Origin: Spirochaeta lutea
GTDB taxonomy: Bacteria > Spirochaetota > Spirochaetia > DSM-27196 > Salinispiraceae
Assembly: GCF_000758165.1 (NCBI RefSeq)
Contig: NZ_JNUP01000064.1
Span: 124,001-188,000, forward strand
DNA: 64,000 nucleotides
Direction of reading: 5' to 3'
Of this stretch, positions 1 to 64,000 are shown piece after piece (within the stretch, counting starts at the first letter, position 1; every line of letters starts with the position of its first letter). The translations under genes were made by a program, and so were the position numbers. The notes beneath the pieces are model-generated. The model did not search any database. It had not been told where the DNA came from and was given only the letters and a program-made list of their open reading frames with translations.

Positions 1-122
1 TTAGCAGGTATACATAATTCTCCAACGTTCCAGAACCGAATAAGTCATCTCACGGCTTTTCGGCTTGGGTTGTAGGATTTATCATAGATTGCTGCGTAGC
101 GGGTATAAGATAAGGAGTTTTC

Positions 123-1544
123 GTGGCGAAAAAAGACTTTCCTGGTGTCCACTTTTATGATCAGGACTTCGTCGATGTGTATGACCAAACCTGGGCTTGG
201 ATTGAAGAATTCTGGCAGAAGGGTTCAGAAGAAAATGGGTTGCAGCCAAAATTTTTCAACCAGCCAACCGCAGAAACCATTAGCCAAGTCGAAGCCTGTT
301 TCTCCACATTCTTCCTTGTCTACAGTAATAAAATCTACCCCTGCACTCCCCAGCTTGACAATTTTTATGCAAAACAGGAAGAAAATGGTGCAATCAGGAG
401 TGAATACCGGGTTAGCGACGGCTCAGCCTTTTTAACGGACGATAACCCGGAGGGGGTATGTCTACCCTTATTTTCATGGGCTGAGCATAACCTCTTTCAT
501 AAAATCGGTAATAAAAAGCGAATCAAAGAAATCATGCCGATCCTTGAGAAACACTTCTCCTGGCTGGAGTCGACCTTTAAGGATGAAAACGGCCTCTACC
601 GCGTACCGCTCTCAGCAACCGGGATGCCGAACAGTCCCCGTAAAAACAGCGTATACTATTGCGATTTCAATATGGTTATGGCAGTGAATGCCATGTATAT
701 GGCCGAGCTGGCTGATATTCTCAATGATAAAGAAATCAGCTTTTTTTATAAACGCCATTACTTCTCACTTAAAACGAAAATCAACCAGCTCATGTGGAAT
801 GAAGAATCAGGAACCTATTTTGACCTTGATGAGTCCCTTGCCCAGGTTCCGGTAAAACATCTGGGAGCCTTCTGGAGCCTGCTCTGTGAATTGCCCAACG
901 ATGCGAAGGCTGAAAAGCTTCTCGACCATCTCAAGAATCCCGATACCTTCGGTACCCCCAACCCCTTTCCTTCCCTTGCCGCTGATGAACCTGAGTTTCA
1001 CGAAACCGGCAATGGATACCGGGGGTCGGTATTCCCCCACCTGACGTTCATGGTCATAAAGGGGCTTGAGAAGTACGCCGGCTACTCCCTGGCCCGGGAG
1101 AGCGCTATCCGCCACCTCTACTATATGCTTGATACCCTTCATCCCGAGGGCAATCGACGGGGTAAGGTATGGGAAGCCTATAAACCGACCAAAGAAGGTC
1201 CGGCAGAGTGGCCGGACAACCCAGATTTTCCCCGTGAGCAGTTCATCACCACCGTTAGCCTCTCAACCATAACCCTGATGATAGAGAATGTCATAGGATT
1301 GTTTGTTAGCTTGCCCCGAAAAACGGTGGATTGGATCGTCCCGACCCTGGAGGTCATGGGAATTGATAATCTATCCCTAAAACGCAACCTCATAACCATC
1401 CTTAGCAACAAATCAAATAGGGGCTGGGAGATCAGGTTAGAGAGCGAAAAATTGTATTACTTTACCATCGATATAATCGGGGATAAGAAAAAGACCCTGC
1501 CCATCCCCTCCGGTAAGTGTTCAATGCTCATCGACAAGCTGTAA
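123..1544 (+). CDS. Six-hairpin glycosidase (GH63 / trehalase-like)
   Basis: A 473-residue protein with an all-helical (alpha/alpha)6 toroid look, probably cytoplasmic because no signal peptide is visible. The stretch GNGYRGSVFPHLTFMVIKGL and the later WEAYKP motif resemble the GH63/GH37 trehalase and mannosylglycerate-hydrolase-like group, which cut alpha-linked disaccharides. In many members the general-acid Asp lies in a GMDNSPR-type motif; here residues 167-173 read GMPNSPR, so that Asp is Pro. The protein may have another substrate, another acid residue, or no activity. The GTG start is supported by AAGGAG at 112-117. It stands alone, and the substrate cannot be given. Confidence 0.6.
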   Translation: MAKKDFPGVHFYDQDFVDVYDQTWAWIEEFWQKGSEENGLQPKFFNQPTAETISQVEACFSTFFLVYSNKIYPCTPQLDNFYAKQEENGAIRSEYRVSDGSAFLTDDNPEGVCLPLFSWAEHNLFHKIGNKKRIKEIMPILEKHFSWLESTFKDENGLYRVPLSATGMPNSPRKNSVYYCDFNMVMAVNAMYMAELADILNDKEISFFYKRHYFSLKTKINQLMWNEESGTYFDLDESLAQVPVKHLGAFWSLLCELPNDAKAEKLLDHLKNPDTFGTPNPFPSLAADEPEFHETGNGYRGSVFPHLTFMVIKGLEKYAGYSLARESAIRHLYYMLDTLHPEGNRRGKVWEAYKPTKEGPAEWPDNPDFPREQFITTVSLSTITLMIENVIGLFVSLPRKTVDWIVPTLEVMGIDNLSLKRNLITILSNKSNRGWEIRLESEKLYYFTIDIIGDKKKTLPIPSGKCSMLIDKL

Positions 1545-1640
1545 CCAGGGGTCAGATTTTAATTCCGCCTGGAGGGCATACAAGGTTGCAAGGGTTCCTA
1601 CAGGCGGTACAATTCCGTGGGTCACCCACTGGTTATAAAA
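1542..1640. repeat. Imperfect inverted repeat after the glycosidase gene
   Basis: The ends TAACCAG and CTGGTTA are perfect inverted matches and enclose a second pair, CCGCCTG and CAGGCGG. Together they can fold into one hairpin of about 100 nt. The left arm includes the stop codon of the glycosidase gene. It is not clearly the same family as the 105-bp GTGCGCAAAAGG elements elsewhere in the window, although size and design are alike. No U-tract follows, so it is not a classical terminator. Confidence 0.5.
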
Positions 1641-1714
1641 CCCGGGACTAGACTACTTTCCTTCAATTATTGCAGGCTCTTCAAACATTTGCTTTGAATG
1701 AGCCCCGCGCTGGA

Positions 1715-1754
1715 CCAAAAAACAGAACCTCGTTTCTAAGAAATGAGGTTCTGT
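1715..1754 (-). terminator. Rho-independent terminator for nudC
   Basis: A 14-bp stem (1722-1735 with 1741-1754, one G-U pair) has a 5-nt loop. Read leftward it is followed by TTTTTT, the U-tract of an intrinsic terminator. It lies about 55 bp beyond the nudC stop codon. Rightward the U-tract is poor, so any effect on the glycosidase transcript would be weaker. Confidence 0.8.
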
Positions 1755-1807
1755 TCTCTAATTGCCGCGTACTAGGTGCAGACGACTTCTGCACTTGGCT
1801 CATCAAG

Positions 1808-2629
1808 TTATTTTTTTTCTTCGCCTCTGCCCAATACGAGGTCGGTTAATTGCCGGGATAAACTCAGGGCCGGAGGCAGGAGCGGTAGATCCCCGGCAGT
1901 ATAGAACCCTGCATGGGCTAACTCATCCTCCTGGAGATCCAGTTCTCCCGAGTGATATTCCGCCGTGTATCCCAGCATGAGCCCCTCCGGAAAGGGCCAG
2001 GGTTGGCTCTTCCAATAGCGAAGACGGTGTATGCGAATGCCGGTTTCTTCTAAAACCTCACGGTGTACCGCTTCCTCGGCGGATTCGCCGGGTTCGATAA
2101 ACCCTGCAATCAACCCATAAAAACCATGGGGCCGGTTGGTATGTTTAGCCAAGAGCACTGCAGGCCCCCGATCCGTCGGTCTTGTGATCGCCACGATAAT
2201 CGCCGGGCTTATTTTTGGATAGTACACCTCGTTACACTGGGTACAGGTTTTTGAAATCTCCCGGGTATTCCAAAGAGTAGCAGCTCCACACCGGCCGCAA
2301 AACTGAGAACGTATATGCCAGTGGTACACATGCGCCGCCCGCCCTGCGAACCAAAAAACAGGTTCCTCAATCAGTCCGTACAGCTCACGGAGGGGTATCG
2401 CCTGGCCTCCGGGCAGCCTACCGTAGGACTGGGCGACAGAATGGTGGCAGACGAACACCGCCGCAGACCCGAGACTACCCACAGGAACCAGCTCCGACCG
2501 GGGAATTGTGAGCCCATGGTAGGCCCAAAACACGCCACCCTCAGGAATAACCACACCGGAATCGGTTACAACCAAAATGAGATCAGCCGGTTGGGGGGTT
2601 CCTTCTCCGGGCAGATAATTCTTATCCAT
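1808..2629 (-). CDS. nudC: NADH pyrophosphatase / NAD-capped RNA decapping Nudix hydrolase
   Basis: A 273-residue NudC-type Nudix enzyme. It hydrolyses NADH to NMNH and AMP, and family members also remove NAD caps from RNA. Visible features in order: a variable N-terminal domain; a zinc ribbon (FCGRC, then CTQC about 18 residues later); the Nudix box GFIEPGESAEEAVHREVLEE with the metal-binding REVLEETG core; and the NudC signature SQPWPFPEG. Length is normal for the family. It starts with ATG without a strong ribosome binding site. The gene is convergent with the upstream glycosidase and ends at the hairpin at 1715-1754. Confidence 0.93.
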   Translation of the reverse strand: MDKNYLPGEGTPQPADLILVVTDSGVVIPEGGVFWAYHGLTIPRSELVPVGSLGSAAVFVCHHSVAQSYGRLPGGQAIPLRELYGLIEEPVFWFAGRAAHVYHWHIRSQFCGRCGAATLWNTREISKTCTQCNEVYYPKISPAIIVAITRPTDRGPAVLLAKHTNRPHGFYGLIAGFIEPGESAEEAVHREVLEETGIRIHRLRYWKSQPWPFPEGLMLGYTAEYHSGELDLQEDELAHAGFYTAGDLPLLPPALSLSRQLTDLVLGRGEEKK

Positions 2630-2724
2630 AGAATCAGCCTACCCGCTTTAAACGCCCCTTTCAACACTGCTGATCCCCAAGAGGATCGGTCACCGGGAAA
2701 TCCCCGCACCCAACTCAGTAGAAA

Positions 2725-2770
2725 GTACGCAAAAGGTTGTAACGTACCCGCTATGCTAACTCGCCGTTCC
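2725..2770 (+). repeat. Possible half copy of the 105-bp inverted-repeat element
   Basis: GTACGCAAAAGGTTGTAA followed by a run ending CCCGCTATG matches the left arm and first inner block of the element family (consensus GTGCGCAAAAGGTTGTAAACGACACC then ATATAGC) with a few changes. No matching right arm is seen about 105 bp downstream, where the transporter gene begins. It lies in the divergent gap between nudC and that transporter gene. Confidence 0.4.
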
Positions 2771-2788
2771 CGCGTATAGTCAGTGCCT

Positions 2789-3703
2789 ATGAATACTCCC
2801 TTCATTGTGTCCGGAGAGTTGCTTGCCCTCGGAACGGCACTGTGCTGGACAATTACCTCCATCATGTTTTCCGAGGCAGGCAGGCGGGTGGGCAGCCTCA
2901 ATCTCAATCTCATCCGGTTACTCATCGCCTTGGGATTCTTCACCCTGTTCCAGGCTGTCACCGGCGGAGAACTCATCCCATTCTCAGCCCCCCAGCGAAT
3001 CTGGGCTACTATGGGGATATCGGGCCTCATCGGATTTGTTCTAGGCGACCTGTTCCTGTTTCAAGCCTTTATCCTCATCGGACCACGGTTATCTATGCTG
3101 GTCTACTCATCGGTGCCGGTGATTACCCTGGTTCTCGGATGGTTCTTTTTGGGCGAAACCCTGGGGGCCGGTCAGGGCTGGGGAGTCGCTCTTACTCTTG
3201 GGGGGATTCTCATGGTAATCGCCCTCAGAAACCGCTCGCCATCAACCGGATCTGGGGAGACAACGCTCCGCGAATTTGTGGTAGGTGTGCTCTGTGCGTT
3301 TTTAGGAAGTATCGGCCAAGCCGGGGGGCTCATCGTCGGCAGATTCGGCGCGGGAACAGAGTATTCTGCCTTCGCGGCTACCCAGATCCGTGTCATTGCA
3401 GGAATCATCGGTTTTTTGGTGGTGTTTATCCTCACCCGCCGTTGGCGACAGCTCTGGGGAGCCCTGCATAACGCAAAGGCCTACCCCTTCATCGTGGCCG
3501 GTTCATTCTTCGGTCCGTTTCTAGGGGTTAGTTTGGGTCTTTGGGCTGCTCAACGTACTCAAACCGGAATAGCAGCCACCCTTATGGCAATTGTCCCGGT
3601 GTTGATTGTTATTCCCTCCATCCTCATCTACAAAGAAAAAATCAATCTCGCAGAGATAATCGGTACCGGGATAACCTTGTGGGGGGTCAGTTTTTTGTTA
3701 TAA
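2789..3703 (+). CDS. EamA/DMT-family membrane transporter
   Basis: A 304-residue, very hydrophobic protein with about ten membrane helices arranged as two EamA repeats (roughly residues 5-140 and 160-300). This is the drug/metabolite transporter fold used for export of metabolites or amino acids. The substrate cannot be read from sequence. The first repeat ends GWFFLGETLGAGQGWGVALT and the second ends in IYKEKINLAEIIGTGITLWG, both typical of the repeat ends. ATG at 2789 is taken as start; an in-frame GTG two codons upstream is possible. No Shine-Dalgarno is visible. pth follows 9 bp after the stop, so the two may be co-transcribed. Confidence 0.85.
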   Translation: MNTPFIVSGELLALGTALCWTITSIMFSEAGRRVGSLNLNLIRLLIALGFFTLFQAVTGGELIPFSAPQRIWATMGISGLIGFVLGDLFLFQAFILIGPRLSMLVYSSVPVITLVLGWFFLGETLGAGQGWGVALTLGGILMVIALRNRSPSTGSGETTLREFVVGVLCAFLGSIGQAGGLIVGRFGAGTEYSAFAATQIRVIAGIIGFLVVFILTRRWRQLWGALHNAKAYPFIVAGSFFGPFLGVSLGLWAAQRTQTGIAATLMAIVPVLIVIPSILIYKEKINLAEIIGTGITLWGVSFLL

Positions 3704-3712
3704 TCACTGGGT

Positions 3713-4303
3713 ATGTCCGGCCCAAGGCAATCCCCCACCCCCGAAATCTCGGCAATTGTATTTCTCGGTAATCCGGGATCCCAGTACAGTAAAACCCGAC
3801 ATAATGCAGCATGGCAGGTTTGTGACGCTTGGCGTACCGGCCAGTCCTGGGAAAAAAAATTTTCATCCCTCTGGTCAAAAACCTCGGTAGGGGGAAAGGA
3901 TGTCCTTCTTCAGAAACCGGAAACCTACATGAATAATTCCGGTAGAGCAGTACAAGCCCTCCTGCAGTTTTTTAAGATCCCCCTCCAGTCCTGTCTTGTG
4001 GTTCACGATGATCTTGAGCTCCCCTTTGGTACGGTCGGGTTCCAGGCCGGCGGAGGTCTGCAAGGGCACAACGGCCTCAAATCCATAGCTGGGTCCTGCG
4101 GAGGGCCCGGCTTCCTTCGCCTTCGAATCGGTATCGGACGACCGGTTCACGGCTCCGTCAGCTCCTTCGTGCTGAGCCGGTTCTCTCGGGAGGAAGAGAT
4201 TCAATTCCCTCTGGTTGTTGAAACATCCCGTAAACTCCTCGAAGACCTGCTTGGGGGATCCGTGAAGCTGGAAGGTTCCGGTCGAATCAAGCGAGAAATT
4301 TGA
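3713..4303 (+). CDS. pth: Peptidyl-tRNA hydrolase
   Basis: A 196-residue Pth enzyme that releases tRNA from stalled peptidyl-tRNA. Seen in the sequence: LGNPGSQYSKTRHNAAW with the catalytic His and Asn (motif GNPGxxYxxTRHN), the NNSGRAV block, HDDLELPFG with the catalytic Asp, and GGLQGHNGLKSI. Length is normal. The start gives an N-terminal extension of about 12 residues before the first strand and no clear ribosome binding site, so translation may be coupled to the transporter gene 9 bp upstream. It converges on the glutaredoxin-like gene with a 50-bp gap. Confidence 0.93.
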   Translation: MSGPRQSPTPEISAIVFLGNPGSQYSKTRHNAAWQVCDAWRTGQSWEKKFSSLWSKTSVGGKDVLLQKPETYMNNSGRAVQALLQFFKIPLQSCLVVHDDLELPFGTVGFQAGGGLQGHNGLKSIAGSCGGPGFLRLRIGIGRPVHGSVSSFVLSRFSREEEIQFPLVVETSRKLLEDLLGGSVKLEGSGRIKREI

Positions 4304-4353
4304 TTCTCTGCATTTCTACCGGGAACCCTGAGGAAATACCGGGCTTTTATACC

Positions 4354-4653
4354 TTAATCCTGTGCTGGGATGGCCTGGGCGAGCTCCTCGAAAAAGAGCC
4401 CTTCATCCCACCTGGAGGGGAGTTCTTGATGCCAGCCCCGTACCATCCATTCATCGTCAATCTCAAGCTGGGGAATGGAAAATTCTCCCGCTTTGGCAAC
4501 CATATGTTCTCTAGCAGAGGCGTTGGAATCCACATCCACCTCTGAAAACTCCAGACCTTGACGGGTTAGTAATTTTTTAAGCCGATGGCAATCAGAGCAC
4601 CACGGGGTCGTATAAATCCGGAGCGACCGGGATTTTAAATCATTCCAATTCAT
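4354..4653 (-). CDS. Glutaredoxin-like (mycoredoxin-type) protein
   Basis: A 99-residue thioredoxin-fold protein. The N-terminus has strand RIYTTPWCSDCHRLKKLL with a CSDC redox centre, as in mycoredoxins and NrdH/glutaredoxin-like proteins, followed by the cis-Pro motif IPQLEID at about residues 70-76. Probably a cytoplasmic disulfide reductase; the electron donor is unknown. The C-terminus is slightly longer than minimal glutaredoxins. It is leftward, 12 bp beyond the recR start side is recR's stop at 4666, and it may be read as the gene upstream or separate from recR; its own start ATG at 4653 lies just past that stop. Confidence 0.8.
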   Translation of the reverse strand: MNWNDLKSRSLRIYTTPWCSDCHRLKKLLTRQGLEFSEVDVDSNASAREHMVAKAGEFSIPQLEIDDEWMVRGWHQELPSRWDEGLFFEELAQAIPAQD

Positions 4654-4665
4654 GCCAATAGTATA

Positions 4666-5253
4666 CTAAAAATTAGTTCTGCCGCGTAGGGATCGCGCCA
4701 AGGTGAGCTTATCCGCATACTCCAAATCACCCCCGACCGGAAGTCCCAGGGCCAGACGAGATACCCGTACCTGAGATTCCTTGAATAAGGTGTGGATGTA
4801 CAGAGCCGTGGTATCACCCTCCACGGTTGGATTGGTGGCGAGGATGATTTCAGCTACCTCTCCGTTTCGGACCCGCGAAACTAATTTCGCAATATTCAAT
4901 TGTTCGGGACCAACGCCGTCCAGGGGTGCCAGAACCCCATTGAGCACGTGGTATAAGCCGTTGTACTCATGGCTGGCCTCTAAGACCGCAACATCCTGGG
5001 GCTGTTCCACCACACAAATCACCGACTGGTCCCGGCGACGATCGGAACATACACCACAGATATCCTGTTCGGAATAATTCCCGCAAACCCTGCAGGGACG
5101 AATGGTCTGCTTCAGGTCGATCATAGCATCTGCGAGACCCTTGGCCACGGCGGCATCACTTTTCAGGATGAAATATGCAATCCGGGTCGCCGATTTTTTT
5201 CCAATCCCGGGTAGCTTCGAAAAAAGGGTAATCAGCCGATCAAGGCTTGTCAT
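4666..5253 (-). CDS. recR: Recombination mediator protein RecR
   Basis: A 195-residue RecR. It acts with RecF and RecO to load RecA at single-strand gaps; recF is also in this window. Domains in order: helix-hairpin-helix KLPGIGKKSATRIA, a four-Cys zinc finger (CRVC ... CGVC), a Toprim domain (ICVVEQPQDVAVLE), and the C-terminal Walker B-like part ending RGRTNF. Length is typical. Its ATG overlaps the ybaB stop codon in an ATGA junction, and dnaX lies upstream. The dnaX-ybaB-recR order is found in many bacteria. Confidence 0.96.
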   Translation of the reverse strand: MTSLDRLITLFSKLPGIGKKSATRIAYFILKSDAAVAKGLADAMIDLKQTIRPCRVCGNYSEQDICGVCSDRRRDQSVICVVEQPQDVAVLEASHEYNGLYHVLNGVLAPLDGVGPEQLNIAKLVSRVRNGEVAEIILATNPTVEGDTTALYIHTLFKESQVRVSRLALGLPVGGDLEYADKLTLARSLRGRTNF

Positions 5254-5552
5254 ACCATTCCTTTCAGAAATGGGAAATCGTTACCGAGAGAGCCTGCCTC
5301 TTGTTGCAGGCGTTCCTTCAATTTTGCATTTGCATCCCGGAATGCGGCTACAATGAGGTCCTGCAGCATATCCACATCTTCCGGATCTACAGCCTCGGGG
5401 CTGATCTTAATTCCGGTCAACTCCATGGTTCCGCTGAGTTCCACTGCAACCATATCTCCCCCGGCTGTGCCAACAACGCGGATGGTTCCTAATTTTTCCT
5501 GGCTCTCCTGAAGAGTTTTTTGTATGGATGATAGGTTTTTAAAGAGATCCAT
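5250..5552 (-). CDS. ybaB: YbaB/EbfC nucleoid-associated protein
   Basis: A 100-residue protein of the YbaB/EbfC family, which forms DNA-binding dimers. It opens MDLFKNLSSIQKTLQ, continues with a helical segment and ends with the conserved helix LQDLIVAAFRDANAKL. I chose ATG at 5552, which is the usual family start; a GTG seven codons upstream (5573) is also in frame. It overlaps the end of dnaX by 14 bp and the start of recR by 4 bp, so the three are probably translationally coupled. Confidence 0.92.
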   Translation of the reverse strand: MDLFKNLSSIQKTLQESQEKLGTIRVVGTAGGDMVAVELSGTMELTGIKISPEAVDPEDVDMLQDLIVAAFRDANAKLKERLQQEAGSLGNDFPFLKGMV

Positions 5553-7407
5553 CGGATTCACTGCGTACCTCACTCTCGTCTATAATTTGTCCCCGAAATA
5601 CTTCCTGAACCCTCTGTACGTTCGGGTCCAGCCCTGTGCCCTCTCGGCTAGATGTCTGCTTAACCAGGGCCTTCAGCTTTAACCCGGGCATCAACAAGCG
5701 CTCGATGTAGGCGCCGAGGGTCGAGGCCTCTTGGTTAATCACCTTTGCATTATACGGCTTATCGAAGGTCAGAACCAAGGTATCCCCATCCAGACGCCAC
5801 TCCAGGGCAGTTCCCAGGGTAATAGCCAGGGTGGCATTATCATGCTTCACCGCTTCTATTACCTCCCGCTGATGGCTTTCACTGATCACATCCGGGTTGT
5901 CCGCGGCAGGGCTAGTGCTCCGTCCATCGGTCCCCCCAGAGTTCATCGGGGTAATCTCCTGACGGGTTTGTACATCTTTCGGGGATTCCGGTTGGGATTC
6001 GGTCCCGGGGTGACCTCCCTCCCGGGTGCCAGAGCCGTCTTGTGTGCCAGCACCGCTCCGGGTGTCAGAACCGCCTTGTGTGCCAGCACCGACCTGGGTC
6101 GAACCAGGTGACTGGGGAGGTTCAGATCCGGATACATCGCCCCTTGCCCCCTGATTTGAATAATCCTGCTTCTTTGCGGATTGTGGTGAGGAGGGAACGG
6201 TGGGCTGGCGGAGATGTTTTGGTTCTTCGGTGGTGTTGCCAGATGCCTTGAGGTGAGAGGCATCTCCGGCGATCCCTGTTTTTAGCTCGGCAAGCTCACG
6301 CAGGGCATCCTCCAGGGTTAGGTACCGGGTTATCCCGCATGCTTTGCTTACAAAAACCTCAATATCGAACCGAGGATTCAAACTGTAGCGAATATTCCGG
6401 TAGGTCTGGAGCAGCAGCTCCAGTAACCGTTCAAGCTGGACCGCCGAAAGCCCATCCTGTACGAGATTCGAAAACCGGCCAGGGGATGCGCCAAGAAGAT
6501 GCTCTCGGGTTATTCCATGTTTTAGAAATAATACACTCCGGAAGTATTCACTTAGATCGGTAATAAACTGCTCAATAGAAATCCCAGCTGACAGAATTTT
6601 ATCCAGCTGTTCGAGGGCCTCATGTCCGTTACCCTGCACAAGCACCTCGGCGAACTCATTTACCCGATCCAATCCGATTAAGCCAAGTTTTTCCCGGATC
6701 TTCTCCATGGAAATCCTGCCCTCTGAAAAACTAATTACCTGGTCAAAAAGGGTGTATGCATCCCGAAGAGATCCGGTTGCTTCCTTAGCTATCCAGGTAA
6801 GGGCCTCTGATTCAGCCTCGATGTTCATTTCGTCGCAGGCCTCTGCCAGAAGAGTCCGTATTTGCTCGAGGGGAATGAGCCGAAAACTGAATTGCTGACA
6901 TCGACTGCGAATCGTTGCCGGAACCTTATGAATTTCTGTTGTGGCGAAGATAAATACTATGTAGGGAGGAGGCTCTTCGATGGTCTTCAACAAGGCATTA
7001 AATGCCGAGTTTGAGAGCATGTGAACCTCGTCAATTATATAGATCTTATATCGAGAGCTTTGGGGCGGAAACAATACCTCGTCCTTGATCGCTCGGACGT
7101 CATTTACCGATGTATTACTCGCCCCGTCAATCTCGATTACATCGATGGCCGTACCTCGGGAGATCTCTTCTCCCCCAGGATAATCCAAACAAGCCTCGGC
7201 GCTTGGTCCGCCGGGGCAGTTTAATGCCCGGGCAAGAATCCGGGCGGCGCTGGTCTTCCCGACCCCCCGGGGTCCGGAAAAAAGATAGGCATGCGCAATC
7301 CGGCCAGACACAAGAGAGTTCTTGAGGGTTGCGACAACAAACTCCTGCCCTACCAAGTGGTCAAACGTCTTTGGTCTTTTTCTACTGGCGGTAACTTCGT
7401 ATGCCAT
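5539..7407 (-). CDS. dnaX: DNA polymerase III subunits gamma and tau
   Basis: A 622-residue clamp-loader ATPase. Residues 1-230 form the AAA+ core with Walker A GPRGVGKT (45-52), Walker B IIDEVHMLS and the sensor-1 stretch FIFATTEIHKV. A clamp-loader collar follows to about 370. Residues 385-500 are a low-complexity linker, and the tau-like C-terminal domain (about 500-610) keeps the LVLTFDKPYNAKVI type pattern. The usual four-Cys zinc module between Walker A and Walker B is broken: C64 and C73 remain, but the last two Cys positions are Tyr76 and Gly79. SRP RNA lies upstream and ybaB-recR downstream. I see no frameshift slippery site that would clearly separate gamma from tau. Confidence 0.95.
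   Translation of the reverse strand: MAYEVTASRKRPKTFDHLVGQEFVVATLKNSLVSGRIAHAYLFSGPRGVGKTSAARILARALNCPGGPSAEACLDYPGGEEISRGTAIDVIEIDGASNTSVNDVRAIKDEVLFPPQSSRYKIYIIDEVHMLSNSAFNALLKTIEEPPPYIVFIFATTEIHKVPATIRSRCQQFSFRLIPLEQIRTLLAEACDEMNIEAESEALTWIAKEATGSLRDAYTLFDQVISFSEGRISMEKIREKLGLIGLDRVNEFAEVLVQGNGHEALEQLDKILSAGISIEQFITDLSEYFRSVLFLKHGITREHLLGASPGRFSNLVQDGLSAVQLERLLELLLQTYRNIRYSLNPRFDIEVFVSKACGITRYLTLEDALRELAELKTGIAGDASHLKASGNTTEEPKHLRQPTVPSSPQSAKKQDYSNQGARGDVSGSEPPQSPGSTQVGAGTQGGSDTRSGAGTQDGSGTREGGHPGTESQPESPKDVQTRQEITPMNSGGTDGRSTSPAADNPDVISESHQREVIEAVKHDNATLAITLGTALEWRLDGDTLVLTFDKPYNAKVINQEASTLGAYIERLLMPGLKLKALVKQTSSREGTGLDPNVQRVQEVFRGQIIDESEVRSESDGSL
6015..6112 (-). repeat. In-frame tandem repeat in the dnaX linker
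   Basis: Imperfect tandem units of about 24 bp (with TGTGCCAGCACCG and TGTCAGAACCG variants on the + strand) encode a Gly/Thr/Ser-rich run of the type GAGTQGGSDTRSGAGTQDGS. It lies in the flexible linker between the collar and the tau C-terminal domain, so length changes would probably be tolerated. Confidence 0.7.
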
Positions 7408-7532
7408 CTTATTCCCCCAGGGGTTTACCGCGGATCAGATGGTATCTACCAATCAGCCCGGCTTTTTACATTGTACTCAGATACGCTCTGGACGGCCGAT
7501 CCCAATACAATATGGTCAATCGACGCTCAGGA

Positions 7533-7550
7533 TAAAAAAAACCCCTTTAG
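7533..7550 (-). terminator. U-tract ending the SRP RNA
   Basis: TTTTTTTT (minus strand, 7533-7540) follows directly after the terminal CTAAAGGGGT strand of the SRP RNA rod, so the RNA stem itself can act as the terminator hairpin upstream of dnaX. Confidence 0.6.
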
Positions 7551-7667
7551 CTCCGGTCAAGCAATCTGCGGCACACCCATAGGCCGCCTACCGTTGCTCC
7601 CTTCCGGGCCTGGCGGAGTTTGGCGGTTACGAATTGCACAGCGCCTGACCTTCAACACTAAAGGGGT
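7541..7667 (-). ncRNA. ffs: Signal recognition particle RNA (4.5S-like)
   Basis: The minus strand contains the SRP domain IV signature CCAGGCCCGGAAGGGAGCAA, with the asymmetric and symmetric loops that bind Ffh M-domain, here closed by a GGAA-type tetraloop. The outer ends ACCCCTTTAG (7658-7667) and CTAAAGGGGT (7541-7550) pair perfectly, and inner pairs GGTCA/TTGACC and GCAAT/ATTGC extend the rod. Length is about 127 nt, a little longer than E. coli 4.5S RNA. A run of eight U follows the 3' end. It sits between the tRNA-Ser cluster and dnaX, a common location. Confidence 0.92.
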
Positions 7668-7673
7668 GAAAAC

Positions 7674-7760
7674 GGAGAGAGAGGGATTCGAACCCTCGGT
7701 ACCCGGATAGAGTACACACGCGTTCCAGGCGTGCACCTTCAACCACTCGGTCACCTCTCC
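7674..7760 (-). tRNA. tRNA-Ser(GGA)
   Basis: An 87-nt class II tRNA. Acceptor GGAGAGG pairs with the 3' CCTCTCC-type strand, there is a long variable arm, the T-loop is GTTCGAATC, and the anticodon loop CTGGAAC gives anticodon GGA. It reads UCC and UCU. It is the last tRNA of the leftward Ser/Arg cluster before SRP RNA. CCA is not encoded. Confidence 0.95.
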
Positions 7761-7791
7761 AGTTATTTTCTAATGGTACTCTCAAGCCGAC

Positions 7792-7878
7792 GGAGAGAGA
7801 GGGATTCGAACCCTCGGTACTGCAGAACAGTACAACGGATTTCGAGTCCGCCCGATTCAACCACTCTCGCATCTCTCC
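7792..7878 (-). tRNA. tRNA-Ser(CGA)
   Basis: An 87-nt class II tRNA with acceptor GGAGAGA, a long variable arm and T-loop GTTCGAATC. Anticodon loop CTCGAAA gives anticodon CGA, reading UCG. Its T arm and variable region are close to the neighbouring tRNA-Ser(GGA), suggesting local duplication. Confidence 0.95.
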
Positions 7879-7921
7879 ATTGGGGATGGCAGGTTGATCA
7901 CATCGGCCAGACTCCCCGCTA

Positions 7922-7995
7922 CGTACCCTAGAGGATTCGAACCTCCGACCTTCAGATCCGCAATCTGATGCTCTATCCAACTGAGCTAAGGGTAC
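7922..7995 (-). tRNA. tRNA-Arg(GCG)
   Basis: A 74-nt tRNA with acceptor GTACCCT/AGGGTAC and discriminator G, D-arm GCTCAGTTGGATAGAGC and T-loop GTTCGAATC. The anticodon stem TCAGA/TCTGA encloses loop TTGCGGA, giving anticodon GCG. It reads CGC and CGU. Bacteria usually read these codons with ACG (inosine); a GCG anticodon would avoid the need for A-to-I editing by TadA on this tRNA. Confidence 0.9.
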
Positions 7996-8006
7996 AAACC
8001 GTAATA

Positions 8007-8094
<88 letters not shown>

Positions 8095-8183
8095 AATGAA
8101 TTACACCTACATTTTTACTATGCCGCTGATTTTTTGGCAAGGCGGCTTATCCAGGGTACCCGCCAGTCCATCAGGAATAGTCC

Positions 8184-8268
8184 GGAGAGGGTGGGATTCG
8201 AACCCACGGTAGGGGACACCTACAACGGTTTTCAAGACCGCCTCCTTAAACCGCTCGGACACCTCTCC
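8184..8268 (-). tRNA. tRNA-Ser(TGA)
   Basis: An 85-nt class II tRNA, first in the leftward cluster. Anticodon loop CTTGAAA gives anticodon UGA, reading UCA and possibly other UCN codons. With GGA, CGA and GCU nearby, the cluster holds a complete set of serine isoacceptors. Confidence 0.95.
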
Positions 8269-8360
8269 AAAATGAGAGCACAATATAGCTTGCACCAAGG
8301 TTCTTGTCAACTCACCGGAATTTTCAACACAGGACCGGCACATCACTTCCCGATTAGTTC

Positions 8361-9395
8361 CTACTCTGAGACGCCGGATATCAGGGCAAAAACGCGTTCT
8401 AAATCATCCTGGCTGTAGTAGCTGATTTCTATTTTTCCCTGGGTATTTGAACCCTTGAGCTGAACCTTGGTTCCCAGGTGACGGATAAGATGCTCTTCCA
8501 TATCCCAGAGCTCGGGATTCTTTCGCCGAGTATCCGACGAGGGATCTTCCTTTTTTACGAACCGGGCACCTTGGGTTAAGGCCATGAGATCAATTTCCGG
8601 CTCCGGACTTTCTTGTACTATCCCGTCCTCATTCGGTTGCCCGTTATTTCGGAGAGATGTTAACGCATGGGCGGGATTCACCCCTTGGTTAATAACCTTG
8701 GCAAGAGCTTCGGCATCCCGCACAGATAATCCATGATCCAGAATCGTCCTAAACATCTGGATTTGAGCCTCGTCCCCCTGGGTAATGGAAAGTAGTGCCC
8801 GGGCATGCCCTGCTGACATCATTCCATCGTTCAATGATTCCTGAATATCATCAGGCAATTTCAGTAACCGGAGGGCGTTGGCGATGGTAGAGCGGTTTTT
8901 GCCTAATTTACGCGCCAATTCCTCCTGACTCAATTCAAACCGGTCAATCAAGTTTTTGAATGCCCGGGCTTCTTCGATGGCTGTTAAATCCTCCCGCTGG
9001 ATATTCTCTATCAGCGCAATCTCATACTTTTCTTCTTCACTAAAGGTACGAATAATCGCCGGTACCTGCTCCAGACCAGCAATACCTGCAGCGCGGTAGC
9101 GCCGCTCTCCCGCTATTATCCGATACGCCTCTCCGTAGGGCTCAACTAAAATCGGTTGTATAATTCCGTTTTGCGTAATTGATTCGGCGAGTTCCTTCAG
9201 ATGATCCTCATTGAACTCTTTTCGAGGCTGATCGGGATTCGCAACCAGCGATTCAATCGGCAGGGACGCTACCCTGGAGCCGGACACATCCGCCCCATCC
9301 ACCGCCTGGGTTCCAGACTCCTGCCCCGAGACCGGCTCATCCCGAGTTACCTGAATCAACGAATCGATTCCCCTTCCTAATCCACGTTTAGCCAC
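8361..9395 (-). CDS. parB: Chromosome partition protein ParB
   Basis: A 344-residue ParB/Spo0J CTPase clamp. Start: GTG at 9395, giving VAKRGLGRGIDSLI, the usual ParB N-terminus, with AGGAGGT just upstream. A longer in-frame reading to 9551 only adds the antisense of parA coding sequence and is rejected. Domains: ParA-activating N-terminus; CTP-binding ParB/Srx domain with NPDQPRKEF and the GERRYRAA motif; central HTH (KLGKNRSTIANALRLL) that recognises parS; and a C-terminal dimerisation region. It overlaps the parA stop by 8 bp. Two perfect parS sites lie about 4 kb away at 13.1 and 13.5 kb. Confidence 0.95.
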   Translation of the reverse strand: MAKRGLGRGIDSLIQVTRDEPVSGQESGTQAVDGADVSGSRVASLPIESLVANPDQPRKEFNEDHLKELAESITQNGIIQPILVEPYGEAYRIIAGERRYRAAGIAGLEQVPAIIRTFSEEEKYEIALIENIQREDLTAIEEARAFKNLIDRFELSQEELARKLGKNRSTIANALRLLKLPDDIQESLNDGMMSAGHARALLSITQGDEAQIQMFRTILDHGLSVRDAEALAKVINQGVNPAHALTSLRNNGQPNEDGIVQESPEPEIDLMALTQGARFVKKEDPSSDTRRKNPELWDMEEHLIRHLGTKVQLKGSNTQGKIEISYYSQDDLERVFALISGVSE

Positions 9396-10143
9396 GGGAT
9401 AGCACCTCCTGGGCAAATAGTCGATAGCTTTTCGCACCGGAACACCCGGGATCATATTGATTAATCGGAAGACCATGGGAGGGGGCTTCAGAGAGCCGTA
9501 TGTTCCGAGGAATAATGGTTTTAAACACCTTTTTCCCGAAATACTGAACAACTTCTTGGACTACATCCTGGGCCAACCGAGTACGAGAATCATACATGGT
9601 AAAAAAGATCCCCCCCAAAACCAACCGAGGGTTGGAGCTTTTCTGAACCAACTTAATGCTTTCGATCAACTGGGTAAGCCCTTCCAAGGCGAAATACTCG
9701 GTCTGCAGGGGAATATAGACTGCATCTGCAGCGGTAAGCCCGTTCAAGGTTAAGATTCCCAGGGAGGGCGGGCAATCAATAAACAGATAATCATAATCCG
9801 CCACCAAGGGCTCCAAGGCCCGCTTTAAAAACAGTTCCCGGTTCTTTTCCCCCACCAACTCAACCGTTGCCCCGGTCAAATCGATACTGGCAGGAATAAC
9901 AAAGAGGTTCTCACCCTTTGTGGACTGAACAACCTGGGTTGTTTCTGCCTGTCCGGTAATGAGTTCATAAATACCCATGCCATCCCGGTCCGCCCCGACG
10001 CTAGAGGACAAATTACCCTGGGGATCAAAGTCGATCAGCAGTACTTTCTTACCGAGTTCAGCCAGGTAGGCGCCTAAGTTAGCCGCAGATGTGGTCTTTC
10101 CAACCCCACCCTTTTGGTTTGCAAATACAATTGTAGTTCCCAT
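9388..10143 (-). CDS. parA: Chromosome partition ATPase ParA / Soj
   Basis: A 251-residue ParA ATPase. ATG at 10143 gives MGTTIVFANQKGGVGKTTSA with the deviant Walker A KGGVGKTT at the very N-terminus, as in chromosomal Soj proteins that lack an HTH domain. Also visible: IDFDPQGN (Walker A' region) and DYDYLFIDCPPSLG (Walker B). It drives segregation of ParB-parS complexes along the nucleoid. It overlaps parB, so the pair is co-translated. Divergent from trhO across a 110-bp gap that contains an AAAACCGAAAGGTTTT hairpin at 10187-10202. Confidence 0.95.
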   Translation of the reverse strand: MGTTIVFANQKGGVGKTTSAANLGAYLAELGKKVLLIDFDPQGNLSSSVGADRDGMGIYELITGQAETTQVVQSTKGENLFVIPASIDLTGATVELVGEKNRELFLKRALEPLVADYDYLFIDCPPSLGILTLNGLTAADAVYIPLQTEYFALEGLTQLIESIKLVQKSSNPRLVLGGIFFTMYDSRTRLAQDVVQEVVQYFGKKVFKTIIPRNIRLSEAPSHGLPINQYDPGCSGAKSYRLFAQEVLSRG

Positions 10144-10253
10144 CAATAAGAGAGTATATCCGAATACCGCATACCTGTCATTGTTCAAAACCGAAAGGTT
10201 TTATATGATCATTTCTGTAATATTTTAACACCCTTTTCTTTAGGAGGATTTGA

Positions 10254-11000
10254 ATGCCACGGGATTCAAAATCAGTCGTTTCTTTTTACCAGTTCTTCCC
10301 CCTGGCTCATCCCCAGGGCTTTCGGACCATCCTACAAACCGAAGCGGACCGGTTAGAAATCACCGGTACGGTATTACTTGCCCAGGAGGGTGTAAATGCC
10401 AGCATCTGCGGCAACCGAGCCCAGGCTGAGCAGTTCATGGAATTGCTTTCATCCCTGTGGTCAACCCGGTTTGAAATTGTTAACTGGTCCGGAGTACCTG
10501 AGGACATACACCCCTTCAGAAGATTCAAGGTTAAGGTAAAGTCTGAAATCATAACCATGGGTATTCCAACCATTGATCCGGTTTCCATGCGGGGAGTCTA
10601 TGTTTCCCCGCAGCAGTGGAATCACCTTATTTCAGATCCTAAGACCCTGGTACTTGATACCAGAAACGAGTATGAGGTAGCAGCCGGCACCTTTGAGTAT
10701 GCTGCCAACCCCAACATAACCCGGTTCCGCGACTTCCCCCACAGGGCGTCCGACATATTGGAGGAGACGAATCCGGACCAGGTTGCACTTTTTTGTACAG
10801 GAGGAATTCGGTGTGAAAAAGCATCCGCTTACCTCCGCAGCCTCGGGATTCCACGGGTGTACCATCTAAAGGGTGGTATCTTGTCCTACCTCACCCAAAT
10901 ACCGGCATCCCAGAGCCTTTGGACGGGCCAGTGTTTTCTTTTTGACGATCGGATTGGGATAGATTACCATGGCCTTCACCCGACTAAACAGGATACCTGA
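10254..11000 (+). CDS. trhO: tRNA uridine(34) hydroxylase TrhO (rhodanese family, YceA)
   Basis: A 248-residue TrhO. It makes 5-hydroxyuridine at tRNA position 34. N-terminal acylphosphatase-like domain has GTVLLAQEGVNASICG; the rhodanese domain holds LDTRNEYEVAAGTF and the active-site loop CTGGIRCEKAS with the catalytic Cys. Shorter than E. coli YceA, as in many bacteria. AGGAGGA precedes the ATG at good distance. Its end overlaps the next Nudix gene by 32 bp. Confidence 0.92.
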   Translation: MPRDSKSVVSFYQFFPLAHPQGFRTILQTEADRLEITGTVLLAQEGVNASICGNRAQAEQFMELLSSLWSTRFEIVNWSGVPEDIHPFRRFKVKVKSEIITMGIPTIDPVSMRGVYVSPQQWNHLISDPKTLVLDTRNEYEVAAGTFEYAANPNITRFRDFPHRASDILEETNPDQVALFCTGGIRCEKASAYLRSLGIPRVYHLKGGILSYLTQIPASQSLWTGQCFLFDDRIGIDYHGLHPTKQDT

Positions 11001-11415
11001 TCCCTTGAACACACTAGTTGTAGCTGCAGCCATTTGTATCGATACATCCGGTAGAATTCTCCTAGGTAGGCGCCGCCCAACCAAGAAAAATGCCGGATTA
11101 TGGGAGCTGCCCGGCGGAAAGGTCGAATCGGAAGAAACAGCCCCGGAAGCTCTTGTTCGCGAACTCAGGGAAGAACTTGGGATTGAAAGCAGGATAATCC
11201 GGCATTACATGGATTCTGCCTCTCCCACTCAAACCGGTACCTTACTGCTCACCTGCTTCCTTGTTGAACTCCACAACCCGGCTGTTCAATCAACCGATCA
11301 TGATCTACTGCAGTGGTACTCTCCCCATGAACTTGCTAGGGTAGTTTCCGATGAAGGGCTGGTATCATTACCGGATATACCGGTCCTGAAACAGTTGCTG
11401 GTAGATTGTAATTGA
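10969..11415 (+). CDS. mutT: MutT-like Nudix hydrolase (8-oxo-dGTP diphosphatase type)
   Basis: A 148-residue Nudix enzyme. The N-terminal strand LVVAAAICIDTSGRILLGRR and GLWELPGGKVE are typical MutT/NUDT1 features. The Nudix box GGKVESEETAPEALVREL-REELG is complete with the metal-binding REELG. Likely cleans 8-oxo-dGTP or a related nucleotide, but the substrate is only inferred. The ATG lies inside the trhO reading frame (32-bp overlap), which implies coupled translation; a later start near residue 13 cannot be excluded. Confidence 0.85.
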   Translation: MAFTRLNRIPDPLNTLVVAAAICIDTSGRILLGRRRPTKKNAGLWELPGGKVESEETAPEALVRELREELGIESRIIRHYMDSASPTQTGTLLLTCFLVELHNPAVQSTDHDLLQWYSPHELARVVSDEGLVSLPDIPVLKQLLVDCN

Positions 11416-11495
11416 CCCCTCCCCAGCGAATCTCTATTATCACTCATTGTTCACGCTAATTTTGCCGAACTATTCTAGTATCTCAAGGAATTATT

Positions 11496-11717
11496 ATGAC
11501 AGAAACCCTAGCTGATTTAATTCAAAGGATCCGTCCCGCTCTCCAGCAGGATGGTGGTGACATTGAGCTTATCCGGGTAACCGAATCAAACCAGGTTGTA
11601 GTCCGTCTTACCGGCGCCTGCAACGGATGCCCCATGTCACAAATCACGTTAAAACAGGGAATCGAACGGTTCTTGAAGGAACAGCTTCCAGAAATATCTG
11701 AGGTAATTCAAGAATGA
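11496..11717 (+). CDS. Nfu-type iron-sulfur scaffold domain protein
   Basis: A 73-residue protein made only of the NifU C-terminal (Nfu) domain: IRPALQQDGGDIELI followed by GACNGCPMSQITLKQGIE with the CNGCP cysteine pair that binds a bridging 4Fe-4S cluster in dimers. It passes clusters to target apoproteins. AAGGA precedes the ATG. It stands alone between mutT and add without other isc/suf genes in the window. Confidence 0.92.
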   Translation: MTETLADLIQRIRPALQQDGGDIELIRVTESNQVVVRLTGACNGCPMSQITLKQGIERFLKEQLPEISEVIQE

Positions 11718-11778
11718 CATTGAATTTATAATAAAATTAATTAGATTTGTATTAACAGCAAAGAAAGTAGAGGGACCC

Positions 11779-12849
11779 ATGGTAAGCGATAAGGAAAAAC
11801 AAGTATTATCTCAAGAGAATGTTATGAAGGATTTCCCCAAGGTTGAACTCCATCGCCATCTTGAAGGAACCTTTTCCCTGGAAACTCTTTACAATATCTC
11901 CAAAAAAAACGGCCTGGATACACCCAATTCCTTTGAAGAGTTCAAAAAGGCTGTCCAGTTTCCGAAAAACGGGGATCCCGATTTTCTTCTTTTCCTTTCG
12001 AAATTTCGCACCGATTGGTACCGATCCTTCGATGATGTCTACCAAGTTGTGTACAACTCTGTAAAAGACTTCAAAGACGACGGCCTGCACTATATCGAAC
12101 TCCGATTTTCCCCTGAACATTTTTCATTACAGAACAATTTCAACCGCTTAGATATTACCAAGTTAGTTGTTGAAGCCGGTAATGCAGCCGCAGCGGAGAT
12201 TGGTGTTGAGTTAACCTACCTGCTTACCTTTAATAGAAGTAAACAAGAAGAGGAGGATATGATTTCCCTCTATAAGAAGCTCATGAATCTTGCTCTCCCT
12301 GAGGTGGTGGGAATTGATCTCGCAGGTGATGAACTCAACTTCCCCCCTGAGGGCTTTAAGCGCTTCTTTGAACTGGTGGATTCGGATGGTATACCTTCTA
12401 CTATTCACGCAGGTGAGGTGACACCCTCTTCCCAAATATGGACAGCCATAGACACTTTACATGCCAACCGCATTGGTCATGGCACCTCAGCGATAAATGA
12501 CCCCCAACTTCAAACCGTGCTCAAAGATCGGGGCATCGCCCTTGAGCAGTGCATAACATCTAACTACCAAACCGGTTCATGGGTGGATGAACAAAATCAT
12601 CCATTGGGGAGGCTTTTTAAATCTGGGGTCCCGGTTACGATAAACAGTGACGATCCGTTCATCCAGGATACAAGCCTTTCAGATGATTATAGAAAAACTG
12701 TCCGGTATTTTGATTTCGGCGTTGAAGAACTAAAAAAAGCAAACCACATTGCTATTGATGCGTCCTTTGTGAGTAAGGAACGGAAACTGTCCTTGAAAAA
12801 TGAATTCGATCGGAAGGTTCAGGCCTTTGTCACAAAATACGCTCTGTAA
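11779..12849 (+). CDS. add: Adenosine deaminase
   Basis: A 356-residue metal-dependent amidohydrolase converting adenosine to inosine in purine salvage. Motifs: VELHRHLEG (zinc-binding His pair), LAGDE, HAGEVT with the third His and catalytic Glu, RIGHGTS, and INSDDP with the metal-binding Asp pair. The family's adenine deaminase branch is close, so adenine as substrate is possible. AGAGGGA precedes the ATG. An in-frame ATG at 11824 would remove 15 residues. The gene converges on yigZ. Confidence 0.9.
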   Translation: MVSDKEKQVLSQENVMKDFPKVELHRHLEGTFSLETLYNISKKNGLDTPNSFEEFKKAVQFPKNGDPDFLLFLSKFRTDWYRSFDDVYQVVYNSVKDFKDDGLHYIELRFSPEHFSLQNNFNRLDITKLVVEAGNAAAAEIGVELTYLLTFNRSKQEEEDMISLYKKLMNLALPEVVGIDLAGDELNFPPEGFKRFFELVDSDGIPSTIHAGEVTPSSQIWTAIDTLHANRIGHGTSAINDPQLQTVLKDRGIALEQCITSNYQTGSWVDEQNHPLGRLFKSGVPVTINSDDPFIQDTSLSDDYRKTVRYFDFGVEELKKANHIAIDASFVSKERKLSLKNEFDRKVQAFVTKYAL

Positions 12850-12897
12850 CTAGGTGTTCTCTAAACCAGCAGTTCAGAACAAGCACACATCGTACCA

Positions 12898-13521
12898 CTA
12901 CTCTTCGATTACGGTTACTTGAATAGTACCCTTGGAAAGCTCGGTGATATCTCGCATCAAGGGCCTCAAGCTCTCAGATATTACCGATCCCTGAAGTGTT
13001 ATCTCTTCGGAAAACTCCTCCCGTAAATCACCAACTCCGTACCGCGAAAAAAGGTCCCGAAATTCTCGGTGTAGATTATACGGAATCACTACAGAAAATG
13101 TTTCACGTGAAACATAGGGAACTTGGGTCGTATGGGACAACACCTCCTGAGCAGCCCTCGTATATGCGCGAACCAATCCCCCGGTACCAAGCTTCGTTCC
13201 CCCAAAATAGCGGGTTACCGTTATTAGGATATTGGTGATGGGAGAACCTTTAAGCACCTCTAGGACCGGCCGCCCGGCGGTTCCCCGGGGTTCTCCGTCA
13301 TCGCTCATACCAAGTAGTTTGGTATTCCCCCTACCCCATTTATACGCATATACAGTGTGGGATGCCCCAGGATGTTCCTCCCGTACCGACTGAATGATCT
13401 CTTTTGCTTCAGTCTGCTCACCTATGAAAAAAGCGGTCGCTATAAACCGCGACCGCTTCTCCTCTATTTCATAACTAATAGTATTCTGTATAACATACTC
13501 AAGCTGTTTCACGTGAAACAA
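12898..13521 (-). CDS. yigZ: YigZ/IMPACT family protein carrying two parS sites
   Basis: A 207-residue YigZ/IMPACT family protein: EEKRSRFIATAF at the N-terminus, then DDGEPRGTAGRPVLEVL and the RYFGGTKLGTGGLVRAYT signature. Function is not firmly known; related proteins affect translation control. Start: TTG at 13521, 5 bp after the gyrA stop, giving MFHVKQLEY. The first codons themselves are a parS site, and a second parS encodes VSRETF in the middle of the protein. An alternative GTG start at 13512 lies inside parS. It follows gyrA with GAGGGG just before the TTG, so it is probably co-transcribed with gyrA. Confidence 0.85.
   Translation of the reverse strand: MFHVKQLEYVIQNTISYEIEEKRSRFIATAFFIGEQTEAKEIIQSVREEHPGASHTVYAYKWGRGNTKLLGMSDDGEPRGTAGRPVLEVLKGSPITNILITVTRYFGGTKLGTGGLVRAYTRAAQEVLSHTTQVPYVSRETFSVVIPYNLHREFRDLFSRYGVGDLREEFSEEITLQGSVISESLRPLMRDITELSKGTIQVTVIEE
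13099..13114. promoter_or_regulatory. parS site (internal to yigZ)
   Basis: TGTTTCACGTGAAACA, a perfect match to the 16-bp parS palindrome bound by ParB. It lies within the yigZ coding region and is read there as Val-Ser-Arg-Glu-Thr-Phe on the minus strand. parAB is 3-4 kb away and oriC about 6.8 kb away. Confidence 0.95.
13505..13520. promoter_or_regulatory. parS site (at the start of yigZ)
   Basis: A second perfect TGTTTCACGTGAAACA. It covers the start region of yigZ and encodes Phe-His-Val-Lys-Gln. The two sites are 406 bp apart centre to centre. ParB spreading from here would cover gyrA and yigZ. Confidence 0.95.
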
Positions 13522-13526
13522 CCCCT

Positions 13527-16073
13527 CTACTCATCTTGAGGATTATCCAGGTCTTCCTCGTCTTCTTCCGGGAGGGTCTCTTCCTCGGGATCCTCTGGAT
13601 TCTCAAGGGTTCTTGGATCCTGAATATCCTCGTCCTCTGCTTCCTCATCCTCCCGGGTTGCGGTATCAATTCCAACTACAAAGTCGGGTTTTACCAGGGA
13701 AACAATCCGCACCCCACGTGTATTTCTGCCGAGAAGGCTGATGGTATCCGAGATCATCTTTATGGTTGTACCCTGGCTGGTCATAGCAATAACAAGATCA
13801 TCATCTCCAACCTTCATGGCGCCGACCACCTCACCGGTTAAATCGGAGCAATTATACACCCTCTGTCCGCTGGTGTTTCGCCCATGGGGTGAGAGTTCTC
13901 CTGCCAACATCCGTTTTCCCCATCCGTTTTCCGTAACGAAAATGATCTTTGTTTCATCATCAACCTCGATGGCTGATGCCAGCTCATCAGCAGACGCAAG
14001 TTTCATTCCACCCACGCCTTGGGCCGTACGTCCCATAACCCTCACCTCTGATGGCGCCATTCTGAGGCCCTTCCCAAGTCGACTCACAAGAGTGATATCT
14101 TGTTCCCCGGTGGTATGGATTGCAGAAACAATCTTATCATCGCCATGGAGGGTCATAGCTACAATACCTCGGGTTTTTGCATTCCTGAACTCCGAGGTTT
14201 TGACCCTTTTCACCATTCCGCGACTCGTGGCGAAGAAGATAAACTCATCTTCAAGGAAGTCCTTTAAGGAAACCACCGCTGCCACTTCCTCGTTAACGTT
14301 GATCTGGAGCAGGGCCCGGATATGTTGACCCTTGCTGGTCCTCGATCCCTCGGGAATTTCATGCACCTTAAGCCAGTATGCCTTACCCTCAGAAGAAATA
14401 ATCATGATGTAATCATGGGTATTGGCAATGAAAAGCTGTTGAATAAAATCGTCATCCCGGAGGGTAGCCGAGCTTGAGCCTCTTCCTCCCCGGCCTTGTA
14501 CGCGATAAGCGCTAAACGGTACCCTTTTGATATAACCGCGGTGAGATATTAAGACGACCATATCCTCTTTCTGGATAAGATCTTCAATATTAATCTCCTC
14601 TACCTCGTCACGAATAATATCCGTTCTTCTCGGGTCCCCAAACTTTCCGGCAAGCTCAACCGTTTCTTCCTTTACAACACCGAGGATTTTCTGTTCGCTT
14701 GCTAGAAGATCCTTTAGTTTCTGAATTAGGGCCAATATTTCCCGGAGCTCTTCAAGAATCTTTTTGGTTTCCAAGCTTGTAAGCTTCTGCAATCGCATAT
14801 CAAGAATCGCCTGAGCCTGGATCTCAGATAGGCCGAAACGATTCATGAGGCGCGTTCGGGCGGTGTCAACATTCTCTGATTCCTTGATGATTTTAATTAC
14901 CTCATCAATGTTTTCCAGAGCAATCTTGAGACCTTCTAATATGTGGGCGCGTTCCTCCGCCTTCCGTAAGTCATACTTCGTCCTCCGGATAATCACATCT
15001 CTACGATGCGAGACGAAGTGAACGATCATATCCTTTAGATTTAGTACTTCCGGCTTTCCGTTTACCAGGGCGAGGCTATTCACGTTGAAATTGACCTGGA
15101 GCTGGGTGTGGGTGAACAAGTGGTTCAGAACGATCTTGGGACTCGCTCCCCGTTTTAACTCTATTACGACACGCAGACCGTCCCGGTCGGACTCATCCCT
15201 CATATCAGAGATGCCATCGATAATCTTATCACGCACCAAATCGGCAATCCGAATCATGAGATTGGCTTTATTCACCTGGTAGGGTATTTCGTGGAAGATA
15301 ATGACATCTTTCCCAGAATTTGTAGATTCTATGGAAAATTTAGAACGGACGGTTATTTTTCCACGACCCTTCGTGTAGGCGTCGCGTATTCCCTTGCGTC
15401 CGAAAATTGTTCCACCGGTAGGAAAGTCAGGACCAGAAATAAACTTCATTAATCCGTCAATAGTTATCTCGGGATTATCGATATACGCGCCAATAGCCGC
15501 GGCCACCTCATTTAGGTTATGGGGTGGTATATTGGTGGCCATGCCCACGGCAATTCCGCTTGCCCCGTTCACCAGAAGGTAGGGTAAGGCTGCGGGCAAT
15601 ACGGAGGGCTCCTCCATGGAGTCATCATAGTTAGGAACGAAATCAACCGTTTCCTTTTTGATATCCCGCAACATCTCTTCAGCAAGTTTATGCATCCGAG
15701 CTTCGGTATACCGCATCGCTGCAGGTGGATCCCCGTCAACGGAGCCATAGTTACCCTGTCCGTTGACCAAGGGATAGCGCATGGAGAATTCTTGGGCGAG
15801 ACGAACCAAGGCATCGTATACGCTTTGATCACCATGGGGATGAAACTTACCCAGAACGTCACCGACGATTCTGGCACTCTTTTTCGGGGCCTTATCGGAC
15901 CGAAGACCCATCTCGTTCATACCGTGCAAAATTCTGCGGTGTACGGGCTTTAACCCATCCCGTACATCGGGTAGTGCTCGCGATATAATTACTGACATTG
16001 CATAATTCAGATACGAGGTTTTAACCTCATCCTCAATTGCGATAGGTATAACTCTTCCACGGTTTTCAATCAT
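13527..16073 (-). CDS. gyrA: DNA gyrase subunit A
   Basis: An 848-residue GyrA. With GyrB it introduces negative supercoils. The breakage-reunion domain has [18 protein letters not shown] and the catalytic Tyr in MRYTEARM; the C-terminal beta-pinwheel carries the GyrA box QGRGGRG needed for DNA wrapping. The tail after about residue 800 is very acidic (runs such as [13 protein letters not shown]), as in gyrases with regulated wrapping. The quinolone-determining position equal to E. coli Ser83 is Gln. ATG at 16073 is preceded by GTGGAG. It lies 31 bp downstream of gyrB, so the two form an operon. Confidence 0.97.
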
Positions 16074-16104
16074 GAATTACTCCACTTAGTAACTGAAGTC
16101 AGGT

Positions 16105-18051
<1,947 letters not shown>

Positions 18052-18152
18052 TTATACCTTTGCACTATTAAATAGTAAACCTAGCTTGCACCAGGGGCCT
18101 TTTCCGGTGAAAATAAGGTTCACTGAGAATCTAAACCCTAGGGAGTCAAACC

Positions 18153-19610
18153 ATGAGTGATGGAAATGTGGATTACCGCATTTTCTGGGATGAAGCCATC
18201 AACCAGATAAAAGAAACGATTTCTGAACAAGAATACCAGCTCTGGTTTTCCCGGCTTGAATATCTCCGCTCCCAAAACGATTCGCTGTTTATCAGCGTTC
18301 CCTCCTCCTTTTACCGGGATCAGGTTAAATCACGCTACCTCGGCCTCATAGAAACCAAACTTCGGGAGTTATTTGGCGCCTCATTCAAAATCGAATTTGA
18401 AGTAAAACCCCTGGATCCCTACCACCCGGAAAAAAATAACCATCAGATTCACCAAGAAAAGAAGGATCATTCCCAGAAAGTTCAATCAGAGGTGCCACCC
18501 CATTCTCCTTCCCGGGCAATTCCCACGGTTCAGGACTTCGGCTTTTCCTCCCTACCCGCCCGTCCAAAAAACCATCCCAAGTTAAAGGACGTGTATACCT
18601 TTGAGAACTTTATTATCGGCGACAACAATAGTTTTGCGGCTAATGCTGCGGTGGCAATCGCAAAAAACCCCGGCACAGGCTACAACCCCTGCCTCATATA
18701 CGGAGGCGTTGGTCTTGGGAAAACACACTTAATTCAATCCATAGGAAACTCGGTTTACCAAGAGTTCCCCGATAAAAAGATTATCTACGTAACCATGGAA
18801 AGCTTTACCAATGAGTTTATTCAAAGCATCAGGGAAAAAACTCAAAACCAGTTCAAGAATAAGTATCGCCATGCGGATGTACTGCTCATCGACGATATAC
18901 ATTTTTTACAAAACAAAACGGAAACCCAAGAAGAGTTATTCCACACCTTTAATGCCCTGTATGATAATAATAAGCAAATGGTATTCACCTGTGACCGACC
19001 GGTTAGTGAAATTAAGGATCTTACCGACAGGCTGCGCAGTAGGTTTGAACGGGGATTGAATGTTGATTTACAGCCTCCGAGCTATGAAACCCGCTATGCC
19101 ATTCTCAAGAAAAAGATCGAAGCAAGCGGCATTACTATTCCAGAGGAATCCATTGAACTCATCTGCAGCAATATCACCACCAATGTTCGGGATCTTGAGG
19201 CAGCGTTAACGAAGCTGATTGCCTATGCGGAACTAGTAAGTCGTGACATCACCCCCGAAATAACCAAACAGCAGCTAAAAGATTTCTTTGCCAATCCGAA
19301 ACAAAAAAATATCACCATAGATGTTATTCAGCGAATGGTGGCGAGTTATTTTAATCTTTCGAGTCAGGATCTGAAGAGTAAACGCAAAACCAAGGCAATC
19401 AGTTTTCCGAGACAAATCGCCATGTATATTTCCCGTGAGGTTACCGAGTATTCCACCACCGAAATCGGCCTAGAATTCGGCGGACGAGATCACACCACTA
19501 TTATGCATGGGTGTACCCGGGTAGCAGATAGAATGAAAAGTGATCCAACCCTGGAGCCTATGGTTAAACAATTAATCAGGCAGATAAAGGAAGAAAGCAC
19601 CAAGGCGTAA
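18153..19610 (+). CDS. dnaA: Chromosomal replication initiator DnaA
   Basis: A 485-residue DnaA. Domain I covers about residues 1-85, with a variable linker to about 145. The AAA+ domain has Walker A GGVGLGKTH, Walker B LLIDDIHF and sensor residues. Domain IV near the C-terminus carries the DnaA-box signature FGGRDHTTIMHG. A GGGAG site precedes the ATG. It is the first rightward gene of the replication cluster, divergent from gyrB, and oriC follows directly downstream. Confidence 0.98.
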   Translation: MSDGNVDYRIFWDEAINQIKETISEQEYQLWFSRLEYLRSQNDSLFISVPSSFYRDQVKSRYLGLIETKLRELFGASFKIEFEVKPLDPYHPEKNNHQIHQEKKDHSQKVQSEVPPHSPSRAIPTVQDFGFSSLPARPKNHPKLKDVYTFENFIIGDNNSFAANAAVAIAKNPGTGYNPCLIYGGVGLGKTHLIQSIGNSVYQEFPDKKIIYVTMESFTNEFIQSIREKTQNQFKNKYRHADVLLIDDIHFLQNKTETQEELFHTFNALYDNNKQMVFTCDRPVSEIKDLTDRLRSRFERGLNVDLQPPSYETRYAILKKKIEASGITIPEESIELICSNITTNVRDLEAALTKLIAYAELVSRDITPEITKQQLKDFFANPKQKNITIDVIQRMVASYFNLSSQDLKSKRKTKAISFPRQIAMYISREVTEYSTTEIGLEFGGRDHTTIMHGCTRVADRMKSDPTLEPMVKQLIRQIKEESTKA

Positions 19611-19891
19611 CCTTCTCACCGCAGCCTCTTGCAATGGTCTTGCAATACCAGAAAAACCCACCTTCCTGCCAATCGAGCACCCCAGTCCTTGATGGAAACC
19701 GGTATAATCGGCCCGTTAGCCGGGTAACCGATTCACCATGCAAACATTCATATCCTGACACGTGTGGAGGATTTTTGCTCATTTTCCCGTATATTATGGA
19801 GATATGTTTAACCGCCTTGGCTGTGGGATTTTCCTGAGTTTCCGTGGAATCATTGACATTTCTTGGGGATTATTATCAGTATAGGTGTAAT

Positions 19892-19900
19892 TGTGGATAA
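19892..19900 (-). promoter_or_regulatory. DnaA box
   Basis: TGTGGATAA, the perfect consensus TTATCCACA on the minus strand, in the dnaA-dnaN gap. Confidence 0.85.
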
Positions 19901-19965
19901 TCTTGCTGGGTAGGTAGCTGTGTTGTTCTAGCAATAGATCATTGCAGTACAGGAGATTAAGCTAG

Positions 19966-19974
19966 TTATCCACA
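19966..19974 (+). promoter_or_regulatory. DnaA box next to the trio array
   Basis: TTATCCACA, perfect consensus, 12 bp before the DnaA-trio array and oriented toward it. In the Bacillus model this is the box from which the DnaA filament grows onto single-stranded DNA. Confidence 0.88.
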
Positions 19975-19986
19975 AATCTACAGGCC

Positions 19987-20004
19987 CTACTACTACTATT
20001 ACTA
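19987..20004. promoter_or_regulatory. DnaA-trio array (origin unwinding element)
   Basis: Six contiguous triplets CTA CTA CTA CTA TTA CTA, read as TAG/TAA on the opposite strand. This fits the DnaA-trio repeat that guides DnaA onto one strand. It lies 12 bp after a perfect DnaA box and before an AT-rich stretch. Confidence 0.8.
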
Positions 20005-20059
20005 GAATTTATATACTAGGTTCTAGTAATATCAGGTATAATTCGGCAAGGAGAACCGT

Positions 20060-21166
20060 ATGAAGTTTACCTGTGAACGTGATGTCATCATGAAAGAGAT
20101 TCAGATAGCTCAGGAAATTATTTCTTCCCGGAATGCTCTTTCGATTCTTTCCAATGTGTTGCTCTCCGCGGATGATGGAGCCTTGCTCATTAGAGCTACT
20201 GATTTGAAGGTTAGTTTTGAAACGAGAATTCCTATAGAGGTTTCGGATCCAGGAACCACTACAGTTTTTTGCGATAAATTGTTGAGCATTCTTCGAACCC
20301 TCCCCCAGGGAGAAGTTTCATTTGAGATCCAGGATAATGACCGCTTTGTAATCAAACCCCTATTCAAAAATAATATTGATTTTAGATTAAAGAGTATCGG
20401 GTCTGATAAATTCCCGGAGATTCAAACTGCCGACAGAAATCTCTATTTTGAGCTTCCCCAAAAAGAACTCATCGAGATGATCAGCCAAACGGTTTTTGCA
20501 GTAAGCGATGATGAAACCCGTTACTACATGAACGGGGTGTATTTAGTAAAAAAAGAAAATAATTTGGTGATGGTCGCCACTGACGGTCGTCGCTTGTCTT
20601 ACATTGCCAAGGATCTTAATACCACCATTCCCGAGTTTGAAGGCGTAATAATCCCCCCAAAAATTCTTCACCTGATTCGAAAACTAGCATCTGGAGAGGG
20701 GTCGGTACAGATAGCCATTACTGATAAGCATATGTTTATCGAGTTTGATAACCAGAAAATTTCCTCAGCGTTAATCGAAGGGACCTTTCCAACCTATCAG
20801 CGGGTCATTCCGGAGTCTCAAGAGTATAGCGTTATTGTTAGCCGTGATGAGCTTATGGAGGCACTTAAGCGTGTGGGTCTTATGGTGGAAAAATCGAGGC
20901 GAATTCTGCTTACCCTCACCACGGATACCCTTACCCTCAAGAGCGAGGAGAGCGAACTCGGGATTGCCAAAGAGGATATTCCATGTCGCTATGAGGGACC
21001 GGATGCGGTGATAGCGTTAAACTACCAATACATTACCGATCCTCTCCGCGTTATTGATGCATCAGAAATACAGATTCAGTTCACGGAAACCAATAGGGCG
21101 ATTAGTATTTATTCCATTCCTGAGGCGGATTATTTCCATATCATCATGCCCATGCAGCTTGATTAG
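20060..21166 (+). CDS. dnaN: DNA polymerase III sliding clamp (beta)
   Basis: A 368-residue beta clamp with three similar domains. It encircles DNA and tethers polymerase III. Visible: MKFTCERDVIMKEIQIAQ at the start, the VATDGRRLSY motif of the second domain and the C-terminal YFHIIMPMQLD (family HLIMPMRL), which helps form the partner-binding pocket. AAGGAG precedes the ATG. recF follows after 8 bp. Confidence 0.97.
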   Translation: MKFTCERDVIMKEIQIAQEIISSRNALSILSNVLLSADDGALLIRATDLKVSFETRIPIEVSDPGTTTVFCDKLLSILRTLPQGEVSFEIQDNDRFVIKPLFKNNIDFRLKSIGSDKFPEIQTADRNLYFELPQKELIEMISQTVFAVSDDETRYYMNGVYLVKKENNLVMVATDGRRLSYIAKDLNTTIPEFEGVIIPPKILHLIRKLASGEGSVQIAITDKHMFIEFDNQKISSALIEGTFPTYQRVIPESQEYSVIVSRDELMEALKRVGLMVEKSRRILLTLTTDTLTLKSEESELGIAKEDIPCRYEGPDAVIALNYQYITDPLRVIDASEIQIQFTETNRAISIYSIPEADYFHIIMPMQLD

Positions 21167-21174
21167 GACCAATT

Positions 21175-22263
21175 ATGGCCTTTACGGCGATGCGTTTTTA
21201 CCAGTTTAGGAATTTACAGAGTGCAGAAATACCTGTTCATAGCGAACAGGTATTTTTTGTTGGAGAGAACGGCCAGGGAAAAACCAATTTTTTGGAAGCC
21301 GTGTATTTGTTATGTTACGGTTCCAGTTTTCGAACCCGGAAGGATGATTCGTTGATACGGTCCGGTGCGGATTCCATGGCGGTACATGGGGTATTCACCC
21401 ACCAGGGAATCGAACGCGTTATTCAGGTTCGGATCGTCGGGGGAAAAAAAGAGGTCCGGGTGGATGATCAGGTTATCAAAGACCGGCGTGAGCTTGTTGA
21501 ACAAATACCCTGTATTGTGTTCAGTCATGAGGATATTGACTTTGTGAAGGGCCCGCCGGAGATGCAGCGGTATTTTTTTAACCAAACGGGAACCATGCTG
21601 GGAATCCAGTTTCTTGACGATCTTCGCCGGTATACCAGGGTGTTAAAGACCAGGAACCAGGTGTTGAAGGACGGCCGCTATGATCTGCTGGATCTCTACG
21701 ATAGCCAGCTCTGTGAGTACGGGGAGGTTATTCAGGAACGGCGCCGTGAGCTGACTGAACAGTTTAATGCAGTGTTTCTGGATGTATTTTCCCGGGTTTC
21801 TGGATTAAAACCCTCAGTAGAAATCCAGTATCAACCCAGTTGGAGTTCTACCCTATCGTCAGATCAATTACGTGAACATGTGTATCTCCGGCGTGAAGCG
21901 GATATCTCCCAACGAACTACAACCAGCGGGCCTCACCGGGACCGCTTCGTTTTTTCACTGATGGGTGAGGATTTCCTTCCTCAGGCTAGTACCGGGCAGC
22001 TGCGATTGATCTCGTTGATACTTCGGGTTGCCCAGGCACGGTTATTGGCGGATATGCGGGATAGTAAACCAATTTTGTTGATTGATGACGTGCTGCTTGA
22101 GTTGGATCCTGAGCGGCGGCGGCGGTTTATTGAGGTATTACCGGAATTTGAGCAGGCATTTTATACCTTTTTACCGGATGAACACATTATCAGACGGATA
22201 GAGGGTGATTCGACTGTGGGATTTCGGGTTGAAAATGGAAGTTTCCAGCGGATTACTTCTTAA
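21175..22263 (+). CDS. recF: DNA replication and repair protein RecF
   Basis: A 362-residue SMC-like ATPase of the RecFOR gap-repair pathway. Walker A GENGQGKTNFLEAVYLLCYG, the ABC signature region STGQLRLISL, and Walker B PILLIDDVLLELD are present. It starts 8 bp after dnaN with no separate strong ribosome binding site, so it is probably coupled. recR is also in the window. Confidence 0.96.
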   Translation: MAFTAMRFYQFRNLQSAEIPVHSEQVFFVGENGQGKTNFLEAVYLLCYGSSFRTRKDDSLIRSGADSMAVHGVFTHQGIERVIQVRIVGGKKEVRVDDQVIKDRRELVEQIPCIVFSHEDIDFVKGPPEMQRYFFNQTGTMLGIQFLDDLRRYTRVLKTRNQVLKDGRYDLLDLYDSQLCEYGEVIQERRRELTEQFNAVFLDVFSRVSGLKPSVEIQYQPSWSSTLSSDQLREHVYLRREADISQRTTTSGPHRDRFVFSLMGEDFLPQASTGQLRLISLILRVAQARLLADMRDSKPILLIDDVLLELDPERRRRFIEVLPEFEQAFYTFLPDEHIIRRIEGDSTVGFRVENGSFQRITS

Positions 22264-22291
22264 TCCTTGAAAGGATATCCTTCGAGGAGTA

Positions 22292-22801
22292 TTGTTCAGG
22301 TATATGAACCGGGTCGCTGACATTATTTCCCGCTATTTTGAGAATCACTCTATGGAAGGAACGGGTGGAGAGGTCTCGTCATTTTTTACCCGGTGGCAAG
22401 AGATAGCAGGACCGGGCTTGGCCGATCATTCTCGGATAGCAGATATCCGTCATGGATCGGTTATTGTGTATGTAGATCATCCCGGGTGGATGCAGAAACT
22501 CTCCATGCAGAAAAACCGAATCCTGCGCAGTATACAGAAACGCTACCCGAGCCTTGAGATAACTAATTTGCTCATGCGTTGTGTTGATAAAAAAACCTTC
22601 AGGGGTGCTCAGACCATCGAGGAGCAGCAACGGGCGATCCAACAGGCAGGAATCCGAAAGGAGTATCCCGCCGACTCGGAATCCGGCGAAATCCAGGAAA
22701 GCCTGGGTGAGAACCGCGATCTTTCCAAGATTACCGATCCAAAACTAAGAGAGTTATTAGAGCGATTTAGTGAAGAAGGACGGGGAAAGTCAGCTGATTG
22801 A
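22292..22801 (+). CDS. dciA: DciA-like DUF721 protein (replicative helicase loader family)
   Basis: A 169-residue protein whose first 110 residues match DUF721/DciA: FFTRWQEIAGPGLADHSRIADIRHGSVIVYVDHPGWMQKLSMQK. DciA is the ancestral loader of DnaB helicase. The C-terminal part is charged and probably disordered. The start is uncertain: TTG at 22292 lies 2 bp after GGAG, ATG at 22304 lies 14 bp after it. Its place after recF and before rpmH fits the dnaA-cluster position of DUF721 genes. Confidence 0.82.
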   Translation: MFRYMNRVADIISRYFENHSMEGTGGEVSSFFTRWQEIAGPGLADHSRIADIRHGSVIVYVDHPGWMQKLSMQKNRILRSIQKRYPSLEITNLLMRCVDKKTFRGAQTIEEQQRAIQQAGIRKEYPADSESGEIQESLGENRDLSKITDPKLRELLERFSEEGRGKSAD

Positions 22802-22877
22802 CAATCCTTCTGATCTAGCAATATACTACGCTACCGAATTTTAACTTCAGTGCAATATCTTTTGAGGAGTTTTGATA

Positions 22878-23033
22878 ATGAAACGTACGTATCAGCCCAG
22901 CCGCACAAAGCGGACCCGCAAACTCGGCTTTCGGGCTCGAATGAAAACCAAGGGTGGCCGGCTCGTGTTAAAACGGCGTAGGGCAAAAGGCCGGAAAAAA
23001 CTTACGGTATCGGATGAAAAGAAGCCTTACTAG
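22878..23033 (+). CDS. rpmH: 50S ribosomal protein L34
   Basis: A 51-residue L34: [20 protein letters not shown] followed by [27 protein letters not shown] site lies upstream. Its 3' end overlaps the rnpA start by 20 bp, the usual arrangement. Confidence 0.97.
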
Positions 23034-23364
23034 GCTTGAACGGGTAAGGGGAAGGGGCCTCATACGAAGCCTCTTCAGATCCCCCCGGAAATTTACGTGT
23101 AGGGGGTTGGCCCTTCGGATTACCCCCAATGGTCTTGATTTTACTAGGATTTTAGTGTCCCCGGGACGCAAGTTTGGGAACGCAGTACAGAGAAACTATG
23201 TAAAGCGTATCGCCCGGGAGTATTATCGTACCCATAAAGAGTGCATAGACCCAGGCTATGACCTTGCATTTATCTTTTATTCCGGGGAGTATAGCTTTCA
23301 AGACCGATGCACTCAAATGGAAGGCCTTTTAAAAAAGGCCGGTATTTACCATTCTGTTACATAA
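23014..23364 (+). CDS. rnpA: Ribonuclease P protein component
   Basis: A 116-residue RnpA that pairs with RNase P RNA to cut tRNA leaders. The RNR signature is present as [20 protein letters not shown]. The start overlaps the last codons of rpmH, so translation is coupled. No RNase P RNA gene is seen in the window. Confidence 0.94.
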
Positions 23365-23416
23365 TTTTGCTGCCAGCCCTGTGAACATGGTCGGGTAGCT
23401 ACTTCTTGAGGAATTC

Positions 23417-25189
23417 ATGGATAAAAGAACTCTGTTGGCAATAATACTCTCGGTGATTGTAATTACCATAGGTTTTACTATACAAAGCATTTTGTATCCT
23501 CCGGTAACCCCTGAAACAGCTACAACGGAGTCAAACCAAGGTTCTCAAGGAGCTGACAGCTCCGAGGTGCAAGAGAGATCTGATGAGAATTCCGGGGAGG
23601 TAAATGCGTCCCAGGATGTTTCCCAAGGCTTCATTGCTCTCGGTGATGATCCGGGTTCGACCTCTCCGGTAAGTTTTTCTGACGGAGCGGTGTATGAAGG
23701 CGTTATTGACCCGGTAGGGGCTTCACTCATCAGTTTTAAACTGCTTGAACACCGGGATGGTGAGGACCCTGTTGATATACTGTATGATGATGGATCCGAT
23801 CTGGTAGGGTTGCGAACCCGCTTTGGGGGTTGGAATGGGCAGGATATGAATGTGCCGTTCCATCGACAAGCATCTACAGATCCTGGGGTGCTGCGCTTTT
23901 ATCGGGACTTTGCCCCAAACAACGATCCGGAGAAGGCATTTCGGATTACTAAAAGTTATCATTTTTATCCTGAAGAATACATGTTCGAATTAACGGTGGA
24001 GATAGAGAACATTGCTGAACCAAGCAAGATTCCACCGATACAAATCGCGGATAATTCTTACTCGGTGGTAGTGACACCCCAGATTGGACCTCGAATTACG
24101 GCCCTTGGCTCTGCAAGACAACGGGGGGTCGATTACCGACGATTTATGGCTTACACAGGCGATAAGCGGATTGAATTAAAAAATTCTAATCCCGGAAGTC
24201 CTGAGGTTCGAGAGGATCGTTTTACCTGGGTTGCCGTTGATGGAAAATACTTTTCCCTGGCAGTGATTCCTGGGAATGCGGAATTTAGTTCGGTATTCTC
24301 CACTGAACAAACCAAGGATGGTTTGCAGGGCAATGCAGTAGCCCTTGAACGGGCTCCTCTTTCGGGTAGCAAGCAGATTGATACCTATCGGATTTATGCG
24401 GGTCCTAAAAAACCTGAAACCCTGAAACAATACAACCTCCCTCAAAATAATGAACTTGGATTACGAGGACTAGATCTGGATGTCCTTGTTGATGGTGGAA
24501 TGCTTACCTGGCTGGAGAACATCCTCAAGGAAGGTTTGAAATTATTCTACTATATTATTCCAAACTGGGGTGTGGCGATAATTCTCCTGACAATCCTTGT
24601 TAAACTGCTGTTCTACCCGCTAACTAAGAAGAGTCTCGAATCAACAAGGAAAATGCAGGAGTTCGCTCCTCAACTCAAGGAGATTCAGGAAAAACACAAA
24701 GATAATCCTCAGAAGGCCCAACAAGCTCAGGCGGAATTCTATAAAAAGAATGGGTTGAATCCCCTAGGCGGTTGTTTACCTATACTTATACAGTTCCCAT
24801 TCTTCATTGCCATGTACGGGTTATTCAATAATCATTTCGATCTTCGGGGGGCGATGTTTATTCCTGGATGGATAACCGATCTCTCAACCGCCGATACTAT
24901 ACTAAACTTCGGATTTACGATTCCAATTCTCGGGTGGAGCGAGCTGCACCTTCTACCCTTCATCTATTTGGCAAGTCAGCTGCTTTACGGAAAAATTACT
25001 CAAAACCCGGGTCAGGGTGCTGCGGGTGGTAAACAAGCAAAGATGATGATGTTTGCATTACCGATTGTATTCTTTTTCGTGCTGTACAATGTTCCATCTG
25101 GATTATTGGTGTACTGGATTAGTCAAAATATCGTAACGATGGTGCAGCAGATTTGGGTAAATAAACACCCCAAAAAGAAGAAAGCTTAA
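23417..25189 (+). CDS. yidC: Membrane protein insertase YidC
   Basis: A 590-residue YidC/Oxa1 insertase of the Gram-negative type. It has an N-terminal membrane helix (ILSVIVITIGFTIQSILY), an acidic, Ser/Glu-rich linker (about residues 30-75), a large periplasmic beta-domain (about 80-350), and the conserved insertase core from about 370 with LLFYPLTKKSLESTRKMQ and FFIAMYGLFN. It ends in a basic tail (HPKKKKA). TTGAGGAA precedes the ATG. The periplasmic domain implies an outer-membrane-bearing cell. Confidence 0.96.
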   Translation: MDKRTLLAIILSVIVITIGFTIQSILYPPVTPETATTESNQGSQGADSSEVQERSDENSGEVNASQDVSQGFIALGDDPGSTSPVSFSDGAVYEGVIDPVGASLISFKLLEHRDGEDPVDILYDDGSDLVGLRTRFGGWNGQDMNVPFHRQASTDPGVLRFYRDFAPNNDPEKAFRITKSYHFYPEEYMFELTVEIENIAEPSKIPPIQIADNSYSVVVTPQIGPRITALGSARQRGVDYRRFMAYTGDKRIELKNSNPGSPEVREDRFTWVAVDGKYFSLAVIPGNAEFSSVFSTEQTKDGLQGNAVALERAPLSGSKQIDTYRIYAGPKKPETLKQYNLPQNNELGLRGLDLDVLVDGGMLTWLENILKEGLKLFYYIIPNWGVAIILLTILVKLLFYPLTKKSLESTRKMQEFAPQLKEIQEKHKDNPQKAQQAQAEFYKKNGLNPLGGCLPILIQFPFFIAMYGLFNNHFDLRGAMFIPGWITDLSTADTILNFGFTIPILGWSELHLLPFIYLASQLLYGKITQNPGQGAAGGKQAKMMMFALPIVFFFVLYNVPSGLLVYWISQNIVTMVQQIWVNKHPKKKKA

Positions 25190-25252
25190 ACCAAAACCAG
25201 ATTGAGCAGCTGATACCCTGGGGTAGGTGGCTGCCGCTGGTAGGGAGACAAT

Positions 25253-25975
25253 ATGGTTCATGAATTTGAAGGAAGAACTGAAAAAGAAGCCATCGATACT
25301 GCGGTACAGAGCCTCGGCCTGACCCGGGATGAGTTTGACGTCGAGATCTTAGAAACCCAAAAATCAGGGTTGTTCAACCTATCTAAAAAGGTACGGATCC
25401 GGGTCTTTACCCGTAATAAAGGGGGGGACTCATCAGTTCAGACCCCGATCCTAGAAAAACCAAGGCAGCAGACCGGGAACCAAGTAACCTACGGACCCCA
25501 GAATCCTGATCCTGAGAATGATTTTGAGCATGCCGTTTTTGATTTTATCGGTCAGGTAACCGAGAAAATGGGGTTTCCAGCAACGCCGGTAATTTTATAC
25601 CGTGAAGCGGAAAAACTCGGAATTCGGTTGGATTCTGAACATTCAGGTATTTTGATTGGAAAAAAAGGAAAGAATCTGGATGCCTTGCAACTTCTGGTGA
25701 ATGTACTAGCCGCACGAATGATAGGCGGTGATTTTCGGGTTGTAATTGATACTGAAAACTATCGGAGTAGAAGAGAGGAAGCCTTGATTCGCCTCGCAGA
25801 GAAGACTGGAGACCAGGTTAAACGGACAAAAAAGTCCCGACTCCTTGAACCTATGAACCCCTTTGAACGTCGCCTCATTCATACAGCCCTGAACAATATT
25901 TCTGATATTGAAACCAAGAGTGAAGGTGACGGATTATACAAACAGGTTCGGGTAATCTACAAAGGATTACGGTGA
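25253..25975 (+). CDS. jag: Jag / KhpB-like RNA-binding protein
   Basis: A 240-residue protein with the Jag_N domain (FEGRTEKEAIDTAVQSLGL), a short linker, a KH domain with the GKKG loop (GILIGKKGKNLDALQLLVN) and an R3H domain (NPFERRLIHTALNN). KhpB/Jag binds small RNAs and mRNA in Firmicutes and its gene usually follows yidC, as here. GTAGGGAG precedes the ATG. Confidence 0.93.
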   Translation: MVHEFEGRTEKEAIDTAVQSLGLTRDEFDVEILETQKSGLFNLSKKVRIRVFTRNKGGDSSVQTPILEKPRQQTGNQVTYGPQNPDPENDFEHAVFDFIGQVTEKMGFPATPVILYREAEKLGIRLDSEHSGILIGKKGKNLDALQLLVNVLAARMIGGDFRVVIDTENYRSRREEALIRLAEKTGDQVKRTKKSRLLEPMNPFERRLIHTALNNISDIETKSEGDGLYKQVRVIYKGLR

Positions 25976-26142
25976 CAATCGGTTAATCATCCCAGGAGCG
26001 ATAAAGTGGGTTGAGCGAGTCATGAGCTGGGTACGGTCAATTCGGAACCGCGGTAGTGGAAATCCGGATCCTGCAGATGCAATCTAGCTGGCGTTAAATG
26101 GAGTTTCCATTGGGGTTCCATACATATTAGATTATAGAGGTG

Positions 26143-26178
26143 GCTGCGTGAATTATAAAATTACGCAGCTATTTTTTT
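26143..26178 (+). terminator. Terminator ending the dnaA-jag region
   Basis: The stem GCTGCGT/ACGCAGC, extended by AATT pairs, is followed by ATTTTTTTG. It lies about 170 bp past jag and would end transcription of the rpmH-yidC-jag operon. Confidence 0.78.
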
Positions 26179-26188
26179 GTGCATAACC

Positions 26189-26379
26189 TGTGGATAAAAT
26201 TCTGCAATTCTTCTGTTAGTTTTTCATTAATCATTGTAATACAATGATTTAGCTGAGTTCATGGAACTATATAGACAAAAATGTCCATTTTTAAACCACG
26301 GTAGATGGATTTTCTATATCACGAGAATAAAAATCTTTAGGATTGGTTTCGTGCAGTGCTGTGGATATCTTGTGGATAA
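26189..26379. promoter_or_regulatory. DnaA-box cluster between jag and gcvT
   Basis: An AT-rich 492-bp gap (25976-26467) without genes. Two perfect TGTGGATAA boxes lie at 26189-26197 and 26371-26379, and a near match TGTGGATAT at 26359-26367 sits 12 bp from the second. All point the same way. No trio array is seen here. The early part of the gap (25976-26100) holds nothing I recognise; no glycine riboswitch is visible before gcvT. Confidence 0.6.
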
Positions 26380-26467
26380 AAGCGGGAATTTCTTGTATTG
26401 GTATCGGGTACCATGAAAATACATAGGAAATCGCCACGCTAGGAACATTACCGGTTATACTAAGCCT

Positions 26468-27580
26468 ATGAAGTATCAGCTTCCATTAATGGCCACCCAC
26501 AGGGCATTAAACGCCAAAATGGTTGATTTCGCCGGGTGGGAAATGCCGTTACACTATAAAAGCCCCAAGATTGAGCATCTGTCTGTGAGAAACCATGCCG
26601 GTGTTTTTGATATCAGCCATATGGCCCGGTTTTCCATTGAAGGATCGGGTGCCGCGTCCTACCTTATGGGATTACTTACCTGTGATTGCGAGAATATGGA
26701 TCCTCTAACGGGGCGGTATGGGCTCATCCCTTCGGATGAGGGAGGGATTCTCGATGATGTTTTTGTGTACCGCCTTACCCAGACAGCGTTCATACTTGTA
26801 GCGAATGCGGGGAATCGTCACCGTGTTTGGTCTCATATTTCCCGGGCTACTGAATCCGTTAAGGTGACAGATCTGACAGAAACTCTCGGTATGGTCGCTC
26901 TTCAGGGGCCTAAGGCCCTGGAATTATGGAATGATAGGTACCATGATTTTAATGATTATGGCTCATTAGCTTGTCCCGAGGAACGGAATAGCCTGACCGT
27001 TTCTGGCCCGATCCGAAAAATGGTTTTTCTATCTCGAACCGGATACACCGGGGAAGATGGATTAGAAATTATTGGGGACCCTGAGTTTTTAAACCAGCTA
27101 TGGGAAACCCTCATGAGCGCTGGGGTAACACCCTGCGGTTTGGCGGCACGAGATTCTTTACGGTTCGAGGCTGGGTTTCCCTTGTACGGCCATGAATTAA
27201 CAGAAGCCATTACCCCCAGGGAAGCGGGTCTGCTTTGGGCGGTACGAAAACGCGACCTTGATCGTTTACCCTTCGGAGAGAAACTACGCACTACAATACC
27301 CCGGTTCCGGTTGGTTTGGTTTGTTATGACTGAACCTTCGGTTGCTCGCCAGGGATATCGCGTTTTTTCTACCCAAGGTCAAGTATTAGGAACAGTAGTA
27401 AGCGGGATGTATGCCCCGACCCTGGAAGGCTTTTACGGTAACCTTTATATTCCTCGGGAATTAGAACAGAACTACTTGCCTGGTGCAGAAATTTGTGTTG
27501 AAATTCACGGATCAATGAGGGCTGCCCGGGTAACCAAGGCGCCTCTTTACACTCCGGTGTACCGGAGAAAAAAGGAGTAG
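26468..27580 (+). CDS. gcvT: Glycine cleavage system T protein (aminomethyltransferase)
   Basis: A 370-residue tetrahydrofolate-dependent aminomethyltransferase. It takes the aminomethyl group from GcvH and makes methylene-THF and ammonia. Motifs: VDFAGWEMPLHY, GVFDISHMARF, DLTETLGMVALQGPKA, and SRTGYTGEDGLEI, all typical. Length is normal. There is no clear Shine-Dalgarno before the ATG. First gene of the gcvT-gcvH-gcvPA-gcvPB cluster. Confidence 0.96.
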   Translation: MKYQLPLMATHRALNAKMVDFAGWEMPLHYKSPKIEHLSVRNHAGVFDISHMARFSIEGSGAASYLMGLLTCDCENMDPLTGRYGLIPSDEGGILDDVFVYRLTQTAFILVANAGNRHRVWSHISRATESVKVTDLTETLGMVALQGPKALELWNDRYHDFNDYGSLACPEERNSLTVSGPIRKMVFLSRTGYTGEDGLEIIGDPEFLNQLWETLMSAGVTPCGLAARDSLRFEAGFPLYGHELTEAITPREAGLLWAVRKRDLDRLPFGEKLRTTIPRFRLVWFVMTEPSVARQGYRVFSTQGQVLGTVVSGMYAPTLEGFYGNLYIPRELEQNYLPGAEICVEIHGSMRAARVTKAPLYTPVYRRKKE

Positions 27581-27583
27581 GAT

Positions 27584-27973
27584 ATGACCTTTGACGAAAC
27601 GGTACGGTATCAGGATTCTCATGAATGGGCCCGTAAGGACGGGGACTTCTATGTGATTGGTATCAGCGATTTCGCCCAGGATAGTCTTGGGGACGTTGTG
27701 TTTGTGGAGTTTCCTGAATTGGGTGCAACATTAAAAAAGGGAAGTGCGTTCGGGGTTGTGGAAAGTGTAAAAGCCGCAAGTGACGTTTTTATGCCCCTGG
27801 GGGGTGAGGTGGTAGAGATAAATACCGTATTGAAAGATAGTCCTGAGAAAATCAATCAGGATCCCTTTGGTGACGGGTGGATTTTGAAGATCAAGGCTAC
27901 TTCCGACCAGGATTTTCAAAACCTCATGGATGCGGAAGAATATAAAAACTATACCAAAGATCTAGACGATTAG
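27584..27973 (+). CDS. gcvH: Glycine cleavage system H protein
   Basis: A 129-residue lipoyl carrier protein. The lipoylated lysine is in VESVKAASDVFMP (family ESVKAxSD). HEWARKDGDFYVIGISDFAQ is the standard first strand. It starts 3 bp after the gcvT stop, with GGAG inside the end of gcvT. A 105-bp inverted-repeat element separates it from gcvPA. Confidence 0.96.
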   Translation: MTFDETVRYQDSHEWARKDGDFYVIGISDFAQDSLGDVVFVEFPELGATLKKGSAFGVVESVKAASDVFMPLGGEVVEINTVLKDSPEKINQDPFGDGWILKIKATSDQDFQNLMDAEEYKNYTKDLDD

Positions 27974-27983
27974 AACAGCTAAA

Positions 27984-28088
27984 TAGTGCGCAAACGGTTG
28001 TAAACGAAACCAGATATAGCGGAGCGGCCTATGATCCCACCCATGGGTTGTGTCACCGGGGAGCAATGTTACAACCTTTTGCGCACTA
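27984..28088 (+). repeat. 105-bp inverted-repeat element, well-preserved copy (gcvH-gcvPA)
   Basis: Ends TAGTGCGCAAACGGTTGTAA and TTACAACCTTTTGCGCACTA are inverted with one mismatch in 20. The inner part has the shared block ATATAGCGG and the palindrome CCCACCCATGGGT. It lies inside the gcv operon, 11 bp after gcvH and 35 bp before the gcvPA start, so it is transcribed within the mRNA. Confidence 0.92.
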
Positions 28089-28123
28089 CAGAACAGGTAC
28101 GATTCTTCCGGGAAGGGGGTAAG

Positions 28124-29497
28124 ATGGATTTTATTGGGGTTAACCATGATGATAAAAACCGTCAGCTAAAATTTCTTGGACTTGATTCCGAAGATGCATT
28201 ATTTAGCTCCGTACCTGAACAGCTCCGAGTTTCACCGGCTGCTGACGATAACGGCGTGACTGAGTTACAGTTGCGCCGTTTTTTTTCTGGATTGCAAAAA
28301 ACACCGGATGGAAGTATTGAGCAGGCCCGGCGATTTATCGGGGCTGGGGCGTATAACCATTTTATTCCAGCCTGTGTGGATGCATTGGCCTCCGATTCTT
28401 CTTTTACCACAGCCTACACACCCTATCAACCTGAAGCAAGCCAGGGTACATTACAGGCGTTATTCGAGTACCAGACCTTTATGGGTGAACTCCTGATGAT
28501 GGATGTGGTGAATGCCAGCCATTATGATGGCGGAACAGCCCTAGCTGAGGCGGTGAGAATGGCCTTTGCTGTACGTCCCGGGGATGATCACCGTGAGTTC
28601 GCTATAATTGGGCGGCTGCATCCTGAGATCGTGGAGGTTCTAAACACCTACTGCTCACACCTGGAAATTCGGTTTTGTGAATTCTCCCAAGAGGATACCT
28701 TCAGTACTGAAGAGGTGGTGAAGTGGCTTCAGGGCCTGGAGTATCTATTTGCCGGACTGGTGGTATCTCCTGATTTTTACGGCTCTGTGATTGATTATGA
28801 GGATGTGGGGCACGAGATTCATAGAAAAGGTGGATTATTTCTTGTTCATACCGATCCGCTTTCCTGCGTTATGTTCGAGCCACCGGGTTCACAGGGTGCG
28901 GATATCGTTTCCGCCGAGGGACAACCCTTTGGAATCCCCCTATCCTACGGAGGGCCCTACCTCGGGATTCTGGCATGCAAGGAAGGGTTAGTGCGAAAAT
29001 TACCCGGTCGGCTCTGTGGTGAGACGGTTGATGATCGGGGACAGCGAGGCTTCGTACTAACCCTCAGTACCAGGGAGCAACATATTAGGAGGGAGAGGGC
29101 CACAAGTAATATTTGCACAAATCAGGGGCTCATGGCATTGCGGGCGCTCTTGTACATGGCATGGATGGGTAAAAGCGGATTACATCGTATCGCTGAGCTC
29201 TGTTACTACCGGGCGAATTATCTGGCTCGTAAACTTGCTGCTCTACCGGGGGTGGAACTAGTCAACCCGGGAGCTTTTTTTCGAGAGTTTTGTATACGGC
29301 TGCCCCGGGGGTGTTCAGCTAAGAATGTAACTGCCCGGTTAACAGCTCAGGGCTTCGAGGCAGGGGTTGCCCTTTCACGATTTGATTCAGGTAACACCAG
29401 AGAACTGTTGATAGCGGTAACCGAAGTGAATACCCGTGAATCCATGGATGCATTAGTGGAAGCATGTACCGAGGTTCTGGGGAAGAAAGAGGGGTGA
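28124..29497 (+). CDS. gcvPA: Glycine dehydrogenase (decarboxylating) subunit 1
   Basis: A 457-residue N-terminal half of the P protein. Split GcvPA/GcvPB enzymes decarboxylate glycine and load the aminomethyl group onto GcvH. Visible: TAYTPYQPEASQGTLQALFE, NASHYDGGTALAEA, and STREQHIRRERATSNICTNQ, all typical. I chose ATG at 28124, preceded by GAAGGGGG. An upstream in-frame ATG at 28031 lies inside the repeat element and would add a nonsense N-terminus. It ends 2 bp before gcvPB. Confidence 0.94.
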   Translation: MDFIGVNHDDKNRQLKFLGLDSEDALFSSVPEQLRVSPAADDNGVTELQLRRFFSGLQKTPDGSIEQARRFIGAGAYNHFIPACVDALASDSSFTTAYTPYQPEASQGTLQALFEYQTFMGELLMMDVVNASHYDGGTALAEAVRMAFAVRPGDDHREFAIIGRLHPEIVEVLNTYCSHLEIRFCEFSQEDTFSTEEVVKWLQGLEYLFAGLVVSPDFYGSVIDYEDVGHEIHRKGGLFLVHTDPLSCVMFEPPGSQGADIVSAEGQPFGIPLSYGGPYLGILACKEGLVRKLPGRLCGETVDDRGQRGFVLTLSTREQHIRRERATSNICTNQGLMALRALLYMAWMGKSGLHRIAELCYYRANYLARKLAALPGVELVNPGAFFREFCIRLPRGCSAKNVTARLTAQGFEAGVALSRFDSGNTRELLIAVTEVNTRESMDALVEACTEVLGKKEG

Positions 29498-29499
29498 TC

Positions 29500-31029
29500 A
29501 TGGATTCCTATTCGCGAGTAGTACGCTCTCCCGCGTTGCTTTGGGAAACCCCCGAAAGCGGGGGAGTGCTGAGTAATCTCCCCGAGTTGGATGTTCCCCG
29601 GGATGAGTATACCCAGGGAAAGGGGGTACCCAAGAAACGGAGGCACCTTACCATACCCGATCACTCAGAACTGGAGGTGGTACGGCATTTTAAAGGGCTT
29701 GGGCGGGCGAATTTCAGCATTGATGATACCATGTATCCACTTGGCTCCTGTACCATGAAGTATAATCCAAAGATTTCTGAGGAGGTTGCAGGCAACTCGG
29801 TGTTTAAAAACACCCATCCGTATTCTGAAGCAGGAGAGGAGCTGCATGCCCGGATTGTGCATGGACTCCAGGACTTCTTGGTCTCGTTGACAGGGTTACC
29901 GGGGGTGAGCCTAACCCCTGCTGCCGGTGCTCAGGGAGAATTGTCCGGAGTTCTGATTATTCGGGAGTATCAAAGACAGCGGGGTAGCTCACGTCAAGTG
30001 ATGTTAATTCCCGATAGTGCCCATGGCACAAATCCGGCCAGCGTCGCAATGGCTGGTTTGGTTCCCAAGACAATCAAGACCGGACCGGAGGGACGGCTTC
30101 GACTTGCAGATGTTCTTGAGGTGCTTGATGAATCTGTAGCGGGTATCATGGTTACTAATCCAAACACCCTGGGAATCTTCGAACATGAGCTGCCTGCCAT
30201 CGCGGAGGCCGTGCATGAAATTGGCGGACTGGTGTACGGAGACGGAGCGAACTTCAATGCAATTGCGGGCATTATACGGCCGGGAGATCTGGGTGTTGAT
30301 ATCATGCATATCAACCTTCATAAAACCTTCGGTACGCCCCATGGTGGTGGTGGGCCGGGGGCCGGTCCGCTTTGTGTGACCAGGGAGTTAGCGCCGTTTT
30401 TGCCGGGGCCGGTAGCGGTTTCCCAAACCGTTTCTCATAAATCGACGGTGACAGAGTTGGGTAATGATTCCAATGACGGCAGAGAGGGGTCGCGACAGAG
30501 CTTTCGCTTTGTTATGCCCGAGCGCTCTGTTGGCAGGGTTAGGACCTTCTACGGAAATTTTGGTATTACCCTCCGGGCCTATGTGTACATTCTTGTTCAT
30601 GGTCTGAATGGGATACGCCGGAATTCCATCCAGGCGGTATTAAACGCCAATTATCTGAGAAAACGGTTGCAACCTACGCTTTCACCGGCCTTCGGAGATG
30701 AGTGTATGCATGAGTTTGTCTGCCCGAATCCTCTGGTTACCCAAGGGGTTCATACGATTGATATCGCAAAACGGATGCTGGATTATGGAATCCATGCACC
30801 CACGGTGTATTTCCCTCTTATTGTTAAAGAGGCCCTCATGATTGAACCCACAGAAAGTGAATCATTGGCTCAATTGGATGCCCTCGGGGAGGTGTTGGAG
30901 AAGATTGTGAAGGAGGGTCTGGAAAACGCCGAAACCCTGAAGCGGGCCCCGCATAATCTACCCCTGGGTAGATTGGATGAACTGCTCGCGAATAAAAAGC
31001 CGGTGTATCGCCACCGGCTTGGGGGTTAG
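29500..31029 (+). CDS. gcvPB: Glycine dehydrogenase (decarboxylating) subunit 2
   Basis: A 509-residue PLP-binding half of the P protein. The PLP lysine lies in HINLHKTFGTPHGGGGPGAG. Other family motifs are TMYPLGSCTMKYNPK and TPAAGAQGELSG. ATG at 29500 starts 2 bp after the gcvPA stop, with GAGGGG upstream. Completes a T-H-PA-PB cluster; the L protein (lipoamide dehydrogenase) is not in the window. It converges on the DUF4342 gene with only 1 bp between the stop codons. Confidence 0.96.
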   Translation: MDSYSRVVRSPALLWETPESGGVLSNLPELDVPRDEYTQGKGVPKKRRHLTIPDHSELEVVRHFKGLGRANFSIDDTMYPLGSCTMKYNPKISEEVAGNSVFKNTHPYSEAGEELHARIVHGLQDFLVSLTGLPGVSLTPAAGAQGELSGVLIIREYQRQRGSSRQVMLIPDSAHGTNPASVAMAGLVPKTIKTGPEGRLRLADVLEVLDESVAGIMVTNPNTLGIFEHELPAIAEAVHEIGGLVYGDGANFNAIAGIIRPGDLGVDIMHINLHKTFGTPHGGGGPGAGPLCVTRELAPFLPGPVAVSQTVSHKSTVTELGNDSNDGREGSRQSFRFVMPERSVGRVRTFYGNFGITLRAYVYILVHGLNGIRRNSIQAVLNANYLRKRLQPTLSPAFGDECMHEFVCPNPLVTQGVHTIDIAKRMLDYGIHAPTVYFPLIVKEALMIEPTESESLAQLDALGEVLEKIVKEGLENAETLKRAPHNLPLGRLDELLANKKPVYRHRLGG

Positions 31030-31030
31030 A

Positions 31031-31294
31031 TTAGTCGTCGTGTCCGTCAATGCGCTGGACTTCCACCCGCACATGGGTTAGAAGGGCTGCTGCAGCACCG
31101 ATAGCCGCGAGTACGGGTGCAAAGAGAGTCAAAGCTCCGCCAACTGCCACACCTGCAGTTACCGGGATCTCAAAAAGGACTTCACCGTTTTCTTTTTTTA
31201 TGGTGATTTTGCGTACATTGCCCTGATGAATAAGTTCTTTTATCCGCTCGACTAGTTCGCTACCGTTGAATTTAAACTCTTCTTTCTGGCTCAT
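31031..31294 (-). CDS. DUF4342 small protein
   Basis: An 87-residue protein matching DUF4342 by pattern: an N-terminal helix (LVERIKELIHQGNVRKITIKK), a strand pair (GEVLFEIPVTAGV), a Gly/Ala-rich hydrophobic segment (GALTLFAPVLAAIGAAAALL) that may be a membrane hairpin, and a short charged tail. Function unknown; some members carry an added UBA-like helix. AGGAGG lies before the ATG. A palindrome AGAAGTactataccACTTCT (31308-31327) overlaps a TATAGT box just upstream, and a leader RNA unit with its own promoter and terminator precedes that. Confidence 0.75.
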   Translation of the reverse strand: MSQKEEFKFNGSELVERIKELIHQGNVRKITIKKENGEVLFEIPVTAGVAVGGALTLFAPVLAAIGAAAALLTHVRVEVQRIDGHDD

Positions 31295-31307
31295 TGTGAA
31301 TCCTCCT

Positions 31308-31327
31308 AGAAGTACTATACCACTTCT
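31308..31327 (-). promoter_or_regulatory. Palindrome overlapping a possible -10 box of the DUF4342 gene
   Basis: AGAAGT and ACTTCT arms flank an 8-bp centre containing TATAGT on the minus strand, 10 bp before the ribosome binding site. It could be a repressor operator or a small hairpin in the mRNA. The -35 region is poor. Confidence 0.35.
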
Positions 31328-31352
31328 GTAGAATCTTATTCGAAAAAGTAAT

Positions 31353-31388
31353 AAAAAAAGTGCGGACAGTGTACCATTCTGTCCGCAC
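31353..31388 (-). terminator. Intrinsic terminator of the leader RNA
   Basis: Perfect 10-bp stem GTGCGGACAG/CTGTCCGCAC with a 9-nt loop; read leftward it is followed by TTTTTTT. No gene ends just before it, which is why a short RNA is proposed. Confidence 0.85.
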
Positions 31389-31490
31389 CATACCAGAAAC
31401 CACGACCTCTAACAGAGGATCACAGCTGAAGGAAAACCAACGGAATCCCTTCAAAGCATAACCAAAATCCACAGTCTTAGGAGACTTTGT
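31353..31490 (-). ncRNA. Candidate small RNA or structured leader upstream of DUF4342
   Basis: A predicted leftward transcript of about 138 nt, bounded by a good promoter (31497-31525) and an intrinsic terminator (31353-31388). In order it can form hairpin AGTCTcctaAGACT, a GAAGG/CCTTC stem, hairpin CCTCTgttAGAGG and the terminator. No plausible protein is encoded within it. Either it is a stand-alone RNA or an attenuator leader for DUF4342, whose start lies about 58 bp past the terminator. It does not match any riboswitch I recognise. Confidence 0.5.
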
Positions 31491-31496
31491 ACTGAC

Positions 31497-31525
31497 AATA
31501 TATAATACCGTACAAAAATAGTCAA
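31497..31525 (-). promoter_or_regulatory. Sigma-70 promoter of the leader RNA
   Basis: On the minus strand TTGACT, 17-bp spacer, TATATT. Expected transcription start is near 31490. It is divergent from the diaminopimelate decarboxylase-like gene. Confidence 0.6.
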
Positions 31526-31605
31526 GTATAAATGCTAACTATCTCACATGAGATGTTTATACCTTTCGGTGGTAATCGGCTGAGGGCCAGATTGACATTC
31601 CGAGG

Positions 31606-32892
31606 ATGCTTGTCTATTTTTCTGGTATGACAGACAAACAAGTACCGATTACCAAGTCTTGGGTTGAGGAGCATCAGGCCACCATTCCTACACCCTACCA
31701 CCTGTATGATGAGCGGAATATCCGGGAGAACGCCCGGTATGTAAACGGCGCCTTTTCCTGGGTGTCAAATTCTGAGGCGAAGCCCGGGGGATTTAAGAAT
31801 TATTTTGCGGTGAAGGCTCTTCCTAATCCGGCAATTATGAGACTGCTTCAGGAAGAGGGGATGGGATTTGATTGCAGCTCAGGTGCGGAGCTTGCTCTCT
31901 GTGAACGGATTGGGGTTAGGGGTGAGGAAATTATGTTTACCTCTAACGATACCACCCGGGAGGAATATGAGAAGGCAGCTGCGCTGGGTGCGATTATAAA
32001 CCTTGATGATATTTCCCATATCGCGTTTCTTGAAAAGACCCTGGGTTCATTGCCGGAGCTGCTTTGTTTCCGTTACAATCCGGGTCCACTCCGGGAGGGG
32101 AATGTAATTATCGGGAGGCCGGAAGAAGCCAAGTACGGGTTTACCCGGGATCAGATTCTGAAAGGCTATGAAATCTGTAAACAGAAAGGCGTGAAGCGTT
32201 TCGGACTCCATACCATGGTTGCCAGTAACGAGCTGGATCCGGATTATTTTATTGAAACTGCGCGGATGCTGTTTGAACTCGCTGTGGAGGTTAAGCAAAC
32301 TCTAGGTATTTCTATAGAGTTCGTGAACCTAGGGGGAGGTATCGGGATTCCTTACAAGCCTGAGGATACCAGGGTAGATCTCGAGTATGTAAGTACGGGT
32401 ATTGAAACCTTGTATGAGCAGATCATTGTACCCGAAGGACTGCATCCTCTCAGGATTGTCATGGAGAACGGTCGGATGATTACCGGTCCCTATGGATACC
32501 TGGTTACACGTGTTCTCCATCTGAAAAACACCTATAAGTCGTATGTTGGTTTGGATGCAAGCATGGCAAATCTCATGCGGCCCGGAATGTATGGGGCCTA
32601 TCACCATATTACTGTCTTGGGCAAGGAGCATTCTGAACCGACCTCGGTTTATGATGTTACCGGAAGTCTATGTGAAAATAATGATAAGTTTGCCATCGAC
32701 CGTTCCTTACCGTCCATCGGGGTGGATGATGTCCTGGTGATTCATGACACCGGTGCCCACGGCCATTCCATGGGGTTTAACTACAATGGGAAATTACGCT
32801 CCGCTGAGGTTTTATTGCAGATGGATGGATCCCCCCGGGTAATTCGTAGAAAAGAAACCCTGGAGGATTATTTCGCAACCCTGGAATTCTAA
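31606..32892 (+). CDS. lysA: Diaminopimelate decarboxylase-like (fold type III PLP) enzyme
   Basis: A 428-residue alanine-racemase-fold PLP decarboxylase. The PLP Lys is in NYFAVKALPNPAIMRLL; also seen are the Gly-rich NLGGGIGIPY, the partner-site motif SLCENNDKFAIDR, and DTGAHGHSMGFNYNGKLRSAEVLL. This set fits LysA, the last step of lysine and meso-DAP synthesis. Some Orn/Arg decarboxylase relatives share it, so substrate is not certain. The ATG at 31606 has GAGG directly against it; ATG at 31627 is an alternative. A 105-bp element follows, then the convergent menA-like gene. Confidence 0.8.
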   Translation: MLVYFSGMTDKQVPITKSWVEEHQATIPTPYHLYDERNIRENARYVNGAFSWVSNSEAKPGGFKNYFAVKALPNPAIMRLLQEEGMGFDCSSGAELALCERIGVRGEEIMFTSNDTTREEYEKAAALGAIINLDDISHIAFLEKTLGSLPELLCFRYNPGPLREGNVIIGRPEEAKYGFTRDQILKGYEICKQKGVKRFGLHTMVASNELDPDYFIETARMLFELAVEVKQTLGISIEFVNLGGGIGIPYKPEDTRVDLEYVSTGIETLYEQIIVPEGLHPLRIVMENGRMITGPYGYLVTRVLHLKNTYKSYVGLDASMANLMRPGMYGAYHHITVLGKEHSEPTSVYDVTGSLCENNDKFAIDRSLPSIGVDDVLVIHDTGAHGHSMGFNYNGKLRSAEVLLQMDGSPRVIRRKETLEDYFATLEF

Positions 32893-32942
32893 TACGAAGC
32901 TTGAGTGCTTTCCGGTTGATTGCATCACCCGGATGTATTGGA

Positions 32943-33045
32943 TAGTGCGCAAAAGGTTGTAAACGACACCGATATAGCGGCGCAGGCTATAATCCCACCC
33001 ATGGGTGGGGTCGCCGGGGTGCAATAGTACAACCTCTGCGCACCA
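32943..33045 (+). repeat. 105-bp inverted-repeat element, well-preserved copy (lysA-menA gap)
   Basis: TAGTGCGCAAAAGGTTGTAA at the left, TACAACCTCTGCGCACCA at the right. The centre is a perfect palindrome CCCACCCATGGGTGGG. The block GATATAGCGGCG is shared with other copies. It lies between two convergent genes, where it could also act as a hairpin at their 3' ends. Confidence 0.92.
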
Positions 33046-33053
33046 GCGATACA

Positions 33054-33953
33054 TTACGAAGATAGGTACTCTAGTGCGAGGGATGCTGCATACGTCAGGG
33101 TGAAAACAATAAAGCTTTTTGATATGGCCCCCATGGAGGGGCCTTTTCTTTGGTGGGATAGACCGCGGCTGATGGCTCTTCCTATGAGGATTACGGATAC
33201 CCCCCAGCCGACTGTTACAAGCAGCAGGCGGGGGAGATGTATATCCGAGACTAGGAGGGCAATTAGATACGCAAGGGTGATTTCACCGTAGATGAGCACC
33301 TTGGAAAGGCGGTAACCAAGAAGTATCGAGAGGGTTTTTCGGCCTGCCTTGGCATCTCCTTCAATATCGCAGGTATTATTCACCGTTAATATGCCAGCAA
33401 TAAAAATGGTACTCGGTAGGGACGATAGAATCACCCCGGAAGAAATCGGAACATTTTGACTCAATACCACTACGAAAAACAGAATAGAGCCCAAAAACCC
33501 TCCGGCAAACAGCTCGCCCAGAGGAGTACGGCTGATGGGTTTGGGTCCCCCAGAATAGAGATACCCGGCTGATAAACTTAATACTCCCAGAATGAGGAGC
33601 GGCCATCCCGTTCTAAGAATGAGTATGAATCCGAGAACGATGGCGATAGTAAATAATCCGGCGGAGATGAGAAGGGCGTAGGCAGGAGGTACTTGTTGAT
33701 GCACCAGTACCTTATCCTCTTCGCGGTTATGCTCGCGATGATCCACCTGATGTTCATAGTCGAAAAAGGTATTAAAGCCGGTGGTCCCCATGTCTACCAG
33801 GAGGGCAGCAGAAACGGTAAGAATTAGGTTGGTCAGGTTCAGCTGGAATCCCTGGGCAAGCAGGTAGAGGTGAGCAATGAGCAGGGTGGAGACGGAGACT
33901 ATTTTTGTTCGTATTTCGACTATGCGAAAAAACTGGTGGGCCGTTAGACTCAC
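33054..33953 (-). CDS. menA: UbiA-family prenyltransferase (MenA-like)
   Basis: A 299-residue membrane protein with about eight to nine helices. The two Asp-rich prenyl-diphosphate sites are [11 protein letters not shown] and [21 protein letters not shown]; the second is close to MenA, which adds the polyprenyl tail to 1,4-dihydroxy-2-naphthoate in menaquinone synthesis. Other UbiA substrates cannot be excluded, and no other men genes are in the window. The GTG start overlaps the stop of the ABC ATPase gene by 4 bp (GTGA), so it is the last gene of an amino-acid transporter operon. Confidence 0.8.
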
Positions 33954-34726
33954 AGGATGTGCTCCAGAAAGCGTTTGGTTCGATCCTCCCGTGGATTCTC
34001 AAATATGTCCTTCGGCGAACCGGTTTCTACGATTTGTCCCTCGTCCATAAAAATAACGGTGTCTGCGGCGGCACGGGCAAAACCCATTTCATGACTTACG
34101 ACGAGCATGGTCATCCCTTCTTTGGCAAGATCCATCATAACGTCAAGCACCTCTTTGATCATTTCTGGATCTAGGGCGCTGGTAGGTTCGTCAAAGAGCA
34201 TGACCTTTGGATTCATCGCCAGGGCCCGGGCGATGGCGACCCGCTGTTGTTGGCCGCCGGAGAGTTGATCCGGGTAGGAGTCAGCTTTGTCGGCGAGTCC
34301 CACCCGCTCTAAGAGATGCCTGGCCGTTTCTTGTGCTTCCCCTTTCGGTATGTGTTTTACCGTGGTAGGTGCCATGGTGATGTTATCGAGCACGGTGAGG
34401 TGGGGGAAGAGATGGAAATTCTGAAACACCATCCCCACTTCTTCCCGGATTAAACGGATGTCGGTGCGGGGGTCGGTTACCGAATCTTGATCAATCCAGA
34501 TTTGACCCTTGCTGAGGTACTCAAGGCGGTTAATGCTGCGCAGCAGGGTGCTTTTTCCGCTGCCCGAGGGCCCGATGATCAGAATGACCTGGCCGGGTTT
34601 AACGTCTAAAGAGACATTGTTTACGGCAAGAAGCGAGCCGAACCGTTTAGTCGCATTGCGAATAGTCACCCGGTTATGTTCGGGTGGATTTGCAATCTTT
34701 GCAGATCTAGTTTTTTTTGCTGTCAC
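33950..34726 (-). CDS. Polar amino acid ABC transporter ATP-binding protein
   Basis: A 258-residue ABC ATPase of the GlnQ/HisP type. Walker [11 protein letters not shown]-loop [17 protein letters not shown], signature [17 protein letters not shown], Walker [16 protein letters not shown], and the switch His in [18 protein letters not shown] start at 34726 overlaps the permease end by 20 bp. A short basic N-terminal extension precedes the core. The likely substrate is a polar amino acid. Confidence 0.95.
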
Positions 34727-35543
34727 GATTGTCTAACCTTTCTTCGAGGATTCCAACGAGTTTAGAGAAAAAGAGGGTCAAAAGAAGGTATACCAAGGCT
34801 ACCACAGTAAAGGCTTCAAAGTACTCGAAGGTTGTGGATGAGTATTCCCGGGCTCTACGGAGCAGGTCGCTCACCGCCAGGATTGAGACGAGGCTTGAAT
34901 CCTTTAGCATGGCGATAAACTCGTTTCCTACCGGGGGGAGGATGATTTTAATGGTTTGTGGCAGGATGATCTTTCTGATGGCTTGACCGCGGCTGAGTCC
35001 CAGGGCGAGGGCTGCCTCAAACTGTCCCCGGGGTATGGATTGTAATCCCGCCCGGAAAATTTCTGCCATGTATGCCCCGTAACAGATTGTCATAGCGGTG
35101 ATTGCACTGATAAACGGAGAAAGACGTAAAATTCCACCCAGGGCAAAATAAATATAAAACAGCTGTACCAGAAGGGGAATACCCCGGATTATTTCCACAT
35201 ATACCGTAGCAATGCGGTTTATGAGAATGTTTCGGGATATACGTCCGAGTCCGACAAATAGCCCTACCACCAAGGATAGCAGGATCGAAATAACGGTGAC
35301 CTCAAAGGTTACGAGTACCCCGTCGGGTATGAACGTAAGAATTGTCCAGTATGGATCAGGTTTTACAATGGGTAAGATAATGAGAAGGGCGAGGGCTCCG
35401 AAGAAGGCAATGTTCCACGAGCTGAATAGAGCGTTGTCGCCGCGTTCGGGTATGAGTTGCCCGTCAGATATTTCAATACGAAGACCCCCTTTTACGGGGG
35501 TCTCTGAGGTTTTTTCTTTGGATTTCTCGTTTAGTACAGCCAC
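34707..35543 (-). CDS. Polar amino acid ABC transporter permease
   Basis: A 278-residue HisM/GlnP-family inner membrane protein. After a hydrophilic N-terminal stretch of about 45 residues it has five to six helices and the coupling motif [21 protein letters not shown] (EAA loop). GTG start at 35543 overlaps the binding-protein end by 13 bp, with AAGG upstream. A single permease gene suggests a homodimer. Confidence 0.94.
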
Positions 35544-36298
35544 TTTGCCTTAAGCTCCTCTAACTTTCCGGACTGAGTGATTGCCCTGAGTCCGGTGTTA
35601 ATCAGATCAAGAATCTCGGAATTTCCCTTGCGGACAGCGATCCCGAAATATTCTTCGGTGAAGGGTTCTCCGACGATTTTTAGGTTCTCGGCATAGCTTG
35701 GATTCTGCAATGCAAAGTCGGCAGCGATGGGGCTGTCTGCGATTACGGCATCAATATCGCCCTTTTGCAGTGCGGCCATGGCAAGACCAATCTCATCATA
35801 GGATTTCAGGGTGGCGTTCTCAATGGACTGTACCGCGATGGCACCAGTGGTGCCCTGTTGTGCTCCGATGCTTTTTCCTGTGAGATCCAAGTGGCTAGAA
35901 ATATTGGTGTTATCCGTACGGACAACTACCACCTGGCCGGCGTTTACATAGGGGTCTGAGAAATCCATCGATTTTTTCCGATCTTCGGTGATGGTTACAG
36001 AGCTAATAACAGCATCATACTGGCCGTTTGCCAGCCCGGCAAAGATTCCGTCCCATGCGGTATTTTTTATTTCCACGGCGAAGCCGGCTTCGGCGGCGAT
36101 GGCATTCATTACATCGATGTCGAACCCTACGAGTTCTTTATTCTCATTGATGAACTCCATGGGGGGCCAGGTTGCATCACTGGCTACGGTTATTGTGAGA
36201 ACTCCGTCGGCGCTTTCTTGACCACCTCCGGCGATTGCAAGAGGTAACACGGCCAATACCATGACCAGAGTTACGATAATCTTGATGATTCCTTTCAT
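35531..36298 (-). CDS. Amino acid ABC transporter substrate-binding protein
   Basis: A 255-residue periplasmic binding protein of SBP family 3. Signal peptide residues 1-23 end LPLAIAGGG, without a lipobox Cys, so it looks soluble. Typical parts: ATWPPMEFINENKELVGFDIDVMNAIA, the amino-acid-binding DAVISSVTITEDRKKSMDFSDPY, and GAQQGTTGAIAVQS. The GluNE-like FINENKELVGFD start and this gene order point to a polar or charged amino acid, but which one cannot be told. A strong promoter lies 40-65 bp upstream. Confidence 0.94.
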   Translation of the reverse strand: MKGIIKIIVTLVMVLAVLPLAIAGGGQESADGVLTITVASDATWPPMEFINENKELVGFDIDVMNAIAAEAGFAVEIKNTAWDGIFAGLANGQYDAVISSVTITEDRKKSMDFSDPYVNAGQVVVVRTDNTNISSHLDLTGKSIGAQQGTTGAIAVQSIENATLKSYDEIGLAMAALQKGDIDAVIADSPIAADFALQNPSYAENLKIVGEPFTEEYFGIAVRKGNSEILDLINTGLRAITQSGKLEELKAKWLY

Positions 36299-36336
36299 GT
36301 GTACTCCTCCTGTATAATTATTCAGTACAATGTAAA

Positions 36337-36364
36337 ATTATACAGTACGGAAGAAAAAAGTAAA
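36337..36364 (-). promoter_or_regulatory. Promoter and possible operator of the amino acid transporter operon
   Basis: Minus strand TTTACT, 16-bp spacer, TATAAT. GTACTGTATAATT is repeated about 20 bp downstream as GTACTGAATAATT, so a regulator may bind the two direct repeats over and after the -10 box. AGGAGG follows before the ATG. Confidence 0.6.
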
Positions 36365-36408
36365 GATAGATTGGGGGGAGTTTCTTGCCGGGACGATTAG
36401 TTTCTCCA

Positions 36409-36510
36409 TGCACGAAAGGTTGTACCATCGCCCTTCGACGACACTACCCCTGGAGCTGGTCTGCCTCTAACCCCGCTATATCCAGTGTATTCAACAAGCT
36501 TCTCGGCACT
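36409..36510 (-). repeat. 105-bp inverted-repeat element, decayed reverse copy
   Basis: Reversed, it reads GTGCCGAGAAGCTTGTTGAA, then CACTGGATATAGCGGGG, ending GGTACAACCTTTCGTGCA. Both arms and the inner ATATAGCGG block are recognisable. It lies between the ArsR gene and the transporter operon promoter. Confidence 0.7.
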
Positions 36511-36582
36511 TGGGTAGTGTTTATACCGGATTACGGAGATTCAGGTGGAGTAACGAGGTGGGTATCCCCGGTGGGAAAACGG

Positions 36583-36918
36583 TTATTCGTTTATGTGTTC
36601 GAGTCCGTCGTTTATTATGCAGGAGACATGGCTATCTGAGATGGAATAGTAGGCGGTTTTTCCCTCTTTTCGAAATGTGACGAGATTTGCTTGGCGGAGG
36701 ATCTTCAGCTGATGGCTAATACCCGATTGACTGGCATTCAGAGCTTCCGCAATTTGACCGACGTTGAGTTCTTTATTCATGAGGGCGAAGAGAATGCGCT
36801 GCCTGGTTGGATCGCCGAAAACCTTAAAAAAATCTGCGAGTCTTTGCAGGGTCTGGTTGTCCGGGGCAGGATTGTAATCGTGACATAGGGGTTCTACCAT
36901 GTCGTTCTGGTGATTCAT
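36583..36918 (-). CDS. ArsR/SmtB-family metal-sensing repressor (zinc-type alpha-5 site)
   Basis: A 111-residue winged-helix regulator. The DNA-recognition helix is in QIAEALNASQSGISHQLKIL and the wing is FRKEGKTAYYSIS. The last helix holds Asp95, His97, His108 and Glu111, in the spacing DxHx(10)HxxE of the SmtB/CzrA alpha-5 site that binds Zn, Co or Ni; Glu111 is the last residue. The alpha-3 Cys ligands of cadmium sensors are missing (ELNVGQ). ATG at 36918 is preferred; TTG at 36936 and ATG at 36900 are alternatives. It lies downstream of the sensor kinase, 25 bp apart. Confidence 0.85.
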   Translation of the reverse strand: MNHQNDMVEPLCHDYNPAPDNQTLQRLADFFKVFGDPTRQRILFALMNKELNVGQIAEALNASQSGISHQLKILRQANLVTFRKEGKTAYYSISDSHVSCIINDGLEHINE

Positions 36919-36943
36919 TGTATTACTATACACCAAGGTGGTA

Positions 36944-38470
36944 CTAGGGTCGAGGCTGGGTTGGGAAAAGAAAGCGAATACAGAGTCCTGTGGTGTTGGT
37001 ATGGGGATTTACTAACAGATCTCCTCCCATACTTTGGGTTAGGGAACGGGCGATGGATAGTCCGAGTCCTAAGCCCTGGTTTGAAGCAGTACCGGCTGCT
37101 CCACGGAAGAAACGCTGGGTTATCTTTTCCTCCTCCCCGGGTTCGACGCCGGGACCGTGGTCCAAGACCTGAATCATGACAGCCCCAGCCTGAGGATCGT
37201 ACCAGGCGGAGATTTGTACGGGCGGTGCTCCGTAACGGTAGGCATTATCCAGGAGGATGGTGAGCAATTGGGTTATGATCTGAGGGTTACCCCAGGGTTC
37301 CAGGTCTGGGAGCGCTGCAACCTGTGATGAAATATCCTCCGGACCTATCTCAGTATGGGTTGCTGTAAACTCGTGCTGTACTGTCGTTATGGTGTGGAGC
37401 AGATCAAAGGGTTCCTTAGGAATAGGGCTGATTCCTGCATCAAGGCGAGAAAGGGTCAGTAGGTTTTCTACGATCCCCCGCATGCGGAAAAGCTGATTCT
37501 CTAGGTCGGAGAGAAGTTCTTGGGAGTCGCCAGAGGAGGTATGGGTGGAATAGCTCATGAGTTCCTTGCGGAGCAGCTCGGTGAAGGCCAATCCTGCTGT
37601 GAGGGGGGTTCGTAACTCATGGCTTGCATCTGCGAGGAAGTACTTGAGGCTGTCTCGCTCCTGCTGCAACTCCCTGTACTTTTGGGCTAATCCGTCGGCC
37701 ATGGCGGAAAACCCGATACTCAGTTGTTCAACCTCTCGACTTCCCGGGTTTTTCAGAATAAAGGCGGTTCCAGGGTTGGGGGGATCCTCATGGGGAGATG
37801 TCTTCAGGGAAAATTCCTCAACCCTGGTCTTCAGAGAAAGTAAGGGATTAGCAATATTCCGGGTGATTACCAGGGCCATAATAGATGCCAGCAGCAGACT
37901 CAAGCCTGCTGCCGCTGAATACCCCACTAGTGCATCCTTTTGTATACGATCAAGAAACGTCGTTTCTGAAAGGAGTTCTAATGCGGGTGAGCCAGGAAGG
38001 GGAGAAAGAGGTACGACAAGGCGGCTGCCGTCGCTGCGGGTGGGATTACTACCCAGGGGTTGGTCAGAACTATTCCGGGAGCGGTGCATGGCTGGTCCCA
38101 ATTGATCAAAGAGAAAATCATGAAGGGGCATGGTAGGCCGGCCGGAATTTCGTTGGAATAGGATTGAATCTGTTACCTGCCCTGATTCATCGAGGATTCG
38201 GAACTGCAACTGAGATTGTTCCTGTTCCCTGGAAAGCAATCGGCGCAGTATCTGGTTATCTAGGGTGCTTAGGTTTGGATCGTTGGCGTTATCTCGTTGA
38301 CGCCGAAACTCTTCCAGGAGTTGGACAGCCTTCTGCTCAAGATAATCTCTACTGAGGTTCCTCGTGTATCCCCGAAGAAACACCAAAAACAGCCCGCCAA
38401 GAAGCAGCAGGCTGAATAGGGTGGTAGAGAGGAGACCGATGGTAATCCGTGACCGGATAGATGGTATCAT
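36944..38470 (-). CDS. Membrane sensor histidine kinase
   Basis: A 508-residue kinase. N-terminal helix ITIGLLSTTLFSLLLLGGLF, a periplasmic loop (about 40-170), a second helix (AAAGLSLLLASIMALVI), a HAMP-like stretch, the HisKA phosphoacceptor DASHELRTPLTAG and HATPase motifs DNAYRYG, DHGPGVEP and GLGLGLSIARSL. ATG at 38470 has GGGAG just before it; ATG at 38482 lacks one. The signal sensed is unknown. It lies in a leftward group with an OmpR-type regulator and a PDZ protein. Confidence 0.93.
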   Translation of the reverse strand: MIPSIRSRITIGLLSTTLFSLLLLGGLFLVFLRGYTRNLSRDYLEQKAVQLLEEFRRQRDNANDPNLSTLDNQILRRLLSREQEQSQLQFRILDESGQVTDSILFQRNSGRPTMPLHDFLFDQLGPAMHRSRNSSDQPLGSNPTRSDGSRLVVPLSPLPGSPALELLSETTFLDRIQKDALVGYSAAAGLSLLLASIMALVITRNIANPLLSLKTRVEEFSLKTSPHEDPPNPGTAFILKNPGSREVEQLSIGFSAMADGLAQKYRELQQERDSLKYFLADASHELRTPLTAGLAFTELLRKELMSYSTHTSSGDSQELLSDLENQLFRMRGIVENLLTLSRLDAGISPIPKEPFDLLHTITTVQHEFTATHTEIGPEDISSQVAALPDLEPWGNPQIITQLLTILLDNAYRYGAPPVQISAWYDPQAGAVMIQVLDHGPGVEPGEEEKITQRFFRGAAGTASNQGLGLGLSIARSLTQSMGGDLLVNPHTNTTGLCIRFLFPTQPRP

Positions 38471-38506
38471 GTGCTCTCCCATGTACGTAGCGAAAATGCC
38501 GTGGTA

Positions 38507-39430
38507 TTAACGACGACCGCGGCTCGGACCCCGGGGGGTGTCAGGTGTTCCGAACCCGCGCTCTTGGAAAAAACCCATGGGTCCCGTCCTGGCATTCCCG
38601 AAGGCTCTGCTCATTCCAAGATTGGGGAAGGGGTGGTATTGAATCCCAAGGTAGGGGTGACCATCCTCTGATCCCAGGGTAACAGTAATCTCTTGGGAAT
38701 CGCTGGATTGTAACAGAGATTGAACCGTGAGCGATACAGAATCTCCGGGTTCCAGTTCTGATATGATACCGGCTACATCGGCGCTGGCCAAGGGTTCGCC
38801 GTTTATTTCCGAGATGAGCATTCCAGGGGTAAGTCCTGCCTTCTGGGCGGGGCTATCGGGTTGTACTGCAACAATGACCGCACCGAGGGTACCCGCAGCA
38901 GAGCCATCCCAGGGAACTACCTCATCGCCGAAGAACATCCGTCCGAACATTCCCGGCTGGCTGTTTTGGGTTAGAATACCGATGTACGGGCGGAAGAGAC
39001 GGGTTTCGATGGTAAGGTTCTTTGTAAGAGATGCGGTTCCGCGCTTAATTTCCAGGGCAACGGTCTGACCGGCCTCAAGGTCTGCGAGAGCTTGATCGAT
39101 ATCCTGCCTGGAGTTCACCGCAGTACCTTGGATTGAGAGAATGATATCTCCCCGCTGGAGTCCTGCCTGGTGAGCGGGTGTGTCCTGGATAATCCCGGTG
39201 ATTAGGACGCCCTCGTATTCCACCAGTTCAAGATCCTGGTTCTGCCAGAGACCCTGCTGTCCCATAGAGCCGTGGTACCCGCCCATGCCGGGAAAGAATC
39301 CGTTTCCGCGGTACTGAACCGGTTGTACCGCGCCTTGTTCATCTGTACCTCCTGCAAAGCCTATTCCTGCAATGAGGAGACTAAGAACCATCAGCAAAGC
39401 CATGGTCCGTGTCGTGTGTCTATCTTTCAT
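38507..39430 (-). CDS. Exported protein with two PDZ domains and no protease domain
   Basis: A 307-residue protein: signal peptide (residues 1-27, ALLMVLSLLIAGIGFAGG), a Gly/Met-rich stretch (about 35-65), PDZ1 (about 70-145, GVLITGIIQDTPAHQAGLQRGDIILSI), PDZ2 (about 165-265, IVAVQPDSPAQKAGLTPGML) and a short Arg/Pro tail. No HtrA protease triad is present, so it is a peptide-binding partner rather than a protease. It lies between kinase and regulator and may sense misfolded envelope proteins; this is inferred from location only. AGGAGGTG precedes the ATG. Confidence 0.85.
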   Translation of the reverse strand: MKDRHTTRTMALLMVLSLLIAGIGFAGGTDEQGAVQPVQYRGNGFFPGMGGYHGSMGQQGLWQNQDLELVEYEGVLITGIIQDTPAHQAGLQRGDIILSIQGTAVNSRQDIDQALADLEAGQTVALEIKRGTASLTKNLTIETRLFRPYIGILTQNSQPGMFGRMFFGDEVVPWDGSAAGTLGAVIVAVQPDSPAQKAGLTPGMLISEINGEPLASADVAGIISELEPGDSVSLTVQSLLQSSDSQEITVTLGSEDGHPYLGIQYHPFPNLGMSRAFGNARTGPMGFFQERGFGTPDTPRGPSRGRR

Positions 39431-39496
39431 AGAGCACCTCCTGAATTAGGTATGCTCAAACAATACATCCAGCCCTTTAAGGCGGTGTTGCGGTTG

Positions 39497-39513
39497 CTTT
39501 AAGATTTCTTAAC
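39497..39513 (-). promoter_or_regulatory. Possible OmpR-type binding site before the PDZ gene
   Basis: Minus strand GTTAAGAAATCTTAAAG contains two TTAA(G/A) half-sites spaced about 11 bp, as PhoP/CpxR-type operators often are. It lies 67 bp upstream of the PDZ gene and downstream of the regulator gene, so PDZ-kinase-ArsR may form a sub-operon under autoregulation. Confidence 0.35.
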
Positions 39514-39583
39514 ATAGGGGCTCACCCTTTCGGCGGCTCTCAAACCCGGCGGAACTGCAGGATCGTGGGGTTCCTTGGGTGAT

Positions 39584-40285
39584 TTATTCGGTGAATCGGT
39601 AGCCGAACCCCCGGACAGTCTGAATGAATTGGGGGTTTGCCGGGTCTGATTCGAGTTTTTCCCGGAGATGGCGGATGTGTACGTCGACGGTGCGTTCGTC
39701 TTCTAGGAAAATTTGCTCGCCCCAGACAGCGGTAATGATCTGCTGACGCGTCACTACTTGGTTCGGGTTATCCAGGAAGTAGAGCAGGATTCTGGTTTCA
39801 ATGGGGGTGAGGAAGATTTCTTCTGAAGCAGAGGCTGATTGGCGGTAAAGCCGTTGGGTGCCCCGGTGGAAGGTCAGGGTGCCAAAGACGGTGGAATCAC
39901 CCTGGGAAAAATTCTGAGAATATGAACTCCGCCGGAGTAAGGCTTTTATGCGGCTCTGCAGCTCCCGGAGGCTGAAGGGCTTGACCATATAGTCATCAGC
40001 ACCGATTTCGAGGCCGAGAATGGTATCAATTTCCTCGTCCCGGGCTGTTAGCATGAGGACGGGAAGGGTGTTGCCGGATTCGCGGATTTTTTTGCAGATG
40101 GTGAAGCCGTCCAGACCCGGCAGACGGACATCAAGGATAACCAGGTCTGGATGGTTTTGGGAGATCCAAGGCAGGGCATGGTCGCCGTGGTCGACGTGGG
40201 CGACGGTGTACCCCTCCTGGGTCAGACCCCGGGTTACGGCTTTCGCGATTCCCGGATCGTCTTCGACAAGCAGCAGTGTAGCCAT
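39584..40285 (-). CDS. OmpR-family response regulator
   Basis: A 233-residue regulator. The receiver domain has the phosphoacceptor Asp in LVILDVRLPGLDGF and Lys in YMVKPFS. The C-terminal winged helix ends VDVHIRHLREKLESD and GFGYRF. It is upstream of the PDZ and kinase genes and 24 bp downstream of the acyl-CoA ligase gene. It is probably the partner of the kinase at 36944. Confidence 0.95.
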   Translation of the reverse strand: MATLLLVEDDPGIAKAVTRGLTQEGYTVAHVDHGDHALPWISQNHPDLVILDVRLPGLDGFTICKKIRESGNTLPVLMLTARDEEIDTILGLEIGADDYMVKPFSLRELQSRIKALLRRSSYSQNFSQGDSTVFGTLTFHRGTQRLYRQSASASEEIFLTPIETRILLYFLDNPNQVVTRQQIITAVWGEQIFLEDERTVDVHIRHLREKLESDPANPQFIQTVRGFGYRFTE

Positions 40286-40309
40286 GGTGATAGTATCCGG
40301 ATTGGACCC

Positions 40310-42241
40310 CTAGAAGGCAAGGGTTTTTATTGCCTCCAGATTTTTCGGATTTTGGGGGTGATCGCCTTCACTTGTATACATGTATTCCAGAAGCTCGCTA
40401 TGGGATTCATGAATTCGGTACCGGACCATCTTCATGGTGGAGTTTATCATCTTGTTGGCTTCAGAGAAGGGTTCGGTAAGGATTTGGAAGGTTTTCGGTG
40501 TCCACGCCTTGGGGAACCTGCCCTTGTAGGCTGATTCGGAGAGGTATTTGTGGAACTGACCTTCAATGACTGGCAATAGTTTTTCAGGGGAGGTGATTTT
40601 TTGCTTGTCCTTGAGGTAGCTGAGGGTATCGCTGTCCAGAGAAATGAGGGCGGTGGTGTACTTCTTATGATCGCAGTAGAGCATGCACTGGCTGATTACC
40701 GGAGCCACGTTTACGATAGCTTCCTCAATTTCTTCGGGGCTGTATTTCTCTCCATCGGGGGAGATTAGTAGTGCCTTTTCCCGGCCCGAAACGTACAGAA
40801 AGCCGTCGTGGTCCATGCTGCCGAGGTCCCCGGTGTATAGCCACCCGTCTTTCACGGTCTGGGAAGTGGCATCGGGATTGCGGTAATATCCCTTCATTAC
40901 GTTTATACCGCGGATTATGATTTGCCCCTTGCTGCCCAGGGGCAGCTCAGTACCTGAATCATCGACAATCTTGCATTCAATTCCGGGAAGGATATTTCCG
41001 GAGCTGCCGATTTTATGCAGGCCATCACGGTTGGTGGAGATTACCGGGCTTGCCTCGGTTAGACCGTATCCCTGGTATACCGGAACACCGATAGCCTTAA
41101 AGAACTGCTGTTGGGTTACATCCAGATATGCTCCTCCGCTGATACAGAACCGGAGATTACCACCGAAAACCTCTCGGAGTTTTGGGAAAATCAGGAGATT
41201 GGTGAGGGCAAACGGCCAGAAGTGGAAAAAGCGGGTTACTATTCCCGGCTTATTCCAGGCATCGCCGTTCATAATGATGCGGCTCTTCAAACCCCGGTGG
41301 AACAGTTTTTCGATGAACCCGCCTTTTTTCCGGATGGCTGTAAGCATCCGGTTCATGAAGTTCTGGGTCAGGGCAGGAACTGTGAGCAGAAAATCGGGCT
41401 TTACTTCCTGTAGATTGATGGGGATATTTCGAAGGATACTCATAGCTCCACCCCGGGCATCTACAAAATAGAGGGAGAATTTCCGCAGAAGGGCTGCGTA
41501 GAGGGCGATGGTGTGGGCAAAACTATGGTCAACCGGCAGGATAACCAGGGTTTTCAGTCCATAGGGAATGAAAAACAGGTCGGTGGATTGGGTAACATTG
41601 GCGCAGAAGTTCTGGTGGGTGAGCATGGCGCCCTTGGGGTTGCCGGTGGTTCCCGAGGTGTAACAGATGGTGGCATTATGATCTGGACTGATATCCGATT
41701 CGATGGCAGCTACCTGGCTCTGAACCTCCTGGATTTTTAGGGCTTCGGATCCTTGGGCGATGAGATCTTCCAGGGTAAAGAGCCCGGAGCCGAATCGTAG
41801 ACCGGTTTCCGCCTCAATCCGCTGGATGCTTTCCTGATCAGAATCCAGGTAGATGAGTTTAGGTTTTTCCTCAAAACTGCTGTACACCTGAAGAACCTTA
41901 TCGATGGTAACCTTACTGAAGGCCACTGCCTTTGATTGGGAATGGTTAATCCGGAAGGGGAGCTCCTCGGCCAGTAATTTAATGGACAAGGGGACGGTGG
42001 TTCCGCCGGAAAGCAGAATCCCCAGTTCTGATATAACCCATTCCGGCCTTCCTTCTGAGACCAGGCTTAGATTGCCCACCAGGTCGTGGGACAGGAGTGC
42101 AGCAGCAAGAGCCCTTGCCTGCTCTCGGGCTTCCTTGTAGGTGGTACCCTTCCAGCCGTCATCAGTCTTTTTAAACAGATAGTCTGAATCGCCGAATTCT
42201 TCACAGGCGAAATTTAATAGTTCCGGAATGGTTTTAAACAT
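40310..42241 (-). CDS. Long-chain fatty acid-CoA ligase (AMP-forming)
   Basis: A 643-residue acyl-adenylate enzyme. Motifs: YTSGTTGNPKGAMLTHQN (A3), GYGLTEASPVIS (A5), YTGDLGSMDHDGFLYVSGRE (A7) and the C-terminal Lys domain KGRFPKAW. Activates fatty acids to acyl-CoA; chain length cannot be told. Many spirochaetes carry several such ligases for exogenous fatty acids. AAGGAG precedes the ATG. First gene of the leftward group that ends with ArsR. Confidence 0.9.
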   Translation of the reverse strand: MFKTIPELLNFACEEFGDSDYLFKKTDDGWKGTTYKEAREQARALAAALLSHDLVGNLSLVSEGRPEWVISELGILLSGGTTVPLSIKLLAEELPFRINHSQSKAVAFSKVTIDKVLQVYSSFEEKPKLIYLDSDQESIQRIEAETGLRFGSGLFTLEDLIAQGSEALKIQEVQSQVAAIESDISPDHNATICYTSGTTGNPKGAMLTHQNFCANVTQSTDLFFIPYGLKTLVILPVDHSFAHTIALYAALLRKFSLYFVDARGGAMSILRNIPINLQEVKPDFLLTVPALTQNFMNRMLTAIRKKGGFIEKLFHRGLKSRIIMNGDAWNKPGIVTRFFHFWPFALTNLLIFPKLREVFGGNLRFCISGGAYLDVTQQQFFKAIGVPVYQGYGLTEASPVISTNRDGLHKIGSSGNILPGIECKIVDDSGTELPLGSKGQIIIRGINVMKGYYRNPDATSQTVKDGWLYTGDLGSMDHDGFLYVSGREKALLISPDGEKYSPEEIEEAIVNVAPVISQCMLYCDHKKYTTALISLDSDTLSYLKDKQKITSPEKLLPVIEGQFHKYLSESAYKGRFPKAWTPKTFQILTEPFSEANKMINSTMKMVRYRIHESHSELLEYMYTSEGDHPQNPKNLEAIKTLAF

Positions 42242-42489
42242 GAATCACTCCTTGTTGGTCATTAAGACCAGAGCTGAGTATGGATTTTTTTGACATGGTC
42301 ACTGCTTAGAATACCAGGAAACCAGCAGAAAGCAAAGTAATTATTGAATTGGCTTCAGTAATGGGCTGATCGGGAATGGGCGAATAGGGCAGACCTCTTC
42401 AAGAATCGAGGGTGTTTCCAGGGCAGTCGGATAGTATTGGCGCTCAGCTCTTTGAGATGTTTGGTTCATGGTGATTCCAATGCTTCTAT

Positions 42490-42592
42490 GGAGCGTAAAG
42501 GATTATACCATCCCCGCTGTCGGCGACCTCTCGTATTGTCCGCCGAGAAATCCCCCAGGGGTCATGAGTGTCTTTGTTTACTGGTTGTCTTC
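42490..42592 (-). repeat. 105-bp inverted-repeat element, possible heavily decayed reverse copy
   Basis: The left side (GAGCGTAAAGGATTATACCA) matches the decayed copy at 36409, and GTGTC..GTTTAC near 42567-42580 matches the inner block of other copies. It overlaps the last codons and stop of the META-domain gene. The rest of the 42242-42577 gap shows nothing I recognise. Confidence 0.4.
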
Positions 42593-43186
42593 TACCGGTC
42601 CATGTTCCGCTGGGGATTGGCGGGCTGGGCCATCCCCTTCGGCCGCAAACCTGGCAAGGATGATTTCCTCCCTACCGAAGCCTCCATAAAATACCAACTC
42701 TGCCTCCTCCAGGGTGTCACCGGAGATGTGGTAGCCCTTGGTAAGACTGAGATTTCTCAGGAATATATTCTCATATTCCAGGGTTCTCCCGGCCATCTTT
42801 GTACTCGCCAGGGATGAAAACTCGATGGTTCCGCTCTGGGGTGTACCGCCGGTTACCTGGTAACGCCCGAAGAACTGATTGACACCTCCGTGTCCCTTCA
42901 AGGGCGGTTCTGCCTGGGGGAGGAGCTGGAACCAGACGGTTCCCTCGGCGGGTTTCCGTGCTGAGTCGGATTCAAACAACCAGGTCAGATTCCATCGTGG
43001 TCCCTCAATGGTCGGGATGTTTACCGCGGGTTCGGGGACAGGCTCAGGCTGGGGTGCCGGTTCCTGGACGGGTTCCGGATCGGCAGGAGGAGGGGGTTGT
43101 ACCGGGGAAGAGGTGGCACAGCTCCAAAGCATAACGGCAACCAGAATGGGAAGCAAAACCAGGGGTAGGTGAGTAAAGCGTTTCAT
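42578..43186 (-). CDS. META-domain lipoprotein (HslJ-like)
   Basis: A 202-residue lipoprotein. The lipobox is LWSC at about residue 23, followed by a Pro/Glu-rich linker (VQPPPPADPEPVQEPAPQPE) that probably spans the cell wall or periplasm. The rest matches META/HslJ: RWNLTWLF, then the GHGGVNQFFGRY motif and IEFSSLASTKMA. HslJ is linked to envelope stress. Family members are often found near metal or stress regulators, but nothing here proves this. ATG at 43186 or 43198 may start it. The 3' end seems to lie in a decayed repeat. Confidence 0.75.
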   Translation of the reverse strand: MKRFTHLPLVLLPILVAVMLWSCATSSPVQPPPPADPEPVQEPAPQPEPVPEPAVNIPTIEGPRWNLTWLFESDSARKPAEGTVWFQLLPQAEPPLKGHGGVNQFFGRYQVTGGTPQSGTIEFSSLASTKMAGRTLEYENIFLRNLSLTKGYHISGDTLEEAELVFYGGFGREEIILARFAAEGDGPARQSPAEHGPVEDNQ

Positions 43187-43261
43187 GGATAAAACCATAT
43201 ACTAGATTGGGGGTGTCTGAAAGCCAGGTAGAACAGTTCTTTTTAATGCACATCTTTTTGG

Positions 43262-43363
43262 CGCGCGAAAGGTTGTAGACGATGCCGGATACGGCGGTGC
43301 TCGCTGGGGTCCAGCCCCGGGGGTAATGCCGTCGAGGTGTAATACCACAGCCTTTTCCACACT
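43262..43363 (+). repeat. 105-bp inverted-repeat element, decayed copy (META-purL gap)
   Basis: CGCGCGAAAGGTTGTAGACG at the left, CCACAGCCTTTTCCACACT at the right; the inner ATACGGCGG matches ATATAGCGG. Central GGTCCAGCCCCGGGGGTAATGCC forms its own hairpin. It sits between divergent genes, 85 bp before purL. Confidence 0.75.
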
Positions 43364-43447
43364 AGGCAATATATTACTGCAACATACGGGATTGCCGGTA
43401 AGAGAAACTTGCGGGCCGGGGTAAATTCTGGTAGTGTCGCCCTATCC

Positions 43448-46400
43448 ATGCGCATAGAAATAACCTATAAACCTGGCCTCGCCGACGGACGGGCAAAGCG
43501 GACGGCCCACCGCCTTGCCAAGGTCAACCAATTACCAGTTGACCATGTACGTATTGTCGACGTTTATTGTCTTGACGGAATTGCTGGTCTGGAGCCGGAT
43601 CAGCTACAGGGAATTTTCTGCGAAGAGGTGTCCCAAGATATTCTCGTTAACCGTTCCTTTGCCCGGGAAGAGAGGGCGAATCAGGATGGCGGTGAGCAGT
43701 CCCAGGGCTGGGACCTGGCGGTAGAGATTGCCTATAAACCGGGAGTGACAGACCCGGTGGCGATTACGGTGCGGGGAGCCCTGGAACTGGAGCTTGGGGA
43801 AACGCTTCCCGGGGATGCAGTGATTCAGACGGCAAGACAATTCATCATCACTTATAGCCCGAACGTTGAGGCTGCGAAAAAAGAAACCCTGCCCCAGGAC
43901 ATCTCCCGTGCCCTATACAATCCCCTCATTCAACAAGCCGGTGTGATACCCCGCGAAGTCTTTTTTGCCGGGAAGGGATTTCCCGAACTGTACCCCCTGG
44001 TACATACGGGAGAGGTAGAACCGGTGCAGATGTACGATGTGGCAACCATGACTGATCAGGAATTGCTGGTTCTCAGTAAAGAACGGCTCCTGGCGCTAAC
44101 CTTGGATGAGATGCAGGTCATCCGAGATTATTATCGAGATCCTCGGGTTCAAGAAAGCCGCCGGGTCTCGGGATTATCGGCCTTTGCCAGCGATATTGAA
44201 TTAGAAATGCTGGGACAGACCTGGAGTGAACACTGCAAACATAAGATTTTCGCTGCCGCTATTGAGTACCATGACGGTGCTGAGGTAACGATGATCACCC
44301 GGGGGGTGTTCAAAGAGTTCATCAAGGCTACCACGGATGAACTCATGAAGCTGCGACCGGATTTACGGTCGGTGTTTCATGATAACTCCGGTGTCATGGA
44401 TTTTGATGATGACTATGTGGTCTGCATAAAGGCGGAGACCCATAATAGTCCCAGTGCGCTGGATCCCTACGGCGGGGCTATTACCGGAATAGTGGGGGTA
44501 AATAGAGATATACTAGGCACGGGCATAGGTGCATGGCCCTTTTTTAATACCAATGTTCTTTGTTTCGGTCATCCCGATACTCCCCACGAGGATGTGCCCT
44601 CCACTCTGCTTCACCCTAAAACCGTGATGGCGGGTGTCCATGAGGGCATTGTTGACGGCGGAAATCAGAGCGGGATTCCAGTGGCCGGCGGAGCCTTCCT
44701 CTTTGATGAGAGTTACCTTGGTAAACCCCTTGTGTTTTGCGGTACCGGCGGACTCATGCCCCGGATTATCAACGGCCGCAATTCATGGGAGAAGCGAATA
44801 GAGCCGGGAGATCTGGCTGTGATGATTGGCGGCCGGGTGGGGAAGGACGGTATTCACGGTGCCACCTTCAGCTCCCTTGCCCTGGACGAGACATCTCCCA
44901 CTAGTGCGGTCCAAATTGGTGATCCTATTACCCAACGGAAGGTTATCGATTTCCTCATGGAAGCCCGGGACAGGGATCTTTTTAAGGGACTGACGGATAA
45001 CGGGGCCGGGGGACTGTCGTCGAGTTTTGGAGAGATGGCAGAGTACAGCGGGGGCATCCGAATCAACCTTGAACAGGTTCTGTTAAAATATCCCGGGTTG
45101 GCACCCTGGGAGATTTGGGTGAGTGAGAGCCAAGAGCGGATGAGTCTTGCGGTTGATCCTGCGAAGCGGGAGGAGTTCTTTGATCTGGCCCGCCGGCTGA
45201 GCGTTGAGGCATGTGCCATCGGGGAGTTCACCGATTCCGGTAAGATCGAACTGTACTATCAGAACCAGCCGGCGGGTGTACTGGATATGGATTTTGTTCA
45301 TAACGGTCTTCCCCAGATGAGGCTGAAAGCTCGTTGGGTGGATTCATCCCAGCGCAGACCCTTGTCGGTCCAGGTCGCCGAGGCCATTCGGGAGGTTATT
45401 ACCAACCGGGGTGGCAATGATGAGATGTTAATCCACCAGGATCTTCTCAATCTTCTGGCTGAGCCCAATATCAGGAGTAAGGAGTCCTTGGTTCGGCAGT
45501 ACGATCATGAGGTTCAGGGCCGGTCGGTGGTGAAGCCGTTTGTTGGTGAAGCCGGGGACGGGCCCAGTGATGGAGGGGTACTGCAGGTGCGGGAAGGTAG
45601 TTACCGGGGGGTGAGTGTTACCCATGGTATTTGCCCCAGGGTGGGTGATGATGATACCTATGCCATGGCCCAGCTGGGTGTTGATGAAGCATACCGTGCC
45701 CATATTGCCCTGGGAGGGGATCCCCTGGGGGCAAGTGCCCTAGATAATTTCTGCTGGCCGGATCCGGTTTTAAGCGATGCAACTCCGGATGGGGAGTATA
45801 AACTTGCCCAGTTGGTTCGGGCAAATCAGGGGTTACAGGAGATTTGCCGGGCCTACACCCTTCCCCTCATTTCCGGAAAAGATTCAATGAAGAACGATGT
45901 TGTTCTGGCGGGAAAAAAGGTGTCGGTACGGCCCACTCTTTTGGTTACCCTTATGGGTATTGTGCCCGATGTCAGGAGATCCGGGACCAGTGATTTTAAG
46001 GATCCCGGGGATAGGATCTATCTGATTGCCGGGGGTGATTCCGCCCGGGAAGATACTCCTGATAACCGGATCAGTGATGTTGCTATGGGGGGATCTTACT
46101 ACGAGAAACTCATTCAGCAGCGGTATAAAGGCGGGTATCTGGATTCTGCTGCCGATTATAGCAGGGACTCCCGGGTGCACCTCGGTGCGGCTCCCAGGGT
46201 GGATGTGTCTCGGGCACCGGCATTCTACACTCAGGTTCACGGGCTCTTGTCCCGGGGTATGATCAAGTCCATCCACGACCTTTCCGACGGCGGTCTCGGG
46301 GTTGCCCTAGCAGAATGCTGTATCGGAGGGCGGCTTGGAGCTGCGGTTTCGCTTTCAAGCATCGAGGGACTTCATGAAAACCTTGCTGAGTCCCGGTATC

Positions 46401-46630
46401 TTCAGCAAGCCTTTGCATTGTTTAATGAGGAGCCGAGCCGATTTATTATTTCAGTATCCCCGGAGAAGGAGACAGAAGTACAATCTGCCTTGGATGGATA
46501 CCATGTGATGAAATTAGGAACAGTTGAATACCCGGAGTTTGGCTTGGAAATTCGCTGGGATGGTGAACCGGGAAACCGATGGTCCATGGATGAGTTATTG
46601 ATGGCCTGGAATACCGGATGGGAGGAGTAA
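43448..46630 (+). CDS. purL: Phosphoribosylformylglycinamidine synthase PurL with PurS-like N-terminus
   Basis: A 1060-residue FGAM synthase large subunit in purine synthesis. Residues 1-150 contain two PurS-like halves (MRIEITYKPGLADGRAKRTA and VEIAYKPGVTDPVAITVRGA), as in long single-chain PurL. The FGAM domains follow, with EHCKHKIF, KAETHNSPSALDPYGGAITG and GLTDNGAGGLSS (ATP and magnesium sites) and the C-terminal copy (ISGKDSMKND, IHDLSDGGLGVALAECC). Unlike E. coli PurL it lacks a fused glutaminase; that is purQ, 2 bp downstream. The ATG has no clear ribosome binding site. Confidence 0.92.
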   Translation: MRIEITYKPGLADGRAKRTAHRLAKVNQLPVDHVRIVDVYCLDGIAGLEPDQLQGIFCEEVSQDILVNRSFAREERANQDGGEQSQGWDLAVEIAYKPGVTDPVAITVRGALELELGETLPGDAVIQTARQFIITYSPNVEAAKKETLPQDISRALYNPLIQQAGVIPREVFFAGKGFPELYPLVHTGEVEPVQMYDVATMTDQELLVLSKERLLALTLDEMQVIRDYYRDPRVQESRRVSGLSAFASDIELEMLGQTWSEHCKHKIFAAAIEYHDGAEVTMITRGVFKEFIKATTDELMKLRPDLRSVFHDNSGVMDFDDDYVVCIKAETHNSPSALDPYGGAITGIVGVNRDILGTGIGAWPFFNTNVLCFGHPDTPHEDVPSTLLHPKTVMAGVHEGIVDGGNQSGIPVAGGAFLFDESYLGKPLVFCGTGGLMPRIINGRNSWEKRIEPGDLAVMIGGRVGKDGIHGATFSSLALDETSPTSAVQIGDPITQRKVIDFLMEARDRDLFKGLTDNGAGGLSSSFGEMAEYSGGIRINLEQVLLKYPGLAPWEIWVSESQERMSLAVDPAKREEFFDLARRLSVEACAIGEFTDSGKIELYYQNQPAGVLDMDFVHNGLPQMRLKARWVDSSQRRPLSVQVAEAIREVITNRGGNDEMLIHQDLLNLLAEPNIRSKESLVRQYDHEVQGRSVVKPFVGEAGDGPSDGGVLQVREGSYRGVSVTHGICPRVGDDDTYAMAQLGVDEAYRAHIALGGDPLGASALDNFCWPDPVLSDATPDGEYKLAQLVRANQGLQEICRAYTLPLISGKDSMKNDVVLAGKKVSVRPTLLVTLMGIVPDVRRSGTSDFKDPGDRIYLIAGGDSAREDTPDNRISDVAMGGSYYEKLIQQRYKGGYLDSAADYSRDSRVHLGAAPRVDVSRAPAFYTQVHGLLSRGMIKSIHDLSDGGLGVALAECCIGGRLGAAVSLSSIEGLHENLAESRYLQQAFALFNEEPSRFIISVSPEKETEVQSALDGYHVMKLGTVEYPEFGLEIRWDGEPGNRWSMDELLMAWNTGWEE

Positions 46631-46632
46631 CC

Positions 46633-47409
46633 ATGGGCATGAGTGCAGCGCGGACAGTGCAGGTCGGGATTATAACGGGCTTCGGAATCAACGCTGATAA
46701 GGAGTTGGGACAGGCTTTTACCCTTGCCGGAGGCGAGGTTCGGTATTGCCATATCAATGATTTACGGGCAGCGCCTGAATCATTGCTCGACTTTTCTATT
46801 ATTGCGTTTCCTGGTGGGTTCTCCTTCGGTGATCATGTTGGATCCGGGAAGATCCTGTCCCATTTGGTTCGAGTCCAGTTTCGGAATGTCTTGGATACAC
46901 TGATTGCAGGAGGAGGATTGATCCTCGGTATTTGCAACGGTTTTCAAACCCTGGTGAAAATGGGGATACTACCCAATCTGAACCAGGATTGGACCCCCGA
47001 GGTGTCCCTCATTCATAATGAGTCGGGTGAATTTGTGGATCGATGGGTAGAACTTCAGGTCAACCCGAGAAACGGTTCCCCATGGCTCCATGGGTTGTCT
47101 GAAACCCATATTGAGTACCCGATTCGTCACGGGGAGGGCCGCTTTATTCCTCGGGATGATACGGTATTGAACCAGTTAAAACAGGGGAATCTCATTGCCT
47201 TTCAGTATGCCGAGAATCCTAATGGATCTGTGGATGCCATAGCGGGAATTACTGATGAGACGGGCCGGGTTCTCGGGCTTATGCCGCACCCGGAGGCGGC
47301 GGTGTCGTTTTATCAGAACCCCCGGTGGGCTCGCCAGGAAGCTTCTGGGGGACCCACTCCGGGATTGCAGCTACTGAAGAATGCCGTGGACTGGGCGGCC
47401 GGGATTTAA
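46633..47409 (+). CDS. purQ: FGAM synthase glutamine amidotransferase subunit PurQ
   Basis: A 258-residue class I glutaminase that feeds ammonia to PurL. Nucleophile Cys is in LILGICNGFQTLVKMG, and the catalytic His-Glu pair is in LMPHPEAAV. Opening VGIITGFGINADKELGQAF and FPGGFSFGDHVGSGKI are typical. GGAGGAG and ATG follow 2 bp after the purL stop, so the two genes are co-translated. Confidence 0.94.
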   Translation: MGMSAARTVQVGIITGFGINADKELGQAFTLAGGEVRYCHINDLRAAPESLLDFSIIAFPGGFSFGDHVGSGKILSHLVRVQFRNVLDTLIAGGGLILGICNGFQTLVKMGILPNLNQDWTPEVSLIHNESGEFVDRWVELQVNPRNGSPWLHGLSETHIEYPIRHGEGRFIPRDDTVLNQLKQGNLIAFQYAENPNGSVDAIAGITDETGRVLGLMPHPEAAVSFYQNPRWARQEASGGPTPGLQLLKNAVDWAAGI

Positions 47410-47466
47410 TTACCCGGTTGTTTCTTCTGATGGTTGTGGGTACCTTATATAGAGATGCGAAATACA

Positions 47467-48171
47467 ATGTTAGTTGAGGCAAGGGTTTGGACCCTGCTCC
47501 GGACCGACCGGGGTAGTGCTGTTCTGGTTAAACCCTTGGAATCCACCCGGGTGGTGCCAATATTTATCGATACGCTGGAGATTCGATCCATTCGATTGGG
47601 ACTGGGGAAGGTGTCGTTACCCCGGCCGCTTTCCCATGATCTCATGCTCAGCATTTTTGACAAACTTCATCTGGTTGTAGACCGGGTAGAGATCAATGAC
47701 CTGCAGGATGGCATTTTTTATGCTCGCATTATTGCGCGCCAGGGGATGAAGAAATACGTGTTCGACTCTCGCCCATCGGATGCTTTGAGTATAGCAGTCA
47801 GGGTGGAATGCCCGGTGTATATCGCCGAGTTCATTGTTGATGAGACGGGCATACCTGAAACAATGTTCACTGAAGCTCCGGAAATCAGCCCGACGGAGCT
47901 TGAGGAATTGATGTCGGTAATGGATGAGGAAGAACGGACCGAGCTGGAGTCTGAAGTTTCTCCCGGGAGCAAATCAAAAAAAGAAGAAAACCCCCTAACA
48001 CTGATTAGAGAACAGCTTGAGCAGCGGTTGGCTGCAGCTGTGGCAGTGGAAAACTATGAAGAGGCTGCTGCTTTGCGGGATGAAATCAATGATATCGATC
48101 GGATGAGTGGGGAACAGTCAGCTAGCAATCCTAATCATGACGATAAATCGGATGAGAATCCCGGTAGTTAG
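47467..48171 (+). CDS. Bifunctional nuclease (BFN, DUF151) protein with a UVR motif
   Basis: A 234-residue protein. The BFN domain (residues 1-150) has the opening MLVEARVWTLL, the motif DRVEINDLQDGIFYARI and SRPSDALSIAVRV; homologues have been reported to act as nucleases. A flexible acidic linker (about 155-185) leads to a UvrB/UvrC-type motif LEQRLAAAVAVENYEEAAALRDEI. ATG at 47467 fits the family; ATG at 47455 is an alternative. Its stop codon TAG is the first three bases of a 105-bp repeat element. Confidence 0.85.
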   Translation: MLVEARVWTLLRTDRGSAVLVKPLESTRVVPIFIDTLEIRSIRLGLGKVSLPRPLSHDLMLSIFDKLHLVVDRVEINDLQDGIFYARIIARQGMKKYVFDSRPSDALSIAVRVECPVYIAEFIVDETGIPETMFTEAPEISPTELEELMSVMDEEERTELESEVSPGSKSKKEENPLTLIREQLEQRLAAAVAVENYEEAAALRDEINDIDRMSGEQSASNPNHDDKSDENPGS

Positions 48172-48273
48172 TGCGCAAATGGTTGTAAACGACACCAGAT
48201 ATAGCGAAACAACCTATAGGTAAACCCATGGGTGGTGTCTCCGGGGTGCAATGTTACAAGCTTTTGCGCACTA
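48169..48273 (+). repeat. 105-bp inverted-repeat element, well-preserved copy (after BFN gene)
   Basis: TAGTGCGCAAATGGTTGTAA at the left and TTACAAGCTTTTGCGCACTA at the right, nearly perfect inverted arms. The inner part has CACCAGATATAGCG and ACCCATGGGT. The first TAG is the stop codon of the upstream nuclease-family gene. Confidence 0.92.
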
Positions 48274-48276
48274 AGA

Positions 48277-48353
48277 ACCGCTTACCGCCGCCGGCACTGG
48301 AATCTACTGGTTCCTCTGCATAGTGCACCCTTATCGACCGCTTACCTCCTCCG
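48277..48353. repeat. Short direct repeat 60 bp apart
   Basis: ACCGCTTACCGCCGCCG at 48277-48293 and ACCGCTTACCTCCTCCG at 48337-48353: 15 of 17 bases match at an exact 60-bp distance. The 48274-48437 gap otherwise shows nothing clear. Confidence 0.4.
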
Positions 48354-48437
48354 ACTTCGGTGTATTAATAAATATGACGCCTTAGGCGGAAATAAAGAAT
48401 GCTGATTGCAGGATCGAAGCACCACCTCCCAACCGTG

Positions 48438-50024
48438 TCAGGGTGATTCTTGCTCTGCCTGCCTTTGGGCAATCAGGGACTCCAGATCCCGAACAAGCTG
48501 GGTAAGTTCGGAGTAGGTTTCCTGGGAAATTTCTTCCGGCGCATAGAGAGAACGTTCCAAAAGCTGGAGGATCCTTGTACTAATTTCTCGGGCATATTCG
48601 GGAATAGCTCCGACAATCTCCCTGAGAGTCATGTGTTGGGTCAGAACAACACCAAGGGAAATCGCGGCATCAAGAAATCTACGGAAGAGATCTATGAGGC
48701 GATTAAGGGTCTTGTTTCGTTTACCCTTCAGTGCTTCAGTTGTTCGCACCTGGGTGAGATAGCTTTGTAAAAACTCGTCCGATGAGAGTCCGGCTTTTCT
48801 TGCCCAGGATCGGTGTCGGAAACGAAAGATACTCTGTAAAAGCGACCATATTCTTGCTAGAATTTTTCCTACACCCCGGAATAGGTTTCCAAGCCAGCTC
48901 CGGGAGAAAAACTGGCCCAGGGTTCTAAGTAAGTGACTCAATCCTCCATGCTGGATGGCGGGATATACTAAAAAGATAATAACCCCCAGTACAGCACCGA
49001 TTTTTAAGGAATTAATAATAATCTCTATGAAAATAGTCCAGAACTCCGAGGGTTGGGCCGCGACCTCCTCCATAGGGGGCTGTCCCCATTGGGGCAACTC
49101 GGAGGTAGTGGTCAGAAAGTGTTGAATTTCCATAGCCGTCTGGCTAGATCGGTCCGATGAGAAAATCCCCACAATCCAAATAAAGATTGATTCAAGCACA
49201 GCCAGGGGTAGAAGGGAGCGGTTACGGGCGATGAAGAATGGGATGAGAAACGAAAACCCGATAAGCACCAGGGCAAGCCCGACCCGGGTTACCCGTTGCT
49301 CATCCGAAGCAAGACAGGTCCGCTGAATCGTACGGTGGTCATCCAAATAGGTGTTCCCCAAAGCAAGTCCGGCCAAGGCAAAGACGCCTGATATAATGGC
49401 AGAAATTTGGAATGGCAGGGTGATTTGAACCTCTCCGAGCCACAGGGTTAGTGTCATGAGGATGAGCAGGAATATTCCTCCAATACTCCCCCGGTTCAGA
49501 GATACAATCCGGGACAACCCATCCAGAATCCGCGGATGATCCTGTTGCAGTACGTGGAGCAGGTCTTCACCGCGTTTACCCGCCATATCCAAGAGGAGTT
49601 CTTCACGGTCGAGCAAGGCATTATGCCGGGAGCCCATGAGCCAAAACACAAAAACGGAGAAGAGTGGCGGGCTAAGGGTTGCAAGGCTCGGTAAAAACCG
49701 GCTGAAGTCGGTCAGGGGACCTGGTAGAAAAAGACCTGCGAGTAGATAACTTACTACACCGGTAACAATAAAGACTCGAACCCGCAGAAAGCGGCCCGTA
49801 TCCGGTCCTGTAAAGAAAAAGGTTATAATCAACTCGGTAGCTACTGCAGCTAGGCAGATAATGAGAAAAAACCAGAGGGGCACACCCAGTGGCTGAACGA
49901 AGGCAGTCATCAGGGCTGATAGGAAACTCAGTACAGCAATACTGAAGGATACGGCGTACACCCCGGCGATAATAATGTGAAATCCTGTTAATAGATTCTG
50001 AGGGGTCCGGTCCTGATTAGTCAT
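48438..50024 (-). CDS. Multi-helix membrane protein with DUF4129-like C-terminus
   Basis: A 528-residue protein of unknown function. About ten hydrophobic helices lie in the first 370 residues. The C-terminal soluble part (about 410-528) includes EFLQSYLTQVRTTEALKGK, TLREIVGAIPEY and ILQLLERSLYAPEEIS, similar to DUF4129, which usually accompanies MoxR and DUF58 proteins. Last gene of this cluster; it overlaps the DUF58 gene by 8 bp. Confidence 0.7.
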   Translation of the reverse strand: MTNQDRTPQNLLTGFHIIIAGVYAVSFSIAVLSFLSALMTAFVQPLGVPLWFFLIICLAAVATELIITFFFTGPDTGRFLRVRVFIVTGVVSYLLAGLFLPGPLTDFSRFLPSLATLSPPLFSVFVFWLMGSRHNALLDREELLLDMAGKRGEDLLHVLQQDHPRILDGLSRIVSLNRGSIGGIFLLILMTLTLWLGEVQITLPFQISAIISGVFALAGLALGNTYLDDHRTIQRTCLASDEQRVTRVGLALVLIGFSFLIPFFIARNRSLLPLAVLESIFIWIVGIFSSDRSSQTAMEIQHFLTTTSELPQWGQPPMEEVAAQPSEFWTIFIEIIINSLKIGAVLGVIIFLVYPAIQHGGLSHLLRTLGQFFSRSWLGNLFRGVGKILARIWSLLQSIFRFRHRSWARKAGLSSDEFLQSYLTQVRTTEALKGKRNKTLNRLIDLFRRFLDAAISLGVVLTQHMTLREIVGAIPEYAREISTRILQLLERSLYAPEEISQETYSELTQLVRDLESLIAQRQAEQESP

Positions 50025-51273
50025 TCAGTACATCCTCCCCGAACTCCGTTATGGTAAAGACCCGAAAACGATTACCCGGCAGGAGATCATGACCGGTGAT
50101 GCGCTGGGGTTGGGAAATTTTCTCGTCGAGAATCCAAAGGTCGATGTTCCAACTGTGGCTAAAGGGGGCTATGGATTGGGAGAATTCCTCCCTGTCCAGG
50201 CTCGGGCCAATGTAGATAATCCGGGTACCCGGGGAAGGTCTGAGACGGAGAACCTGATTAAATAGTTCTCTGGAACCTTCAGGCCAGCCTTGGGCCGGTC
50301 GGGTGAGGATGGCTAACCGGCTGAGGATATGGGAGGCTTGTCCCCGGCCCTTGCCGCTGGGTATACAGAGCAGGGGTATCTGGGATTCCTCTTGGCTGGG
50401 CTGTTCCGGGGGGGCTTCTGTATCATCCAGGGCTTCCCCGGTATGGGCCATGGTAACTCCGTTGGTTACAAATGCTACATGTTCGCCCAACTCTCCCCAA
50501 TAATGTACTGCCGAAGCGGCCGCTTCCACTGCCCGTTCGAGGTGGAGGTGGGCTCTTCGGCCCTTAAAATCTTCGGGATTCAGGTTCAGGAGAATGATTC
50601 CCGGTACGGACAGGGTTGCCAGATACTCTGCTACCTGCATCTGACCGGAACGTGCGCTGACCTTCCATTGGATGCGTCGGGGATCGTCCCCGGGTTCATA
50701 TTCCCGGATGTTTCGAAACCGGCTCGGATCTTCATAGAGGGGGTTCTGAATTTTCAGGGGGCCCATGGGAGCTCCCCGTTGGAGGAGCAATTCCAGGGGA
50801 AATATCCGGGGGAACACCAAAAAAATGCCCGGGAGGGTGATGGTCCGCTGCCAGGGGAAAAAGCCCATAGGATCTGATGACTGGAGGGTGATGGGTCCGA
50901 GGGCGTACCGTCCGCGTTCGTGGGCCTTAACATGGTATGAAATTCGTACCCTCTGTCCCGGAGACAGGGCGATTACCTGGCGTTCCCGGTCGTCGGAGAT
51001 GAGTGCCCCCGGCTCATCGGCAATCAGCAGGGTCGGAACCGGGAGGGGCAGATAATTGGTGACAATGAGTTGGGTTTCGGTCTTGGTGTGCCGATATGCC
51101 ACTACCTGAGATTCCGCCCGGTCCACCCAGATGTGTTTTTGCATGAGGCGTGAGTACACCCAGGAGAGCAGTACCAGCAACAGGGTAGATAGGGCTATCC
51201 ACTGAAGAATCTGCAGGGGAATGAATACGAGGATAAAAAGACTGATGCCGGTGAGTAAAACAGTACCCCGCAC
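50017..51273 (-). CDS. DUF58 protein (MoxR-associated, vWA-like)
   Basis: A 418-residue protein with two N-terminal helices (TVLLTGISLFILVFIPLQIL region) and the DUF58 core DPMGFFPWQRTI, then REYEPGDDPRRIQWKVSARS, which is the DUF58 signature. DUF58 proteins carry a von Willebrand factor A-like fold. GTG at 51273, 7 bp after the MoxR stop, with AAGGAGGG, is the better start; TTG at 51327 would overlap MoxR. Middle gene of the MoxR-DUF58-DUF4129 set. Confidence 0.85.
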   Translation of the reverse strand: MRGTVLLTGISLFILVFIPLQILQWIALSTLLLVLLSWVYSRLMQKHIWVDRAESQVVAYRHTKTETQLIVTNYLPLPVPTLLIADEPGALISDDRERQVIALSPGQRVRISYHVKAHERGRYALGPITLQSSDPMGFFPWQRTITLPGIFLVFPRIFPLELLLQRGAPMGPLKIQNPLYEDPSRFRNIREYEPGDDPRRIQWKVSARSGQMQVAEYLATLSVPGIILLNLNPEDFKGRRAHLHLERAVEAAASAVHYWGELGEHVAFVTNGVTMAHTGEALDDTEAPPEQPSQEESQIPLLCIPSGKGRGQASHILSRLAILTRPAQGWPEGSRELFNQVLRLRPSPGTRIIYIGPSLDREEFSQSIAPFSHSWNIDLWILDEKISQPQRITGHDLLPGNRFRVFTITEFGEDVLND

Positions 51274-51280
51274 TGGTGGA

Positions 51281-52288
51281 TCAGCCCTCCTTGGGCTCGG
51301 AGACCAGGGGAACCTCGGTAGCTTCAATCAGTTCGGTAATCAATTGTTCCGGGGTAGTGCCGCGTATTTGGCTTTCTGGTTTAACTATAATCCGCTGAAG
51401 AAACACAGGCTGAACGAGCTCCTTCACATCATCGGGGATTACGTAGTGGCGGCCCCGGAGGGCGGCTAGGGCCTGGGCAGCTTTGGAAAGGGCGAGGGTA
51501 CCTCGGGGGCTGACACCGATTCGAATGGAGGGATGGTTTCGACTCGATTCTACCAGGGTAACAATGTAATCGAGTATTGAGGGATCCATGTAGACGTGGT
51601 GGAGGATACCCTGTATGTCCGCCACCTCTTCGGGGGAGGTTACCGGGGCGAGATCCTCAATGGGGTGTCCCGTTCTGCGTTGTCTGAGCACCACCTCTTT
51701 TTCTATATCCCGGTGGGGGTAGCCCAAACTGAGGGTCATCAGAAAACGGTCCTTTTGGGCCTCCGGGAGGGGAAAGGTTCCCTCAAAATCAATGGGATTT
51801 TCGGTGGCAATGAGAAAAAAGGGTTTGGGTAGGGTGAGGGTGTGACCATCTACCGAAATCTGTCCCTCGGCCATGGCCTCTAACAAGGCTGATTGGGTAC
51901 GCGGAGTGGCACGGTTAATTTCATCTACCAGTACCACATGGCTGAGGATGGGGCCCCTGCGAAATCGGAAGTTTCCTTCCTGGGGATTATAAATAGAAAC
52001 ACCGAGAACGTCGGTTGGCAGAAGATCCGGGGTCCCTTGGATGCGGCTAAATCTTCCTCCCATACTGGTTGATAAAGCCCGGGCAAGGATAGTTTTACCG
52101 GTTCCCGGCAGATCCTCTAGGAGTATATGACCGCCCAGGAGAAGGGCTACCAGCATATGTTCCACAACCTGGGGTTTACCGAGGAATACCTTTTCCACCT
52201 CGGCGGTTATTTTAGCCGCCCATTCTTGAGTCTGGGCTATCTGCTGCCTGCTGACTGTTTTGCTCTTGTTCTGTTGATCTGCTGCCAT
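51281..52288 (-). CDS. MoxR-family AAA+ ATPase
   Basis: A 335-residue MoxR ATPase. Walker A LLEDLPGTGKTILARAL, Walker B HVVLVDEINRATPRTQSALLEAM, sensor 1 FLIATENPIDFEGTFPLPEAQ and the RDVEKEVVLRQR-like arginine region. MoxR proteins act as chaperones that assemble or activate complexes with vWA partners such as the DUF58 product. I chose ATG at 52288 with AGGA upstream, which overlaps the preceding gene by 77 bp; the longer reading to 52381 is unlikely. Confidence 0.9.
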   Translation of the reverse strand: MAADQQNKSKTVSRQQIAQTQEWAAKITAEVEKVFLGKPQVVEHMLVALLLGGHILLEDLPGTGKTILARALSTSMGGRFSRIQGTPDLLPTDVLGVSIYNPQEGNFRFRRGPILSHVVLVDEINRATPRTQSALLEAMAEGQISVDGHTLTLPKPFFLIATENPIDFEGTFPLPEAQKDRFLMTLSLGYPHRDIEKEVVLRQRRTGHPIEDLAPVTSPEEVADIQGILHHVYMDPSILDYIVTLVESSRNHPSIRIGVSPRGTLALSKAAQALAALRGRHYVIPDDVKELVQPVFLQRIIVKPESQIRGTTPEQLITELIEATEVPLVSEPKEG

Positions 52289-54308
52289 TATCCTGCTCCG
52301 CTGCCTTGAGATACGTTTCTTTATCGACCATGTAGTAGCGGCCGGAATTGTTCCAGAGAGAGAATCCTGATCCGCCGCCATTTATGGTACCACGAATCTG
52401 AAGATTCAGATACTCGGTATATTCAGGATACTCGTATCGAAGCTCCCCGCCGATGAGGAAGGCCTGAATGTACGGACGGATAAGTGCGCGATCTCCTGTA
52501 ATGGTACGTGCTCGGATAGTGCCCTCATCGTAGAGGGTTTCAGCACGTTCAAAGTAGGTCTGTTCCGGGAGGAAGTCCCGGGCGTAGTGGCTAGGATAGG
52601 CCATGGGGCTAATGACATCCACATAAAAAGATATTGCCTCAATGTCTTGTCCCAGGTATCCCATCCGTGCCCAGGCATTGAAGCCGAACACATCGGTTCC
52701 AATAGGAATGGTAAGGGCTTCTCTGGCTTTCCGGAGAAAGCTGCTCAGGGCTTCAACCCGGTGGGGGATGTCATCCTCGGAAGCCGCACCCGGTTCCGGC
52801 CAACCCGCCCGGGCGAGAAGCTCGGGGTGGACCACCAGGCCAGCTGCCTGTTGCTCCTCGTAACCCTGGGGGCGGGATTGGGAATCACGTTGCTCGTAGT
52901 AACGGCTGCGGATGTTCCGGGTAAGCCCGTCGGAGGGAAAACGGATGTAATCGAACTGGATTTCATCTACACCCAGCTCTTGAAGTTCCCGGGCTATGGC
53001 GATGTTGTACTGGTGGACAAAATCCGCATAGGGATCGACCCAGTACTCGATCTGAACCCATTTGGATTCGGGTTCGGGATTTTCCTCCGAGGCGGCCGGG
53101 GTTTCCTGGCGCCAGACGCCCCAAGGTGCGTTTTTTGTGTGGTCCCAGAGGGCATAGGAATGGTTTTTATACCGGTAGAGCTGTTTGTCCTTAAACACCA
53201 CTACCCGGGCAATAACATAGATTCCGCGTTCATGGGCTTTCTGGATGAGTTCCTCAACATCAAACCGGATCCACTGGGAATCCACCTCGTCGATGATTTC
53301 CAATTGCGAGTCATAGGTTAGGTTCCCCTGATCGTCCTTAAAATCCACAATGATGCTGTTCATGCCATGGTCTTCAACAAAGTCCAGGTGTTCTTCTAGG
53401 TTGTTTTCTGCCTGCCAGGGATTGAGATAGATGCCCCGCTTATCCGATGCTTGCTCCCGGCGTCGCCAAAAATCCTCGTCTAGTTGCTTCGTCTGGGCGG
53501 CTTCTTGGTTGGCTGCAGGAGGTATGGGCCAATTCTGGGGATAGAGGGGCAGCAGCCGTCGACTGCGGGGGCTTGAGGCATCCCGAGGAAGGTCCAGGGG
53601 CCGAAGGTAGCCTCCCTGAATGGCCGGAACCCGACTGGAGAGGTCTTGGGAGGTACCCATCCAGGTGATGGCTGCCCTGTCCATGCTGTATTCATACCAG
53701 GTGTTGCTGTATCCCTCCCGGATAAGCAGGGTATTCGGGGTTTCGGGGTGAAACAGTATTGCGGCTGCTTCATTGTAAAAACCGGCGCCTTGGTAGAAGG
53801 TATTCAATCCCCCCCGGTCGTTCAGGAGGCTCCAGGTTTTACCATCGTCGGTGCTTTCGTAAAAACCTTCGAAGCTGGTTCCGATGATAATATGCCGGGA
53901 ATTTCGGGGGTTTACGGCTGCGGCGGTGAGATAGGTGCTCGTGTTTATTTCACTCAGGGGATCCAAGGATTCCCAGGTAGTTCCGCTGTCTGAGCTACGG
54001 TATAACCGCGTCCGGGATGGGTACACGAGTACCTCCGGGGGATCAGTTGGGGGTGAATCCTGTAGACCAGATGAGGATGAAGCGGGTTGATGCTGGGAAA
54101 CCAGGGTAGCTGATGGGGACTCTCCGGGTTTCTCCGAGGGCACCGGGGTACCCCCTTCCGGGGAAGGGGTGAGCACCTCCGGTCGGGTAGCACCGGCATT
54201 AAAATCACCCTTTCCATTTGAAGAAATGAAGGAAGTACTATATACAACTCCGAGGGTCCCCAAAAGGACCCCCATGACACCCGAGATAAGGATTGTTTGC
54301 TTTTTCAC
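52212..54308 (-). CDS. Exported BNR-repeat and DUF4015 glycosidase-like protein
   Basis: A 698-residue protein with an N-terminal membrane anchor (TILISGVMGVLLGTLGVVY), a Ser/Pro-rich linker, BNR/sortilin-type repeats with SSDSGTTWESL and STDDGKTWSLL, and then (from about residue 270) the DUF4015 TIM-barrel-like domain: GIYLNPWQAENNL, SIIVDFKDDQGN, EIQFDYIRFPSDG and VISPMAYPSHY. The last are typical of DUF4015 glycoside-hydrolase relatives. Substrate unknown, possibly cell-envelope polysaccharide. GTG at 54308 is the preferred start; 12 earlier residues are possible. First gene of the MoxR cluster. Confidence 0.8.
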   Translation of the reverse strand: MKKQTILISGVMGVLLGTLGVVYSTSFISSNGKGDFNAGATRPEVLTPSPEGGTPVPSEKPGESPSATLVSQHQPASSSSGLQDSPPTDPPEVLVYPSRTRLYRSSDSGTTWESLDPLSEINTSTYLTAAAVNPRNSRHIIIGTSFEGFYESTDDGKTWSLLNDRGGLNTFYQGAGFYNEAAAILFHPETPNTLLIREGYSNTWYEYSMDRAAITWMGTSQDLSSRVPAIQGGYLRPLDLPRDASSPRSRRLLPLYPQNWPIPPAANQEAAQTKQLDEDFWRRREQASDKRGIYLNPWQAENNLEEHLDFVEDHGMNSIIVDFKDDQGNLTYDSQLEIIDEVDSQWIRFDVEELIQKAHERGIYVIARVVVFKDKQLYRYKNHSYALWDHTKNAPWGVWRQETPAASEENPEPESKWVQIEYWVDPYADFVHQYNIAIARELQELGVDEIQFDYIRFPSDGLTRNIRSRYYEQRDSQSRPQGYEEQQAAGLVVHPELLARAGWPEPGAASEDDIPHRVEALSSFLRKAREALTIPIGTDVFGFNAWARMGYLGQDIEAISFYVDVISPMAYPSHYARDFLPEQTYFERAETLYDEGTIRARTITGDRALIRPYIQAFLIGGELRYEYPEYTEYLNLQIRGTINGGGSGFSLWNNSGRYYMVDKETYLKAAEQDNGSRSTEQEQNSQQAADSPDSRMGG

Positions 54309-54391
54309 CCGGTCAGTATAACCGGAACGGTATTGCTTGTGCACCTTTTGTCGGCTTGCTACAATTAGAAATACAAGGAGATTTGATTACG

Positions 54392-56359
54392 ATGAAATTT
54401 TCAGGATTAAACCGCCCTCTTGCGGGGGTGCTGGTTCCCGTGTTCTCTCTGCGGTCGAAGGAATCAGCCGGGACGGGAGAATTCCTGGATCTAGTACCCT
54501 TCGGAGATTGGTGTAAAAAGTCAGGACTTGAGGTAATTCAGCTGCTGCCGGTTAACGATACGGGGGATGATCCTTCGCCCTACAGCGCCCTGAGCGCCTT
54601 TGCCTTGCATCCCCTGTATACCCGGGTGCAGGCCCTCCCCGAGCTGGATTCGGTGAAAAATAAGCAGGAAATCATCAAGAAGCTTGCAAACCTGCGGGTA
54701 AGCCATGATGGATCCTCCCGGCTAGCCTACCGCGATGTCCTGTACGGCAAGCTTGAGATTCTTCATGATGTGTTCCGTGCCAATGAGGCTGTCATTACAG
54801 CGGATAGCGAACTCAAGACGTGGATAAAACGCAATCCCTGGGTGACGGAGTATGCGGTATTCCGAGCCTTGAAGGATCGGGAGCAGCTGCGGAGCTGGGT
54901 TGAGTGGTCAGATAATATCCAGCCGACCACTGAAGACATTCAGAAACTGTGGAAGTCGAAGAAATTACCGACCTTGTTCTATGCCTGGATTCAGTACCGC
55001 CTGGAGCAGCAGTTTTTGGCTGCAGCGCAGCATCTTCAAACCCTGGGAATTCTGTTGAAGGGTGATATTCCCATTCTGATGAATGAGGACAGTGTGGATG
55101 TCTGGGCTCACCGGGATATCTTCTATGTGGACCAGCGAGCTGGTGCCCCTCCCGATGGGTTCAGTCCCGAGGGTCAGAACTGGGGATTCCCCATTTACAA
55201 CTGGGATGCTTTGCAGGCTCAGGATTACGGGTGGTGGCGCCGTAGACTGCTACAGGCAGATAAGTTCTACCAAGCCTACCGGATCGACCATGTTTTAGGA
55301 TTTTTTCGGATCTGGACCATCGGCACCGAGCATAGTACCGGAGCCCTGGGATATTTTAATCCGGCCGCGTACATCCACCGGGCAGATTTTTACCGGAAGG
55401 GATTCGACGATGCCAGGATACGGTGGTTGAGTGAGCCCCACATCCGCGGTGAGCATATTCGGGGTGTTTTCGGTGTGCGTTCCGATGAGGTAATTAAGCT
55501 CTGTTTCAGCCAGGTTGGCAATGAGGATCTCTATGTCTTTACCTCAGCAATAACGGGTGAGAAGGCCATCCAGGAGTTACCCATTGCATGGCAGGAAAAG
55601 GATACCCTGTTGGGCTGGTTCAGAGATCGAACCTTCATTCAGGTTAATGACCATGAGTTTGCTCCAGCCTGGACGTTCCGGGATTGCAGCCGGTTCCAGG
55701 AGTTGGGGGACGGTGAGAAGGCAGCCATTGAGGAACTGGTGGCCCAGAAGGGTGGAGAGAGCGAACATCTCTGGGCACAGACGGGTAAGAGACTCCTGGG
55801 ATTTATGCGAGAAACCGTCGAAATGCTGACCTGTGCGGAGGATTTGGGTGCAGTTCCTGACTGTGTTCCCCGAACCCTTGGTGAACTTTCCATCCTCGGT
55901 TTAAAGATTCCCCGATGGTCCCGGCGCTGGCATGAGCCCGGGCAACCCTATGTTCCAATTTGGGACTATCCCTTTTTGTCGGTATGCGCCCCTTCCGTCC
56001 ATGATACCTCCACCCTGCGGGATTGGTGGGAAAATGAAGACGGCAGCGAGGCTTTCTGGTACAGCTTAGGCTGTCATGAGGGATATCCCCGAGACTTCAA
56101 CCCTAGTATTGCTCAGAAGGTGCTCAAGAAGCTTATGGAAGCCGGATCGGCCCTGTGCGTTTTTCAGCTCCAGGACTATTTTGCCCTCTACAATCCCTAC
56201 AGGGTCGATGATCCTCAGGATGAACGGATCAATATACCTGGTACAGTCCAGGAGACGAACTGGTCCTACCGGATTCCTATGACCATTGAGGATCTGCAGA
56301 AGGAGGACGGTTTTACCGCTGCGGTCCGAGATGTGACCTCGGTACGGGCACAGTCCTAG
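54392..56359 (+). CDS. malQ: 4-alpha-glucanotransferase
   Basis: A 655-residue GH77 enzyme that transfers maltosyl units between maltodextrins. Catalytic residues are in YRIDHVLGFFRIW (nucleophile Asp), ED-LGAVPDCVP with the acid Glu in TCAEDLG, and SVHDTSTLRDWWE (transition-state Asp). Length fits. I chose ATG at 54392, after AAGGAG; the open frame further upstream (54293) is antisense to the signal sequence of the divergent gene. It precedes the amylase-like gene, so both serve glycogen or starch breakdown. Confidence 0.94.
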   Translation: MKFSGLNRPLAGVLVPVFSLRSKESAGTGEFLDLVPFGDWCKKSGLEVIQLLPVNDTGDDPSPYSALSAFALHPLYTRVQALPELDSVKNKQEIIKKLANLRVSHDGSSRLAYRDVLYGKLEILHDVFRANEAVITADSELKTWIKRNPWVTEYAVFRALKDREQLRSWVEWSDNIQPTTEDIQKLWKSKKLPTLFYAWIQYRLEQQFLAAAQHLQTLGILLKGDIPILMNEDSVDVWAHRDIFYVDQRAGAPPDGFSPEGQNWGFPIYNWDALQAQDYGWWRRRLLQADKFYQAYRIDHVLGFFRIWTIGTEHSTGALGYFNPAAYIHRADFYRKGFDDARIRWLSEPHIRGEHIRGVFGVRSDEVIKLCFSQVGNEDLYVFTSAITGEKAIQELPIAWQEKDTLLGWFRDRTFIQVNDHEFAPAWTFRDCSRFQELGDGEKAAIEELVAQKGGESEHLWAQTGKRLLGFMRETVEMLTCAEDLGAVPDCVPRTLGELSILGLKIPRWSRRWHEPGQPYVPIWDYPFLSVCAPSVHDTSTLRDWWENEDGSEAFWYSLGCHEGYPRDFNPSIAQKVLKKLMEAGSALCVFQLQDYFALYNPYRVDDPQDERINIPGTVQETNWSYRIPMTIEDLQKEDGFTAAVRDVTSVRAQS

Positions 56360-56468
56360 CCTGGCTCTGGATGTACCTTCTGTGCGGGCTCAGTCTGATC
56401 CCCGGTCTGGGGGAGGGTTTCTAAATCCCCCGAGAGCCATGGGGATCCGGGCACAGTCCTAGCTTGGC
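56344..56468. repeat. Duplicated malQ 3' end (direct repeat)
   Basis: CGGGCACAGTCCTAGCCTGG at the malQ stop and CGGGCACAGTCCTAGCTTGG about 102 bp later. The match extends to about 22 bases with one change and includes the TAG stop. Confidence 0.5.
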
Positions 56469-56506
56469 TCGGCGGAAGATTCTTTGCCCGTCCCCGGCTG
56501 GTAACC

Positions 56507-56612
56507 TAGTGCGTAAAAGCCTGTGATCTGCCCTGAGTATCGTAGATTTATCCGGGAACCGATCCAGGGTAGTCCAGCCGGGGGGTAAAAAGCTCTATTG
56601 CTTCGCGCGCTC
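56507..56612 (+). repeat. 105-bp inverted-repeat element, decayed copy (upstream of amylase gene)
   Basis: TAGTGCGTAAAAGCCTGTGA at the left; the right end TTGCTTCGCGCGCTC matches the decayed arm. Length is about 106 bp. The central stretch CAGCCGGGGGG is GC-rich. It lies in the 350-bp gap between malQ and the amylase gene. Confidence 0.55.
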
Positions 56613-56734
56613 GGCGAGGGCCATGGGAGTATTCGGTCAGAACCCCGGAACCCACCCGGAAGGCCCGACGGCAGAGAGGTTCACCCTGCCCTGGGCGTAA
56701 GTAACTAAAAATGGTTCACAAAGAACCGGTAAAG

Positions 56735-56797
56735 AGGGTTACACTGGTAGTAGCAGCTTCCTCCGCGGAGGGGCCTGCACAGTGTAACCCTTTTTTT
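56735..56797 (+). terminator. Intrinsic terminator in the leader of the amylase gene
   Basis: A perfect 12-bp stem (AGGGTTACACTG 56735-56746, CAGTGTAACCCT 56780-56791) carries an inner CCTCcgcgGAGG hairpin and is followed by TTTTTTT. The amylase ATG lies 55 bp later. It ends either upstream transcripts or the amylase mRNA itself, so attenuation is possible. Confidence 0.85.
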
Positions 56798-56851
56798 GGG
56801 GAAAACGGGGGGACGGTTACAGACCGTTATTTGAAAGAAAAGGAGTCCGCT

Positions 56852-59800
56852 ATGCCAGAAATTACCACCACAACCAACGTCTCGCGGGAGTTCCATATCC
56901 GGGGATCATTACGGAAGGCCCTTAACTGCTGTGAGGAATTATTCTCCAGCGAAGGTCCGCTGGTCTTTGCCAACCTTAAGGCAGCTCGGGAATTCACCAA
57001 GAGCTACATTGAATGGAAGGTGGCCCAGGGTGAGCCCGAGCCGGTTATTCGTCCCGAGGATGTCTATGCCATGGGCCTGATTGATGAAATTAACCATTTC
57101 GTTTTTCATCTCTACCGTCAGGAAACCAGGGAGAGCATGCTTCAGGATGTACTAGTTGAAGCGGAAAGACAGCTGGGTTCCAAACCTGTGCAGGAATGCA
57201 TCCAGGCCTTTACCCAGGAATTTCCTCCGGGCCCGGTTTTTCGGGAAACCATGGGCATTTCTAAGTATTTGGAAGGGAACCACGGTACCCAAGGGGATTC
57301 AGGCTGGGCTGTATCTCTGGAGGAAGGGATTATGCTGTGGCTGCAGTCGAAAAATCCCGGATACGATATAGCAGCCGATTTATTTGAGCACCAAGCTCTG
57401 GTGGAAGAAACCCAGTTTTCGGATCTCATTACCACCATCCGAAACTATCTCGCGAAACAGCCTGTCTTCGGGCCCGATAATCAGCCCATTCTGGATATGC
57501 TCCGATCCCCAGCCATAGCTCATCCAGACTCATTACAGCAACAGCTTGAATTTATCCGGGACCGTTGGGGGTACCTTTTAGGGGATCGCTTTCTACGCCT
57601 CCTACGGGGGATTGATTACCTCAATGAGGTTAACCAATTTGCCGCCAACATGGGGAAGCTCTGGGGAAAACCGGTTACCTCAATCATGGATTATACCGGA
57701 CTGGAGGAGTATGAGCGGTTTAGTCCTGACCGGGATTGGATGCCCCAGGTTGTCATGATCGCTAAGAGTACGCTTGTCTGGTTGGATCAGCTTTCCAAAC
57801 AGTATAACCGGGAGATTCGGACCCTGGATCAGATCCCCGACCAGGAGCTTGATATTTTGGCTTCAAGGGGATTCAACGGTCTGTGGCTCATCGGCTTGTG
57901 GGAGCGGTCGGATGCCAGCAGAAAGATAAAGAATCACTGCGGAAATCCCGAAGCGGCAGCCTCAGCCTACTCCTTGCATGACTACGATATTGCAGGAGCC
58001 CTGGGGGGTTGGGAGGCGCTGGAGCGCTTGCGGGAGCGGTGCAACTACCGGGGTATCCGCCTTGCCAGCGATATGGTACCCAATCATACCGGAATAGACA
58101 GCCATTGGATGCATCACCATCCGGACCGATTTCTCCAGCTGCCCTACAGCCCATTTCCATCCTACACCTTTAACGGCGAGAATCTGTCATCCCATCCGGA
58201 TGTGGGCATTTATCTGGAGGATCATTATTACAACCAAAGTGATGCAGCTGTGGTCTTTAAGCGGGTGGATTTCCGCAACGGCGACACCCGGTATATTTAC
58301 CATGGTAATGATGGTACCCATATGCCGTGGAATGACACCGCCCAGCTGAACTACCTGAACCCCGATACCCGGGAAGCAGTCATTCAGACGATTATCCACG
58401 TCGCTCGAAATTTCTCCATTATCCGGTTCGATGCGGCCATGACCCTGGCAAAGAAACACATCCAGCGGCTCTGGTTCCCCGAGCCGGGGAGGGCCGGAGA
58501 CATTCCAAGCAGAGCCGAACACGGGATGAGCCATTTTGAGTTTAACCAGGCCATTCCCCAGGAGTTCTGGCGGGAGGTTGTGGACCGCTGTGCTGTGGAG
58601 GCTCCGGATACCTTGTTGCTGGCTGAGGCGTTTTGGATGATGGAGGGGTATTTTGTACGGACCCTCGGGATGCACCGGGTATATAATTCTGCCTTCATGA
58701 ATATGTTGAAAAATGAAGAGAACGGGAAGTATAGGCAGACCATCAAGAATACTCTGGAGTTCGACAAGGATATTCTCAAGCGCTTTGTGAACTTCATGAA
58801 TAATCCTGATGAGGAAACGGCAGTCGCCCAGTTTGGGAAGGGAGACAAGTACATCGGGGTTTGCACCCTGATGGTCACCATGCCGGGCCTGCCGATGTTC
58901 GGTCATGGCCAGGTTGAGGGATTCCATGAGAAATACGGAATGGAATACCAGCGGGCATATTTTAACGAGGTACCCGACCAGGATCTCATTACCCGCCATG
59001 AGCAGGATGTCTTCCCCCTCATGAAAAAGCGCTACCTCTTTGCCGACGTTCGGAATTTTTATCTCTATGATTTTTACAGCGACGGCGGCTGGGTGAATGA
59101 GAACGTGTTTGCCTATTCCAATGCAACAGATTTGGAACGGGCTCTGGTGGTCTATAATAACTCCTACGAAAGGACCTGGGGTTTTATAAACCAATCGGCA
59201 GGGTATGTGGAAAAACTTGAAGCCGGCGAGAAGCAGTTTCGTCAGACTACCCTGGGAAACGCCCTTCGCTTACGGAATGAGGACCACTGTTACCTGCTGC
59301 TCTGGGAACAACGGAGCGGGTTGTGGTTTATCCGTAAGTCTACGGAGCTCCTTCATTCCGGATTATACATCGAATTGAATGGGTATTCCTCTCAGGTGTT
59401 TATGAATATCCATGAGGTTGAGGATAATAAATTCGGTCATTACCGGATCCTCCATGAGCAGCTCCAGGGACGGGGGGTTAAGGATATATCCCAGGCCATC
59501 CGTGATATCATCCTTGAGCCAGTGTATCGGGGCTTTAAAAGCCTTTACTCCCCTGAATATCTGGAAAAGTTTGAGGAATTCCTGGGGATAACAAGTGGAA
59601 AAGCACCGAAATTGATCGCATGGTTTGTGGATTCCTTGAAGGCATTTTTGGATGGAATACAGGAATTCCTCAGTTCATCCACCGATCCAGAGCAGATAAC
59701 CACCAGATATGCACAGTATTTACAGAATATTCTGGGCATTCATCGTTTGTTGGCTAGTTCTGAGGAAGCCGCCAAGAACAACCTTGTGGATGAATTTACA

Positions 59801-60472
59801 TACATCGCCCCGAGACTCTTCGGTTCAACCGGGAGTGAATCCTTCGGCTCGTCAGCTGGAGAGCCCGTAGGGCTAACCCTTTCTGCCTTTGTGATCCTGG
59901 CAGCCCTGGGTGAACAGGATGACGAGTGGTATTTGGAAGGGAAGATTCAGGAAATCACCCAGAAGCCACTCCAGCTTGAGGTTCTGTTCAAATGGATTGA
60001 GTCCTATGAATCTTGGGCATCCGAGATCCCGGCGCGTGAGGATCTGGTCGGCGCCTTGGACATTCATGCCGTCGTAGAATTCATCGGTGCCAACTATTAC
60101 GATGGTGTAGTTTGGTACCGAAAGGAAGGAATGGAGGATTTTGCCTGGTGGGCCTGTGTATACCATCTCCTCCAGGGAAAATCGGTTACCGTTTCTGGGG
60201 TACGGAAGAGTTACCAGCGCAGTATCGAATGGCTTTCGGCTATGGAGGCCTCGGGGTATGATCTTAACAGACTCTTAGAGCTTGTAGAGCAGTCCAAACC
60301 GAAACAGAGGGCCAATTCTAAAACCGTAAAGAAAAACACCTCCGATCCAAAGGCTAAAAAACCGAAGCCAGGATCGAAGGATGGTAAACCCTCTGGAAAG
60401 GGTGCATCCACGGCCGCAAAAAAGAAGGCCCCGGGTTCGAAGGCAAAGGGTAAGGATGGAACTAAGCCCTAA
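56852..60472 (+). CDS. Large GH13-like alpha-amylase family protein with Lys-rich tail
   Basis: A 1206-residue protein. An alpha-helical N-terminal region of about 310 residues has no family I recognise. A GH13 (beta/alpha)8 catalytic domain follows (about 340-760): LASDMVPNHTGIDSHW, nucleophile Asp in IIRFDAAMTLAKKH, acid Glu in LLLAEAFWMM, and a third acidic site in FMNNPDEE. A C-terminal helical part (about 820-1130) follows. The last 60 residues are lysine-, proline- and glycine-rich (KKPKPGSKDGKPSGKGAS). ATG at 56852 follows AAAAGGAG; the longer reading from 56711 runs through the terminator hairpin and is rejected. Likely acts on glycogen or maltodextrin; its neighbour is malQ. Confidence 0.8.
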   Translation: MPEITTTTNVSREFHIRGSLRKALNCCEELFSSEGPLVFANLKAAREFTKSYIEWKVAQGEPEPVIRPEDVYAMGLIDEINHFVFHLYRQETRESMLQDVLVEAERQLGSKPVQECIQAFTQEFPPGPVFRETMGISKYLEGNHGTQGDSGWAVSLEEGIMLWLQSKNPGYDIAADLFEHQALVEETQFSDLITTIRNYLAKQPVFGPDNQPILDMLRSPAIAHPDSLQQQLEFIRDRWGYLLGDRFLRLLRGIDYLNEVNQFAANMGKLWGKPVTSIMDYTGLEEYERFSPDRDWMPQVVMIAKSTLVWLDQLSKQYNREIRTLDQIPDQELDILASRGFNGLWLIGLWERSDASRKIKNHCGNPEAAASAYSLHDYDIAGALGGWEALERLRERCNYRGIRLASDMVPNHTGIDSHWMHHHPDRFLQLPYSPFPSYTFNGENLSSHPDVGIYLEDHYYNQSDAAVVFKRVDFRNGDTRYIYHGNDGTHMPWNDTAQLNYLNPDTREAVIQTIIHVARNFSIIRFDAAMTLAKKHIQRLWFPEPGRAGDIPSRAEHGMSHFEFNQAIPQEFWREVVDRCAVEAPDTLLLAEAFWMMEGYFVRTLGMHRVYNSAFMNMLKNEENGKYRQTIKNTLEFDKDILKRFVNFMNNPDEETAVAQFGKGDKYIGVCTLMVTMPGLPMFGHGQVEGFHEKYGMEYQRAYFNEVPDQDLITRHEQDVFPLMKKRYLFADVRNFYLYDFYSDGGWVNENVFAYSNATDLERALVVYNNSYERTWGFINQSAGYVEKLEAGEKQFRQTTLGNALRLRNEDHCYLLLWEQRSGLWFIRKSTELLHSGLYIELNGYSSQVFMNIHEVEDNKFGHYRILHEQLQGRGVKDISQAIRDIILEPVYRGFKSLYSPEYLEKFEEFLGITSGKAPKLIAWFVDSLKAFLDGIQEFLSSSTDPEQITTRYAQYLQNILGIHRLLASSEEAAKNNLVDEFTYIAPRLFGSTGSESFGSSAGEPVGLTLSAFVILAALGEQDDEWYLEGKIQEITQKPLQLEVLFKWIESYESWASEIPAREDLVGALDIHAVVEFIGANYYDGVVWYRKEGMEDFAWWACVYHLLQGKSVTVSGVRKSYQRSIEWLSAMEASGYDLNRLLELVEQSKPKQRANSKTVKKNTSDPKAKKPKPGSKDGKPSGKGASTAAKKKAPGSKAKGKDGTKP

Positions 60473-60474
60473 CT

Positions 60475-60580
60475 AGTGCGTAGAAGGATGGATGTAGAGG
60501 ACCTAGGATTCGGCGGTTCCCCCTAGGGCTCCCCTAGGGGGAGAGTCTTCAGTAACGGAAGACACAACCGTCTGGACACG
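60475..60580 (+). repeat. 105-bp inverted-repeat element, decayed copy with strong central hairpin
   Basis: Left arm TAGTGCGTAGAAGGATGGAT and inner ACC.AGGATTCGGCGG match the family; right arm CACAACCGTCTGGACACG is weaker. The centre is a perfect hairpin at 60518-60542 (TCCCCCTAGGG, loop CTC, CCCTAGGGGGA). It begins 2 bp after the amylase stop codon. Confidence 0.6.
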
Positions 60581-60640
60581 ATCTAATACGCGAAGAACAA
60601 GTATATAGAGCCTCTTTGGTGAGCCCCTGATTACCTATAG

Positions 60641-60743
60641 AGTGCGCAAAAGGTTGTAAACTACACCAGATATGGTGGTTCACTCCGGCACCCGACCCGG
60701 GATAGTGCCGCTGGCCTGAAAGATTACCAGCTTTTTGCGCACT
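60641..60743 (+). repeat. 105-bp inverted-repeat element, well-preserved copy
   Basis: AGTGCGCAAAAGGTTGTAAA at the left, TACCAGCTTTTTGCGCACT at the right. The inner part has CACCAGATATGGTGG and the palindrome CACCCGACCCGGGATAGTG. It lies 60 bp after the decayed copy at 60475, in the same direction. The rest of the gap to 60853 holds nothing else I can name. Confidence 0.9.
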
Positions 60744-60853
60744 TCCGATTACCCCCGGTATTCAGGGGCTTTTGGGGGGATGGTCATCCCTAGGGATTCG
60801 GTGGGCAAAGCCGGACTCGTACCATTCGCGGGCAGTACCTAGGTTCTTGGGAA

Positions 60854-62599
60854 TTACCTGAGAACCTGTAGGGCCAATAGGCTGATATCATCGTCGAAGT
60901 GATCGCTCATGGACAGAGCTCGCACCTGGTTTACCACCTCGTCGAGGTTGGCTTGAGCCCTATTCCGCAATAGAGGTAATAACCGGGTGAACTCCTGGAG
61001 GCCGAGCATTCTTCCGTTGGGTCGGGCAATCTCGAAAATTCCGTCTGAGAACACATACAGATAATCCTGGGACTGCATCTGGAACGATCCGGTCTGGTAT
61101 TCGTGTTCGTCGTCGGCCCCCATCAACACATCCTGGGTATTCAGAGTGAATATTTCTGGTTCAGGGAGATTCTGAGGGGGATGATCTGGGGATGCGGTGA
61201 TAACCGGAGCCGGGGGACGAATAAGCAGGGCCGGAGGAGCGCCACCGCTGGCGTATTTTAGATGTCCTGTCTCTACATCCAGGACGCCGTACCAGATAGT
61301 GAAGAAGGCATTCACCTCCGCTTCGCTCTGGAAGCTCTGGTTGAGTTTTGTTAACAAATCTCCGGGGTTGTAAAAATCCGCACCAGGTACAGCCCGATTA
61401 TTGAGGGCGTTGGACAGACTCACCGAAAGCAGCGCAGATTTAATACCGTGGCCGCTTACATCGAGAACAAAGAGAGAAAGGGTGTGGGAATCCAGCCAGT
61501 AATGGCCGGCGTAGTCTCCCCCCAGCTGGGCGGAAGGAATGAAGGTGAGGCCGGTTTCGACCTCGGGAGTGGTAATGGGTTTGGGCAGTAGACTCGATAT
61601 GTAGTGGGCTGCGTCCGATAATTCGCCGGCCAGGGCTTGTTGGCTCTCAATGATGGCCTGAAGGTAGATTTCTTGTTGTTCTTGAAGGCGTTTTCGCTCC
61701 AGGGATGCGTCAATTCTGGCCCAGAGGATTGATGGTTCAAAATCCTTGGGCAGGTAGTCCTCTGCGCCGAGCTTAATGCACTGGGCCACGCTCTCAGAGC
61801 TGTCGAGACTGGAAATCATAATTACGGGAATATCCCGAAGGGCTTCATCCCGCTTGAGCTCCCGGAGGACCTGATACCCGGTCATTCCCGGCATGAGGAC
61901 ATCCAGGATTATTATATCAACGGTATTATTTTGGAGATACTCCAAGGCTTCCTCGCCGGAGTTCATGGGTATGGTCGTGTGGCCCAGGGCGGAAAGATGC
62001 CGGGTTAGTAGATTCTGGCTGGCCGGGCTGTCATCGACGATAAGGATTTTTCCGATGATTCGTGCCTTCTCTCCGGCCAGATCCTCCCCGACCTCACCCT
62101 CAAACTCTCTGAAACTTGGAATATCCTCGATACTGAGGGGTTTCTTTTCTTTCGGGGGATTTTTGAGCGCGGGGGGGCGTTGTCGGTTTCTGAGATCCTC
62201 CAACTGCAGATCGATTATTTCTGCTTCTACAAGATCGAGCATCTGGTTAGCGACGGCCAACAGCTGTTCCATATCTCGGATAAAAATTGGCTCCTGACTT
62301 CTAAACAGAACCAGGAGCCTACGGGCGTCGGAGATTATTTGTACCAGGGGAACATAAAAAGCCTTGCGGATGTCCTCGGGCGTTGCGATGGCTAATAGAT
62401 CGGTATCATCATCAAAGAAAAAAGAGATAAGTTTTCGAACCTTCTCGGCCTTTTTCGCGATTTGTTCAAGGCCTGGGATGAACTCAACCTTCCCGTACTC
62501 ACGAGCATCTGTCCGGATAATGTCGCTATACCCGGTAATGTGGTTTAGGTAGGTGCGTAGATCATGCCGAAGTTGCTCAAAATGACTAGTTCCGTGCAA
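60854..62599 (-). CDS. DHp-REC-PP2C response regulator (SpoIIE/RsbU-type phosphatase)
   Basis: A 581-residue cytoplasmic signalling protein. Residues 1-50 resemble a HisKA dimerisation helix pair with a His-Asp pair at 12-13 (LRHDLRTYLNHITGYSDII), but no HATPase domain follows. Receiver domain about 187-305 (ILIVDDSPASQNLL, LDVLMPGMTGYQ). PP2C/SpoIIE phosphatase domain about 350-580 (AQLGGDYAGHYWLDS, LFVLDVSGHGIKSALLS, ADDEHEYQTG). Phosphatases of this type free anti-sigma systems or act on signalling substrates. TTG start at 62599 is supported by GGGAGG. Confidence 0.9.
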   Translation of the reverse strand: MHGTSHFEQLRHDLRTYLNHITGYSDIIRTDAREYGKVEFIPGLEQIAKKAEKVRKLISFFFDDDTDLLAIATPEDIRKAFYVPLVQIISDARRLLVLFRSQEPIFIRDMEQLLAVANQMLDLVEAEIIDLQLEDLRNRQRPPALKNPPKEKKPLSIEDIPSFREFEGEVGEDLAGEKARIIGKILIVDDSPASQNLLTRHLSALGHTTIPMNSGEEALEYLQNNTVDIIILDVLMPGMTGYQVLRELKRDEALRDIPVIMISSLDSSESVAQCIKLGAEDYLPKDFEPSILWARIDASLERKRLQEQQEIYLQAIIESQQALAGELSDAAHYISSLLPKPITTPEVETGLTFIPSAQLGGDYAGHYWLDSHTLSLFVLDVSGHGIKSALLSVSLSNALNNRAVPGADFYNPGDLLTKLNQSFQSEAEVNAFFTIWYGVLDVETGHLKYASGGAPPALLIRPPAPVITASPDHPPQNLPEPEIFTLNTQDVLMGADDEHEYQTGSFQMQSQDYLYVFSDGIFEIARPNGRMLGLQEFTRLLPLLRNRAQANLDEVVNQVRALSMSDHFDDDISLLALQVLR

Positions 62600-62671
62600 A
62601 AATTCCTCCCGGATTCCGAAGAATTGGGATGCCCTGGGTCAAGCGCCCTGTTATTCTTCGAATCCGTGCTG

Positions 62672-64000
62672 TCATTCTATGTCTACGCCGAGTAAAAATT
62701 CAAGGTCAGCAAGGGCATTTTGAATGGAGAAGCTGTGCCCTAACTGCTCTAGCCGGCGGTTTATTACCTGTATTTGAGCCCCTTGATACTGTTCCCGGGT
62801 TATCAGCTGATTTTCGAAGCTGACCCGGGCGTTTTTTTCCTGCTCCAAGGCAAATTCCAGCTGGGCGGAACTGAGGGTATACTGCTCCCGGCTGCGGATG
62901 AGTGCTTCCAGGGCTGTCATAACCTGGAGTTCCAAGCTCTGGTTCAACTGGGAAAGGGCGGCTGCGGCCTGATCCCGCTGCAGGCCTGCTTGTTTTACCT
63001 TAGCAGCCTGGGCGCCGCCGTCCAGCATACGGATGCTGGTACCTACCGATACGGTTAGGTTGGCATCCCAGGTGTTATACCAATTGGGAATTCCCGGAAA
63101 TCGCTGCCCTGTTAATTCAAGAGCTACCGATAGACCTAGGTCAGGGAACCAGGAATTTGTACGCTTCTGAATGGTGATTCCGGCCTCAGCCTGCTGAATT
63201 TGGTGTCCCAGGCTTGCAAAGAGGGGATTGTGGGTCTTGGCCCGGGCGACGAGATCTGGTAGATCCTCCACCCCAGGAAGCACCTCCGGATCGGGTATCG
63301 GGAGGGTAGGATCCCCAACCAGGATATCATCTAGGGTTAGTTGATCCGAACCGGAGAGGTAGGCCAGGCTCAGGCGGGACTGCTGAATGCCCGCCCGGGC
63401 GATGGCTGCCTGGGTTGTAATGGCCGCAAGATTCTGTCGGGCCTCGAGGAGCGATTCCCGGTTAATAGAACCCTGGGCGAAGGATTGTTCCCGGTCCTGT
63501 ACGATCTGGGTTAAGAGATCCTGGGCTTCCAAGAGGATTTCCCTGCTCTTCACGGTGCTAATTAATCCGTAGTAGGCCTTGGTAATGTCGCGCTTCAGTT
63601 CCTGCTGGGAACGGAGCTGGGATGAGGCCGCCGCAGCATATCCGTGTTCGGCTGCTGCTTTTCCGAGGTTGATCTTTCCCCAGGTGAAGATGGGCTGGGT
63701 TAGGTTGAGTTTCAACTGAAAGTAGGTAGACTCCGGATCGGGGACCAGCACAATATCCTGGTTCGGTACGGGAACCGGAAAGGTCGAGTTCGGCGCCGGG
63801 CTGGTGCCCAGCTGCCCCTGGGAAATAGTAACTCCCTCAGGAGGATTCGCCAGATAGCTTGCTGAACTGGAAAGCTCGATGGTCGGCCAGTAGCGGGCCC
63901 GGGCCTGGTCTACCGAAACGCCTGCCTGTTCCCGGGCAATGGCGGAGTCCTGCAGCACCGGGGAATGGTCCATGGCACGGACGGTCAGTTCCTCCAGGGT
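62672..64000 (-). CDS. TolC-type outer membrane efflux protein, partial at window edge
   Basis: At least 442 residues; the 5' end is beyond 64000, since the reading frame continues past the last in-frame ATG at 63973. It has the two long-coil repeats of TolC/OEP proteins, each with helical heptads such as QARARYWPTIELSSSASYL and AEAGITIQKRTNSWFPDLGLS, and ends ...LGVDIE. It is part of a tripartite efflux or type I secretion system. The partner genes are not visible in this window. Confidence 0.88.
   Translation of the reverse strand, partial: TLEELTVRAMDHSPVLQDSAIAREQAGVSVDQARARYWPTIELSSSASYLANPPEGVTISQGQLGTSPAPNSTFPVPVPNQDIVLVPDPESTYFQLKLNLTQPIFTWGKINLGKAAAEHGYAAAASSQLRSQQELKRDITKAYYGLISTVKSREILLEAQDLLTQIVQDREQSFAQGSINRESLLEARQNLAAITTQAAIARAGIQQSRLSLAYLSGSDQLTLDDILVGDPTLPIPDPEVLPGVEDLPDLVARAKTHNPLFASLGHQIQQAEAGITIQKRTNSWFPDLGLSVALELTGQRFPGIPNWYNTWDANLTVSVGTSIRMLDGGAQAAKVKQAGLQRDQAAAALSQLNQSLELQVMTALEALIRSREQYTLSSAQLEFALEQEKNARVSFENQLITREQYQGAQIQVINRRLEQLGHSFSIQNALADLEFLLGVDIE

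Follow-up and report, generated by a model that had tools for sequence, protein, structure and literature searches.

In Spirochaeta lutea, a promoter-like sequence, a run of possible small hairpins and a terminator precede a DUF4342 gene in the window (the whole stretch of 64,000 nucleotides that was analysed), which raises the question of whether the RNA between promoter and terminator is a leader of that gene or a transcript in its own right, and on what it might act. When the 191-bp element was compared by BLAST with 61 genomes, S. lutea among them, four matched, namely the own genome and three others of the family, and no homologue was found in the 57 genomes outside the family. These four family genomes are S. 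lutea (G000), a Spirochaetales MAG (G001, contig JAACWS010000022.1), a genome taken to be Salinispira pacifica (G002) and a Spirochaetaceae MAG (G003, contig SKVS01000383.1; genome 57 % complete). The features in S. lutea, in window positions, are as follows.

31520..31525, minus strand: -35 box TTGACT, of which TTGAC is invariant in all four genomes.
31497..31502, minus strand: -10 box TATATT, within GGTATTATATATT; the hexamer is the same in three of four genomes, with one substitution in G003.
31353..31490, minus strand: putative small RNA gene of about 138 nt, its start placed about 7 nt past the -10 box and its end at the T tract.
31473..31486, minus strand: hairpin H1, AGUC-UCCUAA-GACU, with a CCU-containing loop; four pairs kept in four of four genomes.
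31428..31452, minus strand: hairpin H2, its sequence different in every genome; judged by shuffle tests of fold stability.
31404..31421, minus strand: hairpin H3, GA-U-CCUCUGUUAGAGG-UC, bearing part of the invariant UGAUCCUC; stem kept in three of four genomes.
31389..31407, minus strand: core GGUCGUGGUUUCUGGUAUG, with complementarity to the hydC-like mRNA in its 5' region; it includes 16 consecutive invariant bases, TCGTGGTTTCTGGTAT.
31360..31388, minus strand: intrinsic terminator hairpin with loop AAUGGUACA; the loop plus the first stem base, UGGUACAC, is invariant in four of four genomes.
31353..31359, minus strand: terminator T tract of 7 T, read from the sequence.
31031..31294, minus strand: DUF4342 gene (PF14242), judged to lie outside the element; apart from the RNA in G002.

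The TTGACT and TATATT boxes that had been described are present with the stated spacing of 17 bp, and TTGAC as well as most of the -10 region is conserved in the relatives. The terminator is likewise as perfect as had been claimed (a 10-bp stem with a 9-nt loop) and occurs in all four genomes, where 100 % of its stem pairs are kept and 5 of the 10 have changed on both sides, that is, with compensation. Scanning for such signals is less informative: a promoter-consensus scan of 5 kb returned 10 promoter-like sites compared with a shuffle mean of 5.6 and thus could not by itself separate the element from chance, and a terminator scan with a loop limit of 8 missed this terminator with its 9-nt loop. 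The invariant stretches in the four-way alignment A3 include, among others, TTGAC, most of GGTATTATATATT, GTCTCCT, TGGAT, TGATCCTC, TCGTGGTTTCTGGTAT and the terminator loop TGGTACAC. As a separate observation, GGTATTATATATT (window 31497-31509) is identical in three of the four sRNA promoters and extends past the -10 hexamer, so it could be a regulator site.

The predicted fold of the whole RNA has a z-score of -4.0 in G000 (0 of 200 shuffles as stable), -4.9 in G003, -2.8 in G002 and -2.1 in G001 (5 of 200 shuffles as stable). Across the whole structure, the covariation score was reached by 0 of 500 shuffles and the count of doubly changed pairs by 6 of 500, while the count of pair types was reached by 452 of 500; when the structures were slid as a control, the paired fraction dropped to 26–44 %. 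Conservation differs among the three small hairpins, which had been proposed from the S. lutea sequence and are plausible as such. The pairs of H1 are kept, although this is weak evidence because three of the four never vary. H2 was matched in stability by 1, 0 and 2 of 1000 shuffles in G000, G001 and G003, respectively, but is weak in G002 (136 of 1000 shuffles as stable in the segment tested), and in the same genome the stem of H3 is broken, with three of its four counted pairs lost. Hairpin conservation in relatives, on which the preliminary description had staked its reading, holds for the compensated terminator stem and for H1, but not throughout for H2 and H3. As judged by these sequence comparisons, the promoter, the hairpins and the terminator are real and conserved.

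The distribution of the element is narrow. The covariance model R1 matched 4 of 46 genomes of the order, with one copy each, and gave no match in the other 42; under stricter filters it matched 3 of 297 genomes in a sample of the class, G003 not being among the matches, and none of the other 294. A 31-base pattern with up to three mismatches occurred in 4 of 394 genomes of the class sample and was absent from the other 390; a strongly diverged relative could have escaped these searches. No second copy was found within the S. lutea genome. With respect to known classes, no Rfam family reached threshold in the interval; below threshold, with E values of up to 10 considered, only RUF6-5 (E 0.16) and the L20 leader (E 1.9) matched, and both were rejected. 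A T-box, considered in view of the UGGUAC motifs, was also set aside: there is no Rfam match, and the terminator is followed not by a fitting gene, such as one for an aminoacyl-tRNA synthetase, but by DUF4342 or, in the case of G002, by a gcvPB-like gene in its 3' part. Of the riboswitch, attenuator or independent small RNA of unrecognised class that had been envisaged, it is the independent small RNA that stands, with no Rfam family at threshold, but not the leader reading. The element is, on this comparative evidence, a real, lineage-specific sRNA that forms a new family of a known kind of RNA.

Possible targets were sought in the four genomes with a 17-base pattern, the core's reverse complement, allowing up to three mismatches; the reversed pattern served as a control. 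The search returned 42 places, the four RNA genes included, and the other 38 were scored. The counts for core-complementary sites and the reversed pattern were 13 v 13, 11 v 9, 8 v 15 and 10 v 10, and there is thus no overall genome-wide excess in the four genomes, since the counts are equal to or below the control in three of them and slightly above it in one. Five sites have at least 16 contiguous pairs, and three of these lie in sense 5' UTRs: that of a G003 gene for a thioredoxin-like [2Fe-2S] protein (PF01257; 21 contiguous standard pairs including G-U, 66 nt before the ATG, the best site of all), that of a membrane sensor-like gene in G000 (17) and that of superoxide reductase in G000 (16). 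The remaining two are located inside an open frame of G001 (17) and at a place in G000 without a nearby sense gene (16).

Some of the individual sites deserve a description of their own. In the superoxide reductase (PF01880) leader, L077:1501-1533 (G000:C1:52547), TTATACCAGAAACCAAG stands right before the Shine–Dalgarno sequence and 32 nt before the ATG, which makes this gene a possible second target. The membrane sensor-like gene, on the minus strand of L065 (G000:C60:60616-60632), has 15 exact core-complementary bases 34 nt before its ATG. A weaker site, with 10 contiguous pairs, is found 48 nt before the ATG in the leader L096:1172-1220 (G002:C1:3584071), whose gene product we take to resemble the anaerobic ribonucleotide reductase NrdD.

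The best match, in G003, led to the prediction of the same site in the other three orthologous leaders. The ortholog, a hydC-like gene, was found in all four genomes, and all four leaders bear the site: GUACCAAAAACCACGACC in G000, GUACCAAAAAUCACGACC in G001, GUACCAGAAAUCACGACU in G003 and GUACCAGAAAGCAUGAGA in G002, at -70, -71, -64 and -183, respectively, relative to the start codon. In G000, G001 and G003 the site directly follows a likely -10 box; in G002 the start codon was chosen by homology and ribosome site, and the frame is open further upstream, so that the site falls within the open frame. Outside the sites and the ribosome site, the leaders align poorly by eye. In G000 the hydC-like gene is the first of an operon that continues with a HATPase gene (PF02518), a small gene that matched nothing in Pfam, a HydB-like gene (PF01512) and a HydA-like [FeFe]-hydrogenase gene (PF02906), and that is divergent from a Rex-like gene (PF06971 and PF02629). 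The genes with PF01257, PF01512 and PF02906 are presumably HydABC, and the gene with PF06971 and PF02629 is presumably Rex. ORF starts give the same operon order in G001 and, combined with a reading of the first two small genes, in G003; for G002 they showed the Rex-like, HydC-, HydB- and HydA-like genes, whereas the two small ones were not called. These identities rest on Pfam for G000 and for the first genes of G003, and on ORF order elsewhere.

Over positions -4 to 14 of the core–leader duplex, 18 of 19 positions pair in G000, G001 and G002 and 19 of 19 in G003, the mismatch being at position 7 in G000 and G001 and at position 3 in G002. Two pairs have changed on both sides: position -4 is GC, GC, GU and UA, and position 14 is GU, UA, GC and GC, in G000, G001, G003 and G002, respectively. 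In the same order, the duplex energies, which ignore the folding cost of either RNA, are -28.0, -26.2, -34.4 and -26.2 kcal/mol; shuffled cores were as good in 1, 1, 0 and 0 of 1000 cases, and dinucleotide-shuffled leaders in 1, 3, 0 and 0 of 2000. The own-genome core gives the best energy for the G001 and G002 leaders and the joint best for those of G000 and G003, whose cores are identical. The core is predicted to be only 0.43-0.66 unpaired and the hydC leader site 70–93 % unpaired.

The hydC leader was also ranked among leaders of other genes of the same genome, which a simple ORF rule predicted within sampled stretches; the discovery genome G003 was left unranked. As good as hydC were 0 of 401 other leaders in G000, 1 of 177 in G001 and 0 of 339 in G002, which puts hydC at rank 1 of 402, 2 of 178 and 1 of 340, respectively; a smaller G000 sample agrees (0 of 370). 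These ranks are not fully independent, because the genomes are related. The one G001 leader that exceeds hydC does so slightly (-27.4 kcal/mol), and outside the G000 sample the sensor-like leader, at -30.3 kcal/mol, is better than hydC at -28.0, the superoxide reductase leader reaching -26.9 kcal/mol. The core complementarity to the hydC leader is present in four of four genomes, with two pair positions compensated, and the predicted hydC target is unusually well supported. A near-repeat of the pairing core, GUGGAUUUUGGUUAUG (window 31457-31472), is the same in three genomes but not retained in G002; no target emerged for it, and it was rejected as a second pairing module, with 87, 499 and 324 of 1000 shuffles as good.

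Two properties expected of a trans-encoded sRNA are found here, namely an own promoter and terminator without a fixed downstream gene, and conserved complementarity to an mRNA encoded elsewhere, the hydC leader in four of four genomes. The Hfq that an Hfq-dependent sRNA would require in its genome (PF17209) was not found in any of the four, with 5 of 14 control genomes positive in a search that a diverged Hfq could escape. In our estimation, the element probably encodes a free-standing, trans-encoded sRNA (about 138 nt) that has a promoter and a terminator of its own and whose core GGUCGUGGUUUCUGGUAUG pairs with the mRNA 5' region of the hydC-like/HATPase/HydB-like/HydA-like [FeFe]-hydrogenase operon.

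The sRNA would be transcribed from its own promoter and ended at its own terminator, and the hydC operon would start shortly before GCGUACCAGAAAGC in Salinispira pacifica, the invariant core then presumably pairing with the hydC leader in the cell. Such pairing may lower the translation or stability of the hydrogenase mRNA, which is the least certain part of the scheme; repression is somewhat favoured as the direction of the effect, with activation or stabilisation a serious contender. Candidate routes are repression by a bridge that reaches the ribosome site, and a change in mRNA stability that acts from the 5' end. A simple switch in leader structure is unsupported beyond a modest effect in G000, because blocking site 1 barely alters the predicted access to the Shine–Dalgarno sequence (0.49 to 0.34 in G000, 0.58 to 0.58 in G001, 0.58 to 0.60 in G003 and 0.34 to 0.29 in G002). 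The CCUC and UCCU segments of the sRNA are in the right order to reach the Shine–Dalgarno sequence and might assist repression. As a hydC-specific anti-Shine–Dalgarno element, CCUC was rejected, since 67 of 263 leaders in G000 are as good; against ribosome sites, 1 of 21 in G001 and 1 of 24 in G002 are as good, in samples that include hydC, which may be that one.

A second point of contact may involve the terminator loop. Each hydC leader contains a further GUACC, at -36, -37, -33 and -72 in G000, G001, G003 and G002, respectively, and the terminator loop UGGUAC may also touch it, six or seven pairs being possible by hand. The leader GUACCA at this second site is predicted to be 0.82-0.99 unpaired and the loop UGGUAC 0.94-0.98 unpaired. 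When the leader is folded together with the gene start, GUACC is predicted to lie in a hairpin loop whose stem sequence varies between genomes; in the fold of the bare G000 leader, the two GUAC motifs pair together instead. The match suggests a kissing contact between modelled loops, which may form first, and a complex that holds both contacts would have to bend, because, read 5' to 3', the order of the core and loop sites is the same in the two RNAs. It is possible, and we put it forward tentatively, that the RNA is a two-point, Hfq-independent riboregulator in which the terminator loop kisses the leader loop and the core forms a duplex along the 5'-terminal part of the mRNA, adding a post-transcriptional layer of control to the Rex-linked hydrogenase operon of a spirochaete family.

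Pairing with hydC would be compatible with a broader set of targets among enzymes sensitive to iron or oxygen, in which hydrogenase would be joined by superoxide reductase and anaerobic ribonucleotide reductase in a regulon that might serve, for example, iron sparing. The additional 5' UTR sites, in the superoxide reductase and membrane sensor-like genes of G000 and in the NrdD-like gene of G002, would fit such a regulon; however, each of them comes from one genome only and the search total does not rise above the control, and we regard this extension as rather doubtful.

An sRNA that binds a protein, as a sponge or in a housekeeping role, with the hydC match owed to chance or to some other constraint, would agree with the repeated UGGU motifs noted by eye and with the failure to find Hfq, or 6S RNA in seven genomes. 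6S RNA itself (RF00013) was rejected as an identity for the element, its covariance model having matched 0 of 7 genomes and nothing in the window, with 5 of 14 controls positive. Nevertheless, the leader carries the complement of the core rather than a copy of it, two pair positions change on both sides, and hydC holds its rank against 401, 177 and 339 sampled leaders, all of which makes the protein-binding alternative improbable in comparison with an sRNA that pairs with hydC.

The DUF4342 gene, whose Pfam assignment (PF14242) holds, begins at 31294, 58 nt beyond the T tract, just as had been estimated, and the gene order gcvPB-like, DUF4342, RNA, nspC-like is shared by G000 and G001. This proximity favours a cis-acting leader, riboswitch or attenuator, in which transcription would end early unless a signal allowed read-through. 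In G002, however, the locus consists of the gcvPB-like gene, the RNA with its promoter and terminator (12,673-12,816) and the nspC-like gene, and the sole DUF4342 gene found is at 2,993,629; the RNA is thus not a DUF4342 leader, because the two stand apart there. In G003 the contig stops just past the RNA, and the genome, 57 % complete, yielded no DUF4342. Conversely, DUF4342 is present in 7 of 46 genomes of the order, and the covariance search upstream of other DUF4342 genes that had been suggested as a check gave no R1 match near the gene in G002, G007, G023, G028 or G033, so that the RNA precedes DUF4342 in the relative G001 but not in G002 and four others. The description of the RNA as the leader before this gene is contradicted by both findings. 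In addition, the terminator is intact in all four genomes, no conserved anti-terminator pairing was seen by eye, and a leader would leave the hydC pairing unexplained. The leader alternative is largely refuted and very improbable, and the link between RNA and DUF4342 is, from the gene arrangements, mere neighbourhood. Nor is the RNA likely to be tied to the divergent nspC-like gene: 26 of 26 nspC loci of other families, with flanks of up to about 1.5 kb and some cut by contig ends, are without a gcvPB-like gene, DUF4342 or an R1 match.

The palindrome that had been noted before DUF4342, AGAAGT-GGTATAGT-ACTTCT (window 31308-31327), is present in G000 over a possible -10 box but absent at the equivalent place in G001. 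The literature search found nothing on DUF4342.

A short protein gene (frame VDFGYA...) with RNA features arising by chance has a negligible probability, since the frame, uninterrupted across the element in G000 and G003, has stops in G001 and G002, which refutes it in two of the four genomes, and the terminator shows stem-compensating changes.

As an sRNA directed at hydC, the element may be compared with several known systems. RyhB and FnrS are trans-encoded base-pairing sRNAs of enterobacteria, and the spirochaete RNA resembles them in its own promoter and terminator, in a seed complementary to 5' UTRs and in predicted metabolic targets with iron or oxygen sensitivity; it differs in having no Rfam match at threshold, in coming from four genomes in which Hfq was not found, and in a long pairing (19 positions) placed far upstream of the ribosome site. 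RNAIII of Staphylococcus aureus and the sRNAs with C-rich loops pair independently of Hfq and use hairpin loops as contact sites. Hfq independence, loop contacts and a CCU-containing loop that could meet Shine–Dalgarno sequences would be shared with these, whereas the lack of an Rfam match and a CCUC segment that is not hydC-specific in G000 set the present RNA apart. CopA/CopT-type systems are loop–loop antisense pairs; the possible kissing of two hairpin loops combined with a linear duplex recalls them, but here the loci are separate, the complementarity is short, and the loop and linear sites are not collinear.

Among the titles and abstract openings listed by a literature search, with most subscription papers outside its scope, none describes such an sRNA in free-living spirochaetes. 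In the distant spirochaete Borrelia burgdorferi, sRNAs have been reported (PMC5216591 and PMC6041397), showing that spirochaete sRNAs exist; they were compared with this RNA through Rfam only. If correct, the present reading would give free-living spirochaetes a new family of sRNA whose conserved target can be named, and it predicts that bacteria in which no Hfq is recognisable control an [FeFe] hydrogenase at the RNA level. Salinispira pacifica has been isolated and grown (PMC4511686), and the sRNA prediction is therefore testable. Elsewhere in the window, a small SRP RNA adjoins five tRNA genes on the minus strand (7552-8268).
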